DNA of 64,000 nucleotides from Agmasoma carcini (nom. nud.) (lineage: Eukaryota; Microsporidia; Thelohaniidae). The stretch is from contig JAOXFI010000014.1 in the NCBI GenBank assembly GCA_029232285.1, positions 1 to 64,000 on the forward strand. Reading direction: 5' to 3'. The notes below the pieces were generated by a model. It was not told the DNA's origin, ran no database searches, and worked only from the letters and a program-made list of their open reading frames with translations. Within the stretch, counting starts at the first letter, position 1. Each line of letters opens with the position of its first letter. Below are positions 1 through 64,000 of this stretch, piece after piece. Both the position numbers and the translations under genes were made by a program.

Positions 1-1131
1 TATGGGGTTTTCAATACGCGAAATCAGTGTAAAAACCGACTTAAAAAGATCTACAATACAAGATCACGTTAGAAAATACAAGAATGATGAAGAAGATAAA
101 AGAAAGGGTGGTAGTGGTAGGAAGAAAACAATTGATTTCAGTAATATCAAATCAATTAAAAAATGATCAATAAAACCCTTACGCTACATGCCGCAATATT
201 AAAAAATGATTAAAGATGAGTCAAATATAAGTATCTGTGATGAAAGTGTGCGCCTTTTTCTAAAGAAAAATCATTTTAGATGTGTTTATCTCGCATCTAA
301 GCCAAAATTATCAAATGTGCAAATCATTAATAATTTAGATTTGCAAAAATGTAACTATTTAAAGACAAAGACTACTTTAGCGATGTTATTTTTTCAGATG
401 AAAGTTTTTTAACATTTATAATGACTCTAAGAGGCAAAAGGTGAGGGTTGAAGAAGGAAAATCAACGCCTATAAAATAAACTGTCAAATTTGGTGAGAAG
501 AAAATATTTGTTTGGGGTTTTATAAGTAGAAATGGTGTTGGGAATTTGGTATTTGAAGATGTAACCTCAAATGCACTATATTATACTCAAATATTAAGCA
601 ATAATTTAAATGAAAGTGCACGAAAATTTCAACAAGATAATGATCCAAAGCATAAAAGTAAGATGGCTTCAGAGTTTTTTTCAATATTTGAACATTGAGG
701 TGTTAGAATGGCCTTCACAGAGCCCAGATCTAAACCCAATAGAACATTTATGGGCTTTTTTAAAGCAAAAACTAAGAAATGTTGTTTTTGAAAAGGAGGC
801 GCATTTGATATCAAAATTAGTGAAATTTGGGCTGGTATTGATACTTTATACTGTAGGACACTAGTAGATTCTATGAGTGATAGAATTAAAGAAGTTATCG
901 TAGCAAAAGGTGGTCATACATCAAATTAAATAAAGGTGTCCGGTTTTCTTATTGGTTTTTAATTAAAAATTTTATCAAAATTATCAAAAGAGTTTATATA
1001 AAATTCGAGATTTAAAAAATAAAAAATGTTATAGATATACTTATATAATTATGCTCAAATAATCTTTTTATTTATAAATTTACACCTTTTAAACAAATTT
1101 TTTGAGGTTCTGTTTTTTTTGGAGTACTGTA
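1..1131 (+). mobile_element. Decayed Tc1/mariner element, left end outside window
   Basis: Frame fragments along the + strand give a Tc1-type transposase in order. A helix-turn-helix-like N-terminus comes first, followed by a segment ending KKNHFRCVYLASKPKLS near 260-315. A QQDNDPKHKS catalytic block lies near 635-660, and EWPSQSPDLNPIEHLW near 705-755 carries the family's hallmark third-acidic region. The pieces sit in different frames with stops between them, so this is a pseudogene. The sequence GGAGTACTGTA at 1121-1131 next to TATA looks like the right inverted-repeat end at a TA target. The left end is not in the window. Confidence 0.85.
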
Positions 1132-1132
1132 T

Positions 1133-2095
1133 ATACTTCTTTAAGTTTAAATGTATAGATATCAATAACTAGTCATATATGTATATATTATTTAAATTAA
1201 CGGTTGTCATTTTTAATAAATTTACAATTAAATAATTATAACAATATACATTATAGAAAAACCCCAATAATTTTAGAAATGTTTAATTTTTCCCATCATC
1301 AATATATGTTTGTTAGTTAAATACATATTTATATATTTAGATGTGTTTTATATGCTCTAATTAACATAATTTATTAATATGACAATTATAATTGATCTCC
1401 ATTATAACTTATTTTATTCTTTATTAAATAATTTGGTTTATTTAAGATAATATTTTGATAAATTTATTATTCTGTAATAATATAGTATTTTATGAAATTA
1501 AATATTTTAAAGTATTATTTTTATGTATATATAATAATTTATAAAAGAATTTATAAAGAATAAATAGAGAATAAATAAAATATTTTTATGAAAATTTAAA
1601 TATCAGTAAATTGATGATTTATATTGTATATAATACTCTTATATATGTATAAATATCAGTAAACTGATAATCTATATTGTATATAATGCCCTTATATATG
1701 TATAAATATCAGTAAATTAATGATTTATATTATATAATGCTCTATATATGTATAAAGACTTAAATATCAGTAATTTAATAATCTATATTATATATAATGC
1801 TCTATTTATATAATTGTATTAAACATATGTAATGTTATAGATAAATATCAGTAAGTCAAACCCAATAATAAATAAATATCAGTAAGTCAAACCCAATAAT
1901 AAATAAATTAAGGTGATCTATGATATTGCTGATGTGCTGAAATGTAAATAAAGAGGTGGAAAAATAGTTTAGAGGTGCTAAGCTACATATTTTCAATTAT
2001 AACATAAATTATAATTTTTTGTATATAAAAATAAACAAAATTTAAATTTAAAAAAATATAAAAAATAAATTTTTTTATACAAAAAATTACCCAAA
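1133..2095. repeat. AT-rich spacer with tandem ATATCAGTAA repeats
   Basis: No gene is seen. From about 1598 to 1800 a unit of about 53-57 bases is repeated four times. Each copy begins AAATATCAGTAA and carries TATATTGTATATAAT-type sequence. Two 32-base copies follow at 1841-1904, each containing ATCAGTAAGTCAAACCCAAT. The last 120 bases before the homeodomain gene are almost pure A/T and probably contain its promoter. Confidence 0.7.
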
Positions 2096-2410
2096 ATGGC
2101 TAAGAAGAGATCTAGAATAACCCTTACTAAGGAACAGCATAGAATATTGCTAGAATTTTTTACTAAAACTGAATTTCCTACATTAAAACAGAAGAAAAAT
2201 CTGGCAGAAGTTCTTCAAATGAAAATACGATCAATACAAGTATGGTTTCAAAACCAAAGACAAAAGGTTAAGATGAGTTGCAAGCCTGTTAATATGTACT
2301 CTAAGAATATTGATAAAAATAATGAATGTAGAAAGCTTATGTTACTTGCTGATTGCGCATGTGAAGTATTGAATAATAGAAATAAAGATTCAGAAATATA
2401 TTATCAATAA
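2096..2410 (+). CDS. Small homeodomain transcription factor
   Basis: The 104-residue product is essentially one homeodomain (about residues 3-62). The third-helix signature IQVWFQNQRQKVK lies at about residues 47-59. Homeodomain proteins bind DNA through this helix, and microsporidia are known to keep a small set of such short proteins. It starts MAKKRSRITLTKEQ, where the basic arm precedes helix 1. The ATG follows AAAAAATTACCCAAA, matching the local start context. The gene is isolated, with several kilobases of transposon debris downstream. No other domain is seen. The class cannot be fixed from sequence alone; it lacks the three-residue loop extension of TALE proteins, so it is probably a typical homeodomain. 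Confidence 0.9.
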   Translation: MAKKRSRITLTKEQHRILLEFFTKTEFPTLKQKKNLAEVLQMKIRSIQVWFQNQRQKVKMSCKPVNMYSKNIDKNNECRKLMLLADCACEVLNNRNKDSEIYYQ

Positions 2411-3000
2411 AATATGTGAATATAAAATAATAATATAATATAATAATATAATAGTATAATAATATAATAATAATAATAGTATAATAATAGTATAATAATA
2501 GTATAATAGTATAATAATAATATAAATATATAATAATATAAATATATATTATAATAGTATTATAATATAATTTAAAGTGTATTAGTTAGATTGATGTAAA
2601 TTATGAAATAGTCAGAATTTTAAAGATTTGTTTGTTTAATTAAAAATCATTTATATTTTGTTTGTGATATAAAAATAATATCAAAAAGTTATAAATATTG
2701 TTATTAAGTGATTTATTTGTGTTATAAAGGCTTATGATATTTAATTATTTTTATTAAATAAATTTTAGTAAAAATAACAATAAAATATTTTATATTTTAA
2801 TTATTGATATTTATAAATATAATATTAGAATTATAAAGTAATATTAGATGTAAAGTATCAATATAAGCATTGTAAAGTATCAATATTATATTATGAAATA
2901 ATATTAGAATTATAAAATAATATAAGCATTATAAAGTATCAATACTGTATTATGAAATAATAATATTATATTTATAATTTAAATATGCCATTATTGTAAA
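2411..3000. repeat. ATA/TAT microsatellite and short AT repeats
   Basis: Directly after the homeodomain gene, 2420-2570 is a run of ATAATA and AGTATA words. From about 2820 to 2960 the word ATAAGCATTATAAAGTATCAATA recurs imperfectly. No coding potential is seen. The following bases to about 3700 are AT-rich with nothing recognisable. Confidence 0.7.
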
Positions 3001-3849
3001 ATATTTTCAAAAATTTTATTTAATTAAAAAAAACAGTAAAAATTGATATATAAGAATATATTTATATTATATGCTAGTTATATGATATTATATTAAAGTT
3101 GATTAATAATATGTTAATTAATTACTTTAATTATCATTATATATGTTTTTATTGTTTTAATATCACTTTTAACTATTTTTATTACAAAAACGAACAAAAT
3201 TCGGTTCTATTCAATATTCATCTCAACTGAATAACTTTATAATCATTTATAGTAAGTATTATACAATTTATTTGATGTGTTAATACAAATATATTCATAT
3301 CTAACTTATGTTCATTATCCAATAATTTACCTACAATGATTCGTTGACTGGTGTACATACTCTAAAGACCATGGTTAGATTGTAAAATATATAGAAATAA
3401 GAGGTGTAAGCCTTAGTATATTTAAGTTAAATATGTTTAAAGATATACCAGAGACAATATAATGATATTTTATGAAATTATGTTACCCGTATTATGTACC
3501 ACAACGATAATTCTTCAAAGATTTACTATTTTTTTATTAAATCTGTTATAATAAGATGAATAAATTATCTTTAATAAATTTTTATATAATCATAGTGGTG
3601 TTTCGTCTGTGGGTTACCTCAATACACCAGAGGAGAAAAACTGGACATACCTAAATAATTAACACTTGGCGATGTATTAAATATTGTTATAATTATTATT
3701 AGGTTATATTTCTATATTTTTTGTATATTTGGCGAAAAAAGACACCCAAGAAAATCTTAATTAATAATTTTTTGGACACCATTGGATTTAATAACTGATT
3801 TACATCTATTTCTTATATTATAGCTTTAAACAAAGTGTCTGGTATGTTA

Positions 3850-4345
3850 TACCATAACTCTAATGCTTTATTATTAAATCAATTGGTGATTTATACTTTT
3901 TTAATATATTTTTATATAGACCTAAATAAATTATATCGCATTTAAATCAAGTGGCCGAGCTAGTCAATCTATGATATTAATATCACTTTCGTTAAAATAT
4001 GAAATTGTCAACCTAGAAGCGTGAATGATGGTTGTATTGTTGAAAAATGAACTAATCTAATGACATCATTTGTGCTTAAAGATCAATATAACTACATGAA
4101 TTTTAACTTTACCAATATATTAAACTCTACCTCCGAATTTTGTGGTTTTATTGATATACTCTTCTTTAAGTCCATCACTTTCATTTAATTCAATATTATT
4201 CTATCTAAATCATCTTTTGTATTCTTTAATGCCCAGCCTTAAACGAATTTCTTTGTGTAACTCAGTAAAAATAGTTCATTTTATGCAATTTGTTTTATAG
4301 TTATTGGTGTTACATTTAATGACGGGTTTTTTTTTTGTAATATTT
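3850..4345 (-). mobile_element. Tc1-like transposase remnant
   Basis: Read on the minus strand, the segment gives HKEIRLRLGI near 4255, then a GLKEEYINKTTKFGGRV stretch. Near 3960-4000 it gives DWLARPLDLNAIKF, a decayed form of the WPARSPDLNPIE block of Tc1 transposases. Frameshifts and stops interrupt it. It lies next to a Merlin remnant and probably marks successive insertions. The ends are not defined. Confidence 0.65.
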
Positions 4346-4559
4346 TCAAATTTTGTTAAAATCATAAATCTTTATAATAATATATCTCTAGAATCACCTC
4401 CATGTCATTGATATTTATTAGAGTAGCTATTAATGACATTCCTTCCTTTTTATGTTCAAATGATTTTTAATATCTAAAGATTAATGACTACTCATAAAGG
4501 TAAAATTTTATAAAATAATAACATGATGTGACGGTTTTTTGTCAAATTTACAAAATTCG

Positions 4560-5265
4560 AAAAAAAATAGATCATGTTTGAAATTTTTAATATTCGATGA
4601 TTTTTATTGATAATTTTTACCATAAATCAATAATTTCTGCCATAAACACATCTACCTTGGTAGATAACAACCCTTTGCCTAATATGACTTAATATTTTGA
4701 ATATGAGCTAGTGTGATAGGATTATCAAAATTGATACTTATGCGAAAAATCTAATATTTGATTTATTCTTGAGTATGAACGCCACTCATCAGACTGAATG
4801 ATAGTACATTTAATACATACTCTTTTAGATTATAGGCAATAAAGACAATGCACTTCTGCCTTGAACATACTCTAAATACACTTTAGAAAGCCTAAAAGAT
4901 GTTTTTGCTATACCAAAGATCAAAGCATCGTTATTAGGGCATATTACTCTATTCCCTTTTCTTTTATTTTGAGTTGACTTTCATAAATTTGACACGCCAC
5001 GTTTCTGCCTCCTAATCGCATTGAATTTATATCAAAATGATCTAAACGTTTAAAATTAAACTTTTCATATATCTTATTGATAGTTTTATAAGAAAAATCT
5101 GTGAGATTTATATTTCATTTTCCAAAAATAAATGATTTTCAAAATCATTGAAATGTTGACATTTAAATTTGAATCTAAATGATATACAGTAGACCCAACT
5201 CTTGTAAAATAGAGATTAAACTATCAGTGTCATACAGATACTTCTAGATTTCATTATTAAAAAAT
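4560..5265 (-). mobile_element. Merlin (IS1595-like) remnant, copy A
   Basis: This shares long stretches of sequence with 33600-34400, for example ACACATCTACCTTGGTAGAT at 4648-4667 against a near-identical block near 33690. The minus strand reads IIQSDEWRSYSRINQ near 4760-4810, the TDEW-type catalytic block of ISXO2/Merlin transposases. Near 4960-5010 it gives a vEIDES-like block. The reading frame is broken in many places. Confidence 0.7.
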
Positions 5266-5335
5266 TATATTTATTAAAATGTTTAACATTTTAGGGGTGT
5301 CTAGTTTTTTTTCTCTTGTGTATATTGGTACAATT

Positions 5336-5462
5336 GAAAATAAAACAATAAGATATAATTTAACTAATGATCAAGATAAAACAATAAGATATAATTTAAA
5401 TAATGATCAAGATAAAACAATAAGATATAATTTAACTAATGATCAAGATAAAATATTTAAAA
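5336..5462 (+). repeat. 36-base minisatellite, three copies, in an open frame
   Basis: A 36-base unit is repeated three times, with a few substitutions. Because 36 is a multiple of three, the frame at 5279-5473 stays open and would encode KTIRYNLTNDQD three times in a 64-residue product. The frame lacks an AAAATTTTT block at its start and resembles no family, so it is recorded as a repeat. It is a weak candidate gene only. Confidence 0.6.
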
Positions 5463-5473
5463 GTTTTAGCTAG

Positions 5474-6360
5474 TCTATATATTATTCGAAATTGTGAAGA
5501 TTTGAGGGTGTGTTGCTATACGAAAGCTAGAGGTATATTTATTACAATAATATAAAGACAAGATATTATGTATTGATGAACCATTATTTATGAACAATTA
5601 AACACAAAAGATACAAAATTAGAAGTGGAATTGATATAATGGTTTAAATATGTTTATATTTAGATAAGAATGCTTATTGGAGAAATAAAACATTGAAAAT
5701 TGTATTTTTTAATAGGATAATCATTCTTAATATGATTCTTAATATGATTCTTAATATGTTTTTAAATAAGTCAAAAGAGATTGAAATGATTAAATATGAT
5801 TATTTATAATTAATTAAGCTTATTTTATATATTATACAACAATATAACATTCATTTAAAAGATATTGTGATCTGTTCTGGTTAAGTCATAATTGAATTCA
5901 GTTTTTATTTTTACAAACCTTGTAACTAAGTGCTGTGATGTAAAAACTCATAATGTAAATTAATAAAACAAATGTAATTGAAAATGAAGGTTTTGGATTA
6001 AAATTTTTATATTCAAGTAAGGATTGATGAAATAATACTGAATCATAAATATAAATAGCATAAAGTGCATTAAAAAGGATTATAATTGTATAAATATGTG
6101 ATCATATGAGCCTTTACTACTATTATTCTAATATCAATCTTAGGTAGATTTATTTATACAAAGTCTTTTTATAAATAAACCTGAGTATATAATAAATTAT
6201 AGTTCATTTTATCAATAAATTTATATATAATGGCACTTAATTTTAATATAAATAAACTTGAGTATATACATAAGTTATAGTTCATTTTACAATCAGTTGA
6301 AAAAAGAAGTGAAAATTAAAGTATGTGTTATTATTATAGATAAAATATCAATTATTTAAT
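5474..6360. other. AT-rich spacer, nothing recognised
   Basis: There is no open frame of note on either strand. Short direct repeats occur (AATATGATTCTT three times near 5729-5757; a CTTGAGTATAT word near 6180 and 6248). Nothing suggests a gene or RNA. Confidence 0.5.
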
Positions 6361-6660
6361 TTTTAATGATCGACCAACCTAAAAAAGGGGAAAAATTGAA
6401 CCAGCAAATAAAATAAAGTAGAATTAAGGAGAGACGGATAGTGACAATATAATTATAGTGATTTAGTAGAAAAAATGACTTTAAAGATATTATATTGTAG
6501 CTAGGCTTAGTGTTATTATGTATACCAAATAGTTATATCTTTGAGATTCTGATCCTGGTTATGAAGAAGAGGTGTTTATAGACTGCAAACCAGTTTACGA
6601 AAGTGAACAGTATTATCATTAGGGTCTAATTAGTTGTTGTTATCAATGTGTAAGTTTAAA
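6360..6660 (+). repeat. Dispersed repeat family R, diverged copy
   Basis: This aligns by eye to 14930-15420, 19580-19910 and 36380-36770. Shared blocks include GACTTTAAAGA, GCTTAGTGTTATTA, CATATCTTTGAGA-like words, GACTGCAAACCAGTTT and a TGAACA block. No common protein frame survives in the copies, so the class of the element is not known. Confidence 0.6.
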
Positions 6661-6966
6661 CACTTGCAAAGCAATATATTTTCGTATATTTATTATTATA
6701 AATTACTTAATCAATCATAATATCTAAGACAACGTGATAACTATTTAAGGTGATACCCCACAGAAGAATAATACATGACGACAGACAGCAGATGACAAAC
6801 ACCACTAGTAAGACACGGGCCCGGTACCCTCCAACAACATATAAATATAATCCTTTTGATCAATACTTCACAAATACCCAGTTATATTTGGGATCCGACA
6901 ATTATAGATTAAAATAATCCTTCTATGTATGACTATCCTTTTAATTTACAAAATTTTTATATCAAT
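6661..6966. other. Spacer with a small GC-rich island
   Basis: No gene is seen. A short GC-rich patch at 6817-6829 (GGGCCCGGTACCC) stands out from the AT-rich surroundings. It could be chance or part of an old repeat. Confidence 0.4.
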
Positions 6967-7518
6967 TTATTCCAATGCTTCCCATATATTATTACAAGTA
7001 CCGTCTCTATCATTTTCATCAATTTCAACATCAAAAATCTCCTCTTTAGGCCCATTTTTAACCCTCGCATATCTTTTACCATCTTTAGTCACAAAATCAA
7101 CATTAAATCCCTTTATTATTTCATGATAAAGAGCACCAACGGAAGGTTTATTATTTTCTTTAATCTTCCTCTCATATAGATCTATTGATTTTGTCAGTTC
7201 TAGACTCTTAGCTTCAAGCTCTCCATTTTCTTGTTCTAAACTAACTATCCCTTTAGATAACAATAATCTCTCTTTATATGCTTTATTAACTACATTGTTG
7301 TTCTTATCTTGTAAAATTTGAAGTCTTTCTAACTCATTTTCTATTTTCCTTGTTTTTCTCTCTAAATCTTGAATTTTATCGTTGATATCTTGTTGTTCTT
7401 TCTTGTGAGCTAGTGTATCATTCTTTGCGTGTAAACCCAGCTTTCTTAGTGTCATACTAAACTCATCCTCTTTAAACTTACATGATAAATCTTGCAATAG
7501 TTTCTTTGTTGCTTCCAT
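6967..7518 (-). CDS. Coiled-coil protein with small C-terminal domain, Spc24/Spc25-like
   Basis: The product has 183 residues. Residues about 30-120 form a strong coiled coil rich in E, K and L. A compact C-terminal domain follows (about 125-183), with LYHEIIKGFNVDFVTKDGKR and an acidic FDVEIDEND strand. This layout, a coiled coil followed by a small RWD-type head, is that of the kinetochore subunits Spc24, Spc25 and Csm1/Pcs1. I cannot tell which, and the assignment is by architecture and a short local resemblance only. Its start lies 27 bases from that of POP4 on the other strand, so the two probably share a bidirectional promoter. Confidence 0.45.
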   Translation of the reverse strand: MEATKKLLQDLSCKFKEDEFSMTLRKLGLHAKNDTLAHKKEQQDINDKIQDLERKTRKIENELERLQILQDKNNNVVNKAYKERLLLSKGIVSLEQENGELEAKSLELTKSIDLYERKIKENNKPSVGALYHEIIKGFNVDFVTKDGKRYARVKNGPKEEIFDVEIDENDRDGTCNNIWEALE

Positions 7519-7545
7519 TTATGGTAAAAATTTTTTTTTGTTACT
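7519..7545. promoter_or_regulatory. 27-bp bidirectional promoter between coiled-coil gene and POP4
   Basis: Only 27 bases separate the two divergent ATGs. They contain a TAAAAATTTTTTTTT block like that found before most genes here. Any 5' leaders must be extremely short, or the transcripts must overlap. Confidence 0.6.
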
Positions 7546-7980
7546 ATGACCTTTGATCCAGTAGCTCATTATATTTCAAAAATAAGAAAAGAAGCTGATG
7601 CCTTTGATTTTGGTCCAATTAAATGTCTAAAGCTACCTAAAAAGGATAAAGAACACATAAAAGGTGGCTGTAAGCTTAAAAAAAGTTATTCTTATGATTT
7701 TTTTAAAGAATTAAATATAAATCACAACAAATACTTAGAAAATCAGATTGAGAATATAAATTTTGTTTATTATGCTGATCTAACGGGGGCTAAAGTGAAA
7801 ATAAATAATAGAGTTGGTTTTATAGTTGAAGAAAGGAAAAATTCTATTGTTGTAATTTTTGAAAATGACGTAGTTAAAATATTTCCAAAAATAAATACCA
7901 ATTTTACTTTAATGTTCAAAGATAAGGACAAATATTTACTGATTGGTAAATATTTAAAGTTAAATAGAATGTTAAAATAA
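7546..7980 (+). CDS. POP4: RNase P/RNase MRP protein subunit POP4 (Rpp29)
   Basis: The 144-residue product ends in the Rpp29 fold (about residues 75-144). The features seen are YYADLTGAKVKINNRVGFIV, then VEERKNSIVVIF, then a KIFPKINTNFTL strand and an IGKYLKLNR end. In the family this Sm-like barrel binds the RNA of RNase P and MRP, the nuclear enzymes that trim tRNA 5' ends and process rRNA. The N-terminal 70 residues are basic and family-variable. The length is close to archaeal Rpp29 plus a short extension and shorter than yeast POP4. The stop overlaps an AATAAA-rich tail. Confidence 0.85.
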   Translation: MTFDPVAHYISKIRKEADAFDFGPIKCLKLPKKDKEHIKGGCKLKKSYSYDFFKELNINHNKYLENQIENINFVYYADLTGAKVKINNRVGFIVEERKNSIVVIFENDVVKIFPKINTNFTLMFKDKDKYLLIGKYLKLNRMLK

Positions 7981-8109
7981 ATAAATTTATAAAAATAAAC
8001 AAATTTATTATTGATTCGATGTAATATTTAAATAAATTTATTATTGATTTAATGTAATATTTAAATAAATTTATTATTGAAAATATTTTATATAAAAAAC
8101 AATGATTTA

Positions 8110-8406
8110 TTATTTCTGTCTTGATATTTCAGCTATTTTCTCTAAGTAATCCTGTGTTGGTAATTCCTTTGAGCCAAGCAATTCTCTAATTCCAAATGAA
8201 TAATCAAAATCCTTCTCTACAACTATTGATATTTCTTCTATATCAATTGTTGTTTCTCCTTTATGTCTTGTTAAGAGAGCTGCCCTGTTTATTATGTCAC
8301 CAATTGCCTTCTCTGCATAATTCTGTACACTTTTTGATGTTTCTGGATCTATTTTCTTACCAGTTATTTTTGAAAGTGTTTCTTTAGGAAGAAAATGGTT
8401 ATCCAT
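8110..8406 (-). CDS. TAF12: TFIID subunit TAF12, histone-fold
   Basis: The 98-residue protein is almost only a histone fold. DPETSKSVQNYAEKAIGDII corresponds to helix 2, AALLTRHKGETTIDIEEISI to the end of helix 2 and the loop into helix 3, and FDYSFG matches the short motif that follows the fold in TAF12. TAF12 pairs with TAF4 in TFIID and with Ada1 in SAGA. It lacks the long N-terminal region of yeast TAF12, as expected for a reduced genome. The ATG follows AAAATTTTTTTTTAAAAAACC, the usual local start context. Confidence 0.85.
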   Translation of the reverse strand: MDNHFLPKETLSKITGKKIDPETSKSVQNYAEKAIGDIINRAALLTRHKGETTIDIEEISIVVEKDFDYSFGIRELLGSKELPTQDYLEKIAEISRQK

Positions 8407-9048
8407 GGTTTTTTAAAAAAAAATTTTGTGTTTGAATTTTTTTGAAACAAAATATAATAATTTTGATTATGAAATGTTGAAGTATAAATGATATGTAAGT
8501 GTTGAAGTATAAATGATATGTAATGTTGAAGTATAAATGATATATAAGTGTTGTTATTATGCTAAATGATATATAAGTGTTGTTATTATACTAAATGATA
8601 TGTAAGTGTTGAAGTATAAATGATATATAAGTGTTGTTATTATACTAAATGATATATAAGTGTTGTTATTATACTAAATGATATTTAAGTGTTGTTATTA
8701 TTCTGATTAATATATTTGATATAAAAAGAGTTTAACCCTTGGCAGGACGGACGAAAGTTAAATAAATAATTTTGACAAAAATATTAGATTATATTGTTGA
8801 ATTTTACTAGTTTTTGATCAATGATAGAAAGTAAGTATATTAATATTATAATATAATACAATAATCAGTTATTATAACATTTTTAGGTCAATATGAACGT
8901 GTCTAAGTAGTAATATCAAATTATTTATTTTTATATTTAGTTAAAGATATATTTTACCTTTATGTTATTAATCACTTATATTTATATTTTATCCTCACCT
9001 TTATGTATTCAATTCAGCTAAATTTAAGCAAAATATTTTCCATCCAAA
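8407..9048. repeat. Spacer with tandem GTGTTG...AAATGATATATAA repeats
   Basis: From about 8470 to 8700 a unit of about 24-30 bases (AAGTGTTGAAGTATAAATGATATGT and the variant with TTATTATACTAAATGATATATAA) is repeated about nine times. The rest is AT-rich. The stretch TTTAACCCTTGGCAGGAC near 8731-8748 resembles a block inside dispersed repeat family R (15304-15320). No gene is seen. Confidence 0.7.
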
Positions 9049-10707
9049 ATGAACAGTCAGCCACTCAAAGATTATGTTATCGTATTCACTGGGGACATGA
9101 AAATGGACAGAGATACCGCAAAATCAAAGGTAATTCTACTAGGAGCAAGAGTTACAACAAGTATATCAGGAAAAACCACTCATCTAATCATGGGACAAGA
9201 CCCTGGCCCTTCTAAACTCAATAAAGCAAAAGACCTAAGAATCTGCACTCTAGATGAGGACGAATTCATCCAATTACTTAATAAATACAACAAACCAGAT
9301 CAAGTTGTAGCTGAAAATATAATATCAGAAAATTTACTCATATCTGATGGTCTTGATATTCCTTCAGATACACATACAACCAAACCTTGGGTGGAAAAGT
9401 ACAGACCAACATCCAAAGAAGATCTAATTGCAAATAATACAGCCATTTCACAGCTTGAAGATTTTATACTAGGCAAATATCCTCAGAATGCCGCACTATT
9501 AAGTGGTAGCCCTGGAATAGGTAAAACAACCGCTGCACACGTACTTTGTCGTCAAAACAACGTTAAATGTGTTGAATTCAACGCTAGTGACGTTAGAAAC
9601 AAAGGAATGATAAATTCTAGACTTAAACCAGTAATAAATAATCTTGGTCTCTCGGATGATCTAAAATCAGTAAAAAGGATTCTGATTATGGACGAGGTAG
9701 ATGGAATGACGAGCGATCGTGGAGGTGTTGCTGAATTGATTTCAATGATCAAAGCATCTGAAATACCAATTATATGTATTTGTAATGACAGTTCACATAT
9801 TAAGATGCGGACATTGCTTAATCATTGTGTTGATATAAAATTTAGGAAAATTATGATTTCACAGGCTTTATCAAGGTTAAATTGTATTTTGGCATATGAA
9901 AACAAAGAAATTCCTGAGAATGTAATAAAAGATATATTTTCATTGTCTGGTGGTGATATGAGGTATGCTATTAATTTATTACAGAGTATATCACAGAAGA
10001 AGTCTGTATCTATGAAGATGTTGAGTGGATTACACAAGAAGGTTACTAGTAAGAGTGTTATTGATACGGTAGGTGAGATATTCCATACTAAAAAGATATC
10101 AAATGTTATTGATTTGTATTTTGAAGATTATTCTTTTATTCCATTGTTTATTCATGAAAATTATTTAAAGGGGACATTTTCATCATTAAAAGATTTTTCA
10201 AAGGCAGCGGAGAGTGTTTCATATGGAGATGTTGTAGATAATTTGGTTCAGCGTAGTCAAAACTATTCATTGTTGCCATTGCATGCATTTTATTCGACTG
10301 TAGTACCTTCTATTAGGCCAGTTAATAAGATGATAAATTTTCCTTCATGGTTAGGTCAAAATTCAAAGAAAAACAAAATATTGAGAAATCTTTGTGATTT
10401 TAATTTTCATATGAAATATTCCAGCAGTGTTGATGTGAGGCTTTATTTAGCGGATTTAATTTCAAAAAGGTTTATTGATTGCCTTAGTGGGGGTGATATA
10501 AAGAAATCTGTTGATTTTGTTGTTGAATATGGAATTACGAATGATGATTTAAGTAATTTATTTGAATGTATCAGTGAAAATGCTGAAATGTTTAAGAAAA
10601 TCAATACAAAGACTAAAACGTCGTTCACTAGAGAATATAAAAAGCTAAAAAGAGAGTTAAAGTATAAAACAACATCTGATAAAGGCAAGGGTGATGATGA
10701 AGAATAA
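9049..10707 (+). CDS. RFC1: Replication factor C large subunit RFC1
   Basis: The protein has 552 residues. Residues about 7-80 are a BRCT domain (VIVFTGDMKMDRDTAKSKVI, then GKTTHLIMGQ). An AAA+ module follows, introduced by KPWVEKYRPTSKEDL. The Walker A motif GSPGIGKTT is at about 153-161, Walker B LIMDEVDGM at about 212-220 and sensor 1 CICND at about 243-247. The RFC1-type C-terminal region follows and ends in a lysine-rich tail. RFC loads the sliding clamp PCNA at primer ends. A BRCT domain in front of the AAA+ core is diagnostic of the large subunit. It is much shorter than yeast or human RFC1. The long variable N-terminus is absent. Confidence 0.95.
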   Translation: MNSQPLKDYVIVFTGDMKMDRDTAKSKVILLGARVTTSISGKTTHLIMGQDPGPSKLNKAKDLRICTLDEDEFIQLLNKYNKPDQVVAENIISENLLISDGLDIPSDTHTTKPWVEKYRPTSKEDLIANNTAISQLEDFILGKYPQNAALLSGSPGIGKTTAAHVLCRQNNVKCVEFNASDVRNKGMINSRLKPVINNLGLSDDLKSVKRILIMDEVDGMTSDRGGVAELISMIKASEIPIICICNDSSHIKMRTLLNHCVDIKFRKIMISQALSRLNCILAYENKEIPENVIKDIFSLSGGDMRYAINLLQSISQKKSVSMKMLSGLHKKVTSKSVIDTVGEIFHTKKISNVIDLYFEDYSFIPLFIHENYLKGTFSSLKDFSKAAESVSYGDVVDNLVQRSQNYSLLPLHAFYSTVVPSIRPVNKMINFPSWLGQNSKKNKILRNLCDFNFHMKYSSSVDVRLYLADLISKRFIDCLSGGDIKKSVDFVVEYGITNDDLSNLFECISENAEMFKKINTKTKTSFTREYKKLKRELKYKTTSDKGKGDDEE

Positions 10708-10889
10708 TTTTTATAAAAAAATAATAAATTTAGTAACAAGCAAGTTTAAGTTATAAAAATTAACATATAAGTATATAATCTTAAGTTATAAAAATTAGCA
10801 TATAAGTATATAATCTTAAATTATAAAAATTAGCATAATCATATGATCTTAAGTTATATATTTTTTTATAAAAATTTATATCCATATAA

Positions 10890-11351
10890 ATGAAAGATTG
10901 GACAGAAGATCTAAAGCAAGTGAGAAGTATGCCAGACAATCCAACGCCGACTTTAAATGATCTTGAACGTGTTGCAGAGAACATATGTGATCCTCTTTAT
11001 AGGGAAGATGGTAAACATCCCTTAGAAAAGAAGATGCTTCCTGAATGTTATGGACCTTTTGAGTGGGAGAATGTGAAAGCAGAAATTTATCAAGATGAAA
11101 CGTTATTTTTTATATTTTATTCGTTGTGTGGTGATAAGCTACAGATACAAGCTTATAATGAGTTGATTAACAAAGGTTATTGTTATTCAAAGGTTCATAA
11201 GAGGTTTCTTATGTTATCAGGTCCTAAGGTAGTAGATAATAAAAGGAAGAGGGTTATTGTGTTTAATCCTTATAAATGGAAGAAAGAGACGGTTGAATAT
11301 AATTTTACTAGCGAGTTTGTATCATCATTAGAGTCGAAAGTATTAGAATAA
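10890..11351 (+). CDS. NOT2: CCR4-NOT subunit with NOT2/3/5 box, NOT2-like
   Basis: The 153-residue product matches the NOT box: an LPECYGPFEW lead-in, DETLFFIFYSLCGDKLQIQA at about residues 70-90, then ELINKGYCYSKVHKRFLML and a VFNPYKWKKE end. The NOT box dimerises subunits NOT2 and NOT3/5 in the CCR4-NOT deadenylation and transcription complex. The short length and absence of an N-terminal coiled coil favour NOT2 (yeast Cdc36) over NOT3/5. The gene follows RFC1 in the same direction after about 180 bases of short AT repeats. Confidence 0.85.
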   Translation: MKDWTEDLKQVRSMPDNPTPTLNDLERVAENICDPLYREDGKHPLEKKMLPECYGPFEWENVKAEIYQDETLFFIFYSLCGDKLQIQAYNELINKGYCYSKVHKRFLMLSGPKVVDNKRKRVIVFNPYKWKKETVEYNFTSEFVSSLESKVLE

Positions 11352-12189
11352 AATAAATATTTGTAAATTATGTTAAGATAAGGATATAGTATTGGGGTTA
11401 TCTATCAATTTTTAAATGTTTCATATCAATTAATAAAACACTTTTTTAATTTTATTGATGGGTAGAAAATAATGGTAAAAAATATAAAAAATAAAATTTA
11501 ATTATTGATATAAAAGTTTACAAATAATATGAAATTTATTTATTGTTTCTAAATAGGTAGAAAATAATGGTAAAAAATATAAAATTTATTTATTGATATT
11601 AAAGTTTTCAAATAGATAAGAAATTTAATGATTGATATGAAAATTTTCAAATAGATATGAATTTTAATGATTGATATGAAAATTTTCAAATAGATATGAA
11701 TTTTTACCGATTGATATGAAATATTTACAATTTGATATATAAATCTTTTATAATAATAAATATTTATGTTGTATTCAATTAATATATCACAATCTCAAAC
11801 TAACTAACAATGATTTTAATTCCTTAAACAAAATTTATTATTTTCTCTTAAAACTTTCATTCTAGTATGTCTATAATAATAATTCTTAATGTATATTAAT
11901 TTTGTAATATTTGATTTTAATAAATAAAGCTTTCAATTATTTTTAAATTGTTGTCATATTATGAAATATAATTGATTTTAATTATATATCACAATGTTAT
12001 AAAGAAAATAAAAATATCTTAAATAATTTTTATATATTTCAAAATCTTTGTTGACATGTTTTTAATATTGATAAAATGTTGTATTTTAGTTCAAAATCTT
12101 TATAATGACCAATTTTATATTAAATCTGAAAGATTAAGATATTTTAATTAATTTTTTTAAGATTGACATTTTTAAAAAAAAATTACCTT
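11352..12189. repeat. AT-rich spacer with GATATGAA repeats
   Basis: From about 11560 to 11735 a unit of about 39 bases (ATTGATATGAAAATTTTCAAATAGATATGAA) is repeated three to four times in diverged form. The word TAGGTAGAAAATAATGGTAAAAAATAT occurs twice (about 11460 and 11554). No gene is seen. Confidence 0.6.
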
Positions 12190-12402
12190 ATGAACAGAAG
12201 AAATGCTGCTTTAAATTATAGTCCTATTATAGATAGACCAAGTAATATATTTATATCACATGAAATGCATCCATTTGGTGTTGTATTACTATTATTTATA
12301 TATACTGCAATTTTATGCTATTTTATGGGACATAGAAAATCAAGTTTTATTATAATGATGTGTGGTATTGTTTGTTATATTTCTATTGTTGCATTTCTAT
12401 GA
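12190..12402 (+). CDS. Small two-helix membrane protein
   Basis: The protein has 70 residues from the ATG at 12190. That start is preferred over an upstream ATG at 12163 because it follows TTTTTAAAAAAAAATTACCTT, the local start context. Two hydrophobic helices are visible (about residues 29-47 and 51-70), joined by a short basic loop (GHRKSS). The first helix contains AILCYF. The protein at 15527-15733 has the same plan and the same ILCYF word, so the two may be paralogues. Function is unknown. A small ER membrane chaperone subunit such as Asterix would fit the size, but the similarity is too weak to claim. Confidence 0.6.
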   Translation: MNRRNAALNYSPIIDRPSNIFISHEMHPFGVVLLLFIYTAILCYFMGHRKSSFIIMMCGIVCYISIVAFL

Positions 12403-12425
12403 AATAAATGTTTTTGAATTAAGAT

Positions 12426-12575
12426 AAAGATATATAGACATTATAGATATTATAGATATTATAGACATTAGAGACATTAGAGACATTAAAGACATTATAG
12501 ACATTATAGACATTATAGACATTATAGACATTATAGACATTATAGACATTATAGACATTAAAGATATATAGAATT
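12426..12575 (+). repeat. GACATTATA 9-base tandem array
   Basis: About 15 tandem copies of a 9-base word (GACATTATA and variants such as GATATTATA and GACATTAGA) are visible. The array lies between the small membrane protein gene and a dispersed repeat. Confidence 0.85.
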
Positions 12576-12965
12576 GTTTACCCCTAACGATAGCAGATAA
12601 CAGAGCAAGTGATATGAAAAATTATGATTCCTACAAAGATTTTGTGATTATCAATTTAGTAAATTAAATGGTGATAAACATCTATATTAAATTTATGTTC
12701 AAGGCATGGGTGAAGGTCTCACAATTACTTTGAGACAATGAAGATATATTATATTGGTTTTTTGATACAACAATAGATTATTTATTTAATTGAGAGCTAT
12801 ATAGGTCCTCTGTTATTAGACTATCATCCAATGTAGGGCGGTAACGTTGGAACAACAGTTAATTTAACTATAACGGGTTAGGGTCAAAGAAGGGTATGAG
12901 AATACAGATAATCTTGGTCATTACCTCATTCAAAAGGTTTACTTATCAAATATATAAGCTGGTTG
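12576..12965 (-). repeat. Dispersed repeat family R, inverted copy
   Basis: The segment GTAGGGCGGTAACGTTGG at 12833-12850, followed by an AACAACAGTTAATT block and AGATAATCTTGGTCA, is the reverse complement of blocks near 19810-19880 (CCAACGTTACCACTCTGCC and others). It is the same family as 6360-6660, 14930-15420, 19580-19910 and 36380-36770, in the opposite orientation. Confidence 0.6.
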
Positions 12966-14419
12966 ATGTGTGTAATTAGTTATTTAGTATAAAGTCTTTA
13001 TAGTAGTATTTAAAGTAGTTTTTATAGTATTATTTAAAGTCTTATTATCACTATTTATGATGGCATGACAAACAAGTTTTTTTTCATTGCTTTTCTATAT
13101 TTTATTTTAATAGTTTTACTTGTTGGATTAACCTTCATTCCTCTGTAAGAAGAATGATATTTATTATTCTTTGTAGAAAATTAGATAAGGTCTTCAATTG
13201 ATAAATAAAATTATTATTAGCTTCATAGATAAACATTTCATAATTTAAAAATCGGAAGCAATATAGACACATATTACATTGAAATAACATATTTTGTAGA
13301 TTCTATAATAATATCACAATTATTAAATATTTATAAATTAGTTAGTTAGTTATACAATGGGTGGGGTAAAATCGGGCACCCCTTTAAATGATTGATTTCT
13401 AATAATGTATTAAAATATTATTATTGTGTATTATTGTATTATTATTATAATATTATTATATATTATTGTATTATTATTATTATATTATTATTATTATATT
13501 ATTATTGTATTATTATAATAATATTATAATTATTATATATTATTTTTATAAAATATTTTACACTGATGCATTAATTTGAAAACTTCGACTGGCACCATAA
13601 ATTTTATGTTTTCACCTAATACTGTCTTTACAACTCAAATAAGGACCTTTTTAAGTCTCATATATGTTATATTTAGATCTCTTATGAACATATGATTAGA
13701 CATTTTGATTAATAGTAACTGTCTTAAGACATTTTTACATATAAATAAAATCCGTTAACGTGGTTTTCGTTAATAATTCTTAAAATACATTCTCAGAATC
13801 ATTTATTTTGTTCTAAAGTGAAACAAACCTTCTTCTACATCTATATATAAATATTTCTGCTTTCTTTAATAAAATTATAAGCTTTTTTATATTGTTATTT
13901 TAAAAATTCTTAATTGTTTGGTAAGATTTTGTATATTATAAATCTATATATAACAGAAATACATCTTATAGCACTTTGTGTCTTTAAAATGTTATATTTG
14001 ATGCAAGCTTGTTATTTACATTTGATATATATAAGTTAATTTTTGATTATTATAAAAAATAACAATTTATTTATATAAAATAACAGAGACACGGGAAATT
14101 AATGCCCATTAAAAATTATAAATGTTTTTTAAAAAATATAAGTTTTTAAAAACGGGTTTTAAAATCAAGGTTTCTATTATAATTTATAAATGGGTTTGTA
14201 ATATAATTTAATTGTTGAAAATCATCTTTTTAAGAATTGTTATCTACTCAATACATTATTACAAATTCACTAAGATAAAACTCAATATAATTTCTTCTTG
14301 TATAGTTTGTGGTGAGACAGAATTTTTTTGAACGATTTACCGAATCATGGTTAAAGGTATCTTGGTTATAAAAATACATGTATGTTGATCATTAATCATC
14401 ATGATTTGTGCATTTTCTT
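12966..14419. other. Gene-free AT-rich region with TAT microsatellite
   Basis: 13395-13560 is a TTATTA/TATTATT microsatellite. Other parts hold only short open frames. The minus strand near 14290-14400 reads HDSVNRSKKFC in one frame, which recalls the HxxVNHSxxF block of Merlin transposases. This is too short to call. Confidence 0.5.
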
Positions 14420-14602
14420 TATTGTTTTCAACAGTATTGTACCCGAAAACCTTTGAGTGCTTCAGACACCCATACATCATCAACCAATCGACCCCTATTG
14501 TATTTTTTTAAACTGTTTTCAAAAATATTGTACCCGAAAACCTTTGAGTGCTTCAGACACCCATACATCATCAACCAATCGACCTCTATTGTATTTTTTT
14601 GA
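14420..14602. repeat. 91-bp tandem duplication
   Basis: A 91-base unit occurs twice with only a few differences: TACCCGAAAACC begins at 14440 and again at 14531. The unit runs through CTTTGAGTGCTTCAGACACC and CATACATCATCAACC. A third, partial copy of the beginning follows. The frames at 14408-14602 and 14457-14660 are products of the duplication and are not thought to be genes. Confidence 0.85.
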
Positions 14603-15526
14603 ACAACTGCGTTTCATCAATTTATATGTGTTGAACAAACCAAATTATGTTATTATTTAATTCTTGAAGGATTTTATTTTATCACACAAGCTTTTATAAT
14701 CTTAAAATTTGGCTTATTTTAAGCTTTAATCTTTGAAAATAGTTGGATTCTTTGCTTTAAAACGTTTTTACAAGTCCTAAAGTAATATCTAAAGGCAAAC
14801 TAACTTAAAAATCGGAAATAATAATAATGGATTTATTTAATCCACATTTCATCTAGCGATTGTAAAATCACTTTTATCAAGCCACTAAAAACACAAAATA
14901 AACAAAAGAGGCTGAAATCCTGTCTGCTTATTTCCCTTTTTCTACAAACAGTCTATAATATCAGTTATTATTCACAAAAAAAGAAAAGTCGAACCATCAA
15001 GTAAAACCAATCATAAAAAAGCTCAAAGAAAGAACGAATAACGGGTGGATAACACAATCATACGCAAAAGCGCTTTAATAATAACTAGATAAGTTCGTCA
15101 AACTATTTTGAAAGATTTCAGCAAGACTTTAAAGACACCAAACTATAGGATGCGGTTGCAGATGGGCTTAGTGTTATTACGTACATTCTAACTCATATCT
15201 TTAAGAAGTGGCACTTCTCTACTGATAGAAGAGGTGCTCGTCTATCGACCGCAAACCAGTTTCCTAGAGTGAACAAGATATTCCATATCCACTTGGACTT
15301 GCTTTAACCCCTGGCAGAACCCAACCTGCTATAGTCCAATTAGCCGTCGCCTTTATACAACGTTACCAATCTGCACCACGTGGAGGTCTGGACTCTTCGC
15401 AGAGCAAGAATCGGAATTTATTGTCAAAACAGACATACAAAAATGACACACTTGATCTTCTTAAAATAAATAGAAGTATATTCGAAATAATATAAATATA
15501 ATGTAGATAGTTTTATTTGAAATTTC
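14603..15526 (+). repeat. Spacer ending in dispersed repeat family R copy
   Basis: From about 14930 to 15420 this is the best-preserved-looking copy of family R. It has GACTTTAAAGACACC at 15130-15144, GGGCTTAGTGTTATTACG near 15164, CGACCGCAAACCAGTTTCC near 15247, TGAACAAGATA, CCAATTAGCCGTCGCC near 15336 and CACGTGGAGGTCTGGACTC near 15377. Small frames exist, but no domain is recognised. The part before 14930 is AT-rich without a gene. Confidence 0.6.
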
Positions 15527-15733
15527 TCATGCCAATACTGATAGAACAATGGCAAATAAAGTCATGAATACTAAAGCAATATTAATTTGGAAAGCTTTTT
15601 TACATTCATGAAAATAACAAAGAATTGAGCTAAAGATAAGAACTATTAATAAGCCGCTTAATAGATTTAAGTTATCAACAACAGGAAGCATTGGAGAAGG
15701 TGTTTCACTACTTTTTAATAAATTTTTATTCAT
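15527..15733 (-). CDS. Small two-helix membrane protein, possible paralogue of 12190-12402
   Basis: The protein has 68 residues. A short hydrophilic N-terminus (about 1-20) precedes two hydrophobic helices (about 22-45 and 50-68) separated by HECKKAF. The word SSILCYF at the end of helix 1 matches AILCYF in the protein at 12190-12402, and the loop is basic in both. The ATG follows TTTTTTTTAAAAAAAATATCC, the normal start context, which supports a real gene. The function is unknown. It is probably an ER or other endomembrane protein. Confidence 0.6.
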   Translation of the reverse strand: MNKNLLKSSETPSPMLPVVDNLNLLSGLLIVLIFSSILCYFHECKKAFQINIALVFMTLFAIVLSVLA

Positions 15734-15955
15734 GGATATTTTTTTTAAAAAAAATTAAAATTTTTTGTAATATTTGATTAAATCAATATATAATAATTCT
15801 AATATTGACATTTGAAATGCATTTATCATAATTCTAATATTGACATTTAAAATGTATTTACAAAATTTATAATCAACAAGCCTATTTTCCTAATAATAAA
15901 AATTTTTATGTTATTTATACCAAATTTAATATTTTTTATAAAAAATTTTTCCTTT

Positions 15956-16357
15956 ATGGAAATAAAAATAAATCCAATAAAAAGTTCAACATCTTCAATT
16001 ATAATCACAGAAGGTGATTCTAAAGTATTATGTTGTGTATATGCTTCTCAAAAGAGAGAAACAGACCCTTCTTTTGAAATTAAATCACCAATAACTTTAC
16101 AATCAACTGTTTTCCAATTCTTAATAAATAGAACCACATTTTTTAAAATTCACATATTTGAAATTAATAACGGAAATATAAAATTATATTATAATTCAGC
16201 TTTTTTATGCCTTAAGAAATTATTTAATATCAATTTTACTACTGCTTCAATAAATAATGATTATTTAATTATGAATAATCAGAATATTTGTGATATGAAA
16301 ATAACAAATCTTAGTAATTATGATAAGCTTGTTGAAATGTGTAAGGATAAGAAATAA
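15956..16357 (+). CDS. RNase PH-fold exosome-like subunit (RRP46/MTR3 type)
   Basis: The protein has 133 residues from the ATG at 15956. The upstream ATG at 15908 would add a hydrophobic, unlikely leader, and the 15956 start follows AAAAAATTTTTCCTTT. SSTSSIIITEGDSKVLCCVYA resembles the first strands of RNase PH domains (a GS-x-GxTxVLC-like pattern). The middle and end keep the expected strand-helix alternation. Exosome ring subunits of this fold are catalytically inactive scaffolds for RNA decay. The protein is short for the family and diverged. RRP46 or MTR3 is the most likely identity, but this is an inference. Confidence 0.5.
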   Translation: MEIKINPIKSSTSSIIITEGDSKVLCCVYASQKRETDPSFEIKSPITLQSTVFQFLINRTTFFKIHIFEINNGNIKLYYNSAFLCLKKLFNINFTTASINNDYLIMNNQNICDMKITNLSNYDKLVEMCKDKK

Positions 16358-16705
16358 AATAATGTTTTGGTTATTTATTTAATATTTAATATAAAGTTTC
16401 TATATCTAATTTCAAATATTTCATATCTATCTCAATATTTGCAGGTTGATATGTAAATATTGATATGAAATATTTAAACTTAGATTAAAATTTGTATTAA
16501 AGAGGAAAGTTATATTTTTTTACTATGTAAATATTGATATGAAAAGTTTAAACTTAGATATAACATTTGTAATTGAAGAGGAAAGTTATATTTTTTTTAT
16601 TATGTAAATATTGATATGAAAGTTTAAACTTAGATGTAAAATTTGTTTTTAAAGAGGAAAGTTATATTTTTTTTATATAATTTAAATCTTTTAAAAAAAT
16701 TTTAC
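16358..16705 (+). repeat. Tandem ~75-bp repeats upstream of GPN1
   Basis: Three copies of a unit of about 73-78 bases lie here. ATTGATATGA recurs at about 16459, 16532 and 16610, each followed by GTTTAAACTTAGAT and then GAGGAAAGTTATATTTTTT. The last copy abuts the GPN1 start region, so the promoter is embedded in the array. Confidence 0.75.
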
Positions 16706-17419
16706 ATGGTTGAAAGATGCTTTTTAGTTGTTGGAATGGCTGGTGCTGGTAAAACTACCTTCTGTCAACGTCTTTATTCTTGGTACAACACCAATATCAA
16801 ACTTGTCAATGGTATCAATGCAAATATAGCTTCTTTAAATCTAGATCCTGCTGTTCATAATCCTAAAATGCCTCTCTCCTATGATATAAGAGACGAATTT
16901 GATTATCAGCAAACAATGAAAAAACATAACATTGGTCCAAATGGTTGTACAAATCTTATATTGGGACTGTATTCAGCCAATTTTAATATGCCACAGGCTG
17001 AAACCGTCATCATTGACACACCAGGTCAACTAGAATCCTTCATTTGGAATGCTCCTGGTGATATAATAATACCTCAACTAACAAAAACAGTAATTTTATA
17101 TGTTATTGATCTAAATGAAGCTAAAAATAAATATTGTTTTATGTGTAACATGATATTTGCTGCTAGTCTTAAAGTTAAATATAAAAAACCAATATTGATG
17201 GTATTAAATAAAGCTGATGCTGCTGATAATGAAATAATAGAATGGATGAATGATTTTGAAGCATTGATGGGTGATGATCCTATTATAAGTAGTTTACCTT
17301 TGTATTTTGAAGAATTTTATAATAATATAGATTATGTTGAGGTTAGTAGTTTAACTGGGAAGGGTAAAATAGAATTTATGAAGAAAATTGATGAAATAAT
17401 TAATAAAAATATTGATTAA
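16706..17419 (+). CDS. GPN1: GPN-loop GTPase GPN1 (Npa3/XAB1)
   Basis: The protein has 237 residues from the ATG at 16706. This start is chosen because it follows AAAAAAATTTTAC; the frame extends further upstream only into repeat sequence. The P-loop GMAGAGKTT is at about residues 10-18. The family-defining GPN loop is at about 77-79 (NIGPNG), switch II is IIDTPGQLESF, and the base-specificity motif is LNKADAAD. GPN1 acts with GPN2 and GPN3 in cytoplasmic assembly and nuclear import of RNA polymerase II. GMAGAGKT and the DIRDEFDYQQTMKKHNIGPN region fit GPN1 rather than GPN2 or GPN3. It is shorter than yeast Npa3, mainly at the C-terminal tail. Confidence 0.92.
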   Translation: MVERCFLVVGMAGAGKTTFCQRLYSWYNTNIKLVNGINANIASLNLDPAVHNPKMPLSYDIRDEFDYQQTMKKHNIGPNGCTNLILGLYSANFNMPQAETVIIDTPGQLESFIWNAPGDIIIPQLTKTVILYVIDLNEAKNKYCFMCNMIFAASLKVKYKKPILMVLNKADAADNEIIEWMNDFEALMGDDPIISSLPLYFEEFYNNIDYVEVSSLTGKGKIEFMKKIDEIINKNID

Positions 17420-17429
17420 TTATATGTTA

Positions 17430-17545
17430 AGTTAGTTAGTATATCTTAAGATGGTCAGATATAGTCAGAAATGGTCAGTCATGATCAGATTAGATCGGTT
17501 AGTCAGTCAGATAGTCGGATGATCAGATGGTCATATCGTCACATG
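17430..17545. repeat. GGTCAGAT/AGTCAG short tandem words
   Basis: Variants of (A)TGGTCAGAT and TAGTCAG are repeated between GPN1 and TSR1. The same type of word forms larger arrays at 39005-39100, 45040-45405 and 61370-61640. The remaining bases up to 17706 hold no gene. Confidence 0.7.
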
Positions 17546-17706
17546 GTAAGATTATTTTATAGTAAAAAAGTCAAAAATATTAATATTTTAGTACATCCCA
17601 TCATAATGTCTATTTCTTAGATTATAAAGGTTTAATGTAAGCCATCACCTAGTCTAATATATAAAAATATTATTAACTAACTTAATAAACTTTAAATATT
17701 TTTTAT

Positions 17707-19197
17707 TTATAAAAACTTACGATCATAAAGTCTCATGATAACATCTTCGCCATGCTTAACTGGACTTTGTAAATGAATTTTAAACTCTCCATGTTCACCT
17801 ATTGACTTAACTACATATCCAAAATTACCTTTTCCTACTTCGACCCTTACTTTTTTAAAAAAATTAACCTCATCAGGTAAAGCAAACATTTTGTATACTA
17901 AAGCATAATTTTGTTGATACGTCTTCTTAATTGCACCTACCAATTGATATTCCTCGGCAAATGGTACGTTTCTATTAAAAATTTCATATATTTTAAAGTC
18001 ATTTTTAATATTAATTTCCTTTACTTCATTATTAAAAGTAACATCATCATCTTCAACATGATAAATGTTAGGATAATAAGAAAAATAAGAAAAAAATGAT
18101 ATTTGTCCATTCAATACACTTTTTTCTACTGTAATATCATTTCTAAAGCTATTTGTAATGAAATAGTTTGATTTTTGTAATCTGTAGCCAAGATCAGTTA
18201 TAATTTTCGTATTTAATAACTGATTAGACTTAAAATCACCATTAAAAATCGTATTTCTATCTTCAAATGGTAATAAACCGAATATAATCATCAATTTTGA
18301 GTCAAAACTATCATCAGAAAGTCTTATTTTAATCTTTACTGGTTTTTCAAGCTTTGTATTGCTAAAATTAATATTATCATAATTTTTAAAGTATATTAAG
18401 TCATTATAATAGTCAGGCTCATTATCTTCATTAAATTTATATTTTCCACCAAATGAAATACCATTAAATTTATGATATTTATCTATTATATTTGATTTAA
18501 CATTAATTTCAACCTCAGAGTCGCTATCAATCAATTCATCATCAATTTTTTCTTTTTTCATCAGTAAATTATCATTTTCTAGACAAATAATGTCTTCCTT
18601 ATGATTATTAACAATGAATTCTTCTATTACACCCTCATATTTACCATTAATGATTAATTTATTAGTTACAGGTCTATATTTCATATAACCATGTACTATA
18701 AAGCATGAATCATGTTTTTCAAAAGAATTTGTAACCATAAATGGTCTGTTACAAACTGATGTATTTCTAATGTTAATATTTGATAATAATTTGTTTAAAT
18801 TGTTTTTTAAGCATATTTTAACATCACCGAGATTCTTACTGATGATATTCGCCTCTTTTTTATATTTAACATCATAAACCATGATTGTGGTTGGGAGATA
18901 CCTTTTGATCAGCTTTAGCTTATCAAAGTTGATGTTTTCATCTGATATTGATACCAATAGTAGATCTGAGGCTCTTACCAGATAACTTAATGATATTGAA
19001 TTTAAATATTGATAATTATAGAATTTATGATTGTAAGATAAATCTAAATCTATATCCATAATAGTAGAACTAAGAGAGACGTGTGTAATATTTACATAGC
19101 AGCCATCATTTTTATAGATATTCAATAGAGATTCTTTCATATTTTGTTTGTTTTTGATTGACTGCTGTGTTTTACACTTTCTTTCAATTTTTTTCAT
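17707..19197 (-). CDS. TSR1: Ribosome biogenesis factor TSR1
   Basis: The protein has 496 residues. An N-terminal basic stretch and a degenerate GTPase-like region (SYLVRASDLLLVSI, with no P-loop) come first. An acidic segment lies at about 205-235. The BMS1/TSR1 C-terminal domain includes the LGYRLQKSNYFITNSFRND region and ends DEVNFFKKVRVEVGKGNFGY, then HGEFKIHLQSPVKHGEDVIM. TSR1 is a GTPase-like but inactive factor that binds the maturing 40S subunit in the cytoplasm. The lack of a P-loop separates it from BMS1. It is well below the usual length of about 800 residues. The ATG follows AAAAAATTTCCAAT. Confidence 0.88.
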   Translation of the reverse strand: MKKIERKCKTQQSIKNKQNMKESLLNIYKNDGCYVNITHVSLSSTIMDIDLDLSYNHKFYNYQYLNSISLSYLVRASDLLLVSISDENINFDKLKLIKRYLPTTIMVYDVKYKKEANIISKNLGDVKICLKNNLNKLLSNINIRNTSVCNRPFMVTNSFEKHDSCFIVHGYMKYRPVTNKLIINGKYEGVIEEFIVNNHKEDIICLENDNLLMKKEKIDDELIDSDSEVEINVKSNIIDKYHKFNGISFGGKYKFNEDNEPDYYNDLIYFKNYDNINFSNTKLEKPVKIKIRLSDDSFDSKLMIIFGLLPFEDRNTIFNGDFKSNQLLNTKIITDLGYRLQKSNYFITNSFRNDITVEKSVLNGQISFFSYFSYYPNIYHVEDDDVTFNNEVKEINIKNDFKIYEIFNRNVPFAEEYQLVGAIKKTYQQNYALVYKMFALPDEVNFFKKVRVEVGKGNFGYVVKSIGEHGEFKIHLQSPVKHGEDVIMRLYDRKFL

Positions 19198-20700
19198 ATT
19201 GGAAATTTTTTAATAAAAATTTATTGTTAAGTTTGAAGATTTGTAATGAAGTTAGTTAAATACACGAAATATGAATATTAAATTATGATCGTTATGGGTT
19301 TATTTATACAATGTGCTTTCAGACTGAAAAATAGGTTATAATGATTAAAGACTCTCCACTTATTTTTGTGTTTTTTACAAAATTCAGTTAATCTAAAGAA
19401 AATAGTTAAGGGACGAAAGCTGGACTCACCAGATAGCTTATCAATCTTATATAAAAAGGTTTATTTGTCTAATATGCTTGCTTAGGCAAAAATATGAAAT
19501 AAGACTTAAAGTAGTATCGATTGGAAATTTCTCCATACAAAGAATTTAGCTATCAATAAACTTAACATAGGAGAAACAGCAGATAAAAACTCATAAATCA
19601 AACAACAATATAGAAAGGACGAAAACAGATATTAAAGACCATACACTATTCGTGCTTTGGTAAAAAGTAGTAGAAAAAATGATTGTTATAGTGACATTAA
19701 GACTTTAAAGACACCAATTTTATATTATAAGCTGGGTTTAGTGCTATTAAGTACATCCTAACTTATATCTTTAGGAAATGGTATTTCCCAGAGTGAACAA
19801 GGTTATCCGTATCCTCCAGGTCCCGATTTAGCCCAATTAGCCGTTGTTTCCAACGTTACCACTCTGCCCCACGTGGAGGTCTGGACTCATCAGATAGCTT
19901 ATCAATTTTATATAAAAATCATGGTAATACCATATAAAAGATTTCTTTTTTATATTTATAAAATGATTAGAAAAATTTTACGATTTAGTGGATGAATGTG
20001 TATTAGAGTTTAAAAATAACACTTGAAGATGATTTAATGGTAGATTAACCTGACAGCAATGTTAAACTAGTATGTAGTAATTATGGTTTAGTCAAATGAT
20101 TTGGAAATGTTTTCCTTTTGTTATTTTTTTTTTCTTCTATTGACCCACAATGGTCGGCGAAAAAGAAATCTCACAAGAAGAGAGAGAATAGCGGCAAAAG
20201 CTGATCTTAGTTGATAATTATTATTGATAAGTCCTTAAAACACCCACCAAACAATATCAAGAATTGTAATATATTATTTTGATACTGGATCTGTTTGATC
20301 AAAAGCACTAATAAATAAGCTTAAAAGTCAAAAGAGTAATATATGGTTGTATTGACAGGTGTAATACATTAATACTCAGCAATTACAAACAGGTTAGCAA
20401 AAATTGTAACATTCGTGTTTATACATGCACTATTGATATATGCCTTTATGAATATTGTAATATTTAAAAATATCTTTAAATGTTTACCGAGAATCAAAAT
20501 TGTTACAAGACAACGTATACAAGGAAGTATATGCCATAAATGAAACCCTCAAAAATAAAAAAAAATCATTATTGATGAATTTGGGGTTTCTTTTATACAA
20601 ATAAACCCCAGGAATGTTTCAATGATTAAAAGTTTTGCAACAACCAATGTTCGAGTAATGAAACTATAAACAATTCTTTTTGCATAAGAATAAAAATTTA
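19198..20700 (+). repeat. Gene-free region with dispersed repeat family R copy
   Basis: 19580-19910 is a family R copy (GACTTTAAAGACACCAA at 19690, CCACGTGGAGGTCTGGACTC near 19867). The block CTGGACTCACCAGATAGCTT at 19429-19448 recurs at about 19882 (ACTCATCAGATAGCTTATC), a direct repeat about 454 bases apart. No gene is seen on either strand. Confidence 0.55.
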
Positions 20701-22660
20701 TGTTATACAACAAAATTTATTGGCTTATCAGTGTTGATTATTTTATATATTGTTGGTTGAAAATAAAGAATTGACTGTTATATATTTTATCTTATTCTAA
20801 TTGATTTTTTATAAAAAAACTGAAGCTTATAATAGAAATAAGAGAGAACTAGAGTTGTTGATATTTACTAGATTTTGAAGTATAAATTTTAAAGATTGTG
20901 AAGGATGTTATCAAAAGATGATTAGATATTTATATATGTAGAGTTTGGAATTAATCATTAAGACTTAAATAAAAATATTTTAAAGTATTTTATTAATTGT
21001 TTATATACTATCATGTTGATCTTGCAGTGCCGCACATATATATAGAAAAATTATCAAAATATTTTAATAAAATTTATAATTATCGAAATATATAAAAGTT
21101 TTAAATGTGCTTTTTATTCCGAACTCCTATTTAAAGATTTTTGAACCAATTAAAAGGTTGTTTTTATTACAAATTCTATCTTAAAAATGTATTGTAGACC
21201 TTTTTTATCATTAATAATTTTATATAAAATTAACTTTATAAGTAAAAACTTATGATTTTAAAAAGGAGTAAATCTTTTCATATTAAAATATAATTACAAC
21301 ACATTTCAAACTTTACATATCAATCGTTAAATATATATATATTAATTTATTATTAGTTAGTTAGTCTCTATTTGCATACCAAATAATAAATTTATATTTA
21401 GGTATGAATTATTTGCAATTAGATTAAGAAACTTAAAATTATCAGAAATATTGATTTAGCTCGCATCATGCAAGAATTATTGTAAAATATTTTATTCCAC
21501 TTTAGACATTAAATTTTAATTAAGTTTTATTTTTAACATAAATTATTAACTCTTGATTAATTATATATTATTTGAGAGAAAGAGGGTGGTTTATATTCTC
21601 TAATCTATTCAGTTTCAAATGAAACTCTTTTAAAAGAAATATTGATGGGTTGTATTTATATGCTAAAAATTACTTGTTAATTTTTAATAAGAGAATAATT
21701 GTTAGAAAAAATATAAAATAAAATTGGGAAAGAATAAGTCTATATTTCTATGAAAACCCCATTTATTTAGGAGGGCGGGTATAGTTAGTGAACAAATGTT
21801 CAGATATAAGAGTAAGAATAATAAAAATTGAAAATTGGTGTTCTGAGACGAGTATTTGAAATTGTTGACATCAATACTTCTTCATTTGAATATTATCTTA
21901 CACCCGTTGAATATAAAACAGTCATATTTATATTTTACAGGTTATAACTAATGTTTACCGATAAAATAAAATCTTTTTTGATGAGTGAATCATAAATATA
22001 TTTTTGTAAATTTGCGTGCAGGTCTTCATCCCAAAATTTTTATTAGAATAGATAATGTTGCAAAGTGTGATTTTGATGCTCTTGGTTAATCGAATAAATA
22101 TCTGTTTTAAATCGTAAAATTTTGTTTATAAGTATTTGAATTAAATGTGGAGTCTATTATGGAACCGGAATAATTTTAAAAAATAATAAAATAACGTTAT
22201 CAAATATTAAACTTAAATATCGATAAAAAATTGAAATTTTAATTAAAGTTTAAATCATGGGTTTTTGTGTTTTCTAAAAGCAAAATTCTTTTCAAAGAAC
22301 TAGGTTCGTCGTTCGAAAAACTCTGTGTTTTATAAATATTTTATGAAAGAGTTGCAAATTTCGACTGAATTGTTATAAATATATCGATTTTTACGCTGTC
22401 ATAAATTTAATAAAACCCACCGAAATATAACGAAAAAATCATTATATTAAAAGTTTCATTCAATTTGTAGAAATCCCAAAATATGATAATATATGTATTT
22501 CCATTTGTTATATAATGATATTATCCCTTTTATAATGTTCGAAAATAATGAACATAGTGTTTCTCTTTATTTGTTTATATTTGAAGATTTTCTCAAAAAT
22601 ATATATGTTGGAACTTTATTATGAAATACTTAAAACAATAAGTTTTTTTGGGATGCTAGT
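20701..22660. other. Gene-free AT-rich region, probable old repeats
   Basis: 21315-21420 shares a block with 53103-53212 (TATCAATCGTTAAATATATATA, GTTAGTCT, ATACCAAATAAT, AGGTATGAA). The stretch TCGTAAAATTTTGTT near 22111 recurs near 23613, flanking the Merlin remnant on the + strand. No coding frame is recognised. Confidence 0.5.
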
Positions 22661-23480
22661 TTGTATTTATTAACCTATCTTAAAGATCAAAAGTGAATAA
22701 AAGAAGATGTTAAGTGTAAACATTGTAAAGGTAGAAGCAATTTACACAAATTTCAACGGGTTATTTTTGGGTTCGCAGGTGTAACAAATGTGATACCAAA
22801 GTTTTAATAAAAGATAGTTCGGCATTATCGAGTTATAAACCACAAATTTACGATATTTTTAAAATAGTCTTTACATTTGCTGAGGATCAAGAATTTTCTA
22901 TAAGTTCAAGGATTTATAGATACCAAAATTCACTATAATAATGTGGTATATGTTTTTTAGGAAACTAATCAAATCTCAAAATGAGGTATCCTTTTCAAAC
23001 CTAAGAGGTACTGGTTTTATTGTTGAAATTGATAAGACTTCAAGTGGCAAATCAAAGCATGGTAAAGCATAAAGGCATACATTACAGTAGATTTTCGGGG
23101 TAATCGACAGATAATTTCATGATGTTTTTGTTAAATATGTTGATAGTCGTTCGAATATAACATTAGGACAATTGATTAAAGATGGCATATCTAAAGAATA
23201 AATAATAATGTTCGATGAGTGGTCCGCCTATGTTTCATTTTTGGAAAAGACAACTTGATCTCTACGAACATTTTATGGTTAAACATAACGAAAACTTTGT
23301 TTATTTACTCACAAGAGCACATACACAAACCATTGAGAACCTTTGGATGCTTCTTAAGAAAATATTATTTATGTTCAAGGAAGTGGTTAAGTCTTTACCT
23401 TGATGGATTTAAGTTTAGGCGAGAGTTCAAAGCCAAAGGTTATCTTGATTTTGTTAAGAATTATTGAAATTTATGATGGC
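22660..23480 (+). mobile_element. Merlin (IS1595-like) transposase pseudogene
   Basis: Read on the + strand in shifting frames, the order of blocks is that of ISXO2/Merlin transposases. A zinc-ribbon-like DVKCKHCKGRSN lies near 22705 and RCNKCDTKV near 22780. VEIDKTSSGKSKHGKA near 23020 carries the first catalytic D. VDSRSNITLGQLI lies near 23140, MFDEWSAYVSF near 23210 carries the second D, and HNENFVYLLTRAHTQTIENLW near 23288-23350 carries the terminal block with E. Frameshifts and stops show it is dead. Confidence 0.85.
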
Positions 23481-23779
23481 AGCTGAATAAATCACTAAAG
23501 TTTTATTTCAATATTTTATTTGTAATAAATTTCAATTTTTCTCTATAATAAACCCTTACCGAGTTAATTATACTAAAATCATTGTATGCGATTATTCCCA
23601 CAAAAATGTATAAAATCGTAAAATTTTGTTCACTAGTATTTCTGAAATCACTCTATATGTATTTTATATATACTCTTCACTATTAAAACCTTTTCCAGTA
23701 CTGTATATTTAGCTTAAATTGATCTAAATCAACTTTATCATTAATTAATACCACGTACCTTCACAAAAATATTTATTTA

Positions 23780-24151
23780 TCATTTTTTCATACTTAAAAA
23801 TTTTTCAGGACAAAATTCTTCAACATTGATTGGCATTTCTCTGATCCATTCCAAATTTGCTGTTACAGTATCACAAAAATGCTTATAAACTTCTTTAAAC
23901 ACATTATCAATATTCTTTGAATCACTAACAAATATAAAAGTATATTTAGAAAGTGATTTGTATATAAAAATAGTTAAACCTTGCATTTGTATCTCTTGTT
24001 TATAATATTCTGTTCCTAGAACATTTCTAGAAATCTCATTTAGTGAATGAAGAGTGCTTGTGAGTACTAATGCTTCATTCATAACCATTTCTTTATTTGT
24101 TTTATAAATCATACCACCAGATTTGTTTACAATAAAAAAATCGTAAATCAT
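23780..24151 (-). CDS. TRS23: TRAPP complex subunit TRAPPC4 (Trs23, sybindin-like)
   Basis: The protein has 123 residues from the ATG at 24151. The frame is open further upstream to 24286, but that part overlaps UBA2 and is merely hydrophobic. MIYDFFIVNKSGGMIYKTN is the longin-fold N-terminus of the sybindin family (IYNKxGGLIY pattern). ALVLTSTLHSLNEIS and a C-terminal helix ending WIREMPINVEEF match TRAPPC4. TRAPP tethers ER-derived vesicles and activates the Ypt1/Rab1 GTPase. The gene follows UBA2 in the same direction with a gap of 46 bases. Confidence 0.8.
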   Translation of the reverse strand: MIYDFFIVNKSGGMIYKTNKEMVMNEALVLTSTLHSLNEISRNVLGTEYYKQEIQMQGLTIFIYKSLSKYTFIFVSDSKNIDNVFKEVYKHFCDTVTANLEWIREMPINVEEFCPEKFLSMKK

Positions 24152-24197
24152 TTGGATAAAAAAAATAAAATAATATTCAATAAAAAATAATATTACT

Positions 24198-25367
24198 TTA
24201 TTTAACTCTCTTAAAAATAATTTTTTCATGATCATCAGAACCAAAATACACTTTATAAGGTAAATCTTGTCTATAAACAAGTGCAAATCTATTTTTTATA
24301 TCTCTCATGCTGTCATTGCTATCCTTTTCATATATTATTTCATCTACAATCATATTATCACCTTTAAATACTTTTAAAAAGTCTTTAATCTTAAACTTAC
24401 CATTAAAATCACATATAAAGACAGGTATGTTACACACAATACATTCTTTCTCTTTAGGCTCAAGTTCAGAAACTACAAAATTGGTTCCTCCTTGAATTAA
24501 ATAATAATTTTCCCCCTTTTCTGCACTTAAAACCATCAAAGATGCAACAATAGAATTTGTTGTACAAATTGAAGGCACAATTTTATCCACAAATGTTTGA
24601 CTTTCAATATAAGACATCCTCTTAATATCAAATCTGTTTGCCTTAAATATAGCTAAACTATAAATAAGATCAAAGCTACCCTTATCAAGATTATCAATAA
24701 ATTTAGTGTGTTCCAAAACTGCATACTCTGTATCAGAATCTTCATTATTGTATTCAATATCAACTACAGAGCTTGATTCTTCTTCTAATTTCACTTTCTT
24801 ACATTTTTCATCACCTTCTTCATGTGATCTGATTTCTTCCACTATACTTTGTTGATCTTGCTCCTCCACTACTGTCTTGGCCCATACAAGGCAATGTTCA
24901 AAGTTAATAGGTTTGTTTTTGACAGAACAGACTGGATATATCTTCTCTGTAACCTTTGGTGTGCAACTATAACACTGTTTTCCATTATTAAAGCTTTGTC
25001 CTAACCATCCAGCACTACCCCCATCAATCATCAGTATACCTGCAGCATAGCACCTTTCATTCACATATAATCTTGCTTCAACATTATCTAAGCATGTGTA
25101 TACAATATCAAAGCCTTTAAAAAAGTTAAGATCATAATTATAAATAGAATCATTAATAGATTTTATCTTATTGGATAGCTTTTTAGCACATATAGCCTTT
25201 GATTTGTTTATATCGTCTCTTATATACAAAAATTGTCTATTTAAGTTTGTTAGATCAATTGAGTCGTTATCAATTACCGTTATATTATTTGTTGTATCTA
25301 AAACAAGTATTTTTAACAATTCACAACCAAGGCCTCCACATCCAACAACCAATATGGATTTTGTCAT
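24198..25367 (-). CDS. UBA2: SUMO-activating enzyme subunit UBA2
   Basis: The protein has 389 residues. The adenylation domain begins with the nucleotide-binding GCGGLGCE (9-16). NLNRQFLYIRDDINKSKA (41-58) is the E1 signature. Zinc-binding cysteine pairs are CYSC (132-135) and CIVC (309-312). C147 in IYPVCSVKNKP is the likely catalytic cysteine, and EHCLVWAKTV fits UBA2 better than UBA3. An ubiquitin-fold-like domain lies at the end. UBA2 pairs with AOS1 to activate SUMO. It is much shorter than yeast UBA2 (636 aa), with a reduced catalytic-cysteine domain. The ATG follows TAAAATTTTTAT. Confidence 0.9.
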   Translation of the reverse strand: MTKSILVVGCGGLGCELLKILVLDTTNNITVIDNDSIDLTNLNRQFLYIRDDINKSKAICAKKLSNKIKSINDSIYNYDLNFFKGFDIVYTCLDNVEARLYVNERCYAAGILMIDGGSAGWLGQSFNNGKQCYSCTPKVTEKIYPVCSVKNKPINFEHCLVWAKTVVEEQDQQSIVEEIRSHEEGDEKCKKVKLEEESSSVVDIEYNNEDSDTEYAVLEHTKFIDNLDKGSFDLIYSLAIFKANRFDIKRMSYIESQTFVDKIVPSICTTNSIVASLMVLSAEKGENYYLIQGGTNFVVSELEPKEKECIVCNIPVFICDFNGKFKIKDFLKVFKGDNMIVDEIIYEKDSNDSMRDIKNRFALVYRQDLPYKVYFGSDDHEKIIFKRVK

Positions 25368-25536
25368 ATAAAAATTTTAATAATAAAATTTAAAGAAATG
25401 GATTATTTTATAAAATGGTATTATTTGATTTTTTTATACATAATATTGTGTATGTTTAATAATAATGGTTTTTTTGATATAATTTAGTGATATTTTTAAA
25501 GCTTAAAAATAAAAAATAAAATTTTCAACCATCTCA
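25368..25536. promoter_or_regulatory. 169-bp divergent spacer between UBA2 and RAD16
   Basis: The two genes are transcribed away from each other. AT blocks AAAATTTTA at the UBA2 side and AAAATAAAATTTTCAACC at the RAD16 side fit the start context used throughout. Confidence 0.5.
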
Positions 25537-28038
25537 ATGGGACGAGCTGATAAAAATAAATATTCAAAAGATAACAAAATAAGAAATAAATATGAACGTA
25601 TTAAGACACGAAATCAAAATAAAACATTTAATGATGTAGAAAATATCGCATTATCAAACTCTAAATCAAAAACAAGCAAAAAATATTTGGACAATATTAG
25701 CAATTCTGATGATGAAGCTGAAACTAGCAGCTACGAATTAATTACAGCAAGTTCAACATTATCTGAAGATTCATACACTTCTTCAATAGAAATTGATAAA
25801 ACAGAATCATCAGAAAACTTTGATAAATCATTGGATAGCTCTAGTGAGAAAGATTCAATTAAATTAAATCTTAATTCAAATTCAAGATCATCGGAAAACT
25901 TTGATAAATCAATCGATAGCTCTAATGACAAAGATTCAAGTACAGTAAATTCTGATTTAAATTCAGGATCAAAGGGAAGCTTTGATAGCTCTAGTGAGAA
26001 AGATTCAAGTACAGTAAATCCTGATTCAAATTCAGGATCAGAAGAAAACTCTAACTATCTTACACATAAAAACCGAGTTGATCCTCGTCAAGACATAAGC
26101 ATTTCATCTTTACAAATTGATCAAAATAAAAAATTTAGACGGTTAAATCCACAAGAATCGAAAAAAATAAAATCAGTTGAAAAAGAAGACGAAAAGATTT
26201 ATAAAATTCATCCAAATTTAAAATTTCAAGAAAAAATCATCTTTAAAGAAAACGAAGATCCAAAATATTTAAATTTACAATTCAAAATGAGATCAGAACT
26301 GATGAAGCATCAAATATATGGTATAAATTGGATGGTTAGTAGAGAAAATAGTAATATAAATGGTGGTATATTAGCGGATGAAATGGGTTTAGGTAAAACA
26401 ATTCAAATATTGGGGCTAATGCTCACAGGTGATAAATCTGAAATTAATTTGATCATTCTACCATCAGTGGCTCTCCCTCAGTGGGTTTCACAAATTGAAA
26501 TCCACACACCAGGCCTGTTTAATGTAGCTACATTTTATGGTACTTCAAAAGAAAAACCAATATTCGAGACTACAAAACATAACATCATTTTAACAACATA
26601 TGGAACAGTTCAAAGCTCATATAAAAGAAAAAATGGTTATCTTTTTGATTTAAAATATAAAAGAATAATCTTAGACGAGGCACATACAATTAAAGACTTT
26701 AAAACAGCTACAGCTAAGGCCATTCATAATCTAAATTGTGAAAAACGATGGGGCTTAACAGGAACACCCCTTCAAAATAAAGTTAATGATTTATTATCAC
26801 TTGTCAAATTCTTGAGGGTTGATCCACATTCATATTATTTTTGTAAAAAATGTCCTTGTAAAAGTGTTTTCTGGTTGAGATATAATGAAAAGGATGATGA
26901 AGTTAGAAGAGGGTTTTGTGTGTGCGGGCACTTCGGTGCATCTCATTTTGGATGGTGGAACAGAAGAATTGCACTGCCTATGAAGTTATACGGTCAAACT
27001 GAGAAAGGAAAGGAATTTTTAGACAAGCTTAATATGATCACAGGCAAAATATTTTTGAGAAGAACAAAGCTAGGGCTTGAAAAAGAGCTGGGGCTCCCGT
27101 CTAAGGTATGTTTTGTAAAAAGATGTTATTTTAGTGAACAAGAGAAAGAATTTTACAAAAGTTTATATTCAGAAACACAGAGTAAGTTCAAGGCCTATTC
27201 CATAAAAGGACAGATCAATAATAACTACGCACATATTTTTGAATTACTAACAAAAATGAGACAGGCTGTTAATCATCCGTATTTAACATATAAAAATTCA
27301 AATTTATTAGGAAATGTTCCCATGTGTGGATATTGCAATGATGAAGCAAATGATCCAGTGAGGGCCAAATGTGGTCATTTTTTTTGTAGAAATGAAGTTG
27401 AAGTTTTTATGCATCAATCTACAAAATGTCCGGTGTGTCATCTTCCACTTAGTGTAGATTTGTTGTCTGAAACTGATTTTACATATAAATCGGTTGTATC
27501 AACTGATTGTTGGATGTCATCGACCAAGATTGAAACTTTAGTTCAAATTTTGGTAAATTTAAAAAGTGAAGATAGATCACCCAAAAGTATTGTTTTTTCA
27601 CAATTTGTTAATTTTCTTGAAATTTTAAGGTGGAGGCTAGAACGAGTTGGTATTCGATGTGTTAAAATATATGGATCAATGAATATGGGACAACGAAAGT
27701 CAGCGATTGAAGCTTTTAATAATGATCATAGAATAACGGTATTTCTTATATCATTAAAAGCTGGTGGTGTAGCGCTTAATCTTACAGAAGCTGAAAATGT
27801 ATTTATTATGGATTTATGGTGGAATCCAGCAATTGAAGAGCAGGCTATGGATAGAATACATCGTATTGGACAATTCCGACCCATAAGAATTTACAGGATC
27901 ATTATTGAAGATTCTATTGAGTCAAGAATATTAGAATTACAAAAAAAGAAAAAGGCATTGTTTGAAACTGCAGTTGATAATGATGTGAGTGCATTACAAA
28001 GGTTAACTGAAGAGGACATGAACTTTTTATTTAACTAA
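25537..28038 (+). CDS. RAD16: SNF2-family ATPase with RING finger, RAD16
   Basis: The protein has 833 residues. Residues about 90-175 contain imperfect Ser/Asp/Lys repeats (SSSEKDS three times). The SNF2 ATPase starts at about 250 with HQIYGINWMVSRE, Walker A DEMGLGKT (281-288) and Walker B ILDEAHTIKD. A RAD16-type cysteine cluster follows (CKKCPCKSVFWL, CVCGHFGASHFGWWN). A RING finger is at about 597-637 (CGYC, CGHFFC, CPVC). The second helicase half ends with DLWWNPAIEEQAMDRIHRIG. The RING set inside the helicase and the cysteine cluster identify RAD16, the Rad7-Rad16 factor for repair of untranscribed DNA. Confidence 0.93.
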   Translation: MGRADKNKYSKDNKIRNKYERIKTRNQNKTFNDVENIALSNSKSKTSKKYLDNISNSDDEAETSSYELITASSTLSEDSYTSSIEIDKTESSENFDKSLDSSSEKDSIKLNLNSNSRSSENFDKSIDSSNDKDSSTVNSDLNSGSKGSFDSSSEKDSSTVNPDSNSGSEENSNYLTHKNRVDPRQDISISSLQIDQNKKFRRLNPQESKKIKSVEKEDEKIYKIHPNLKFQEKIIFKENEDPKYLNLQFKMRSELMKHQIYGINWMVSRENSNINGGILADEMGLGKTIQILGLMLTGDKSEINLIILPSVALPQWVSQIEIHTPGLFNVATFYGTSKEKPIFETTKHNIILTTYGTVQSSYKRKNGYLFDLKYKRIILDEAHTIKDFKTATAKAIHNLNCEKRWGLTGTPLQNKVNDLLSLVKFLRVDPHSYYFCKKCPCKSVFWLRYNEKDDEVRRGFCVCGHFGASHFGWWNRRIALPMKLYGQTEKGKEFLDKLNMITGKIFLRRTKLGLEKELGLPSKVCFVKRCYFSEQEKEFYKSLYSETQSKFKAYSIKGQINNNYAHIFELLTKMRQAVNHPYLTYKNSNLLGNVPMCGYCNDEANDPVRAKCGHFFCRNEVEVFMHQSTKCPVCHLPLSVDLLSETDFTYKSVVSTDCWMSSTKIETLVQILVNLKSEDRSPKSIVFSQFVNFLEILRWRLERVGIRCVKIYGSMNMGQRKSAIEAFNNDHRITVFLISLKAGGVALNLTEAENVFIMDLWWNPAIEEQAMDRIHRIGQFRPIRIYRIIIEDSIESRILELQKKKKALFETAVDNDVSALQRLTEEDMNFLFN

Positions 28039-28419
28039 ATTGATGTTAGTTATTAATTATGATAAAATTTTGATATTTGAATATTTTAAATTTTTATAAT
28101 TAGGTTTGGTTTTTGAGGGTAATGACAATTGATATTAAATAATATTAATATTAATTTGAAATATTTTATTAATTATGATAAACATACTTAGTTTATGATT
28201 ATATACCTTCTATATTTACACTTTTAATTTTTGATAGAAAATGTTTACATTTATAAAAAAAATTGAAAAATTATAAAGAAATTGTCTATTAAAGGAATTA
28301 TAGCATGAATTGTAGCAAAATCTTCTATTAATATCATTGCTTTACAAGAAACATTAACTTTAAACAATAAAAAAATAATTATTAATTATTAATTAAAATT
28401 TCTCATATAATTTTATTAT
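28039..28419. other. AT-rich convergent spacer, no gene
   Basis: This lies between the convergent RAD16 and E2F genes. There is no open frame, repeat array or RNA-like structure that I can support. Confidence 0.5.
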
Positions 28420-28974
28420 TTATCTTTCATTTAAGAAATATGCGGATATCTGACCACCTTCAGCCATGATTTTAAACACATATGACCCTTTTTGATACCT
28501 CGGAGACTCCATTGTTGTATCATTTGGTGCTTTGATAGCAAACACAAGCTTATTTTTAAAAATTTTTAAATTTTCAAGATCTTCATAAGTAACATACGCA
28601 TTATTAATTACTGAAGAATTAGATGACATTTCTTGTATGTCTTTGTTGTATTTATCGATGCAATCATCTAAATATTTTTCTTCTTTTGTTTTTTCACGAT
28701 AGTCAATTTCTTCCTCATTTGCGTCTGAAGACAGAATTTCATCGATATTATCTCCGATCCACTTAACGCTGTTAACAGACCACTTAGTGACGTACCCCAA
28801 CCCTTCCAAAACGTTTGTAATGTCGTATATACGTCTCTTACCAACGCCAAGCACCTTAGAAGCATGTGTCATGTTCAAAACGTTTTCTTTATCTTCACTT
28901 AGTAATTTGATGAACTTTCTAGTTAGATTGAAGAGTGAATTTTCGTCTCTCTTTGAGCTTGTAAAAGTTTGCAT
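28420..28974 (-). CDS. E2F: E2F-type transcription factor
   Basis: The protein has 184 residues. The E2F/DP DNA-binding winged helix is at about 12-75: SLFNLTRKFIKLL, then GVGKRRIYDITNVLEGLGYV and WIGD. RRIYD is the base-contacting motif. A coiled-coil and marked-box region follows (about 85-180), with YVTYEDLENLKIFKNKLVFA and IKAPNDTTMESP, so this is an E2F rather than a DP partner. There is no pocket-protein-binding tail. E2F/DP dimers drive G1/S genes in animals, plants and early fungi, while ascomycete yeasts lost them. Its ATG is 11 bases from the ATG of MED18 on the other strand. Confidence 0.9.
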   Translation of the reverse strand: MQTFTSSKRDENSLFNLTRKFIKLLSEDKENVLNMTHASKVLGVGKRRIYDITNVLEGLGYVTKWSVNSVKWIGDNIDEILSSDANEEEIDYREKTKEEKYLDDCIDKYNKDIQEMSSNSSVINNAYVTYEDLENLKIFKNKLVFAIKAPNDTTMESPRYQKGSYVFKIMAEGGQISAYFLNER

Positions 28975-28985
28975 GGGCTACCCTT
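28975..28985. promoter_or_regulatory. 11-bp divergent interval between E2F and MED18
   Basis: Only GGCTACCCTTA separates the two ATGs. It lacks the AAAATTTTT block seen before most genes in the window. It has a short CCC/GGG core like that described for microsporidian promoters. Confidence 0.6.
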
Positions 28986-29528
28986 ATGATAGAATGTTCG
29001 CTCTATGGAGAAACAAAAAAAATTTTGCAATGTGATAATAAATTTATAAGAGTAGAGAAGATATTTGTACGTGATAATGATTTTGTGTGTGTTTATGAGT
29101 GTAAGAGTGGTATTGAAATAGTAAGGAAAGATTCTGCTGATAAGAATAAGAATAGAAGTACGATTTGTTGTAAAATAAAGATAAGTAAAGTATTGTATGG
29201 AGGTGATGTTAATGGATTGATGTTAGGGTTAGGATATGAATTAAGGAGTTGTTGTGTTGTAGAAGGTGTTAAGTTTATGAGGAATGGGTATAATGTTGAG
29301 TGTACGAAGCTTAAGAAGATCAATGAAATTGTAGATTCGAGTGAAGAAGATTTTGGAGAGGTTGAAGAAACGAGTTTTGCTTCGGAAGCCTATGAGAATT
29401 ATCTTGTAAAGGTTTATGTTAATGTTGAGGATGTTGAAGAGGGTGAGAAGATATTAAATGTTGCAATAGAAGATTTTGAGGAGGATCTTATGTTGATTAA
29501 GCCTAAGATATCAATATTTAAGTATTAA
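28986..29528 (+). CDS. MED18: Mediator subunit MED18
   Basis: The protein has 180 residues. MIECSLYG fits the first strand of the MED18 barrel. GLMLGLGYELRSCCVVEGVK and FMRNGYNVECTKLKKI correspond to the GyxxxxEyvxxGxxFxxxxxxIxVxKI region. YLVKVYVNVEDVEEGEKILN followed by FEEDLMLIKPKISIFK corresponds to the C-terminal helix and final strand. MED18 pairs with MED20 in the Mediator head module, which contacts RNA polymerase II. The assignment is from pattern similarity along most of the length. No repeat or transfer signal is seen. Confidence 0.72.
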   Translation: MIECSLYGETKKILQCDNKFIRVEKIFVRDNDFVCVYECKSGIEIVRKDSADKNKNRSTICCKIKISKVLYGGDVNGLMLGLGYELRSCCVVEGVKFMRNGYNVECTKLKKINEIVDSSEEDFGEVEETSFASEAYENYLVKVYVNVEDVEEGEKILNVAIEDFEEDLMLIKPKISIFKY

Positions 29529-30150
29529 AATTAAAAAATATAAAAATTTTAACTTTAATCATAAAATTAATTTTTTTAAAAAATGGTAAAAAATTATAAT
29601 TAGTGATGGGACGAGTATTTGATAATTATGTTAAAATTGATTTTTTGATACTTTATTTGTACAAAAATATATTTAACCTTTTATATGTTGAATGGAAATG
29701 TTATTATACATGCACAAATGGTCTTAAACAAAACTTTTATATATGAGTCTTTGTATATAATTATAGAAAATTTGGATCACAGCCAAAAATCTTATAAATT
29801 AAATATTTGAAATTATGAATAATTAATATATAATAAATCAAAGTAACTTAATAGTGTTTTATATAAAATAACATCTGAACATAAATAAATTTGTTAATAA
29901 GAACAATTTAAATTATATATTTTTCGTTTAGGCTTTATCAACTTGATAAGTTTAAATAATTTATAATATTTTTATATTATAAGGTTTCACTACAATAATT
30001 ATAATGATTAAAAATCTTATTTATTTAAATATAAATGATTTCCCTTGAATTCGAGAGATTTTGATATATAATCATCTTTTGATAATATCCTTCACAATCA
30101 ATAGAGATGATACAAGAAAACCCATCATATATCAAACATTCCAATTCTTT
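29529..30150. other. Start of a 7.4-kb gene-free, transposon-derived region
   Basis: AT-rich sequence with no supported gene. It leads into a dense block of DNA-transposon relics reaching to 36.9 kb. Confidence 0.5.
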
Positions 30151-30560
30151 CTTTACCTCTCACTACTAGGTTCTTCTATTTAGAAAAACAATTTTAGATA
30201 GGATTCAGAAATAGTAAATATAGTGGGAGATATATCAAATTAAACCCACTATTTTTAACCAAATGTTTAATACCATATAGTGATAAATTTTAGCATTGTC
30301 TAAAATAAAACTGGGTTAAGAATGCCATGTTCTTCACAATTTTGTTTTAATTTAACCAAACAAGATTTGAAATCATCACCATTGATAGGGCACATATTAG
30401 TGAACACCTTCTAGATGTTCTTGCCGAGCAGAAAACCCATTTTCATCAATAAAGATAAAATTTTTATCTTCTCTAAATTTTAATATTTCCTTAAGTATAT
30501 TTTCCTCAGATTTATTATATTGTCACAATTTCGTGTCTCGGTAACTATTGAAAGTATTTT
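30150..30560 (-). mobile_element. IS630/Tc1-like DDE transposase fragment
   Basis: The minus strand reads NFIFIDENGFSARQEHLEGVH near 30405-30465, then FILDNAKIYHY near 30275-30310. A decayed NLIYLPLYLLFLNPI lies near 30190-30245 (two frames). The order FIDExGF, then DNAxxH, then LPPYSPxLNPIE is that of the IS630/Tc1 DDE domain. Stops and frameshifts are present. Confidence 0.65.
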
Positions 30561-31600
30561 AAAGAATATTTATTTTTATTTAGGCATATGTCAATAGTGC
30601 ATGTTTTAGATTTTATATTAGAAGAGATTAGGAAGATCACATGAAGACTTTTTTATTAAACCAATAAAATATTTTTAAATTTAATTTTCAAAATTAGAAA
30701 AAATATATAAAAAGATTATAAAACATTTTAAATTTAATTTTCAAAATTAGAAAAAATATATAAAAAATATATAAAACATTAATACTTCAAAAAATTATAT
30801 ATTAATGATGAAAGGTGCTGATATCTTTAAAAATAAATGCCTCTATAAGATAGATTTAACTAAAAGTATGTGCACATAATAACAATACAGACCTATTTAT
30901 TTCTAATCTATTCTATTACTTGTTTGATATAACATTAATAATCCAAATTCTTCGTTTTTAATCATAAAACCTTAAGATTAAAAGGTTGCGTGTGGCATCT
31001 TATTTTATTCTAATATACTCTCTTGTACAAATATAAATCAAACAGATTACGTTGCTCTTAATAAGATTTCATATATTATATTCGGGTCTCCTTTCTATTC
31101 TAATTAAATGCAGAAATTAAAAATGAGATCACAGATCAGAAAAATACCAAAAATTCCTTTTTTATTACTTCCTAATTAAATCAAGTCTAATTATACCACC
31201 TTTTGCCATCATTTCTGCTAGAACAATTTCCATTCTGGTATATTATAAGCATTCCTTGCTTTCATTCTATCTTGCTACACTTTCATTTATTTTAATATTT
31301 TGAGTATGAGTGGATGTTAAAGAATCAATAAAATTGAGAATATGATTAACTTGTAATGAACCAAACCAAGCCAACATACATTATATAGTTTGCTATATTC
31401 ATTCAAATGAAATATAAATAGCCCTTCTACATAGTCTAATAATAGGTATAAGCTCAGAGATCTTCTGTCGGTAATATGTTTCAATTTAGGTATCAATATT
31501 TATATATCATTATTCTGATATTAATCTATGATCTTTCTCTTGTGTTTAATTGACTTTTATCTGCCTGACAAACATTATCAGATTAGCTTAATTGTATTGT
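30561..31600. other. AT-rich spacer, nothing firm
   Basis: There is a direct duplication of about 50 bases (TTTTAAATTTAATTTTCAAAATTAGAAAAAATAT at about 30670 and 30727). No gene or recognisable domain is seen. Confidence 0.5.
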
Positions 31601-32330
31601 AAGGGGTAAACTGGATTACATTTAATAAGAAGTAAAATAAACAAATCTTGAAGTAATAATTTGTTTTAATAGTTATTTATATTTTATAAATTTTGAACGG
31701 TATGTTGTTAGGATACTCCCCTTGATTAAATTATTCAACGTTTTGAATGTGCATACCATTTTACCTATCAATAAAACAACACTTATGACAGAAAGTTCTG
31801 TGTTGATAACCTAGTTTTGATAGTTGCTTGTATACTCAAGCTTAATCTGTAAAATTGTAATATTGGATAAAACCTGATTAATAACAAATATAATGGCATT
31901 AGCTGTGAATAAAGATTAGTTATTTAATGACCTCAGCTATGCATCTGACTTATTAGTTATAAATTCACTCTTATGGGAATTTGCGTTTATAATTTCGTCA
32001 ATTTTATCAACACCACTTGGTTTATTATAAGTGAAATTAGAAGACAAATACGGTCAATTGCTTTAATGTTTTTAATGGTATTAATGAAAATATTTAATAA
32101 ATCAATGGTGTATGGTTCAAAGAATGTGCCTTTTCTAATATTAATATTTTTTAAAATTCATCGCATCATTTATTGATACATCTTCATGACAACCCATCTT
32201 ATACCTTTTAGATTTATTTAGATTGATGATCATGGCGCAATCGAAGCTATAAGTTTTAATTAATTTTGTATCTTTTAAGTTACAAGTAATTATTTTTAAT
32301 CCACCAAAGCTCATTAACAATAAAATATTA
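31600..32330 (-). mobile_element. Probable very old Merlin relic
   Basis: On the minus strand a short run near 31735-31805 reads FCHKCCFIDR, stop, NGMHIQNVE. This resembles the HxxVNHSxNFVDPxxGxHTQxIE end of Merlin transposases. The rest is too decayed to align. The small + strand frame at 31973-32176 is not thought to be a gene. Confidence 0.35.
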
Positions 32331-32579
32331 TACCTAGAGTAATTTTTTGGGTGTGATCAAAAATTTTCGTTTGTAATTTAAGGGTTGGCAGGGAAAAAAG
32401 AAAAAAATGTTATTTCTACCGATGAATATTAGAGATAAGTCTTTTAAATAAACACAATAACATTTTATAAAACTTAAATTAATTAAAAATACCAAAATAC
32501 CAAAATACCAAATAATATGACAAAATACGTAAAAAATTCTCTCTAATTTATGACATGATTTTTAAAATAATATATATAT

Positions 32580-33480
32580 ATATGATTAAGCATTCATCCC
32601 ATTTTGTTAAAGAGGGGGTTGTAGAATTAAAAGATTTGGATTTCAAACTTAGAAAAAATATAACCTATCAGTACAGTACACGAAAAAAACATAATATTTA
32701 TGGTATAATTTAAAGAATGATAGCTAAGGAATACCTGCTTAAATTAATGATCAAAATTGTGGAAATGTTTTTGCTAATTACACCAATGAAATAGTGAGTA
32801 TTGATACAAATATAGATGTTAGTATACGTTCTGTTAGACATTGGTCGAATTGTGAAGGTTAAAGAGAGTGTGGTGCTATATGTAAGCCTCTTCTTTAAAA
32901 ATATTTTATAAAGTGATGAATTATCATTTAAATTTTTATGAATAAAGAGTGATGGTATTGTTTGTAAAGAAAAGGTACGGCTTTTGATTACAAACACTTT
33001 GTGCCAACAATAAAACACGGAGGAAGTAAAATTATGGTGTATTATGTTTTTAATTTAGTTTTGTAGAAGGTAAAATGGATAAATACAAATATGTTGATAT
33101 TTAAATTTAGAATCTTGAATTCTCTTTGGACAAATATATTCTATAAAACAATATAATGATCCTAAACACACATCAAGTCATGTTCAATAACTCTTTAGGT
33201 CAAAAGAGATTGAAAAACTTGAATGATCAGCCCGATCACTAGATTAAATCTAATTAAGCAGCTTTGGGCTTATTGTATATAAAACACAAGGTTTTAAAAT
33301 ACTGATATTATTTGATGAATTTAAGTGTATTTGGTATAACATGCCAAGTAATATTCGCAAAAAAATTGTTTAACCATGAATAAGAGTGCAAAGCTGTGAT
33401 TGTAGCGAAAAGAGCGGTTATTGATTATTGGAATTTATTTTTCTTTTTTTGCTACATTATTTGATGTTTTTTTAATAAAT
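32580..33480 (+). mobile_element. Tc1-like transposase pseudogene
   Basis: The + strand gives FVPTIKHGGSKIMVYYVFNL near 32995-33060 (the VKHGGGSVMVWG block). NDPKHTSSHVQ near 33160 carries the second catalytic D region. ARSLDLNLIKQLWAY near 33225-33270 is the third block. IWYNMPSNIRKKIV near 33330-33370 is the family C-terminus. Stops and frame changes occur throughout. The open frame on the opposite strand at 32710-33018 is a shadow. Confidence 0.75.
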
Positions 33481-33599
33481 TTAAGTTATTATAAAGTATA
33501 AAATAACAATAAATTATGTTATTATAGTTGATTAAAAAGAATTTCGACTTTGACTTGCATTACCGGAGTCATAATATCGGATCAACGGTAAAATTTAAT

Positions 33600-34400
33600 G
33601 ATTTTATTTATTTAATTAATTTTTAATAAATCAATAATTTGTGCAAAATTATCGTGTATAATACTGTCTTAGAACATTATTTCTGCCAAAAACACATCTA
33701 CTTTAGTAGATAACAACCCTTTGCGCTCTTTATTTCGTGCCTTAAGCTTTCCCAATATGACTCAATATTTTAGTATGAGCGAATGTGATAAGATTAACAA
33801 AATTGATAATATGAATAATAATATCATACGAAAAATCTCATCTTTGATTTATTCTTAAGTATGAATGCCACTCATCAGAATGAATGATATCGCCTTCATT
33901 ATATACTCTTTAAATTATAGGGAATAAAGACAGCGCACTTTTGTCTCTAACATACCCCAAATACACTTAAAAGGTCTAAAAGATGTATCTGTTACACCAA
34001 AGATTTAAACATCGTTATATTACATCTTTTCTTTTATGCTTGAGTTGACTCTCGTCAATTTGACACAATACATTTCTGCCCTCTAATTGTATTTGTATCA
34101 AAAATTCAAAATCAAGCTTTTTTATATATTTTTGATAGTTTCATGAGATAAATCCGTTATATTTTTAGCTTTTGAGATTTTAATATCATTTTTCAAAAAA
34201 ACTATCTGTACAAATTGAAAAATATTTTTATACCCACAATATATACTATTCGATCATCTAAATGCTTTACCATCAACATTGCAAGTAATGTGACAAATTG
34301 AGCCGCAAAAAACGTTATATAGCAGACCTAGACTTGTAAAATAGAGATCAAATTATCAGTATCATACATATATGACTTAATCTCATTATTAAAAATTAAA
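33600..34400 (-). mobile_element. Merlin (IS1595-like) remnant, copy B
   Basis: This is a sister copy of 4560-5265, sharing long matching blocks along about 750 bases. The minus strand reads DIIHSDEWHSYLRINQR near 33850 (TDEW block) and a GRNVLCQIDESQLKHKRK block near 34035-34080 (first catalytic D). Premature stops and indels differ from copy A, so both were inactivated independently or long ago. Confidence 0.7.
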
Positions 34401-34639
34401 ATACCATGATTAAAAATTTACCGATGATCTATAATATCTTTTCCTGTTTTTCTTAAAATCCCTTAATTTTCAGTATTTTGAACAATCCGAAAAATATAAT
34501 TTTATAGAGTGAAAAATGTTTAATATAACACGAGTTGTAGTTACAAAATATAATATATGTTTTATATTATATTTTTAGAATTTAATATAAAATTTTAACT
34601 TATTGATGTTTGAAAATGTGGTTTTATTGATAAATAAGT

Positions 34640-35440
34640 CATGTAACAACCCTTTTCTCTTAATACCTTTAACTACCTTTTATTCATAAAAGTTTATTAC
34701 GTATTTCTGGTTTTATATTATACCATATGGTCTTTATTTGATCAATCGAATTTTCCATGCAATTTATATTAAATTATGTCCCATAATTTCTCGATAGGGT
34801 TAAAATCAGGTGATTAAGATGGCCATGGAATTACTTCAGTACCAGTGATTTAAAAATATTATTTTGGATGTATGCTTAGGACCATTATCCTGTTTAAATA
34901 TAAAATCAAGTATGCCATGATTATGTACCACTTTGTTTTAATTAATTATTAATATGTTTATATACTATATACCATCTAAATTACCATTAATATAATTGAA
35001 CATTTATAGGTCATACAACCCACTTATTTTTTAAATTTGATATTTTTGATTTCATTAAATTTAGCTTGAGAACCTTCTTCAACCCACACCTTGGACATAC
35101 CAACATCATTAAAATAACAAAATGAACTCTCATCACCAAAAAACAACCCATCGCCAATAATTATTTCTTTTTATAATCCAATTTTTAATAATTTCATATC
35201 TTGATGTGATATATTGATTTTCTAATTCTGATTTAGAAATCATTGTTTTGGCTTTGAATTGTAAAATTTTTACTGTTTTTGGATTTACATTGCTATCATC
35301 TCTATATTTTCCTGCTATCTTATAATGGAAATCAGTTGATTATTTTTTAAAAATATTTATTTCCAAATCTTTAATTTTTTAACTATTCTACGAACCTTAG
35401 AATACTTTAATTGCAACTTTTGTGATATTTTAATAAAAAA
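34640..35440 (-). mobile_element. Tc1-like transposase pseudogene
   Basis: The minus strand reads a KISQKLQLKYSKVRRIVKKL helix-turn-helix near 35380-35430. IIIGDGLFFGDESSFCYFND near 35110-35165 carries the first catalytic D, and VWVEEGSQAKF follows. PWPS, stop, SPDFNPIEKLWD near 34775-34825 has one CAA-to-TAA type stop inside the block. This is a distinct lineage from the copies at 1-1131 and 32580-33480. Confidence 0.8.
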
Positions 35441-36380
35441 GACCACGATCTTAGATTTTTAACTGTAGTAAGATGGTTACTCATTATAAATTTAAATATA
35501 ATTTTGATCACTAAAAAATACTTATAAAATTGTTAAAAATACAAATAAATGACAAAATATTTAATTTTTATAATTGACTGTATATAGAAAATCATCTAAC
35601 ATGTTACAAATTTTATCACACCATGTAATACAATCAAATCCTTTCAATCTCTGATTGTCATTTTGATGCATTCATTGCAAAATATCCGTTTATTCTCTAT
35701 AAGCTGTAGTTGTATAAAAACTACTCTTTAAAGCATTATTGAGTTGTTTTTTTAAAAATCCTCAATCATATCAAAAGAACATAATAAGTCCAATTCGGTT
35801 CAATAATAAAAAATATATTATTTTCTCTGACCAAAGTATAAGAAAGTTTCTTTTCTTGAGCTTCTCCTATCATTCTTTTAAATTCTAGATATTTGGTACT
35901 GATCCAAATATTTAAATAAGTGCCAATATAAATCATAAGAAAAATACACCCTTCTATTTTTCATCAATTCATTATTAAACAGATAGTTACTATCTCTATA
36001 ACGTAGTTCATTGCACCTTAAATCAAATCTTTCAAGGTTATATGTACCGGTTCAACCTAACTTTATTAAGAGTTTAAACAGTTTTTTAAATATTCAATAA
36101 AATTTTCTTCTCTCCCAGAATTTCAGTTAATTTAATGTATAACAATTAGACCCCGTATGCTGATACATTGTCAAATTTTGTAAAACCATATATAACGAAT
36201 TTAAAATATCAGTAAGATTCAATAGAGAAGAAATGGGAGACATAAATGTTGTAAGTAGTTTCAAAGTGTTTATTTATCCTATTTGTCTGCTCGCTGACCA
36301 TTGTCTGTAAGGGTTAAAACTTCTTAAATAGTTTCAAACTTGTCTAAGATATTTTAATTAATTAAAATATATCAGTCATA
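35441..36380 (-). other. Gene-free region with a decayed coding relic
   Basis: On the minus strand near 35890-36040 one frame stays open for about 50 codons (RFDLRCNELRYRDSNYLFNN and onward). It looks like former coding sequence but matches no family I can name. The rest is AT-rich spacer. Confidence 0.3.
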
Positions 36381-36770
36381 ATATTTAAGATATAATATCA
36401 AATCTTCATCAAACACAGACTACAACAATAAATAACAGCAAAAGCAGAATGTCATACCCTCTTTAGTCATCTTAGAATTGGCAGCAAATCTTTAAAGAAA
36501 ACCTACCATAAAACCTTGTCAGAAATGGGTTTAGTACTCTACGCACATCTGGGGCTTATACTTTGAGATACCAAAATGACTTTCCTTACCAATGAGTAGA
36601 GTTGTCTATATATCGACCGAAAACTAGTTTCCTAAAATGAACAAGATCATCAATATTTCCTCATCCTTAATTTGCTCCTGGCTGACACTATCCTGTCATA
36701 TTCAATTAGCCGTTGTCTCCACTCTGCACTAAATGAAGGTCTAGACTCTTGTATAGCACTTACATGTTCT
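36380..36770 (+). repeat. Dispersed repeat family R copy
   Basis: Shared blocks with 14930-15420 include GGGTTTAGTACTCTACGCACAT-like sequence near 36526, ATATATCGACCGAAAACTAGTTTCC near 36610, ATGAACAAGATCAT, TTCAATTAGCCGTTGTCTCC near 36700 and GAAGGTCTAGACTC near 36736. It is well diverged, with no surviving frame. Confidence 0.6.
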
Positions 36771-36976
36771 CAAATACATACTACAGTTCCATATTTAACA
36801 AAAAAGACTACAAACAACAATAAACAATATTAAAACCATAATAAACAATCTAAAACACTTAATAAACAAATTTAGGATGTCTTAACATCCAAATATATGT
36901 TGTACATTGACATTGGACTAAACCAACAACGCTTGACAACGGTTAAAAATTTTTATTTTTTTATAAACAAAAAAAA

Positions 36977-37282
36977 ATGACAAGAGGAATTGAACAATTA
37001 ATCGCTTGTGAGAATGAAGGAAGAGCAAAGATTGAAGAATTAGTAGTTGAACAGGCAAATATGATTGAACAGGCAGAATACGATGCTGATTTAGTTATAG
37101 AATGTTATAAAAACGAAAAAAATGTTGAATTAGAAAATATAAAGCAAAATATAAATGATGATTTTGTTAGACTTGAGGAATATTGCCAGGCTGATTTAAA
37201 AATAAAAGTGGAGAGTTTGAAGGTACACGATGAAGAGCAAATTATTGAGGAAATACTAAGAAAAGTCACATCTGGACTATAA
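36977..37282 (+). CDS. VMA10: V-type ATPase subunit G
   Basis: The protein has 101 residues and is all helical. It begins with the family N-terminus TRGIEQLIACENEGRAKIEE, where other subunits G have S-x-GIQxLLxAExxA. It continues as an amphipathic coiled coil with the EYDADLVIECYKNEK region. Subunit G pairs with subunit E as the peripheral stalk that joins the V1 and V0 sectors of the proton pump. The length is normal (yeast 114). The ATG follows AAAAATTTTTATTTTTTTATAAACAAAAAAAA. Confidence 0.85.
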   Translation: MTRGIEQLIACENEGRAKIEELVVEQANMIEQAEYDADLVIECYKNEKNVELENIKQNINDDFVRLEEYCQADLKIKVESLKVHDEEQIIEEILRKVTSGL

Positions 37283-37416
37283 ATAAAAGAAATTCGAAGA
37301 GTTATTTATGTTATTAATATCATAATTAAAAATAATACTTTTTAGCTGATTTTTTTTCATATAAGCGAGTACAAAAGTCCCTCCTTAAAAACAAAATTAT
37401 ATTTCAAAAAATTTTC

Positions 37417-38973
37417 ATGGATGCAAGTAAAAACACAGAAGGAAGTATAAATAAGTCGCAATCTATTGTCATCTGTACAACGGGAATTACAGATAAGGAG
37501 GTAGCAGTGGCTAATATACCAGAGAACATCGAATTCACAAGAGAATTGAGCAACGAATGTGATATGTTAGTCTGTTATAAGGCTATGCTAACCGAAAAAC
37601 ACTTAACAGCTATCAGTGCTAACATTCCACTCATATCTACCACTTTTTTACATGGTCTAGATGGTATTCAGAGTGCTTTTGAAATAAGAAAAATGGAGGG
37701 CGTAAGATTTTCAACTAGTGGCATTACTGATGACTTAGTTATTAATTATTTTACTTTAATGGGTGCTTATTATGAAAAAAACTGCTCTCTTTTCACAGAC
37801 TTTCTTATATCTGATGATATAACTACAGAAAAGTCTAAATTCTGTAAAAAGTATGATATTCCAATCATTGAAACTAAAAATATATATGATAGTAATTTTA
37901 TGAAGTTTAGGAAGAAAATTAAGTATGATTCTAAGTCTAAAGATCTTGATTTTACAGAAAAATTATTTTATGTTGATCCTGAGCTTCCTAAAGCTTTGTA
38001 TAATAGTATTAAAAGAATTTTAGTTCAATTTGGAGGAATACGTGTTCCTAAGATAGAGAGGGAGTGCTATATACTAACTGATGACTTTCATAAATTCACA
38101 GATGTATCAAACACCACTATATACTATCAATATGTATTTGATTGTTATGAATCTAATACTTTGCTTCATATTGATTTTTACAGAATTTTTGTAATTTCTA
38201 AGCTTGAGGTATTATCAGATGTAATGGCAGTGATTGATAAGTCTGTATATGGTGATCTTTATGATGAAATACACAATAAATTACTAGCTTTAGGTGCTAA
38301 AGTAGGTAACGAGACAGATTTAACTACAACACATTTTATAACGACCAATAATCCCAAAACAAAGAAAAATTCATATATAAGTGCTTCAAAGTTTTGGGTT
38401 GATGATTGTTTATCAATGTTGAAGAAGACGGATAACTTTTTTGATAAGAGAGATGGGATGGTACCTGAATTTCAGTTCTCTAATATAAGTGAAGACTATA
38501 AAACTAAAATTAAAAAGAGACTTGATGATCTTAATGTTAAATATTATGATACTGAGAATTTTAAGAATGCGATTCTTGTTATGGAGAGATTTACGTTATC
38601 ACAGAAGTTCTTTTTTGCTCTTGTTAGTGGTAAATTAATTATAAAGCCAGATTTTATCAATATATTTGAAAATCAAACAAATTTTGATTTTATTGAATTT
38701 GAGTGGAAGGGTGATAGTGATAAGCTAAGGTCCATTAAGAAATGGAGAGAGTATATATTAAAGACTGGTAGAAAGCCTTTTAGTGGATGGAGGGTGAAAT
38801 TATATTTATCAGATAGAAAGAGACTAGATTTTGAGAAGTTAATTGAATGTGGAGGAGGAATAATTACTGATGCAGGTGCCTCCCATGTATTTGTTGATAA
38901 AGAATATAAATCAAAGGTTATTGAAAAGAAGTATTATAGCACTGATTATCTATTCTCATATCTATTCAAATAA
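37417..38973 (+). CDS. Multi-BRCT DNA-damage scaffold protein (Rtt107/PTIP/MDC1-like)
   Basis: The protein has 518 residues. BRCT-like units are visible at about 17-85 (weak), 92-165 (MEGVRFSTSGITDDLVINYF, with GAYYEKN) and 255-345 (ALGAKVGNET, THFITTN, KFWVDDCL). A C-terminal pair covers about 365-518 (RFTLSQKFFFALVSGKLIIK; GWRVKLYL, GGGIITDAGASHVFV). Tandem C-terminal BRCTs with the RTxKFLxAL-like helix are typical of phosphopeptide-binding scaffolds such as Rtt107, PTIP and MDC1. TopBP1/Dpb11 is an alternative. No catalytic domain is seen. It follows VMA10 at 134 bases in the same direction. Confidence 0.75.
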   Translation: MDASKNTEGSINKSQSIVICTTGITDKEVAVANIPENIEFTRELSNECDMLVCYKAMLTEKHLTAISANIPLISTTFLHGLDGIQSAFEIRKMEGVRFSTSGITDDLVINYFTLMGAYYEKNCSLFTDFLISDDITTEKSKFCKKYDIPIIETKNIYDSNFMKFRKKIKYDSKSKDLDFTEKLFYVDPELPKALYNSIKRILVQFGGIRVPKIERECYILTDDFHKFTDVSNTTIYYQYVFDCYESNTLLHIDFYRIFVISKLEVLSDVMAVIDKSVYGDLYDEIHNKLLALGAKVGNETDLTTTHFITTNNPKTKKNSYISASKFWVDDCLSMLKKTDNFFDKRDGMVPEFQFSNISEDYKTKIKKRLDDLNVKYYDTENFKNAILVMERFTLSQKFFFALVSGKLIIKPDFINIFENQTNFDFIEFEWKGDSDKLRSIKKWREYILKTGRKPFSGWRVKLYLSDRKRLDFEKLIECGGGIITDAGASHVFVDKEYKSKVIEKKYYSTDYLFSYLFK

Positions 38974-38989
38974 AAAATATAAAATTGTA

Positions 38990-39110
38990 ATAAATATATG
39001 ATATTAGATAGTGTAGTTAGTCAGTCAGATTATTCAGTTAGATTAGTTAGTCAGTTAGATTAGTTAGTTAGTTAGATTAGTTAGTCAAGTATATTAGTCA
39101 GATTTATTAT
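38990..39110. repeat. TTAGTCAG/TTAGTTAG tandem tetranucleotide array
   Basis: Tandem TTAG and TCAG words lie in the spacer after the BRCT gene. The same words in the opposite orientation (CTAA/CTGA) fill 45040-45405. Confidence 0.8.
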
Positions 39111-39193
39111 TATTTGAAATTTATAGATTTAATAAGTAAAATAAGCTAAATATATTAAAATAAAAAAATACATTAAAATTTATTTATAAAAGC

Positions 39194-39475
39194 TCAAACA
39201 TTCTTAAAATAGTCATCAAAACCACCCTCAATAGGTTTTTCATTGTATGTTTTCTTAGATAATTCTTTATATTTCAGTTTTATAAGATTTCTATGAATAT
39301 CCAAAATATTTTCTGTAATTTCTATCATTCTTCTTTTAGAGTAAACAAGGCTGTGTATCTCTTTGAATTTAGAGTCATTTGTCCTTCTTAGCAACGTACA
39401 TAGCTCAATGAAAGACTCTATGATGTTCTCTAATGAATCATTTATCTTTTTCTTTATGTCAACACTTCTCTCCAT
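39194..39475 (-). CDS. Small helical protein, MED22-like
   Basis: The protein has 93 residues, all helical. The VDIKKKINDSLENIIESFIE helix followed by RRMIEITENILDIHRNLIKL has the two-helix plan and spacing of Mediator subunit MED22 (Srb6), in which a lysine-rich DDIKxxxxxxxxNF helix precedes an AxxLVxAxExLLxLxxxLK helix. This is an inference from pattern. MED11 or an unrelated coiled-coil protein remains possible. The ATG follows TATAAAATTTTC, the standard start context, so the gene itself is likely real. Confidence 0.4.
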   Translation of the reverse strand: MERSVDIKKKINDSLENIIESFIELCTLLRRTNDSKFKEIHSLVYSKRRMIEITENILDIHRNLIKLKYKELSKKTYNEKPIEGGFDDYFKNV

Positions 39476-39519
39476 GAAAATTTTATATTAAGGATACAAA
39501 ATTTAAAAAATAGGAAAAA

Positions 39520-39710
39520 ATATGAAATTGATAGATATTAGTTATATTGTATATGTTAGTTAGTTATATAGTATATGTTAGTTAGTTAATATGTTAGTTA
39601 GTTATATAGTATATGTTAGTTAATATATAATATTATAGTCAGTTAATATTATAATTAGTTAATATATAATATTATAGTCAGTTAATATGTTAGTCAGTTT
39701 ATGTTTGTTA
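39520..39710. repeat. Tandem GTTAGTTA/ATATAGTATAT array upstream of unknown gene
   Basis: The word TATATAGTATATGTTAGTTAGTTA is repeated with variations about six times. The end of the array runs into the upstream extension of the next reading frame, which is one reason to prefer the later start at 39768. Confidence 0.75.
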
Positions 39711-39767
39711 ATCCTTATTTACCTTTTAAATATCAATATTTTTCATTTTTTAAAATTTTTAACCATC

Positions 39768-40415
39768 ATGAACAAAAATTTTTCATTTAAGTCTCTTTTA
39801 CCTTTATATGAGAAAATAAAAGACAAAAAAGTGTTTCATATTCAAATATTTTCACTGGAAAGTGTTGAAATGCTTGAAAATTATCTTAAATATAAGAAAA
39901 TTGAATATAGAAAGAGTTTTAGTTCAAATATCAAAGAAGGTAAGTTAAATTTGGTTTTAATGGATAAAGATAACACTAAGAGTAAGTTTGATATGCCTAG
40001 AACATCAACAATCCTCTACTCTAACACCTTTGATAGAAGATTTGAGCCACTTAGTTTTAAACTTACACAATCTGAAAAATTAAAATTTGATAAAAGATCA
40101 AAAATATTTAAAAATCTGTCAATATCAAGTCTAAGTAGAAAGTTTGACTTTTGTGAGTATACAGCTAATTTAAAATACAGTCAAAGTGTTATAATATTTG
40201 CTATGATTCGTTATAAGAGCATAGAAGATATTTGTAGTGAAGTAGCTAACATAGATGAAAGTCTTAATAATAGATTTTTTATTAAAATGGATCTAAATTA
40301 TTTATTAAAGATAAAAATAATAGCCAAGAGTGGTAATTCATATAGATTTAATGTATGTACAGAAACTATAAAGGTTATTTGTAAAAATATAGGTTTTGAT
40401 AAAGTTTTGAGTTAG
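39768..40415 (+). CDS. Uncharacterised protein with possible C-terminal winged helix
   Basis: The protein has 215 residues from the ATG at 39768. The open frame extends to 39687, but that part derives from the AT repeat array. The ATG at 39768 follows AAAATTTTTAACCATC. I do not recognise the family. The N-terminal two thirds are lysine-rich with mixed alpha/beta character. The last 65 residues (YTANLKYSQSVIIFAMIRYK, then a turn and a helix, LNYLLKIKIIAKSGNSYRFN) have the helix-helix-beta look of a winged helix such as that ending cullins or polymerase III subunits. No signal peptide or membrane segment is seen. No function is proposed. Confidence 0.6.
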   Translation: MNKNFSFKSLLPLYEKIKDKKVFHIQIFSLESVEMLENYLKYKKIEYRKSFSSNIKEGKLNLVLMDKDNTKSKFDMPRTSTILYSNTFDRRFEPLSFKLTQSEKLKFDKRSKIFKNLSISSLSRKFDFCEYTANLKYSQSVIIFAMIRYKSIEDICSEVANIDESLNNRFFIKMDLNYLLKIKIIAKSGNSYRFNVCTETIKVICKNIGFDKVLS

Positions 40416-41405
40416 AAATAAAGATATTGAAAATTGTTAAATTCATAGTTAGTTAGTTAAAAACTTAATAATATAAAATTTCAGTACTGTTTGGATTTGA
40501 GATCTCATAAAAGTATCCGTAGACTATGAGGTGTACACCGGTAGGATTATTTGAAAAAAACCAGTTAATATACATTTGAATTATTATTGTTAACCTTATG
40601 TTATTAATTGAGTTTATCTAATCTAATTATAATAAATTATCACCTTTGAATCAATTTAATTTCGAAACAGTGTATACACCGATAAATGATGCTCTGCTCC
40701 TATTTATTTTATTTTAGTGCCTTCTTAGGTGGAATTGAGAAAGACACTAAACACTTTATATATTATTTAGAAAAGGAGTACAAGTTATAATCCTTCTTAT
40801 GATTTTGTGAAACCGTTTCTGGTGTTTTTCTTTTATAAAATGAATTTATAGCCAATATTTTATTTAATAGTAATAGATATTAAGCCATATTTATTTCAAT
40901 AAAATACCTTGTTTTTTATATCTTGTAAGAATACAATGAAAACATTTTTTTAACCTTATCGGTGAATAAAATCTAAAGAAACTGAAAAATGTGTGATGTT
41001 ACACCTCTTATTTATAAGCAACCTTAATATGAAGTCATTCAAGAATTCTATATCACTTAGGTATGTGACTAGTTAGAAATTTGGCTGTGTAATACACACG
41101 CCATTATCAGAGAAAATAATCGATCATCTTTAACATCTCTCTGAATTATAGGAATTAATGTTTATTCTTTAAGATAAAAATACATACTGCCGTGACTCGC
41201 TCTTATGGGTTGTCTCATAAGGCGTTGGATGTAAATGAATTCGATATCAACTGATTTATTATCTTTATATCGCAGAGTTGCGTTTATTTCTGCTTCTTGA
41301 GTTTCTAGTTCTCCATTGAACGATGATTTAAAATTTACAAATAAATTTATATTTTTTTTAAGTAACTGCGTAATATCTCATTTTTGCCAGCTAGGAACAC
41401 TAGCG
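40416..41405. other. Gene-free region with a short coding-like relic and left target site
   Basis: No intact gene is present. On the minus strand from about 41385 to 41165 one frame is open for about 70 codons (FVNFKSSFNGELETQEAEIN, then VDIEFIYIQRLMRQPIRASH). It lacks an ATG in context and starts almost at the edge of the Merlin element. It may be a gene or transposon fragment broken by that insertion. The 8-base target copy CACTAGCG is at 41398-41405. Confidence 0.4.
41398..41405. repeat. Merlin target-site duplication, left copy
   Basis: CACTAGCG sits directly outside the left inverted repeat and is repeated exactly at 42407-42414. Confidence 0.85.
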
Positions 41406-42406
41406 GGCTCATGTCTGATTCAAGGGACTTTTGAAAATTCTTAGACCCCCCCTGGAGAAAAAAATTTATTATATTAAAAGAGTAAATGGTACGAAATTCT
41501 TTATCATAAGAATCACAGCTCATTAATACCAATAAAAATTCAATTAGTTGGTAAAATTCATCATTTTTAATACATTTTGATCGAGACAAAATATAATAAA
41601 TAGTTTGCGTGTGTACACTTGTATCATGAGGGTTGAGAAAATTATATAAATGATTGATGGTCTTATGTTCAGATCTATCATTTTTTTCATAAGCACCCTA
41701 TTCATCTGTTATTATAATGCTATCTTCTTTTATATTATTTATAATAATTCTTTCTATTGTCCACCAGTTCAAAATCAATTTTTAACTCTACCCTGTTGTA
41801 AAAAACTTTCGTCTATTTCTATTATTTTTATTTGTAAAAAGAAGTGCATCAAACCATCTCTAAACACCCCTTGCCATATTTGCATTGTCTTTCTGTTGAC
41901 ATTTAGTTGTGATTGTATGTCTGTCCGAGGTATATCAAGGTTAATTCTATAAATAATTTTCAATAATATTTTAAGGTTAATTTTACTTGAAAAAATAGCT
42001 TTTGTTTTTATACTTATCTTATTATGACATTTCCTGCACCCCAAACATACTTTTCAGCATTGCTGCTGTCATTAATTAGGACGTGAACGTTTAGCGCATT
42101 GAATAATTTATGGTATTTTTAATTAATCAAATTCGACCATAAAAATAACATACTTTTCAGCATTACCTAATCTTTACTATAAAAGATCTTCATGCATTTA
42201 AATAATTAATCAGAGGATAACACCGATGATAGATTTATAATGTTATGATTGTGTCTTGTTCTTACCATGGTTTTAAATAGATAAAATAATTTTTGTATTA
42301 AAATATATTAGAAACCAACTATATTATAAATAAAACTTTAAAATAAAAATTTAGTTATAAAATATTAACTAATTTTTTACAAAAGTCCCTTGAAACGAAC
42401 ATGACC
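41406..42406 (-). mobile_element. Merlin element with terminal inverted repeats and target-site duplication
   Basis: This is a 1001-base element. Its left end reads GGCTCATGTCTGATTCAAGG inward. Its right end, read inward on the other strand, is GGTCATGTTCGTTTCAAGGG. Both continue with a matching GACTTTTG. It is flanked by an exact 8-base direct repeat CACTAGCG at 41398-41405 and 42407-42414, the target size expected for Merlin. Inside, on the minus strand, are MGCRKCHNKISIKTKAIFSS (zinc ribbon), IEIDES near 41815, TDE, stop, GAYEKN near 41700 and NPHDTSVHTQTIYYIL near 41600. Stops and frameshifts inactivate the transposase. Confidence 0.88.
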
Positions 42407-42414
42407 CACTAGCG
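42407..42414. repeat. Merlin target-site duplication, right copy
   Basis: CACTAGCG sits directly outside the right inverted repeat and matches 41398-41405 exactly. Confidence 0.85.
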
Positions 42415-43056
42415 TTGTGTCATCGAATTACCTCATGACAATACAGTCATTCCTTTTAATCAAATCAAACACTCAAAACCAACCCTTATCCACATATTTT
42501 CTATATCGTCTGATGTGGAATTGTTATTAACTGTTCGGAATTGGTTATCTCCTTGCAACAGACGACCCATGTTACCTTTTTTCCACAATTCAAAACTTCT
42601 AAATATTTACAGATAATATTACTTCTACGGACAGTTAATTGATGTACCGTTTTATGTATGTATCTCTGTTGTGAAACAAGTGTCAATAGTAAAACTTGAC
42701 AAATTGTAATCGTAAATCTCTTATGTTGCTTAAATTCTTAAAATTGATTGTTTTTGGGTAAAACACGTGAAAAATAACTTTTTCAATCTATTTTACTGCA
42801 TCTCAGTATTTACAGAATTCCTTTTTCTCTTTACCTATCTAACTACCCTTCATAATGCTGTAACTTCTTTCTTCGGATAATAACCCCTCTCTTATCAATA
42901 ATTTATAAAATATAAAACTCATTTTTAATTATTTTAATATCAATATTGAATATCATATTTTACTCTGTATATATATATTGTTACGTTAGCTTTATCATTT
43001 TATATTAAGATAACAATCCAAACAGTACCTAAAATTTTGTTTAATATTTCAATTAA
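42415..43056. other. Gene-free flank of the Merlin insertion
   Basis: The minus-strand frame at 42501-42686 (61 codons, SQQRYIHKTVHQLTVRRSNI and onward) has no start context and no recognised family. With the relic at 41165-41385 it may be part of the sequence that Merlin interrupted. The rest up to GlyRS is AT-rich spacer. Confidence 0.35.
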
Positions 43057-44892
43057 TTAATTTATTAAAAAATTTGAATAATCTTTCCATTTCTTAGTCT
43101 CATCAACCATCGATCTAATTATAGAAGGAACATCATCCACTGCTACTCTGATTTGCTGTTGTGAATCTCTCTCTCGAATAGTTACTGAAGAATCTTCAAA
43201 ATATTTATCATCAAATGTAATAAAAAAGGGTATTCCTAACTCATCATGACTATAATACGTCCTTCCAATCGATATATTCCTCTTATTCTCCTTAAAACTT
43301 ATATTATTACACTTAAGCTTAGATTTTAACAATAAAATATGTTCAGAATATTTTTTATCAATTCTAACTGATGTTATACCACAATGGAAATAACAAACTT
43401 TTGGACTCAAAGAAAGCAAATTTCTTTCATTTGACATAACAAAGCTTTGCTCTACAAGACAAAACAAAATACGTGAAATACCAAATGATGGCTCAATTAC
43501 ATGCGGTACAAAAGTATCAAACACCTTCTCTTCAACTACTTTACACTTAAAAGCCTCACCTTCGTAATCAACATCAATTATTCCACCATTTTCATTATTT
43601 TCAATGTAATCCTCAGAAAATGTGCTTATGTAATTTTTAAAACCAACAAACCTTCCCTTCAATTTTTTCCCTATTGATCCATCAGCAACAACCCTCTTAA
43701 CCATCCTAAAGGTCTCCTTATTCATAGATAGCTTAATACTGCTAGAATGACAACTAAGATCATAAGTTCCTCTATTAGCTACACCAGCACATTCAACCCA
43801 TCCAATGGTTGTTAATAGTTCAACATCCCAACAATCACTAGCATAATGAGCCATCTCTGTGTTATAATGCTGTCTAAACCTCATATTCTCTCTTTTAACA
43901 CCAATATCTAACAAGAAAAGACAAGCCTTACCTAAAAAGTAACAAATAGCTTCAGATTTGATGATTTTGGTATTAAAAGCTTCTCCTATTGTAATTTTAT
44001 GTGTTTTATCATCATTACTTAATAAATCAACTTTAATATCTTTAACTTCATCAAATCTAGGATGTTCTCCCTCATATGAAAAATATTCCAATTCGGCCTG
44101 TTCAAACTCTTTAGAACGCAACATTCCACCCCTAGCACTGATTTCATTCCTATAACTCTTACCAATAGCTAAAGTGGCGAAAGGTAGCTTTCCATAGTTC
44201 AATTCTAAAAAATTTTTAAAATTAGTAAAATGACACTGTGCAATCTCTGGTCGTAAAAATTGTGTATCATTGAGTTTAAAAATAAGATTGAAATCCTTTG
44301 AAGGTAAAAATCTACCAGAAGGACCCCATAAGTTGTATAAATCAACTACAGAATCAATTTCTTGCTTGGTTAAGTCATTTACGCTTTTAATTTCATATTT
44401 TATCACTTTTAAAATATCATTTACCTCACCCTCTGTAAGCTGCTGACATTCGTTAATATTTAAAATATTTAACTTTTGGCATAGTTCATCAATTTCTATA
44501 GACTTTTTCGAAGGTTTGCATTTAAATATTTCTGATTTTAATTTATGAATGGTTTCTTTATCATCAGTAGAAGGTACATATACTTTCTCACCTATTTTCT
44601 CCTCTAAATAGTGATCAGCCCTAAATATATTTTCTTTATCAGTAATAATTATATCACAAAACTTATCTACATGGCCAGAATTCTTAAGAACGTCATATGG
44701 TAGTACATTACTAGGTTCGAACTCAAATACATCCTCTTCAAGGAAGTATTGCTTAAATATAAGCACTATATTGTCTTTTATTGCTTTCATAGGTGGTCCA
44801 ATATCTAAAAACCCATTTTGAGGTGGATACCCGACAGGCTTAACAAAGAAACGTTTCTTAAAGATTTCATCTATCTTAGGTTTGCTTTCCAT
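43057..44892 (-). CDS. GRS1: Glycyl-tRNA synthetase
   Basis: The protein has 611 residues and is a class II synthetase of the eukaryotic alpha-2 type. The N-terminal core has FVKPVGYPPQNGFLDIGPPM and FKQYF (motif 1 area). Motif 2 is AIGKSYRNEISARGGMLRSK followed by EFEQAELEYF. Motif 3 is around EPSFGISRILFCLVEQSF. A C-terminal anticodon-binding domain contains NISIGRTYYSHDELGIPFFI. It charges tRNA-Gly in the cytosol. The WHEP domain seen in animals is absent, and the length is near that of yeast Grs1 (690). The ATG follows AAAATTTAAAAAAAATTTCC. Confidence 0.95.
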   Translation of the reverse strand: MESKPKIDEIFKKRFFVKPVGYPPQNGFLDIGPPMKAIKDNIVLIFKQYFLEEDVFEFEPSNVLPYDVLKNSGHVDKFCDIIITDKENIFRADHYLEEKIGEKVYVPSTDDKETIHKLKSEIFKCKPSKKSIEIDELCQKLNILNINECQQLTEGEVNDILKVIKYEIKSVNDLTKQEIDSVVDLYNLWGPSGRFLPSKDFNLIFKLNDTQFLRPEIAQCHFTNFKNFLELNYGKLPFATLAIGKSYRNEISARGGMLRSKEFEQAELEYFSYEGEHPRFDEVKDIKVDLLSNDDKTHKITIGEAFNTKIIKSEAICYFLGKACLFLLDIGVKRENMRFRQHYNTEMAHYASDCWDVELLTTIGWVECAGVANRGTYDLSCHSSSIKLSMNKETFRMVKRVVADGSIGKKLKGRFVGFKNYISTFSEDYIENNENGGIIDVDYEGEAFKCKVVEEKVFDTFVPHVIEPSFGISRILFCLVEQSFVMSNERNLLSLSPKVCYFHCGITSVRIDKKYSEHILLLKSKLKCNNISFKENKRNISIGRTYYSHDELGIPFFITFDDKYFEDSSVTIRERDSQQQIRVAVDDVPSIIRSMVDETKKWKDYSNFLIN

Positions 44893-45039
44893 GGAAATTT
44901 TTTTTAAATTTTAAAAAATAATCTAAGCTATAAAAATAAATTTATATTTTACTTATAAAGAACATAATGTGACGTTTTAACTAATATTTATATAGATATA
45001 GCTACCATTAGACAAATATATAATCATATTTAATAATCT

Positions 45040-45405
45040 AGGTGACTAACTAATCTAACTAACTAACTAACTAACTAAACTAACTAACTGACTGACTAAC
45101 TAATCTGACTGACTAACTGACTAACTGACTGACTAACTAAACTAACTAACTAACTAATCTGACTAACTAATCTGACTAACTAACTGACTGACTGACTAAC
45201 TGACTAACTAATCTGACTGACTAACTAACTAAACTAACTAACTAATCTAGGTGACTAACTAGACTAACTAACTAACTAACTAAACTAACTAACTAACTAA
45301 TCTGACTGACTAACTAATCTAACTGACTAACTAACTAATCTAACTGACTGACTAACTGACTAACTAACTAATCTGACTGACTAACTAACTAAACTAACTA
45401 ATAAA
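45040..45405. repeat. CTAA/CTGA tetranucleotide satellite
   Basis: About 360 bases are built from the tetramers CTAA and CTGA with scattered CTAATCTAG and CTAATCTGA interruptions. Larger blocks recur, for example AATCTAGGTGACTAACTA at 45034 and at 45244. It fills the divergent spacer between GlyRS and the unknown gene at 45475. The complementary TTAG/TCAG words occur at 38990-39110. Confidence 0.9.
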
Positions 45406-45474
45406 TTATTTATTTACAATATTATTTTCTTTTAACTTCTAAAAATTTTTAGTTTTTTCCTTAAGCCTTATAAG

Positions 45475-46263
45475 ATGACATACAATAAAAACCTACTTAT
45501 AGTGCTTAAACTCAAGAATAGAATATTAATATATAAAAACAAATGTATATTCTTTATAGATCATCCATTAAAACTTTATAACAACCTAAAAAGCTTTAAA
45601 TTCAAAACCAATTCTAAAATTCTTAGAATTCTTAAAAAACCTAATAAAATATTAAAAGAGGATGGAAATCAAAAGATAAATTTATTGATTATGAATTTTA
45701 TACAAAATGGAGTCAATGAAACATTTGAAGAATTTTATATATTTTTAAGAAAACAAAGCACAACTAAATTACAGCAAATACTGATTAAAGCTTTGAAATT
45801 GGATAAAGAAACGTATTTGGAATTGGTTAAGAATGATTTAAATGCCTTTATTGAGCTTGAAAGACTTTTTAATATGAATTTATCAGAATATTTTAATATT
45901 AATCATATAAATTTAGGATATGCTAATTATATAGGTATAAGGGAGAGAGAAGATAATATAAATCATCAAAGGGCGTTTAATAGTGCAAATATTGAATATT
46001 GTAATAATATTTCTAGGTTTAAAGCTATGTATGATGAGTTTCTAGTTAATGTTCTAGAAAAAGACAAATATAGAAAAATTTACAATTTCAATATAAACAA
46101 ATTTTATCCAGAAATTCAACTTGTAAATGATTTTACAGTGTCTCAAATTGATATGACAATGTTTGATCATGCATTACTGGATATTAAATATGAAACTGAC
46201 AATGAACGTGCTGTTTTACGGGTGATACAACAAAAAATTGATGAATTTCATTTTGAAAATTAA
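45475..46263 (+). CDS. Uncharacterised protein, 262 aa
   Basis: I do not recognise this protein. The N-terminal 75 residues are basic, with a beta-rich start (LLIVLKLKNRILIYKNKCIF), as in the first blade of a propeller or a small barrel. Residues about 75-260 are predicted mostly helical by eye (FEEFYIFLRKQSTTKLQQIL, YLELVKNDLNAFIELERLFN). No signal peptide or membrane helix is visible. The start is weakly supported: the preceding bases are TTTTTAGTTTTTTCCTTAAGCCTTATAAG. The frame is long and uninterrupted in an AT-rich region, so the gene is likely real. No function is proposed. Confidence 0.6.
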   Translation: MTYNKNLLIVLKLKNRILIYKNKCIFFIDHPLKLYNNLKSFKFKTNSKILRILKKPNKILKEDGNQKINLLIMNFIQNGVNETFEEFYIFLRKQSTTKLQQILIKALKLDKETYLELVKNDLNAFIELERLFNMNLSEYFNINHINLGYANYIGIREREDNINHQRAFNSANIEYCNNISRFKAMYDEFLVNVLEKDKYRKIYNFNINKFYPEIQLVNDFTVSQIDMTMFDHALLDIKYETDNERAVLRVIQQKIDEFHFEN

Positions 46264-46639
46264 ATAAAAATATGAATTTAATGTTGTGTTTATGAATAAA
46301 ATCAAGTATTAAAATATGTCAAATCAATATTGTACTATAATAACCCATCTTAAGATATTCAATTAGTCAAAAATTAAAAATAATTATAGATTATTAATAA
46401 AAAGCAAACAAATTAAATCACTAAGTATAATCATAGCAAAATCTATAAAATAATTATAGATTATTAAGAAAAAGCAAACAAATTATATCATTAAGTATAA
46501 TCATAATGTGTTATTATAATATAAAATCAACCAAAATTATTTATATATACAATATTATAGTATGGAATCTATCAAAAGTTTAATTCAAATAAAAGCATAC
46601 ATAATATAATATTTATTTATAAAAATTATATTAATTGAA
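46264..46639. other. AT-rich spacer with a 60-70 bp direct repeat
   Basis: ATAATTATAGATTATTAA(T/G)AAAAAGCAAACAAATTA occurs at about 46379 and 46449. No gene is seen. Confidence 0.55.
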
Positions 46640-47640
46640 AGTGAGTGCTTATTCATAAATTCACACAACGCAAATCTTCTAAAAAGATATAAACATATTC
46701 TCACTGTCTAATCTCAGAATCCTCCAACATAAGTAATCAAGATGTGATTAGAAGGTTTGTGTTTAACTCCTTTCGTTTTTTTTAATATTCTTATCTTAGA
46801 CTCAAGCCATGAACGTTCAACACCTTGAGTATGCGACCTGTAATTGGATCAACATAATTAAGTTAATGATTTACAGTTTCATGCCGATTCCCATCAAACT
46901 TAAACATCTATATATTCATCAGAGTGGATTAAAGAGCCTAATTCAACTTCTTTATTGATTATTTTAAGCACGGCTTTCTATCCAAAAATATCTACAATCA
47001 TTATCTTGATTAAGACCAAAACCCATTTCCCATCAATTCTATGCCCATGGTTCCTATTGTTGAAAACTTCTACAGTTTGATCCTCATATAAACTCAGACT
47101 ATCACTCGAAAGCATTTTTCTTCTATTATATTCTTTCGACCAAAAAATTTGGCATCATAAATCTGTATTGATTTTCAATCGATCCAATCATTTTCCTTGA
47201 TGATCACACGATACTATTTTTGAGAGGACTTTTCTACACATTTTAATCTTTCGTGACAGTATTTGATGACCTTCTCTACTACGTTTGAGATTGATATCTC
47301 CAATATATAAATATATTATTTACAAGATTTTACACGAGTTAAGCTAACATTTAACATCAGTAAAGCAAAAAACTAGACCTTTTACATATTAAACGTGTTG
47401 CCTGGCAGCCTTTTTTTAGGGCATCTCAGTACTGATATTGAATTTCTTTTTCTATATTTTTTAGTATTTTCTTTCATTATTGAACCACATTTGTGGCAAG
47501 GAGATGCATCACCAAGTGTATCTAGAAGGTCATGTTCTCTTAGAAAACTAACAGCATCTTCTTCTGTACATATTATAGTATTAAAACATTGTTTTATGTT
47601 ATTTATTTTCGAATTTTAAATAAAAATTTATAGTCAATTT
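46640..47640 (-). mobile_element. Merlin (IS1595-like) transposase pseudogene
   Basis: The minus strand begins near 47600 with CTEEDAVSFLREHDLLDTLG, followed by CHKCGSIMKE and LRCPKKRLPG (zinc ribbon). It ends near 46740-46845 with PITGRHTQGVERSWLESKIR and KKTKGVKHKPSNHI, the family C-terminus with HTQ and E. The middle is frameshifted. No matching inverted repeats or target duplication could be found by eye. The + strand frame at 47395-47619 is a shadow. Confidence 0.8.
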
Positions 47641-47747
47641 TGGTAAACCATGTAAAAAAAGGTTTGCCGGATAGACCATAGACCGCATACTATAATAGAA
47701 TCAATCATAATTATTTCACTATTTATAAAAAAATTCAAATACATTTT

Positions 47748-50435
47748 TTAATTATTATTTTCTTGCACCACCCCAGAAAATATTCTAAGCTCTTCTCTAA
47801 ACTTATTTTCAGCTAAAAACTTTTCAGTTAGCTCAAAATTATCAAAAACAACCTTTTTTCGTTCATAAGAAACATCACACTTAAGACATCTCAAAAACAA
47901 ACCTTCTCTAATAGTCACTCCAACATAACTACACAAATATTTAACCAATTCAACATCTAAATTAGAAATAAAAGTCTCATAAAAAATAGCACTCATAATA
48001 TTATTATTCTTAGAGACCCCCTCTATAATATTCTTAGCTATCTTGGATAGATCACCATCAAGTAACGATACTATCTTCACCGCATTGTTGTTAATACGTA
48101 GCACATTCTTATGTATCAAATTATAAATAATCAAAATCACATTTTTTCTTATTCCTTCATCATCAAGTAAATCAAACACAAAATTAGGATTAATTGATGT
48201 GTTGTACGAAAGAAAGAAATCATGGAGAGCTATCGCTGAATTGTTTCTGATCGCTACATTTTCTATCTTAAAAGAATTTAAATACTTATCTAAGTGACAA
48301 TGGAAGAACTCAGAACTAACTAACATACATTTGATAAGGGACGAGTATGCAACACACCGAACTTCAGCATTATCAGAATCCAAACTTTCTACAACTAAAG
48401 GCACAAAATTAAACAAAATTGATTGGTCTGAATATAAAATTTCACGTTCCTTTAAGTAAAAAAAATAATCACAAATTTCCTCTTCTGGCTTATCCTTTAG
48501 ATCATTCTTCAAATTTTCTAAACTTTGCGATCTTAAAGAATTTCTTACATCCTCTAAGCTCTTTCTTCTTTCCCTAAACTCGTCCAAGTTATCCAGGCTC
48601 TTCCTAAACATCATAACCTCCTTGTTCAACCCTCTTAGACTTTCTCTCTTCTTTTCTAATACATTTGAATCAATACCATTGAAAATAAACGAAGAATTAG
48701 CCGCATCTAAGCTTTTTCTAGGATCAATAGATTTAATACTTTTCTCTAGCTTATTTAAATACATATATTGGTTTATAGCAACCCATCCAACAGTATCTAA
48801 AATCTTTATCTTACTTTTAGATAAACACAGGTTTCTTAATAATCTAGAAACACTCTTCTCAGGGTTGTTACTAATGGCGTAGATCAATGAAACCGTTTCT
48901 TTTGCAATAGAACTTTCATAAAATATCATTTTTACTACATTTTTTGTTGCTGATTTGATTATTTCGTGATTATAATCAACCTTTGATGATCTAGATCCGG
49001 TTTCTGACCTTCTTCTAAGCCTCTTAAGTATTTCTAGAACACCTAAATATACCTTTAAATTATATTTTAACTGTTCTTCATCACCAGAACCAAAAAGATA
49101 ACTACTAGAAGTGTTAAATAGCAATATAGCATTCTCTTCATTGATTGGCTTCCTTAATTGCTTAAGAATGTAAATACTTTCATATATTTTTAGACCCCTT
49201 TGAAAATTTCTTAAAAGATTTGCCTCATCAATTTTAAGGTTTGATAGAATCTGAGAAAAGGCTTTATTGTCTATGAATTGATAAATAACGGTCTCATCTT
49301 TCAATATCATGTCTTTAAACAGATCTACTATGATTTCTTTCTCACTTGTGAATACTAAGCTTAAAATCTTAAGAATTCCCTTTTCTGAATCTTTAATTTT
49401 TAAAAGAAATGCGCATTTAATAAAACAACAAATTTCAGATGTACATTTGGCTGATTTATCATCAATAATCATTGTTATGGCCTTTAGAGCATCTTTCATA
49501 ACGTTTATGAATTCGTTATGATCCTTTCTAAACTCTGATGGCGGTAAATTGTCATCAGATAAGCTATCTAACATCTTAAATGGATGATTTATAAGTATTT
49601 GAGTCATTAAACTTATAGCCTTCTTTCTAACAGATGCAGTTCTATCAATTATCCTACCAAACACTTCTTTAATTATGTTATTTCTTTGATCTTTCAATAT
49701 ACATTCATTCATAAATAAGCTATTAATGGTTGATAAAGCCTTGGAACGAACGATATAACTCGTATCTATTAGCCTTTCAACTATTGTTGTTGTTATTTCC
49801 CTTACACTTTCAAGATTTGATTCGTTTTTGAAATCGTATAGTAAATTTTCAAGAATATCAATAAAGCAGCATCTCATAAAATGATAATCTGCTTCAAAAA
49901 GCACATAAAATGAATTATAATTTTTAAAAAGAGAAGATGGAAGACTTGGAAGGATTGAAGATATGTTCTTAAGAATTATTGGATCATCCTCTCGCAAGGC
50001 ATGTTGTATAAATTCTTCATTTAAAGAAGGATTGTTACACAGAATCTCAGTAATTATTATATGAGTCTCTTGCACCCTAAGAATATCAATAAGGTGAGAT
50101 ATATCATATTTTGTTCTGTTAAGAATTTGAATGATTTGGAATCTAAATTGAAGATCTCGTTTCAGTTTGAATTTTTCTAACATAGAGAAAAGGATGTAAG
50201 GGTCTTTAAGTTTGTTAGATATTGAAAGAAAAGTATCAAAGCAATCTTTAATGTCATTTTTACGTAAAAATAAATGAAGCAAGCTTTTTAGAGAAGTTTC
50301 ATCATCAGAATTTGCAAGAATCAAGTTTAAGACTTCTAATGATCTGGAATTGTCTTCATTTTCAATTAGTGCAACATATTTCTCATAATTTACAGATAAA
50401 GGTGCTCGTTGTAGTTCTCTAAACAAATTCGACAT
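47748..50435 (-). CDS. YCS4: Condensin complex subunit 1 (CAP-D2/Ycs4)
   Basis: The protein has 895 residues of HEAT-type helical repeats. Diagnostic stretches are VERLIDTSYIVRSKALSTIN and FGRIIDRTASVRKKAISLMT at about residues 240-300. At about 750-800 the C-terminal cohesin/condensin HEAT block has VAIRNNSAIALHDFF, then a DDEGIRKNVILIIYNLIHKN repeat. CAP-D2 is the HEAT subunit that joins Brn1 and the SMC2-SMC4 ATPases in condensing mitotic chromosomes. It is shorter than yeast Ycs4 (1176). A basic insert at about residues 570-640 carries five or more R-x-S-L motifs (RKSLD, RESLR, RKSLD, RKSLE, RNSLR). The ATG follows ATATAAAAAATTTTCC. Confidence 0.88.
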   Translation of the reverse strand: MSNLFRELQRAPLSVNYEKYVALIENEDNSRSLEVLNLILANSDDETSLKSLLHLFLRKNDIKDCFDTFLSISNKLKDPYILFSMLEKFKLKRDLQFRFQIIQILNRTKYDISHLIDILRVQETHIIITEILCNNPSLNEEFIQHALREDDPIILKNISSILPSLPSSLFKNYNSFYVLFEADYHFMRCCFIDILENLLYDFKNESNLESVREITTTIVERLIDTSYIVRSKALSTINSLFMNECILKDQRNNIIKEVFGRIIDRTASVRKKAISLMTQILINHPFKMLDSLSDDNLPPSEFRKDHNEFINVMKDALKAITMIIDDKSAKCTSEICCFIKCAFLLKIKDSEKGILKILSLVFTSEKEIIVDLFKDMILKDETVIYQFIDNKAFSQILSNLKIDEANLLRNFQRGLKIYESIYILKQLRKPINEENAILLFNTSSSYLFGSGDEEQLKYNLKVYLGVLEILKRLRRRSETGSRSSKVDYNHEIIKSATKNVVKMIFYESSIAKETVSLIYAISNNPEKSVSRLLRNLCLSKSKIKILDTVGWVAINQYMYLNKLEKSIKSIDPRKSLDAANSSFIFNGIDSNVLEKKRESLRGLNKEVMMFRKSLDNLDEFRERRKSLEDVRNSLRSQSLENLKNDLKDKPEEEICDYFFYLKEREILYSDQSILFNFVPLVVESLDSDNAEVRCVAYSSLIKCMLVSSEFFHCHLDKYLNSFKIENVAIRNNSAIALHDFFLSYNTSINPNFVFDLLDDEGIRKNVILIIYNLIHKNVLRINNNAVKIVSLLDGDLSKIAKNIIEGVSKNNNIMSAIFYETFISNLDVELVKYLCSYVGVTIREGLFLRCLKCDVSYERKKVVFDNFELTEKFLAENKFREELRIFSGVVQENNN

Positions 50436-50641
50436 GGAAAATTTTTTATATAATTTTGATAAAATTTATGGTTTGTGTATTTTTTATAAAGTGAAAAATT
50501 AGATTTAATGTAAATACGAATTATTATTATAATATTATGGTATATTTTATAAAGTTATAAGTGAAAAGTGATATATATTATATAGACTATATTATAAGAA
50601 GTCATTCACTTATTTTTTAACTAATAATAAAATCATTATTT

Positions 50642-52405
50642 TTAATTATAAATATCATCTTCAGAACTACCATCATTCTTATCAAGGCCATCGTTATACA
50701 TTTGTACGATCTGTGAACTGGTGGTGGCATCATTGGCCTTCTTATCATCTCTTTCACGTATAAATCTTGGAAATCTTAAACTTATACCACGATCTGATTC
50801 ATTACCACCAGCCGAATATAAAGGACTATGGCTTAGTGAAGCTGCCTTAACTTCCCACACATAGAATGGTTGTATCCACACATCAGGATTAACCCCATTT
50901 TTAAAAACAAACTCAGATGTATCCACAGTAACTAATTCAGATAGCTTTTTGTACAGGTCCGTCAGTACATCATCAGAAAAACCCGTCCCTATCTTACAAC
51001 AAGCTTCATACTTAGATGCTTCATCATTATATACACCAAGTAAAAACCCTCCATACGTACCTGTCCTCTTTCCTTTACCATAAAATGCACCTATAACAAC
51101 CAAATCAAGCGTATCACCAAGGTTATCAATATAATCTTTCTTAATTTTAATCCAATTATTTGATCTCTGTGAAGGCATATAAATTGATTGTAAAGATTTG
51201 ATCATAACACCTTCACAATTCCCTTCAATAGCTTTCTTAAAATGAACATCTACATCATCTACAGTCTTACACACATGGTATTCTGCGAATTTTAGCTTAT
51301 TATCTATTTCTTTAAAGTTTTCATGTAATATTTTCCTTCTTTTCTTCAGTGGTAAGTTAGTTAGTTCTTTATTGTCATAGTATAGTATATCAAAAACAAA
51401 AACACACACGTGAACCTTAATGTCATCTCCTGTACTCTTTCTCTTCCTAGTACTCAGTAATTGGAAAGGTAAAATACCAAATTCACCATATGCCACTACT
51501 TCACCATCCAAAATAAAAGATTTTGTGTTTATTTTTAAATCAACCAAATCAGGATATTTGCTTTCTAAATTTTCAGAATTTCTAGAATATACAAAAGTAT
51601 CTTTAGAATTGTAATGAATTTGTATTCTTTCACCATCATATTTATATTCGGATAAGAGTTCGACCTCATCAACCTTAGAAAAAGCTTTGGTAAGATTTTT
51701 ACATGGTTGAGCAAGCATAGGCTTTAGAGGAATGCCAGGTGTAATCTTTGCTAGTTCATCAAGCTTATCTATTCCATGTTTTAATATTATATCTATTAGA
51801 ACTTCAAAGTCTGGGTTTTTATTGTAAGCACTTTTTACATCAGCTTCATCACCCCCAAAGGCCTGTGCTAAAGAGATCAGTACTGTTTGTAAGGCTAAGC
51901 CTATTTTCAGCTTACATTCAAATAATCTTACTAAATATTTGATTTCCAATGGTGAACCTAATGCCATCATAGACAGCATATAATTTTCCTTTACTTTCTG
52001 ACTTTTAGGACCTACTTCTTTACATATATGCTTCATCAGGTTGAATACTTTTACAATAGATAATTTTTCTTTTGGAATAAAAAGCTGATTGACCTTGTTT
52101 TGCATTGCGATGATGGAAAGATCGCCTATTTTTATTTGTTTCTGTTTTATTGTAGACATTTTAAGGCCTGTGGATTGACATATTACCTGTTTGATGGTAT
52201 TTTCACCAATTCCTGGTTCCATATTTAAATGCTGAGGATAGATGGTAGCTGTGGAGAGAAAAAGGACTGGAGCAAGTGAAGTATCATCATTCTTAAGGAT
52301 ATATTTGATAAATTTAGAGTATATGTTCTGTTTTTCTATTCTACTGGTGGTTCTAGATATTTCTTCAAGGGTTTCAGCAAGCTTTGTAAATTCTATTTGT
52401 GTCAT
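50642..52405 (-). CDS. CDC9: ATP-dependent DNA ligase I
   Basis: The protein has 587 residues. The N-terminal DNA-binding domain (about 1-215) includes LGSPLEIKYLVRLFECKLKI. The adenylation domain carries EYKYDGER (253-260), with K255 the expected AMP-linked lysine. FILDGEVVAYGEFG, FDILYY and EGVMIK follow. The OB domain has LDLVVIGAFYGKGKRTGTYG and ends with ISLRFPRFIRERDDKKANDA. It seals Okazaki fragments and repair nicks. The PCNA-binding and regulatory N-terminal extension of yeast and human enzymes is missing or very short. The ATG follows TAAAAAATTTAAT. Confidence 0.95.
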   Translation of the reverse strand: MTQIEFTKLAETLEEISRTTSRIEKQNIYSKFIKYILKNDDTSLAPVLFLSTATIYPQHLNMEPGIGENTIKQVICQSTGLKMSTIKQKQIKIGDLSIIAMQNKVNQLFIPKEKLSIVKVFNLMKHICKEVGPKSQKVKENYMLSMMALGSPLEIKYLVRLFECKLKIGLALQTVLISLAQAFGGDEADVKSAYNKNPDFEVLIDIILKHGIDKLDELAKITPGIPLKPMLAQPCKNLTKAFSKVDEVELLSEYKYDGERIQIHYNSKDTFVYSRNSENLESKYPDLVDLKINTKSFILDGEVVAYGEFGILPFQLLSTRKRKSTGDDIKVHVCVFVFDILYYDNKELTNLPLKKRRKILHENFKEIDNKLKFAEYHVCKTVDDVDVHFKKAIEGNCEGVMIKSLQSIYMPSQRSNNWIKIKKDYIDNLGDTLDLVVIGAFYGKGKRTGTYGGFLLGVYNDEASKYEACCKIGTGFSDDVLTDLYKKLSELVTVDTSEFVFKNGVNPDVWIQPFYVWEVKAASLSHSPLYSAGGNESDRGISLRFPRFIRERDDKKANDATTSSQIVQMYNDGLDKNDGSSEDDIYN

Positions 52406-54186
52406 ATTAAATTTTTTAGCAAAGTTTTAAAAAAATATATAAAAATAATATATAAAAATATATAAAATAATATAAGATAATATATATAAATATATAAAAT
52501 AATAATTTTATTCCAAATGACTCAATATGTTACAATTAAAGTTAAAAAAATAAAGCTTTTAGAGCTATCATTTAAATATTTATAAAAATTTTAATAATCA
52601 TAATTTTTTACAATAATCAATTATGTTGTAAAGTTTTAAGATTATACATTTATTTATTTCATGATACCCCTATAATATTTTTTAATAATAAATAATCACA
52701 CAAGCAAAAAATTATAGCGATTTGAAACATATTTTATATTAAAAATGATTATCATTTACCTATAATAAGCTAAAAGGAATGAATTATGGTCATAATAACT
52801 CTACACTTACACTAAAACCCTAAAATCCTAAAATAATTTATTTTTGGTATATGAGAAAATAAATTTTATAAATATTTGTAAAAATAAATATATTTATGAA
52901 TATGATTTGATTTTCTGTTATTAAAATACAGCTGTACCTAGATCTTTAATGCGAGACATTTTAAAAAATGATATTATGATAAAATATAAATCAAAGTATT
53001 TCTAATGAATATAAATTCTTTAGATAAATGCCTTACTAGTTAATATTACTAATTTTGAACGTTTTTTGCACATATATTATTTCTCCATCTAATTACAAAT
53101 TTTCTATCAATCGTTAAATATATATATTAATTTAATATTAGTTAGTCTTCATTTGGATACCAAATAATACATTTTAAATTTACAAGTAGGTATGAACTAT
53201 TTACCATTTGATAGAGAAATTTTATATATAAAAAAGGCGTTCAAGATTGAATATTATTTCTTAAATTAAATAATATGAAATTCGTGCAGATGTTGCTTTG
53301 AAGATACTCTTATTGACTAAGTAAACCAGTTCAAGATACATATTAACATAAAAATTATTAATTTTAGATAATATGAAATGATAAAACCTGATTTGAGTTG
53401 AATGGAGGTGAGAGAAAGTTATAAAAATTTTGTATCAATAAAACTATAGGAAATAGAAATATTATAGGATTTTATTATTATTTTTTAGGTACAAAATATG
53501 TCTTTTAACAAGACAGTGATTCTCGTCATGACACTATTTTCATAAAATTAATATTGACAAGCATTTATTTATAATTATTAAAATAATTCATATTGTTATA
53601 AATCTAACACCAATTAATGATGATATTCCAGTATCCTTTTGATCATAGGAGTATTGTTATTATAAATATTTATAATTTTAAGGTTTTAAAGATTAAACAA
53701 CATCCTTCTTTTGATCATAGGAGTATTGTTATTATAAATACTTATAATTTTATTGGTGTTATAATCATTTAGAAACCGATTTAAATATATTCAATTTTTA
53801 CAGTTGAAGATAATCGTCAACAACCCAAAATATAGGTTTTGGTTCTCTTTATAGATCCAACATTAACAATATAAAATTTTACCATTTTTTATAAGACAAA
53901 ATAGTGATTTCATGAGAAACAACATAGGCAATATAAATTTAAATAAAAATTTATTTTGTGGTATTGAAAATATGTTTCTATTTTATTTCTCAATGATTGG
54001 TATCATGTACTAACCTAAGTAGGTTATAAACAACAAAATAAATCAAATAATGATTTAATATTCGTATATGGATTAAATTATTTAAATATAAACAATTAAT
54101 AAACAATTATATCTTTATCAAAAACTATTTAAAGATAAGTAATTATATCTTTATCAAATATTTTATATTTTTTGAAATTTTTTTAT
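52406..54186. other. 1.8-kb gene-free region
   Basis: No gene is supported on either strand. 53103-53212 shares a block with 21315-21420. A 72-base tandem duplication (CTTTTGATCATAGGAGTATT at about 53636 and again at about 53708) lies at 53636-53755. The rest is AT-rich, with short AT microsatellites near 52440-52500. Confidence 0.6.
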
Positions 54187-56175
54187 TTAATTCTTTTTAA
54201 TATTTTCTTTATATTGCATCAGTGAAGGAATATCATTAATATTATCTTCAATAAGGAATGAATAGAAAAAGTTTTGATAAACTTTATCAGCACCATTTAT
54301 GAAATAAAAAACTGGCTTATACACCAGACCCTCTGTAAAACTGTTCACAATCGTATTGACATACGTAGAAAAATCATTTTCAGGTGGGTTGAAAAGTATC
54401 TGACCAGAACTAAAATTACCAAATAACAACGATATAATACTAGAATCACAACTCTCGCCAGCATAAAATATCATATAAAGACCATTAAACAATATATACA
54501 TCTCAGATTCAACTATAGAGGCCCTCGATAGCCCAAGCGGCATTACATTCTCAGCAAACAACGACGTCAGAACAGGATGAACCATCAAATCAGTAAATTT
54601 CGTGTACGAATTACTTAAAACATACGACAAATAACACTTATAATCTAATTTTGCATTAGGATGACTCAAAACAGGCGATTTCTTACATGAAAGAATATAA
54701 AGAGGCAAATTTTCAAGATTCTCCGATAGTGGTGCATCTTTTATCAACTCATTATAAATAGATTTTAGCATATTATCTAAATACACTTGACTTTGACCAG
54801 TCCTTCTAGACTCCTTAGCAATGGCATTTATTATTAAATAATGGGAAAGACAAAATGGATCCACCAAGTCTCTCAAAGGTAAACTAGTAAGCGGAATACA
54901 AATGTTAAATATTCTTATAAACTTTTCTCTGTTCTTTAGCACCCTAATCATTGATATTTGTACAAAAACACCTTCTTTTATTTCACCTATAACATCTATA
55001 GAAAAATTCATAGAATGGACAGGATTGTAATTAGCATAACTAATCAAATCACCTTTACATTGAGCAAAAGAACCATACATTTCATTAATAATAACACTCT
55101 TAGAGAATCTTAACCTACTAAGACACTTAAGACCTATATCTTGGCTCATGAATTGTTGTAGATCACAAAATAACTTTGAAGTAGCAACTGGGTCAGTACC
55201 ATCAAAATTTGGATAATAAAAGATTTGACCACCCGTTCTCTGGCTTAACGAGTTAAGGGTTGGTAATTCAACATGCGAATGTGTAATTATGAATTGATTT
55301 ACACATAAATCATATTGATGCAAAGCAGAACTTGCTTCAACATACCCTGTAATCTTTTTTGTATACCCCACATTTTCGTCTATTTTACCTTCCCCATAAT
55401 TAGGTTTTGATGAGATAAAGCTAAGTATTGTAGCACCTGAAAAACCGTTCTGTAAGACTTGTAAAGCTTTTAAATAGTTAGAATTTGAAGTTTTATCCTC
55501 TTTAAAGTAAGAAACTATACTTTTTACATCAATAGATTCATCAATTGAATGTGTATAATCTGCTGAATAAATTTTAGGTATTGAATCAGATACGACGAAC
55601 ATAGAATGATCTTTGGTTAGTAAATAAACCTTTTGACTATAAAAAGCATATACAACTTTAGTTGAGCTATCGTAATTAGAATTTTTGATTGCTTCTTTAA
55701 TGGCTAATAAGACGGATTCTAGTTTATTATATTTGATACAATCAAAAGTTACATCAATTAAAAAGATTAAGGAGTGTGGTTCACATGGGGCATAGACATA
55801 AGCCTTAGATGGGGTGATATCATATATGAAATTCTTAAGTTCTGGTCTTGAATAGTGTTGATTGTTAAATTCGGCATTTTTGAAAGGGTCTTTATCATAG
55901 TTATTGACTGCTCTTGAGTCCATCTGAAATGGATCAGTAACGGTATTGATTGTTTCACATAGATTGCATTTCCATTTATAACCAGGTGGTATTATTTCCA
56001 CGAAAGGGTTAAGGTAGGCCTTACAGAAATTACAGCGAATGCATTCCAGATCAATTTGGGGTGCATTTGGACCACCAAAGTCGACACTAAAAAAGAAAGG
56101 GATAGATGAGCCTTTTAAGGAGGATTGATTCATAGGTATACCGTTTATTGATGCCCTGTAGTATTTTTCTTCCAT
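54187..56175 (-). CDS. SEC24: COPII coat subunit SEC24
   Basis: The protein has 662 residues from the ATG at 56175. The frame extends to 56220, but the 56175 start follows AAATTTTTACCCT, as in the other genes. The zinc finger is at about 45-73: RCNFCKAYLNPF, then WKCNLC. The trunk domain holds SLIFLIDVTFDCIKYNKLES and RTGGQIFYYPNF. Beta-sandwich, helical and gelsolin-like parts follow, with PLGLSRASIVESEMYILFNG near the end. SEC24 pairs with SEC23 and picks cargo for ER-to-Golgi vesicles. It lacks the long disordered N-terminus of yeast Sec24 and has a shorter body. Confidence 0.92.
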   Translation of the reverse strand: MEEKYYRASINGIPMNQSSLKGSSIPFFFSVDFGGPNAPQIDLECIRCNFCKAYLNPFVEIIPPGYKWKCNLCETINTVTDPFQMDSRAVNNYDKDPFKNAEFNNQHYSRPELKNFIYDITPSKAYVYAPCEPHSLIFLIDVTFDCIKYNKLESVLLAIKEAIKNSNYDSSTKVVYAFYSQKVYLLTKDHSMFVVSDSIPKIYSADYTHSIDESIDVKSIVSYFKEDKTSNSNYLKALQVLQNGFSGATILSFISSKPNYGEGKIDENVGYTKKITGYVEASSALHQYDLCVNQFIITHSHVELPTLNSLSQRTGGQIFYYPNFDGTDPVATSKLFCDLQQFMSQDIGLKCLSRLRFSKSVIINEMYGSFAQCKGDLISYANYNPVHSMNFSIDVIGEIKEGVFVQISMIRVLKNREKFIRIFNICIPLTSLPLRDLVDPFCLSHYLIINAIAKESRRTGQSQVYLDNMLKSIYNELIKDAPLSENLENLPLYILSCKKSPVLSHPNAKLDYKCYLSYVLSNSYTKFTDLMVHPVLTSLFAENVMPLGLSRASIVESEMYILFNGLYMIFYAGESCDSSIISLLFGNFSSGQILFNPPENDFSTYVNTIVNSFTEGLVYKPVFYFINGADKVYQNFFYSFLIEDNINDIPSLMQYKENIKKN

Positions 56176-56507
56176 AGGGTAAAAATTTGGAAAACAGAAG
56201 TTTAAAAAAAACATATACAAAAATGAGAATGTAAACCCTTAACATAGAGTGTTATATTATAACAGAATGTCATTATATAACATTAAATAGATTATTTAAC
56301 ATAAGAATGATATTAAATTATCAGAAGTGAGGGTCAAGGTACATAACAAATAAAATATTAATAAAGCGATATTTGATGATGGATCATAAGAAATCACATA
56401 ATTACCTTAAATCAGCCATATTTTTAATATGATAATATTCTTAAATCTTGTAAAATATATTATATATTATTATTATAATAATTTATTTATTTTATAATAT
56501 TTTTTTT
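56176..56507. other. AT-rich spacer, no gene
   Basis: This lies between the SEC24 start and the 3' end of the 59-aa gene. No frame, repeat array or RNA is seen. Confidence 0.5.
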
Positions 56508-56687
56508 TCATTTTTCAAACATTTTCATAATTTTTTCATTTATAATTAATTGAACTTCCTCTGGACTTAAAATTTGATGTCCTGGCTCTTTCTTAATAGA
56601 TTCTGACATTGCTAGTCCCAATTCTAAGTCATAATCATCAACTTGTAACGATTTTATTTTTATTTTGTCTTCTTCAAATTCAAACAT
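56508..56687 (-). CDS. 59-aa microprotein with ubiquitin-interacting-type motif
   Basis: The frame from the ATG at 56687 to TGA at 56508 encodes 59 residues and falls below a 60-codon cut-off. Residues about 17-34, DDYDLELGLAMSESIKKE, fit the UIM consensus: acidic residues, then a hydrophobic, two residues, Ala, three residues, Ser. Here L23 takes the hydrophobic place, A26 the alanine and S30 the serine. A second predicted helix (about 41-58, SPEEVQLIINEKIMKMFE) follows. UIM helices bind ubiquitin. Which pathway it serves is unknown. Its ATG lies 9 bases from the divergent SNARE-like gene. Codon use is like its neighbours. Confidence 0.55.
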   Translation of the reverse strand: MFEFEEDKIKIKSLQVDDYDLELGLAMSESIKKEPGHQILSPEEVQLIINEKIMKMFEK

Positions 56688-56696
56688 AAATAAACA
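56688..56696. promoter_or_regulatory. 9-bp divergent interval
   Basis: Only AAATAAACA separates the ATG of the 59-aa protein from that of the SNARE-like protein. The transcripts must initiate inside each other's coding sequence or be nearly leaderless. Confidence 0.5.
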
Positions 56697-57182
56697 ATGA
56701 TTGGAGATAAAATTAAAGAATTAAAAATTTTGATAGAAGATTTGTACAAGAGTTATAGTGTTGAAAAGTACACTAAAATCATTAAAGAGTGCACAATAAT
56801 CGATGATATGTTTGAGAATGACTATGATGAAGACTTATTAAAGGAATATAATGCTTTACGGATCATGTTTGCTGAAACACTACCAAATCCAAGAATATAT
56901 AAGAATTTGGATAGAAAAAGACGTATTAAGCAGTTAGAAAGTGATGTTCAGTACGTTAAGTATCTTACAGACCTAACAAACTTTGTTAATAAAGATAATA
57001 GTAATAAAATAGAAAATTTGAACCATCTTATGGAGACGACAGAAGAAGAAGTTGTGGAAGCACATGAAAGGATTGAAGTGACGAGAAATAGACGAAAGAG
57101 AAGAATGTGGATTAAGAGAATATGTTATGGAGTGTTCTATGGAGGGTTAGGATATGTTTTTATAAAGATTATAAGTAAATAA
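56697..57182 (+). CDS. Tail-anchored coiled-coil protein, SNARE-like (syntaxin type)
   Basis: The protein has 161 residues. N-terminal helices (about 1-65) precede a long amphipathic helix (about 75-135) with heptad-like spacing. That helix ends HERIEVTRNRRKRRMWIKRI, directly followed by a single hydrophobic segment (about 138-157) and a short basic tail. A SNARE helix next to a C-terminal anchor with basic residues between them is the syntaxin plan. The run TTEEEVVEAHERIEVTRNRR resembles the end of Qa-SNARE motifs. The zero-layer residue cannot be fixed. A different tail-anchored coiled-coil protein is possible. Confidence 0.5.
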   Translation: MIGDKIKELKILIEDLYKSYSVEKYTKIIKECTIIDDMFENDYDEDLLKEYNALRIMFAETLPNPRIYKNLDRKRRIKQLESDVQYVKYLTDLTNFVNKDNSNKIENLNHLMETTEEEVVEAHERIEVTRNRRKRRMWIKRICYGVFYGGLGYVFIKIISK

Positions 57183-57189
57183 ATAATTT

Positions 57190-57415
57190 TATATTATGTA
57201 AATATGATTATTATACTAGGCTATGAGTGATATACTAAGCTATAAGTGATAATTATATATAATAGGATATAAGTGATAATTATATATAATAAGGGGCTAT
57301 GATTATTATACTAGGCTATGAATGATTATTAAACTAGAGCTATGAATGATTATTATACTAGACTATGAATGATAATTGTATAAAATAGGAGGCTATGATT
57401 AAACACTTGTAAATA
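57190..57415. repeat. GGCTATGAATGATTATTATACTA tandem repeats
   Basis: About eight diverged copies of a word around 22-30 bases (CTATGAATGATAATTATAT and variants) lie between the SNARE-like gene and SWD2. The rest of this spacer holds no gene. Confidence 0.75.
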
Positions 57416-57523
57416 TCACCGAATGATTGAAATACATCATAATATTTACTGATTAACAATGTTCAATTCTTCGCATCATGACTTTTATTTATTAATTTTT
57501 GAAAAATTTTTAAAAAAATTGAC

Positions 57524-58378
57524 ATGGAAAAAGAAGAAGATCCTTTATTTTCTTATAGACTTGCTAAAACTATAAAAGACACTTCAGGGATATCAAATCC
57601 TCGTTATACCATCGATGGAAGGTCTCTTGCTTACATAACTGATGGCCAACTAAAGCTATTAGACACTAACACCTTCAACTATCACAATATGATATCAACA
57701 TATATAAAAAACTTTGAATTCTTTCAAAACAACACAATTCTTTATAACTACAATAATGTATTAGAGTACATGTCAGTCTATGATAATAAAATATTAAGTA
57801 AATATGAAGAACATAACAATCCAATAACTAACATATCAGTTAATTCTAATAACGACGCAATATTGACAGTATCTAATGATCTGATATGCACCTGGGACAT
57901 AAGAATGAGGAGACCAACCAAAATATTGAAAAATGTGGGCCTTATAGGCTGTATAAAGGACAAACATGACTATTCATTGGCTAATAACAATTTTATTTAC
58001 ATTTTTGACAGTAGAAATGATGTGTGTCCTGTAGAAACTAAAATGATCAGCCCTGATTTCTATAAGAGCATGTGGTACACTTCTAATGGTAAAAATATTA
58101 TATTAAGCTCTAATAAAAACTATAATTTATGTTCTGATGATGGTATCTCTAGAAATATGATATTTTTGGATGGTGATAACATGGGAGACACCACACCTGA
58201 TTCAGAAATATTGATCTGTAGATCACCAAGGTATATTTTAGGCTATAGAATATCAGATAGGAAGATGGTGTCAAGATTAGAGACTAAAATTAGTGGATTT
58301 CAGATAAGAGTCAATCCTGTAGTACCTGAATTTGTATCTTTATCAAATAAGGAAATATGTTTTTACATGCCAAATTAA
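57524..58378 (+). CDS. SWD2: WD40 protein SWD2 (WDR82), COMPASS and CPF subunit
   Basis: The protein has 284 residues and is a WD40 propeller. The stretch EYMSVYDNKILSKYEEHNNP (about 81-100) matches the LSLHDNxYxRYFxGH signature of SWD2. TVSNDLICTWDIRMRRPTKI (about 115-135) is its WD repeat ending WDIR, and FIYIFDSRNDVCPVET follows. SWD2 is shared by the Set1 H3K4 methyltransferase complex and the cleavage and polyadenylation factor. It is slightly shorter than yeast Swd2 (329). The ATG follows AAAAATTTTTAAAAAAATTGAC. Its neighbours downstream are two further chromatin-type genes. Confidence 0.8.
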   Translation: MEKEEDPLFSYRLAKTIKDTSGISNPRYTIDGRSLAYITDGQLKLLDTNTFNYHNMISTYIKNFEFFQNNTILYNYNNVLEYMSVYDNKILSKYEEHNNPITNISVNSNNDAILTVSNDLICTWDIRMRRPTKILKNVGLIGCIKDKHDYSLANNNFIYIFDSRNDVCPVETKMISPDFYKSMWYTSNGKNIILSSNKNYNLCSDDGISRNMIFLDGDNMGDTTPDSEILICRSPRYILGYRISDRKMVSRLETKISGFQIRVNPVVPEFVSLSNKEICFYMPN

Positions 58379-58515
58379 ATAAAATTATTGTTAGAAATAA
58401 TAATATTGAATAATAATAGTAATAGTAATATTCTAATATATATTTTATTATTCTATGCAAATATTATTTTTTTTATATTTATCAATTACTGATGCATAAA
58501 AATTATTTAATTAAA

Positions 58516-59070
58516 TCAATTCTGTCTTTCACTATATTTTACATATCCAGGATAATCTGTCAAATCCATCAATTCTTCAATTTTAATTATAACCTGTGGG
58601 TGATCTAGAGCCATGAAATCTTCAACTGACGAAAACTCATAAATTCCATTCAAATCATTACAAAAATCATTCCATAAATTATCACCACTCCATTTACGAT
58701 TATCTTCACTCACAATCTCAACTCCATTCTTATTTATTGTAATTGTGTACAATATTTTATCTTTAGATTTATTAAAATTTTTATGCGCTCTAAACCTCTT
58801 CTTGCATGAATAATTAAGAGGATATATTAAATTATTTTTAATTGCATAAACTTTACATCCCAAATTAGTAATTGAAATTCTTTGAGCTCCATTACCTAAT
58901 AAAATAGGATAATTGTGAACTTTAGTGCTGTTTATTGAGCTAACCAATAGGTTTTTGTAACTAACACATTCTCTATACTTAATTTCAAGTTCCATCTTAT
59001 CTAAATAGCTTTCATGTACTTTTTTGTATAATTCTTTGAATTTATCTCCAAATGATTGATGTGGTTCCAT
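58516..59070 (-). CDS. FYRN/FYRC-domain chromatin protein (TBRG1-like)
   Basis: The protein has 184 residues. An N-terminal coiled coil (about 8-48, DKFKELYKKVHESYLDKMEL) comes first. FYRN follows at about 80-125 (IYPLNYSCKKRFRAHKN, then KILYTITI), and FYRC at about 118-175 (KWSGDNLWNDFCNDL, DFMALDHPQVIIKIEELMDL). FYR domains occur in MLL/Trithorax methyltransferases, JARID demethylases and TBRG1. The coiled coil plus FYR pair with nothing else is the TBRG1 plan. It is divergent from the SUZ12-like gene across 151 bases and convergent with SWD2, which suggests but does not prove a chromatin-gene cluster. The ATG follows AAAATTTTTATCC. Confidence 0.75.
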   Translation of the reverse strand: MEPHQSFGDKFKELYKKVHESYLDKMELEIKYRECVSYKNLLVSSINSTKVHNYPILLGNGAQRISITNLGCKVYAIKNNLIYPLNYSCKKRFRAHKNFNKSKDKILYTITINKNGVEIVSEDNRKWSGDNLWNDFCNDLNGIYEFSSVEDFMALDHPQVIIKIEELMDLTDYPGYVKYSERQN

Positions 59071-59221
59071 GGATAAAAATTTTATGCATAATAAAAATTA
59101 TTATGGATGATTGATATGCATTAATATTTTTTTTAAAGTATTTGCATAAAAAAATTTTATATTATGAATGATTGATATGCATTAATATTTTTTTAAAGTA
59201 TTTGCATAAAAAAATTTTATT
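59071..59221. promoter_or_regulatory. Bidirectional promoter with tandem duplication and octamer-like sites
   Basis: A 60-base unit is present twice (about 59103-59162 and 59163-59221). Each copy has GATTGATATGCATTAATATT, TTAAAGTATTTGCATAAA and AAAAATTTTAT. The octamer-like ATTTGCAT is at 59140-59147 and 59200-59207. Each unit begins with a relic of the start region (ATGGATGAT at 59103, ATGAATGAT at 59163), matching the real start ATGGATGAC at 59222. Confidence 0.75.
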
Positions 59222-60274
59222 ATGGATGACATTTTGAAGAGGTGGGTACTTGAATTTAAAATAAGTCTAAATCCGCCTTTTAAAGTCCAACAGACCTCAA
59301 AAGATGTAAAAATAAAGATAAATGAAGAGGAATGTAGCTCTTTTACCTTTGAAAGTCTTGATTTAGACTGTGAATCTATTCTTTACAGTGGCTACATTGA
59401 GTCAAACAATGGAATTATTCCAATTTCTCTAGAACCAAACAAAAAAATAATTTTATTTTCATGCTTTGATAAAATTCATTTTTATATTTTAACTTCTAAA
59501 AATGATTTAAAATTATTTTATGCAGAATTTCATTGCTGTCAAAATTTTGATATTGAAAAATTAATATTTAAACAAATTGGTGTTTTTGGTAAGCATAAAT
59601 TTGTAGAAAATGGTATTGAAAGTATTGAATTAAAAGTTAAAGTTAAAAATATAAGAAAAACGAGATATCATTATAACTTTAAGAAAATAAAAAATGAAAA
59701 TGAATTAATTGATCTTAGAATTGATAATAATGTATATTTGATTGATAGATATAGATGTATATTTTGTTTGAAAATATTTAAAAATCAAAATTATTTAGAA
59801 AATCATATGAATTTGATTCATGCAAATTTTAAGACATTGGTTACATCTAATCAGGTAGAGGTTATGAGTTCGATTCCTGTTGAAGGTAAAAATATAAATT
59901 TTAGTTTTATAAAAAGAAGTAAATCTGTAAAGCTTAATTATAATTTAAAAAAATATGAAAGATTATTTGAAAGAGAATATAATAATATTGATTATTCTAA
60001 AATGCTTGGAGATCATTTAAATTATGAAATATTGAAAGATTTGGATGATTTAAGGAAGTACACACCAGAAAATAAGATAAGGATTGAAGAGTTTGAATTT
60101 TTTACTTATTTTAATAATTTAATGATTAAAGATTTTGATTTGCATAAAAATATAAAAGTTATGCATAAACATTTTGGATATGGAGAAACATTTATAAAAT
60201 TTCTAGAAGTTTTATATCATAGAGGAATATTAAATAGTATAGAATTGTGTTCTATAATATTAAGTTTAGAATAA
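59222..60274 (+). CDS. SUZ12/VEFS-like C2H2 zinc-finger protein
   Basis: The protein has 350 residues. A beta-rich N-terminal half (about 1-170) precedes one C2H2 finger, C179-x2-C182-x12-H195-x4-H200, in RYRCIFCLKIFKNQNYLENH. The same spacing and the following aromatic after the last His occur in the SUZ12/VEF family. The last 100 residues resemble a VEFS box: KIRIEEFEFFTYFNNLMIKD, then KNIKVMHKHFGYGETFIKFL and VLYHRGILN. In PRC2 the VEFS box binds and activates the E(z) methyltransferase. The assignment rests on pattern matching. A general zinc-finger protein cannot be excluded. Confidence 0.6.
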   Translation: MDDILKRWVLEFKISLNPPFKVQQTSKDVKIKINEEECSSFTFESLDLDCESILYSGYIESNNGIIPISLEPNKKIILFSCFDKIHFYILTSKNDLKLFYAEFHCCQNFDIEKLIFKQIGVFGKHKFVENGIESIELKVKVKNIRKTRYHYNFKKIKNENELIDLRIDNNVYLIDRYRCIFCLKIFKNQNYLENHMNLIHANFKTLVTSNQVEVMSSIPVEGKNINFSFIKRSKSVKLNYNLKKYERLFEREYNNIDYSKMLGDHLNYEILKDLDDLRKYTPENKIRIEEFEFFTYFNNLMIKDFDLHKNIKVMHKHFGYGETFIKFLEVLYHRGILNSIELCSIILSLE

Positions 60275-60279
60275 AATAT

Positions 60280-60545
60280 GTTATTTTAGTATATGTAAGT
60301 ATATGTATTTGGTGTATGGTATATGTGTTTGATATATATCTTTGGTGTATGTAAGTATATGTGTCTGATATATTTAAGTATACGTGTTTGATATATGTAT
60401 TTGGTATATATTAGGTTAGTATTATCATACTTATATGTAAGTATATATTAGGTTAGTATTACACAACTTATATGTAAGTATATGTTAGGCTAGTTATATC
60501 ATACTTATATGTAAGTATATGTTAGGTTAGTATTATCATACTTAT
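60280..60545. repeat. TATGTAAGTATATGTTAGGTTAG tandem repeats
   Basis: Tandem variants of GTATATGT, TTAGGTTAGTATTATCATAC and ACTTATATGTAA run from the SUZ12-like stop for about 265 bases. Just beyond, ATTTGCAT recurs at 60570-60577. From 60600 to 60767 no gene is seen. Confidence 0.75.
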
Positions 60546-60767
60546 AAATACTTGCATAAATATATAAAAATTTGCATAAATATTAGTTATATATTTTTTT
60601 TTCTAGAAAAAAAAAACTATAAATTTACGTAAAAAAAATAACTCAGGAATTCTTAAGCTGTAATCTTATGAGACAGTGTGTCAAATTCCTAAAACTTTGG
60701 TTCTAAGAGCCCAATGCTTAGCTATGGGTGTCATAAACCATATAAATTTATATTTAAGTTTTAACTT

Positions 60768-61265
60768 TTATTCATCCTTCTTTTTACCTCCAAACTCTTC
60801 ATCCAATACATTTATAAAATAGACATGATCAAGCTCACCTGTTTCATAATACAATTCAGTAATTTTTATGCATCTCTCAATCTTATTAAATTTTATAACA
60901 TAATTAAAATTATTATCAACTTTCGTTATAACACTTAAGTTATCAAAGATAAATATTCCATCAATCTTAAAGTAATTAATAGCATAAACTATTAGCACAA
61001 GAATAAAATCAACTCCTATTAAAATATTTTGCATTGATTTGATGTCTTGATACTTTTTACACATGCTATTGTAACATATTAGCATACACAGAGAGACTGC
61101 AAACACACCTACGAGGTTACGTAAATTTTCATAAAAATAATTAGGTTTACAACCTTTACCCTCTAAGTATGAGCATAAAAGACCATCCAACCTCTTCTTT
61201 AGATTATCAATGTTATTAATGTCACCTTTTATAGGTTTCTCATCATATTTTTTGGTTAAGTCCAT
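60768..61265 (-). CDS. SPC2: Signal peptidase complex subunit 2 (SPC2/SPCS2)
   Basis: The protein has 165 residues. The N-terminal cytosolic part has NLKKRLDGLLCSYLEGKGCK, recalling the LKxxLDD start of the family. Two membrane helices follow (about 51-68, GVFAVSLCMLICYNSM; about 80-100, IGVDFILVLIVYAINYF). A cytosolic C-terminal domain of beta strands ends GKKKDE. SPC2 supports the catalytic Sec11 subunit, which removes signal peptides in the ER. The size is near yeast Spc2 (178). The ATG follows AAAAAATTTTAACC. Confidence 0.75.
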   Translation of the reverse strand: MDLTKKYDEKPIKGDINNIDNLKKRLDGLLCSYLEGKGCKPNYFYENLRNLVGVFAVSLCMLICYNSMCKKYQDIKSMQNILIGVDFILVLIVYAINYFKIDGIFIFDNLSVITKVDNNFNYVIKFNKIERCIKITELYYETGELDHVYFINVLDEEFGGKKKDE

Positions 61266-61369
61266 GGTTAAAATTTTTTGTTTACTAAAATATAAAAACT
61301 AAATATTTGACAGATTTGATTAATAACTAAGCATAAGTCATTGTATAAAGTATATAATTGTTTTATATG

Positions 61370-61640
61370 CCATGTTAGTTAGTAATGTTCAGTCATGGTC
61401 AAGATTAGTCATGGTCAGATTAGTCAAGTCTAGCCATGGTCAAGATTAGTCATATGATCAAGGTGTCAGGTCCAGTCATGGTCAGATAGTCAGGTCTAGC
61501 CATGGTCAAAGTTAGTCATATGGTCAAGGTCAGATTTAACCATGGTCAAGATTAGTCATATGGTCAAGTCTAGCCATGGTCAAGATTAGTCAGATAGTCA
61601 GGTCTAGCCATGGTCTAGTCATGATCAGGTGGTTAGTCCT
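61370..61640. repeat. AGTCATGGTCAAG tandem array
   Basis: Tandem variants of TAGTCATGGTCAAGAT, TAGCCATGGTC and AGTCAGGTC fill about 270 bases of the divergent spacer between SPC2 and the helicase gene. Similar words occur at 17430-17545. Confidence 0.85.
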
Positions 61641-61768
61641 CTTATCATAATTATTTACTATCGATAACAGTCCTTCCATCATAAACTAAAAAATTGAGAA
61701 ACCTACCATTGGTAAATAATCAAAAAATATGAAACTTTTTTTTAAAAAAATTTTGTTTAAAAAAACTT

Positions 61769-64000
61769 ATGGACACTTTAGAAAAAGCTTTAAGAGAGAT
61801 TGCTAATGATTTATCATTAGATTATAATGATCTTTATCAAATGATTAAAGAAAATATTGATCCTAATGACTCTAACATACTTTATAACTTATCAGAATAT
61901 CTATTTTCACTTGCTGGATACTCTCATTTTGATAATATTTCTATAATATTAGAAAATTATAAATCATTTTTAATATCTAAGACAGAAAATAACAAATTTA
62001 TAAAATATGTCATTCCTTCTAAGCCTAAAATAGTTTCTAATGAATTTTTAGCAGTCCCAAGTCATATTAAGCAATATTTTTCATATCACAACTTTAATTT
62101 GGTACAAAGTAAAGTATTTGATGATGTGTACAATAATGATACTAATTTATTAATAAGTGCACCAACAGGCTCTGGTAAAACAGATATAGCCTTTCTCAGT
62201 GTCCTTAGATGTCTAAAACATAAAAATACAAGAATTATATATGTTGTACCTATGAAAGCACTGGCTAGTGAAGTTTATTCAAATTATGTTAGATTATCAA
62301 AAATATCAAATATTCTTAAGCCTATAGAGTACACAGGTGATACTAACACTAATTATAAAGAATTAGCCGAATCTAACATAATCATATGCACTCCAGAGAA
62401 GTATGACGTAGCCACTCGTCAATTATCAAGTATTTTAAATAAAATTGATCTTTTAATAATAGATGAAATACACATATTAAATGATGAAAGAGGTCCTACA
62501 ATAGAGTCTATTATTATGAGATTGAATAGAAATATAGAAAAATTTCAAAAACCAGTAAGAATACTTGGACTTAGTGCCACCATACCTAACTATATTGATA
62601 TATCTAAATTTTTAAGGGCTAAACACTATCACTTTGGTGATGAATATAGAGCTACACCATTAAATTTAAGTTTAATAGGTTTTAAAGAGGGCTGCAATGA
62701 AGAAATGAACTTTTTACTGGAAGAGGTAGCAAAAATAGTCAAAATAGGAAAGCAAGCCTTAATATTTGTTCATTCTAGAAATAAAGCACAAAGGATGGCA
62801 AATTATATAGAAAGTAAGCTAAGAATTAACTGCAAAGGTCATCATGCTGGTCTTCCTAGAAGTAAAAGATTAGAAATTGAAGATTTATTTAGGAATGGCC
62901 TTATTGATGTTATAGTATGTACTTCTACCTTAGCTTGGGGTGTTAATTTACCAGCTTATTTAGTAATAATTTATGGTACTGAATATTATCAATCTGGTAT
63001 TTGCACTGATATTTCAATTTTAGATATTTTTCAAATATTTGGAAGGGCTGGTAGAGTAAAATATGATAAAGAAGGGTTTGGAGTGTTAATAACTAAATCT
63101 AACAAAATTTCAAAGTTTCTTAAGCTATTTAAAGAGGATATTGAATCTAATTTATTAAAGAAAAAAGATGAAATAATATTAAGTGAGATTTGCTTATATA
63201 ATTGCAATAGAAGAAATGAAATAATGGAAATGTTTAGAAATAGTTTTTTGCTTGTTAGAATGAGAAAAAGAAAAATATTTTATAATATTTATAAGGAGAA
63301 TGTTGGTCAATATTTAGAGAGGGTTATAGAGAATACGATAGAACATTTAAGAGATAATAATTTAGTGATAATAAGAGATGATTTGATAATACCGACTGAG
63401 ATTGGTATGATATGTTCTAAGTTTTATATAAATGGAGATTCATGTGCTAGTATATTAGCATCTGATACAAGTTTATTAAGATCAATATTTAGTTGTAAGG
63501 AATTTTCTAATATTTTGATTAGAGAAGAAGAGATGGTTATATTACAAGATTTAAGTAGTGATGATATTAATGATACTGTAGATAAGATGATGGTATTAAT
63601 TAATTATCATATAAAGGAGTGTTTAGATAATGTAAGGGGTCATAACTTAGGGCAACGTGATGAAGGACGGCGTGATATAACTAATAATGTGAACAATAAC
63701 CTATCAATCAATAGCTTACTATCAAATATTACAATATCACCTTCAATTAGTCTAAATTATTCACTATTTTGTGATTTAAATTATATTTTAGAAAATTTAG
63801 AAAGATTTTTTAGTTTTCTCATTGAACTTTTTATTTATAAAAAGAGTTTTTTAAGTCTAAAAGAAATTTTAGAATTAGAAAATATAATTTTTAAGAAAAA
63901 AGGACTTAAAAGCATAGGAAAGATAGAAATTTATGATTTAGGTGTGTTTATACGCCTTAAGATACATTCTAACGATCATTTTGTGTTAATAATAAGAAAA
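61769..64000 (+). CDS. Ski2-like RNA/DNA helicase of the Brr2/Slh1/Mer3 group, 3' end outside window
   Basis: 744 codons are present and the frame is still open at the window end. Helicase motifs are in order: I APTGSGKTD (about 132-140), Ia VVPMKALASE, Ib CTPEKYDVATR, II IDEIHIL, III SATIP, then IV FVHSRNKAQRMA. Motif V is CTSTLAWGVNLPA and VI QIFGRAGRVKYDKEG. TPEKYDVATR and LAWGVNLPA are typical of the Brr2/ASCC3/Slh1/Mer3 group. A winged-helix and a Sec63-like part probably follow. Whether it is the spliceosomal Brr2 (two cassettes) or the others depends on the missing end. The ATG follows TTTAAAAAAATTTTGTTTAAAAAAACTT. Confidence 0.9.
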   Translation, partial: MDTLEKALREIANDLSLDYNDLYQMIKENIDPNDSNILYNLSEYLFSLAGYSHFDNISIILENYKSFLISKTENNKFIKYVIPSKPKIVSNEFLAVPSHIKQYFSYHNFNLVQSKVFDDVYNNDTNLLISAPTGSGKTDIAFLSVLRCLKHKNTRIIYVVPMKALASEVYSNYVRLSKISNILKPIEYTGDTNTNYKELAESNIIICTPEKYDVATRQLSSILNKIDLLIIDEIHILNDERGPTIESIIMRLNRNIEKFQKPVRILGLSATIPNYIDISKFLRAKHYHFGDEYRATPLNLSLIGFKEGCNEEMNFLLEEVAKIVKIGKQALIFVHSRNKAQRMANYIESKLRINCKGHHAGLPRSKRLEIEDLFRNGLIDVIVCTSTLAWGVNLPAYLVIIYGTEYYQSGICTDISILDIFQIFGRAGRVKYDKEGFGVLITKSNKISKFLKLFKEDIESNLLKKKDEIILSEICLYNCNRRNEIMEMFRNSFLLVRMRKRKIFYNIYKENVGQYLERVIENTIEHLRDNNLVIIRDDLIIPTEIGMICSKFYINGDSCASILASDTSLLRSIFSCKEFSNILIREEEMVILQDLSSDDINDTVDKMMVLINYHIKECLDNVRGHNLGQRDEGRRDITNNVNNNLSINSLLSNITISPSISLNYSLFCDLNYILENLERFFSFLIELFIYKKSFLSLKEILELENIIFKKKGLKSIGKIEIYDLGVFIRLKIHSNDHFVLIIRK

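Follow-up and report, generated by a model that had tools for sequence, protein, structure and literature searches.

Does the genome of the microsporidian Agmasoma carcini encode SUZ12, the scaffold of PRC2? The window analysed here, the first 64,000 nucleotides of contig JAOXFI010000014.1, contains an open reading frame (ORF) that had been flagged, from its letters alone, as a SUZ12 candidate in a lineage keeping a minimal PRC2. Our analyses suggest, with a probability of about 70%, that the ORF is a shortened, fast-evolving SUZ12 acting as the scaffold of a reduced PRC2, on the basis of one modest structural match and the genome context.

The genome, at 4.26 Mb, is compact by eye. It encodes two ATP/ADP translocases (PF03219, E 2.8e-57 and 3.1e-21), proteins that among heterotrophic eukaryotes indicate Microsporidia or close relatives of theirs; from the DNA, the lineage was judged by these genes, the genome size and the compactness. 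RF02542, the SSU rRNA family of microsporidia, had no match in the assembly (64 first-look candidates, 5 of them scored).

The SUZ12-like ORF and its neighbourhood

57524-58378, + strand: WD40 gene, SWD2/WDR82-compatible, beyond the 58516-59070 gene
58516-59070, - strand: divergent small gene, 184-aa ORF with a weak FYRN match (18.6 bits, E 0.0014, cut-off 24)
59222..60274, + strand: SUZ12-like ORF, 350 aa, one uninterrupted frame
59279..59641, + strand: N-terminal half (residues ~20-140) predicted to be rich in strands, model unreliable
59750..59821, + strand: C2H2 zinc finger, residues 177-200, C-x2-C-x12-H-x4-H
60053..60271, + strand: C-terminal domain modelled as helical (residues 278-350), with SUZ12 VEFS as its best structural match
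60768-61265, - strand: signal-peptidase SPC25 gene on the other side of the SUZ12-like ORF (PF06703 36.6 bits, cut-off 24.3)

The ORF was recovered as originally described, with 350 codons on the plus strand at exactly these coordinates, and its proposed single C2H2 finger was located with the ligands C179-x2-C182-x12-H195-x4-H200. The Pfam zf-C2H2 score was below the cut-off of 25.2, at 15.5 bits for the whole protein and 16.8 bits for residues 167-350. The human SUZ12 finger has identical spacing, C-x2-C-x12-H-x4-H-x2-F, and a Phe lies three residues past the last His in both proteins (HANF in the ORF, HSRF in human SUZ12). In the scan of residues 167-350, the Zn_SUZ12 model PF23320 aligned to residues 176-204 with 12.4 bits and E 0.14 (cut-off 28), ranking seventh of ten behind six generic C2H2 models. 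About 150 residues follow the finger. Residues ~20-140 match the SUZ12 C2 domain in position, and strands were predicted there with pLDDT mostly below 50.

The original prediction had placed the ORF beside an SWD2 gene and an FYR-domain gene. The SWD2 assignment is plausible, as the PDB matches of the WD40 gene were led by a dynein-assembly WD40 protein (E 1.8e-4) and then by S. pombe C824.04 (E 3.3e-4), which we take to be Swd22. The FYR assignment rests on an FYRN score below the cut-off; a PDB search with the small gene turned up no FYR relative, its five matches being unrelated and none better than E 0.16. If it is a real FYR protein, it would be a very small, stand-alone one beside an SWD2-like gene.

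Several other features of the window were observed. An imperfect tandem duplication of ~60 bases (59099-59220) lies immediately before the SUZ12-like ORF's start codon and includes an exact 33-base repeat containing TTTGCATAA (59128-59160 and 59188-59220), so that the pre-start sequence is doubled. In the window, TTTGCATAA occurred 5 times against 2.73 expected, a non-significant enrichment as 11 of 100 shuffles reached 5. The SPC25 gene is flanked at ~60280-60560 and 61380-61620 by intergenic, loosely repeated words of the TATATGTAAGTATATG and CATGGTCA/TAGTCA types, as judged by eye. A 184-aa ORF at 28420-28974 on the minus strand carries, also by eye, the motif RRIYDITNVLEGLGYV, which we take to be of the E2F/DP DNA-binding type.

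Sequence and structure of the C-terminal region

A profile search, suggested together with the prediction as a check, gave no support to the VEFS assignment. The VEFS model PF09733 was unlisted at E <= 10 in hmmscan of either the whole ORF or residues 167-350, where Zn_SUZ12 stayed below its cut-off, and phmmer of the ORF against the PDB returned zinc-finger chains only. In 12 alignment tests with a human VEFS fragment, the ORF did no better than shuffles (best fraction 0.485 for VEFS and 0.039 for the finger). A SUZ12 profile of 116 sequences ranked the ORF 156th of 235 listed targets and a finger profile of 110 sequences ranked it 17th of 144, in a target set of which 200 of 255 members were shuffles of the ORF itself. 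The hhalign score of the C-terminal 115 residues against the VEFS alignment was equalled or beaten by 29 of the 60 shuffles and by 34 of the 53 control ORFs. When residues 165-350, which take in the finger, were used instead, none of the 60 shuffles and one of the 53 ORFs, a Sec24 zinc-finger ORF, scored as high, and the alignment covered the finger alone (27 columns, probability 2.8%). Gapped profile alignment from the finger to the C-terminus gave, over five gap settings, at best a score that 90 of 600 shuffles and 10 of 154 control windows also attained; over the range suggested by the structure, 381 of 2000 shuffles and 29 of 594 windows attained the best score of eight tests.

Database searches gave similar outcomes. 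Against ~5.8 billion proteins, compared by exact shared words, the whole ORF yielded 1927 candidates with none at E <= 1, and residues 172-350 yielded 227 candidates with none at E <= 10. An alignment of the ORF with the human SUZ12 fragment, used as query, matched 227 proteins; among the 120 listed, many were unnamed, the named species were animals, and no microsporidian was named. Genome-wide, no candidate was scored with PF09733, for which the controls were silent too, or with PF23320 or the human SUZ12 fragment. The string IEEF, common to the ORF and human SUZ12, was rejected as evidence, being unsupported by any shuffle test.

The sensitivity of such searches can be gauged from fungal SUZ12. 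A 22-sequence SUZ12 profile, whose named members were animals, picked up the VEFS of fungal SUZ12, from Chaetomium thermophilum, in the E(z)-SUZ12 chimera chains 5bjs_B, 5wfc_B, 5kkl_B and 5vk3_B of the PDB at only 15 bits (E 0.075-0.076); with the human SUZ12 fragment alone, these fungal chimera chains were unlisted at E <= 10. Because the fungal VEFS is barely detected, SUZ12 is divergent and microsporidian proteins evolve fast, the missing profile match is weak evidence. High divergence of SUZ12 in various species is described in section 7 of PMC10638273, where predicted structures helped to recover a SUZ12 that had been missed.

For the structural comparison, residues 237-350 were folded alone, cut at the expected VEFS start, and SUZ12 sequences were kept out of the folding alignment because they would build the answer into the model. 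The best structural match of residues 278-350 was the SUZ12 VEFS (residues 602-682), among 35 chains realigned from a PDB library of 350,542 chains. Two of the 35 stood out, and both belonged to the hypothesised family, which had been named before the search. The match was modest, with a structure-guided identity of ~10% over 69 residues and with residues 278-286 poorly modelled. The single-sequence model of the full-length protein had a mean pLDDT of 39.6 and was unusable for residues 1-236; searched against the PDB, it matched no chain at E <= 0.001, and the best 50 of its 197 matches include no SUZ12. The proposed VEFS-like block was confirmed by none of the sequence statistics and gained moderate support from structure, the C-terminal model being closest to the SUZ12 VEFS among the realigned chains.

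Other candidate PRC2 subunits in the genome

A genome search for E(z) and EED, likewise suggested at the outset, covered 69 contigs (4,263,419 bases) and found E(z) present and EED probable. Two SET domain genes were found in the whole genome. One (L001), with an open frame of 1214 codons and a Cys-rich tail that appears post-SET-like by eye, is presumably SET1-like. The other (L002/L059, contig C51) is E(z): the 19 PDB chains that matched it at E <= 1e-20 were EZH2, EZH1 and EZH2-SUZ12 chimera chains, including 5kkl_B, whose name is uninformative, and EZH2 scored 97 bits compared with 75 bits (E 5.4e-20) for the best MLL chain. The protein has 579 aa from one Met, or 661 aa if it starts at a Met farther upstream, the first in an open frame of 680 and preceded by 19 residues. 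It retains the tyrosine of EYLGE, an NHS motif and FFDY. Its Cys-rich region aligns with that of EZH2, non-significantly owing to composition bias. It also carries the motif C-x2-C-x3-D-C-x2-H, which we take to be the zinc-binding segment of the MCSS, where E(z) contacts VEFS.

The EED candidate (L014/L033/L060, contig C56) has 325 aa and was found by the human EED query at E 4.7e-16, compared with 1.7e-6 for the next WD40 gene. In the reverse search of the PDB, EED chains (65 bits) came behind Tako8, LIS1 (~98 bits) and FBXW7 (~70 bits), and the gene is therefore named only as a probable EED. In a global alignment, Tyr148 of human EED, presumably a residue of its H3K27me3 cage, faces an Ile, and the candidate may therefore read H3K27me3 less well, weakly or not at all; the other cage positions had no confident alignment. 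For Nurf55/RBBP4, PF12265 had no match genome-wide, in a search whose controls were silent too and which could miss a diverged copy. The human RBBP4 fragment found WD40 genes, of which the best was a CDC20-type ORF at 2.4e-8. Two distinct CDC20/Fizzy-type WD40 genes (L004 and L027) were observed, with 316 and 206 bits at a cut-off of 200.

The tail of the main histone H3 reads ARTKQAARKTTGGGGKAPRKQLVTKSARKTAG, with A-R-K-T at the K27 position (SARKTAG) and a two-residue insertion ahead of it, relative to the human tail. Three H3-type genes (L043, L044 and L045) were seen: one near-canonical with the tail insertion, one whose strongly altered tail still carries TARKSTG, and a very divergent third that by eye may be CENP-A.

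A probable reduced PRC2 and its known counterparts

If the ORF is SUZ12, its VEFS-type C-terminal helical domain would pack onto the E(z) encoded elsewhere in the genome and, together with EED, would hold the catalytic lobe of E(z) together. Lys27 of H3, where the local sequence SARKTAG is kept, would then be methylated by E(z), and the resulting mark would silence genes. Assembly of the three proteins into one complex, its activity on H3K27 and silencing through the mark are inferred. Such a PRC2 would be minimal, with a SUZ12 of about half the human length, an EED with Ile opposite Tyr148, and Nurf55/RBBP4 undetected. The idea that a minimal PRC2 is retained is partly supported, drawing on E(z), the probable EED and the VEFS-resembling model. 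We can extend it only tentatively, at less than even odds, to tiny-genome Microsporidia in general, which might keep a PRC2 that lacks Nurf55 and has three subunits: a half-size SUZ12, an EED without an intact cage and a catalytically complete E(z). H3K27 would then be methylated without read-and-spread feedback, a minimal form of silencing in an intracellular parasite.

The ORF could instead be an unrelated, lineage-specific nuclear protein with a single C2H2 finger, such as a transcription or RNA factor, its likeness to VEFS reflecting common helical packing. We consider this explanation unlikely. The two chains that stood out among the 35 realigned from 350,542 belong to the family predicted beforehand, and E(z) and the probable EED normally accompany a SUZ12. 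Further, the whole-genome C2H2 search gave at least 13 matches in 10 ORFs (read by eye), and none of the nine ORFs other than the SUZ12-like one had a better SUZ12 layout by eye. They include several two-finger ORFs and, by eye, one DNAJC21/JJJ1-like and one REI1-like ORF. The other long single-finger ORF (L066), which we take to resemble ARS2/SERRATE, has ~65 residues after the finger compared with 150 in the SUZ12-like ORF.

SWD2 and FYR proteins are of H3K4-side types, and the neighbours of the ORF are SWD2-like and perhaps FYR. The ORF might then be a SUZ12-derived VEFS protein working outside PRC2, for example on the SET1/COMPASS side, with another, undetected protein scaffolding E(z) and EED. 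According to passages of PMC9018016, VEFS-box proteins beyond Su(z)12 orthologues occur in many eukaryotes. Gene neighbourhood, however, is weak evidence for a shared complex, the C2H2 ORFs found include no second candidate for the scaffold, and the PRC2 role is presumably what a reduced genome would retain first. We regard this explanation as very improbable, and the reading as a PRC2 SUZ12 as the preferred one.

If the PRC2 reading is true, a PRC2 core in a 4.26-Mb parasite genome would indicate that the complex can shrink to very little, and H3K27-based silencing in microsporidia would become directly testable. Survey entries of 'E(z) without SUZ12' for reduced genomes would then be probable detection failures, not losses.

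According to passages of a fungal SET survey (PMC9692433), budding and fission yeasts lack E(z)-type genes, which have a patchy distribution across fungi, and E(z)-type SET genes occur in some Microsporidia, several others having no SET gene; E(z) in Microsporidia is therefore already known. A microsporidian SUZ12 appears to be undescribed in the literature searched, outside of which lie subscription journals, preprints and supplementary tables. The stem 'microspor' was absent from the main text of the PRC2-evolution papers PMC9018016, PMC10638273 and PMC8788455. Papers containing both 'microsporidia' and 'SUZ12', such as PMC9252792, describe no microsporidian SUZ12 in the passages retrieved; those of PMC9252792 report that Vavraia and Nosema resemble each other in the histone-modification cofactors, out of 60, that are missing from them. 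The one paper found for EED, EZH2 and microsporidia together deals, in its passages, with zinc fingers, and the passages of PMC10983672, PMC2939574 and PMC12795459 concerned hosts or H3 phylogeny.

Like the ORF, human SUZ12 (5hyn, 5ij7; PF09733, PF23320) has a single finger of the same spacing upstream of a VEFS-type domain, which in the ORF is a modelled one, and a strand-rich part N-terminal to the finger, where the model of the ORF is unreliable. Human SUZ12 has 739 aa whereas the ORF has 350, with a finger below the profile cut-off and VEFS unlisted. The VEFS of Chaetomium thermophilum SUZ12 is barely detected by profile (15 bits), yet it is detected, unlike the putative one of the ORF. 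By their description in section 7 of PMC10638273, C. elegans MES-3 and Cryptococcus Bnd1 are comparable cases, in which a SUZ12 role was kept or proposed though SUZ12 had first been missed or not identified. In that account, further studies link MES-3 and Bnd1 to PRC2, whereas the ORF is known from sequence and a model. For Bnd1, the same section reports that HHpred and a predicted structure pointed to SUZ12.
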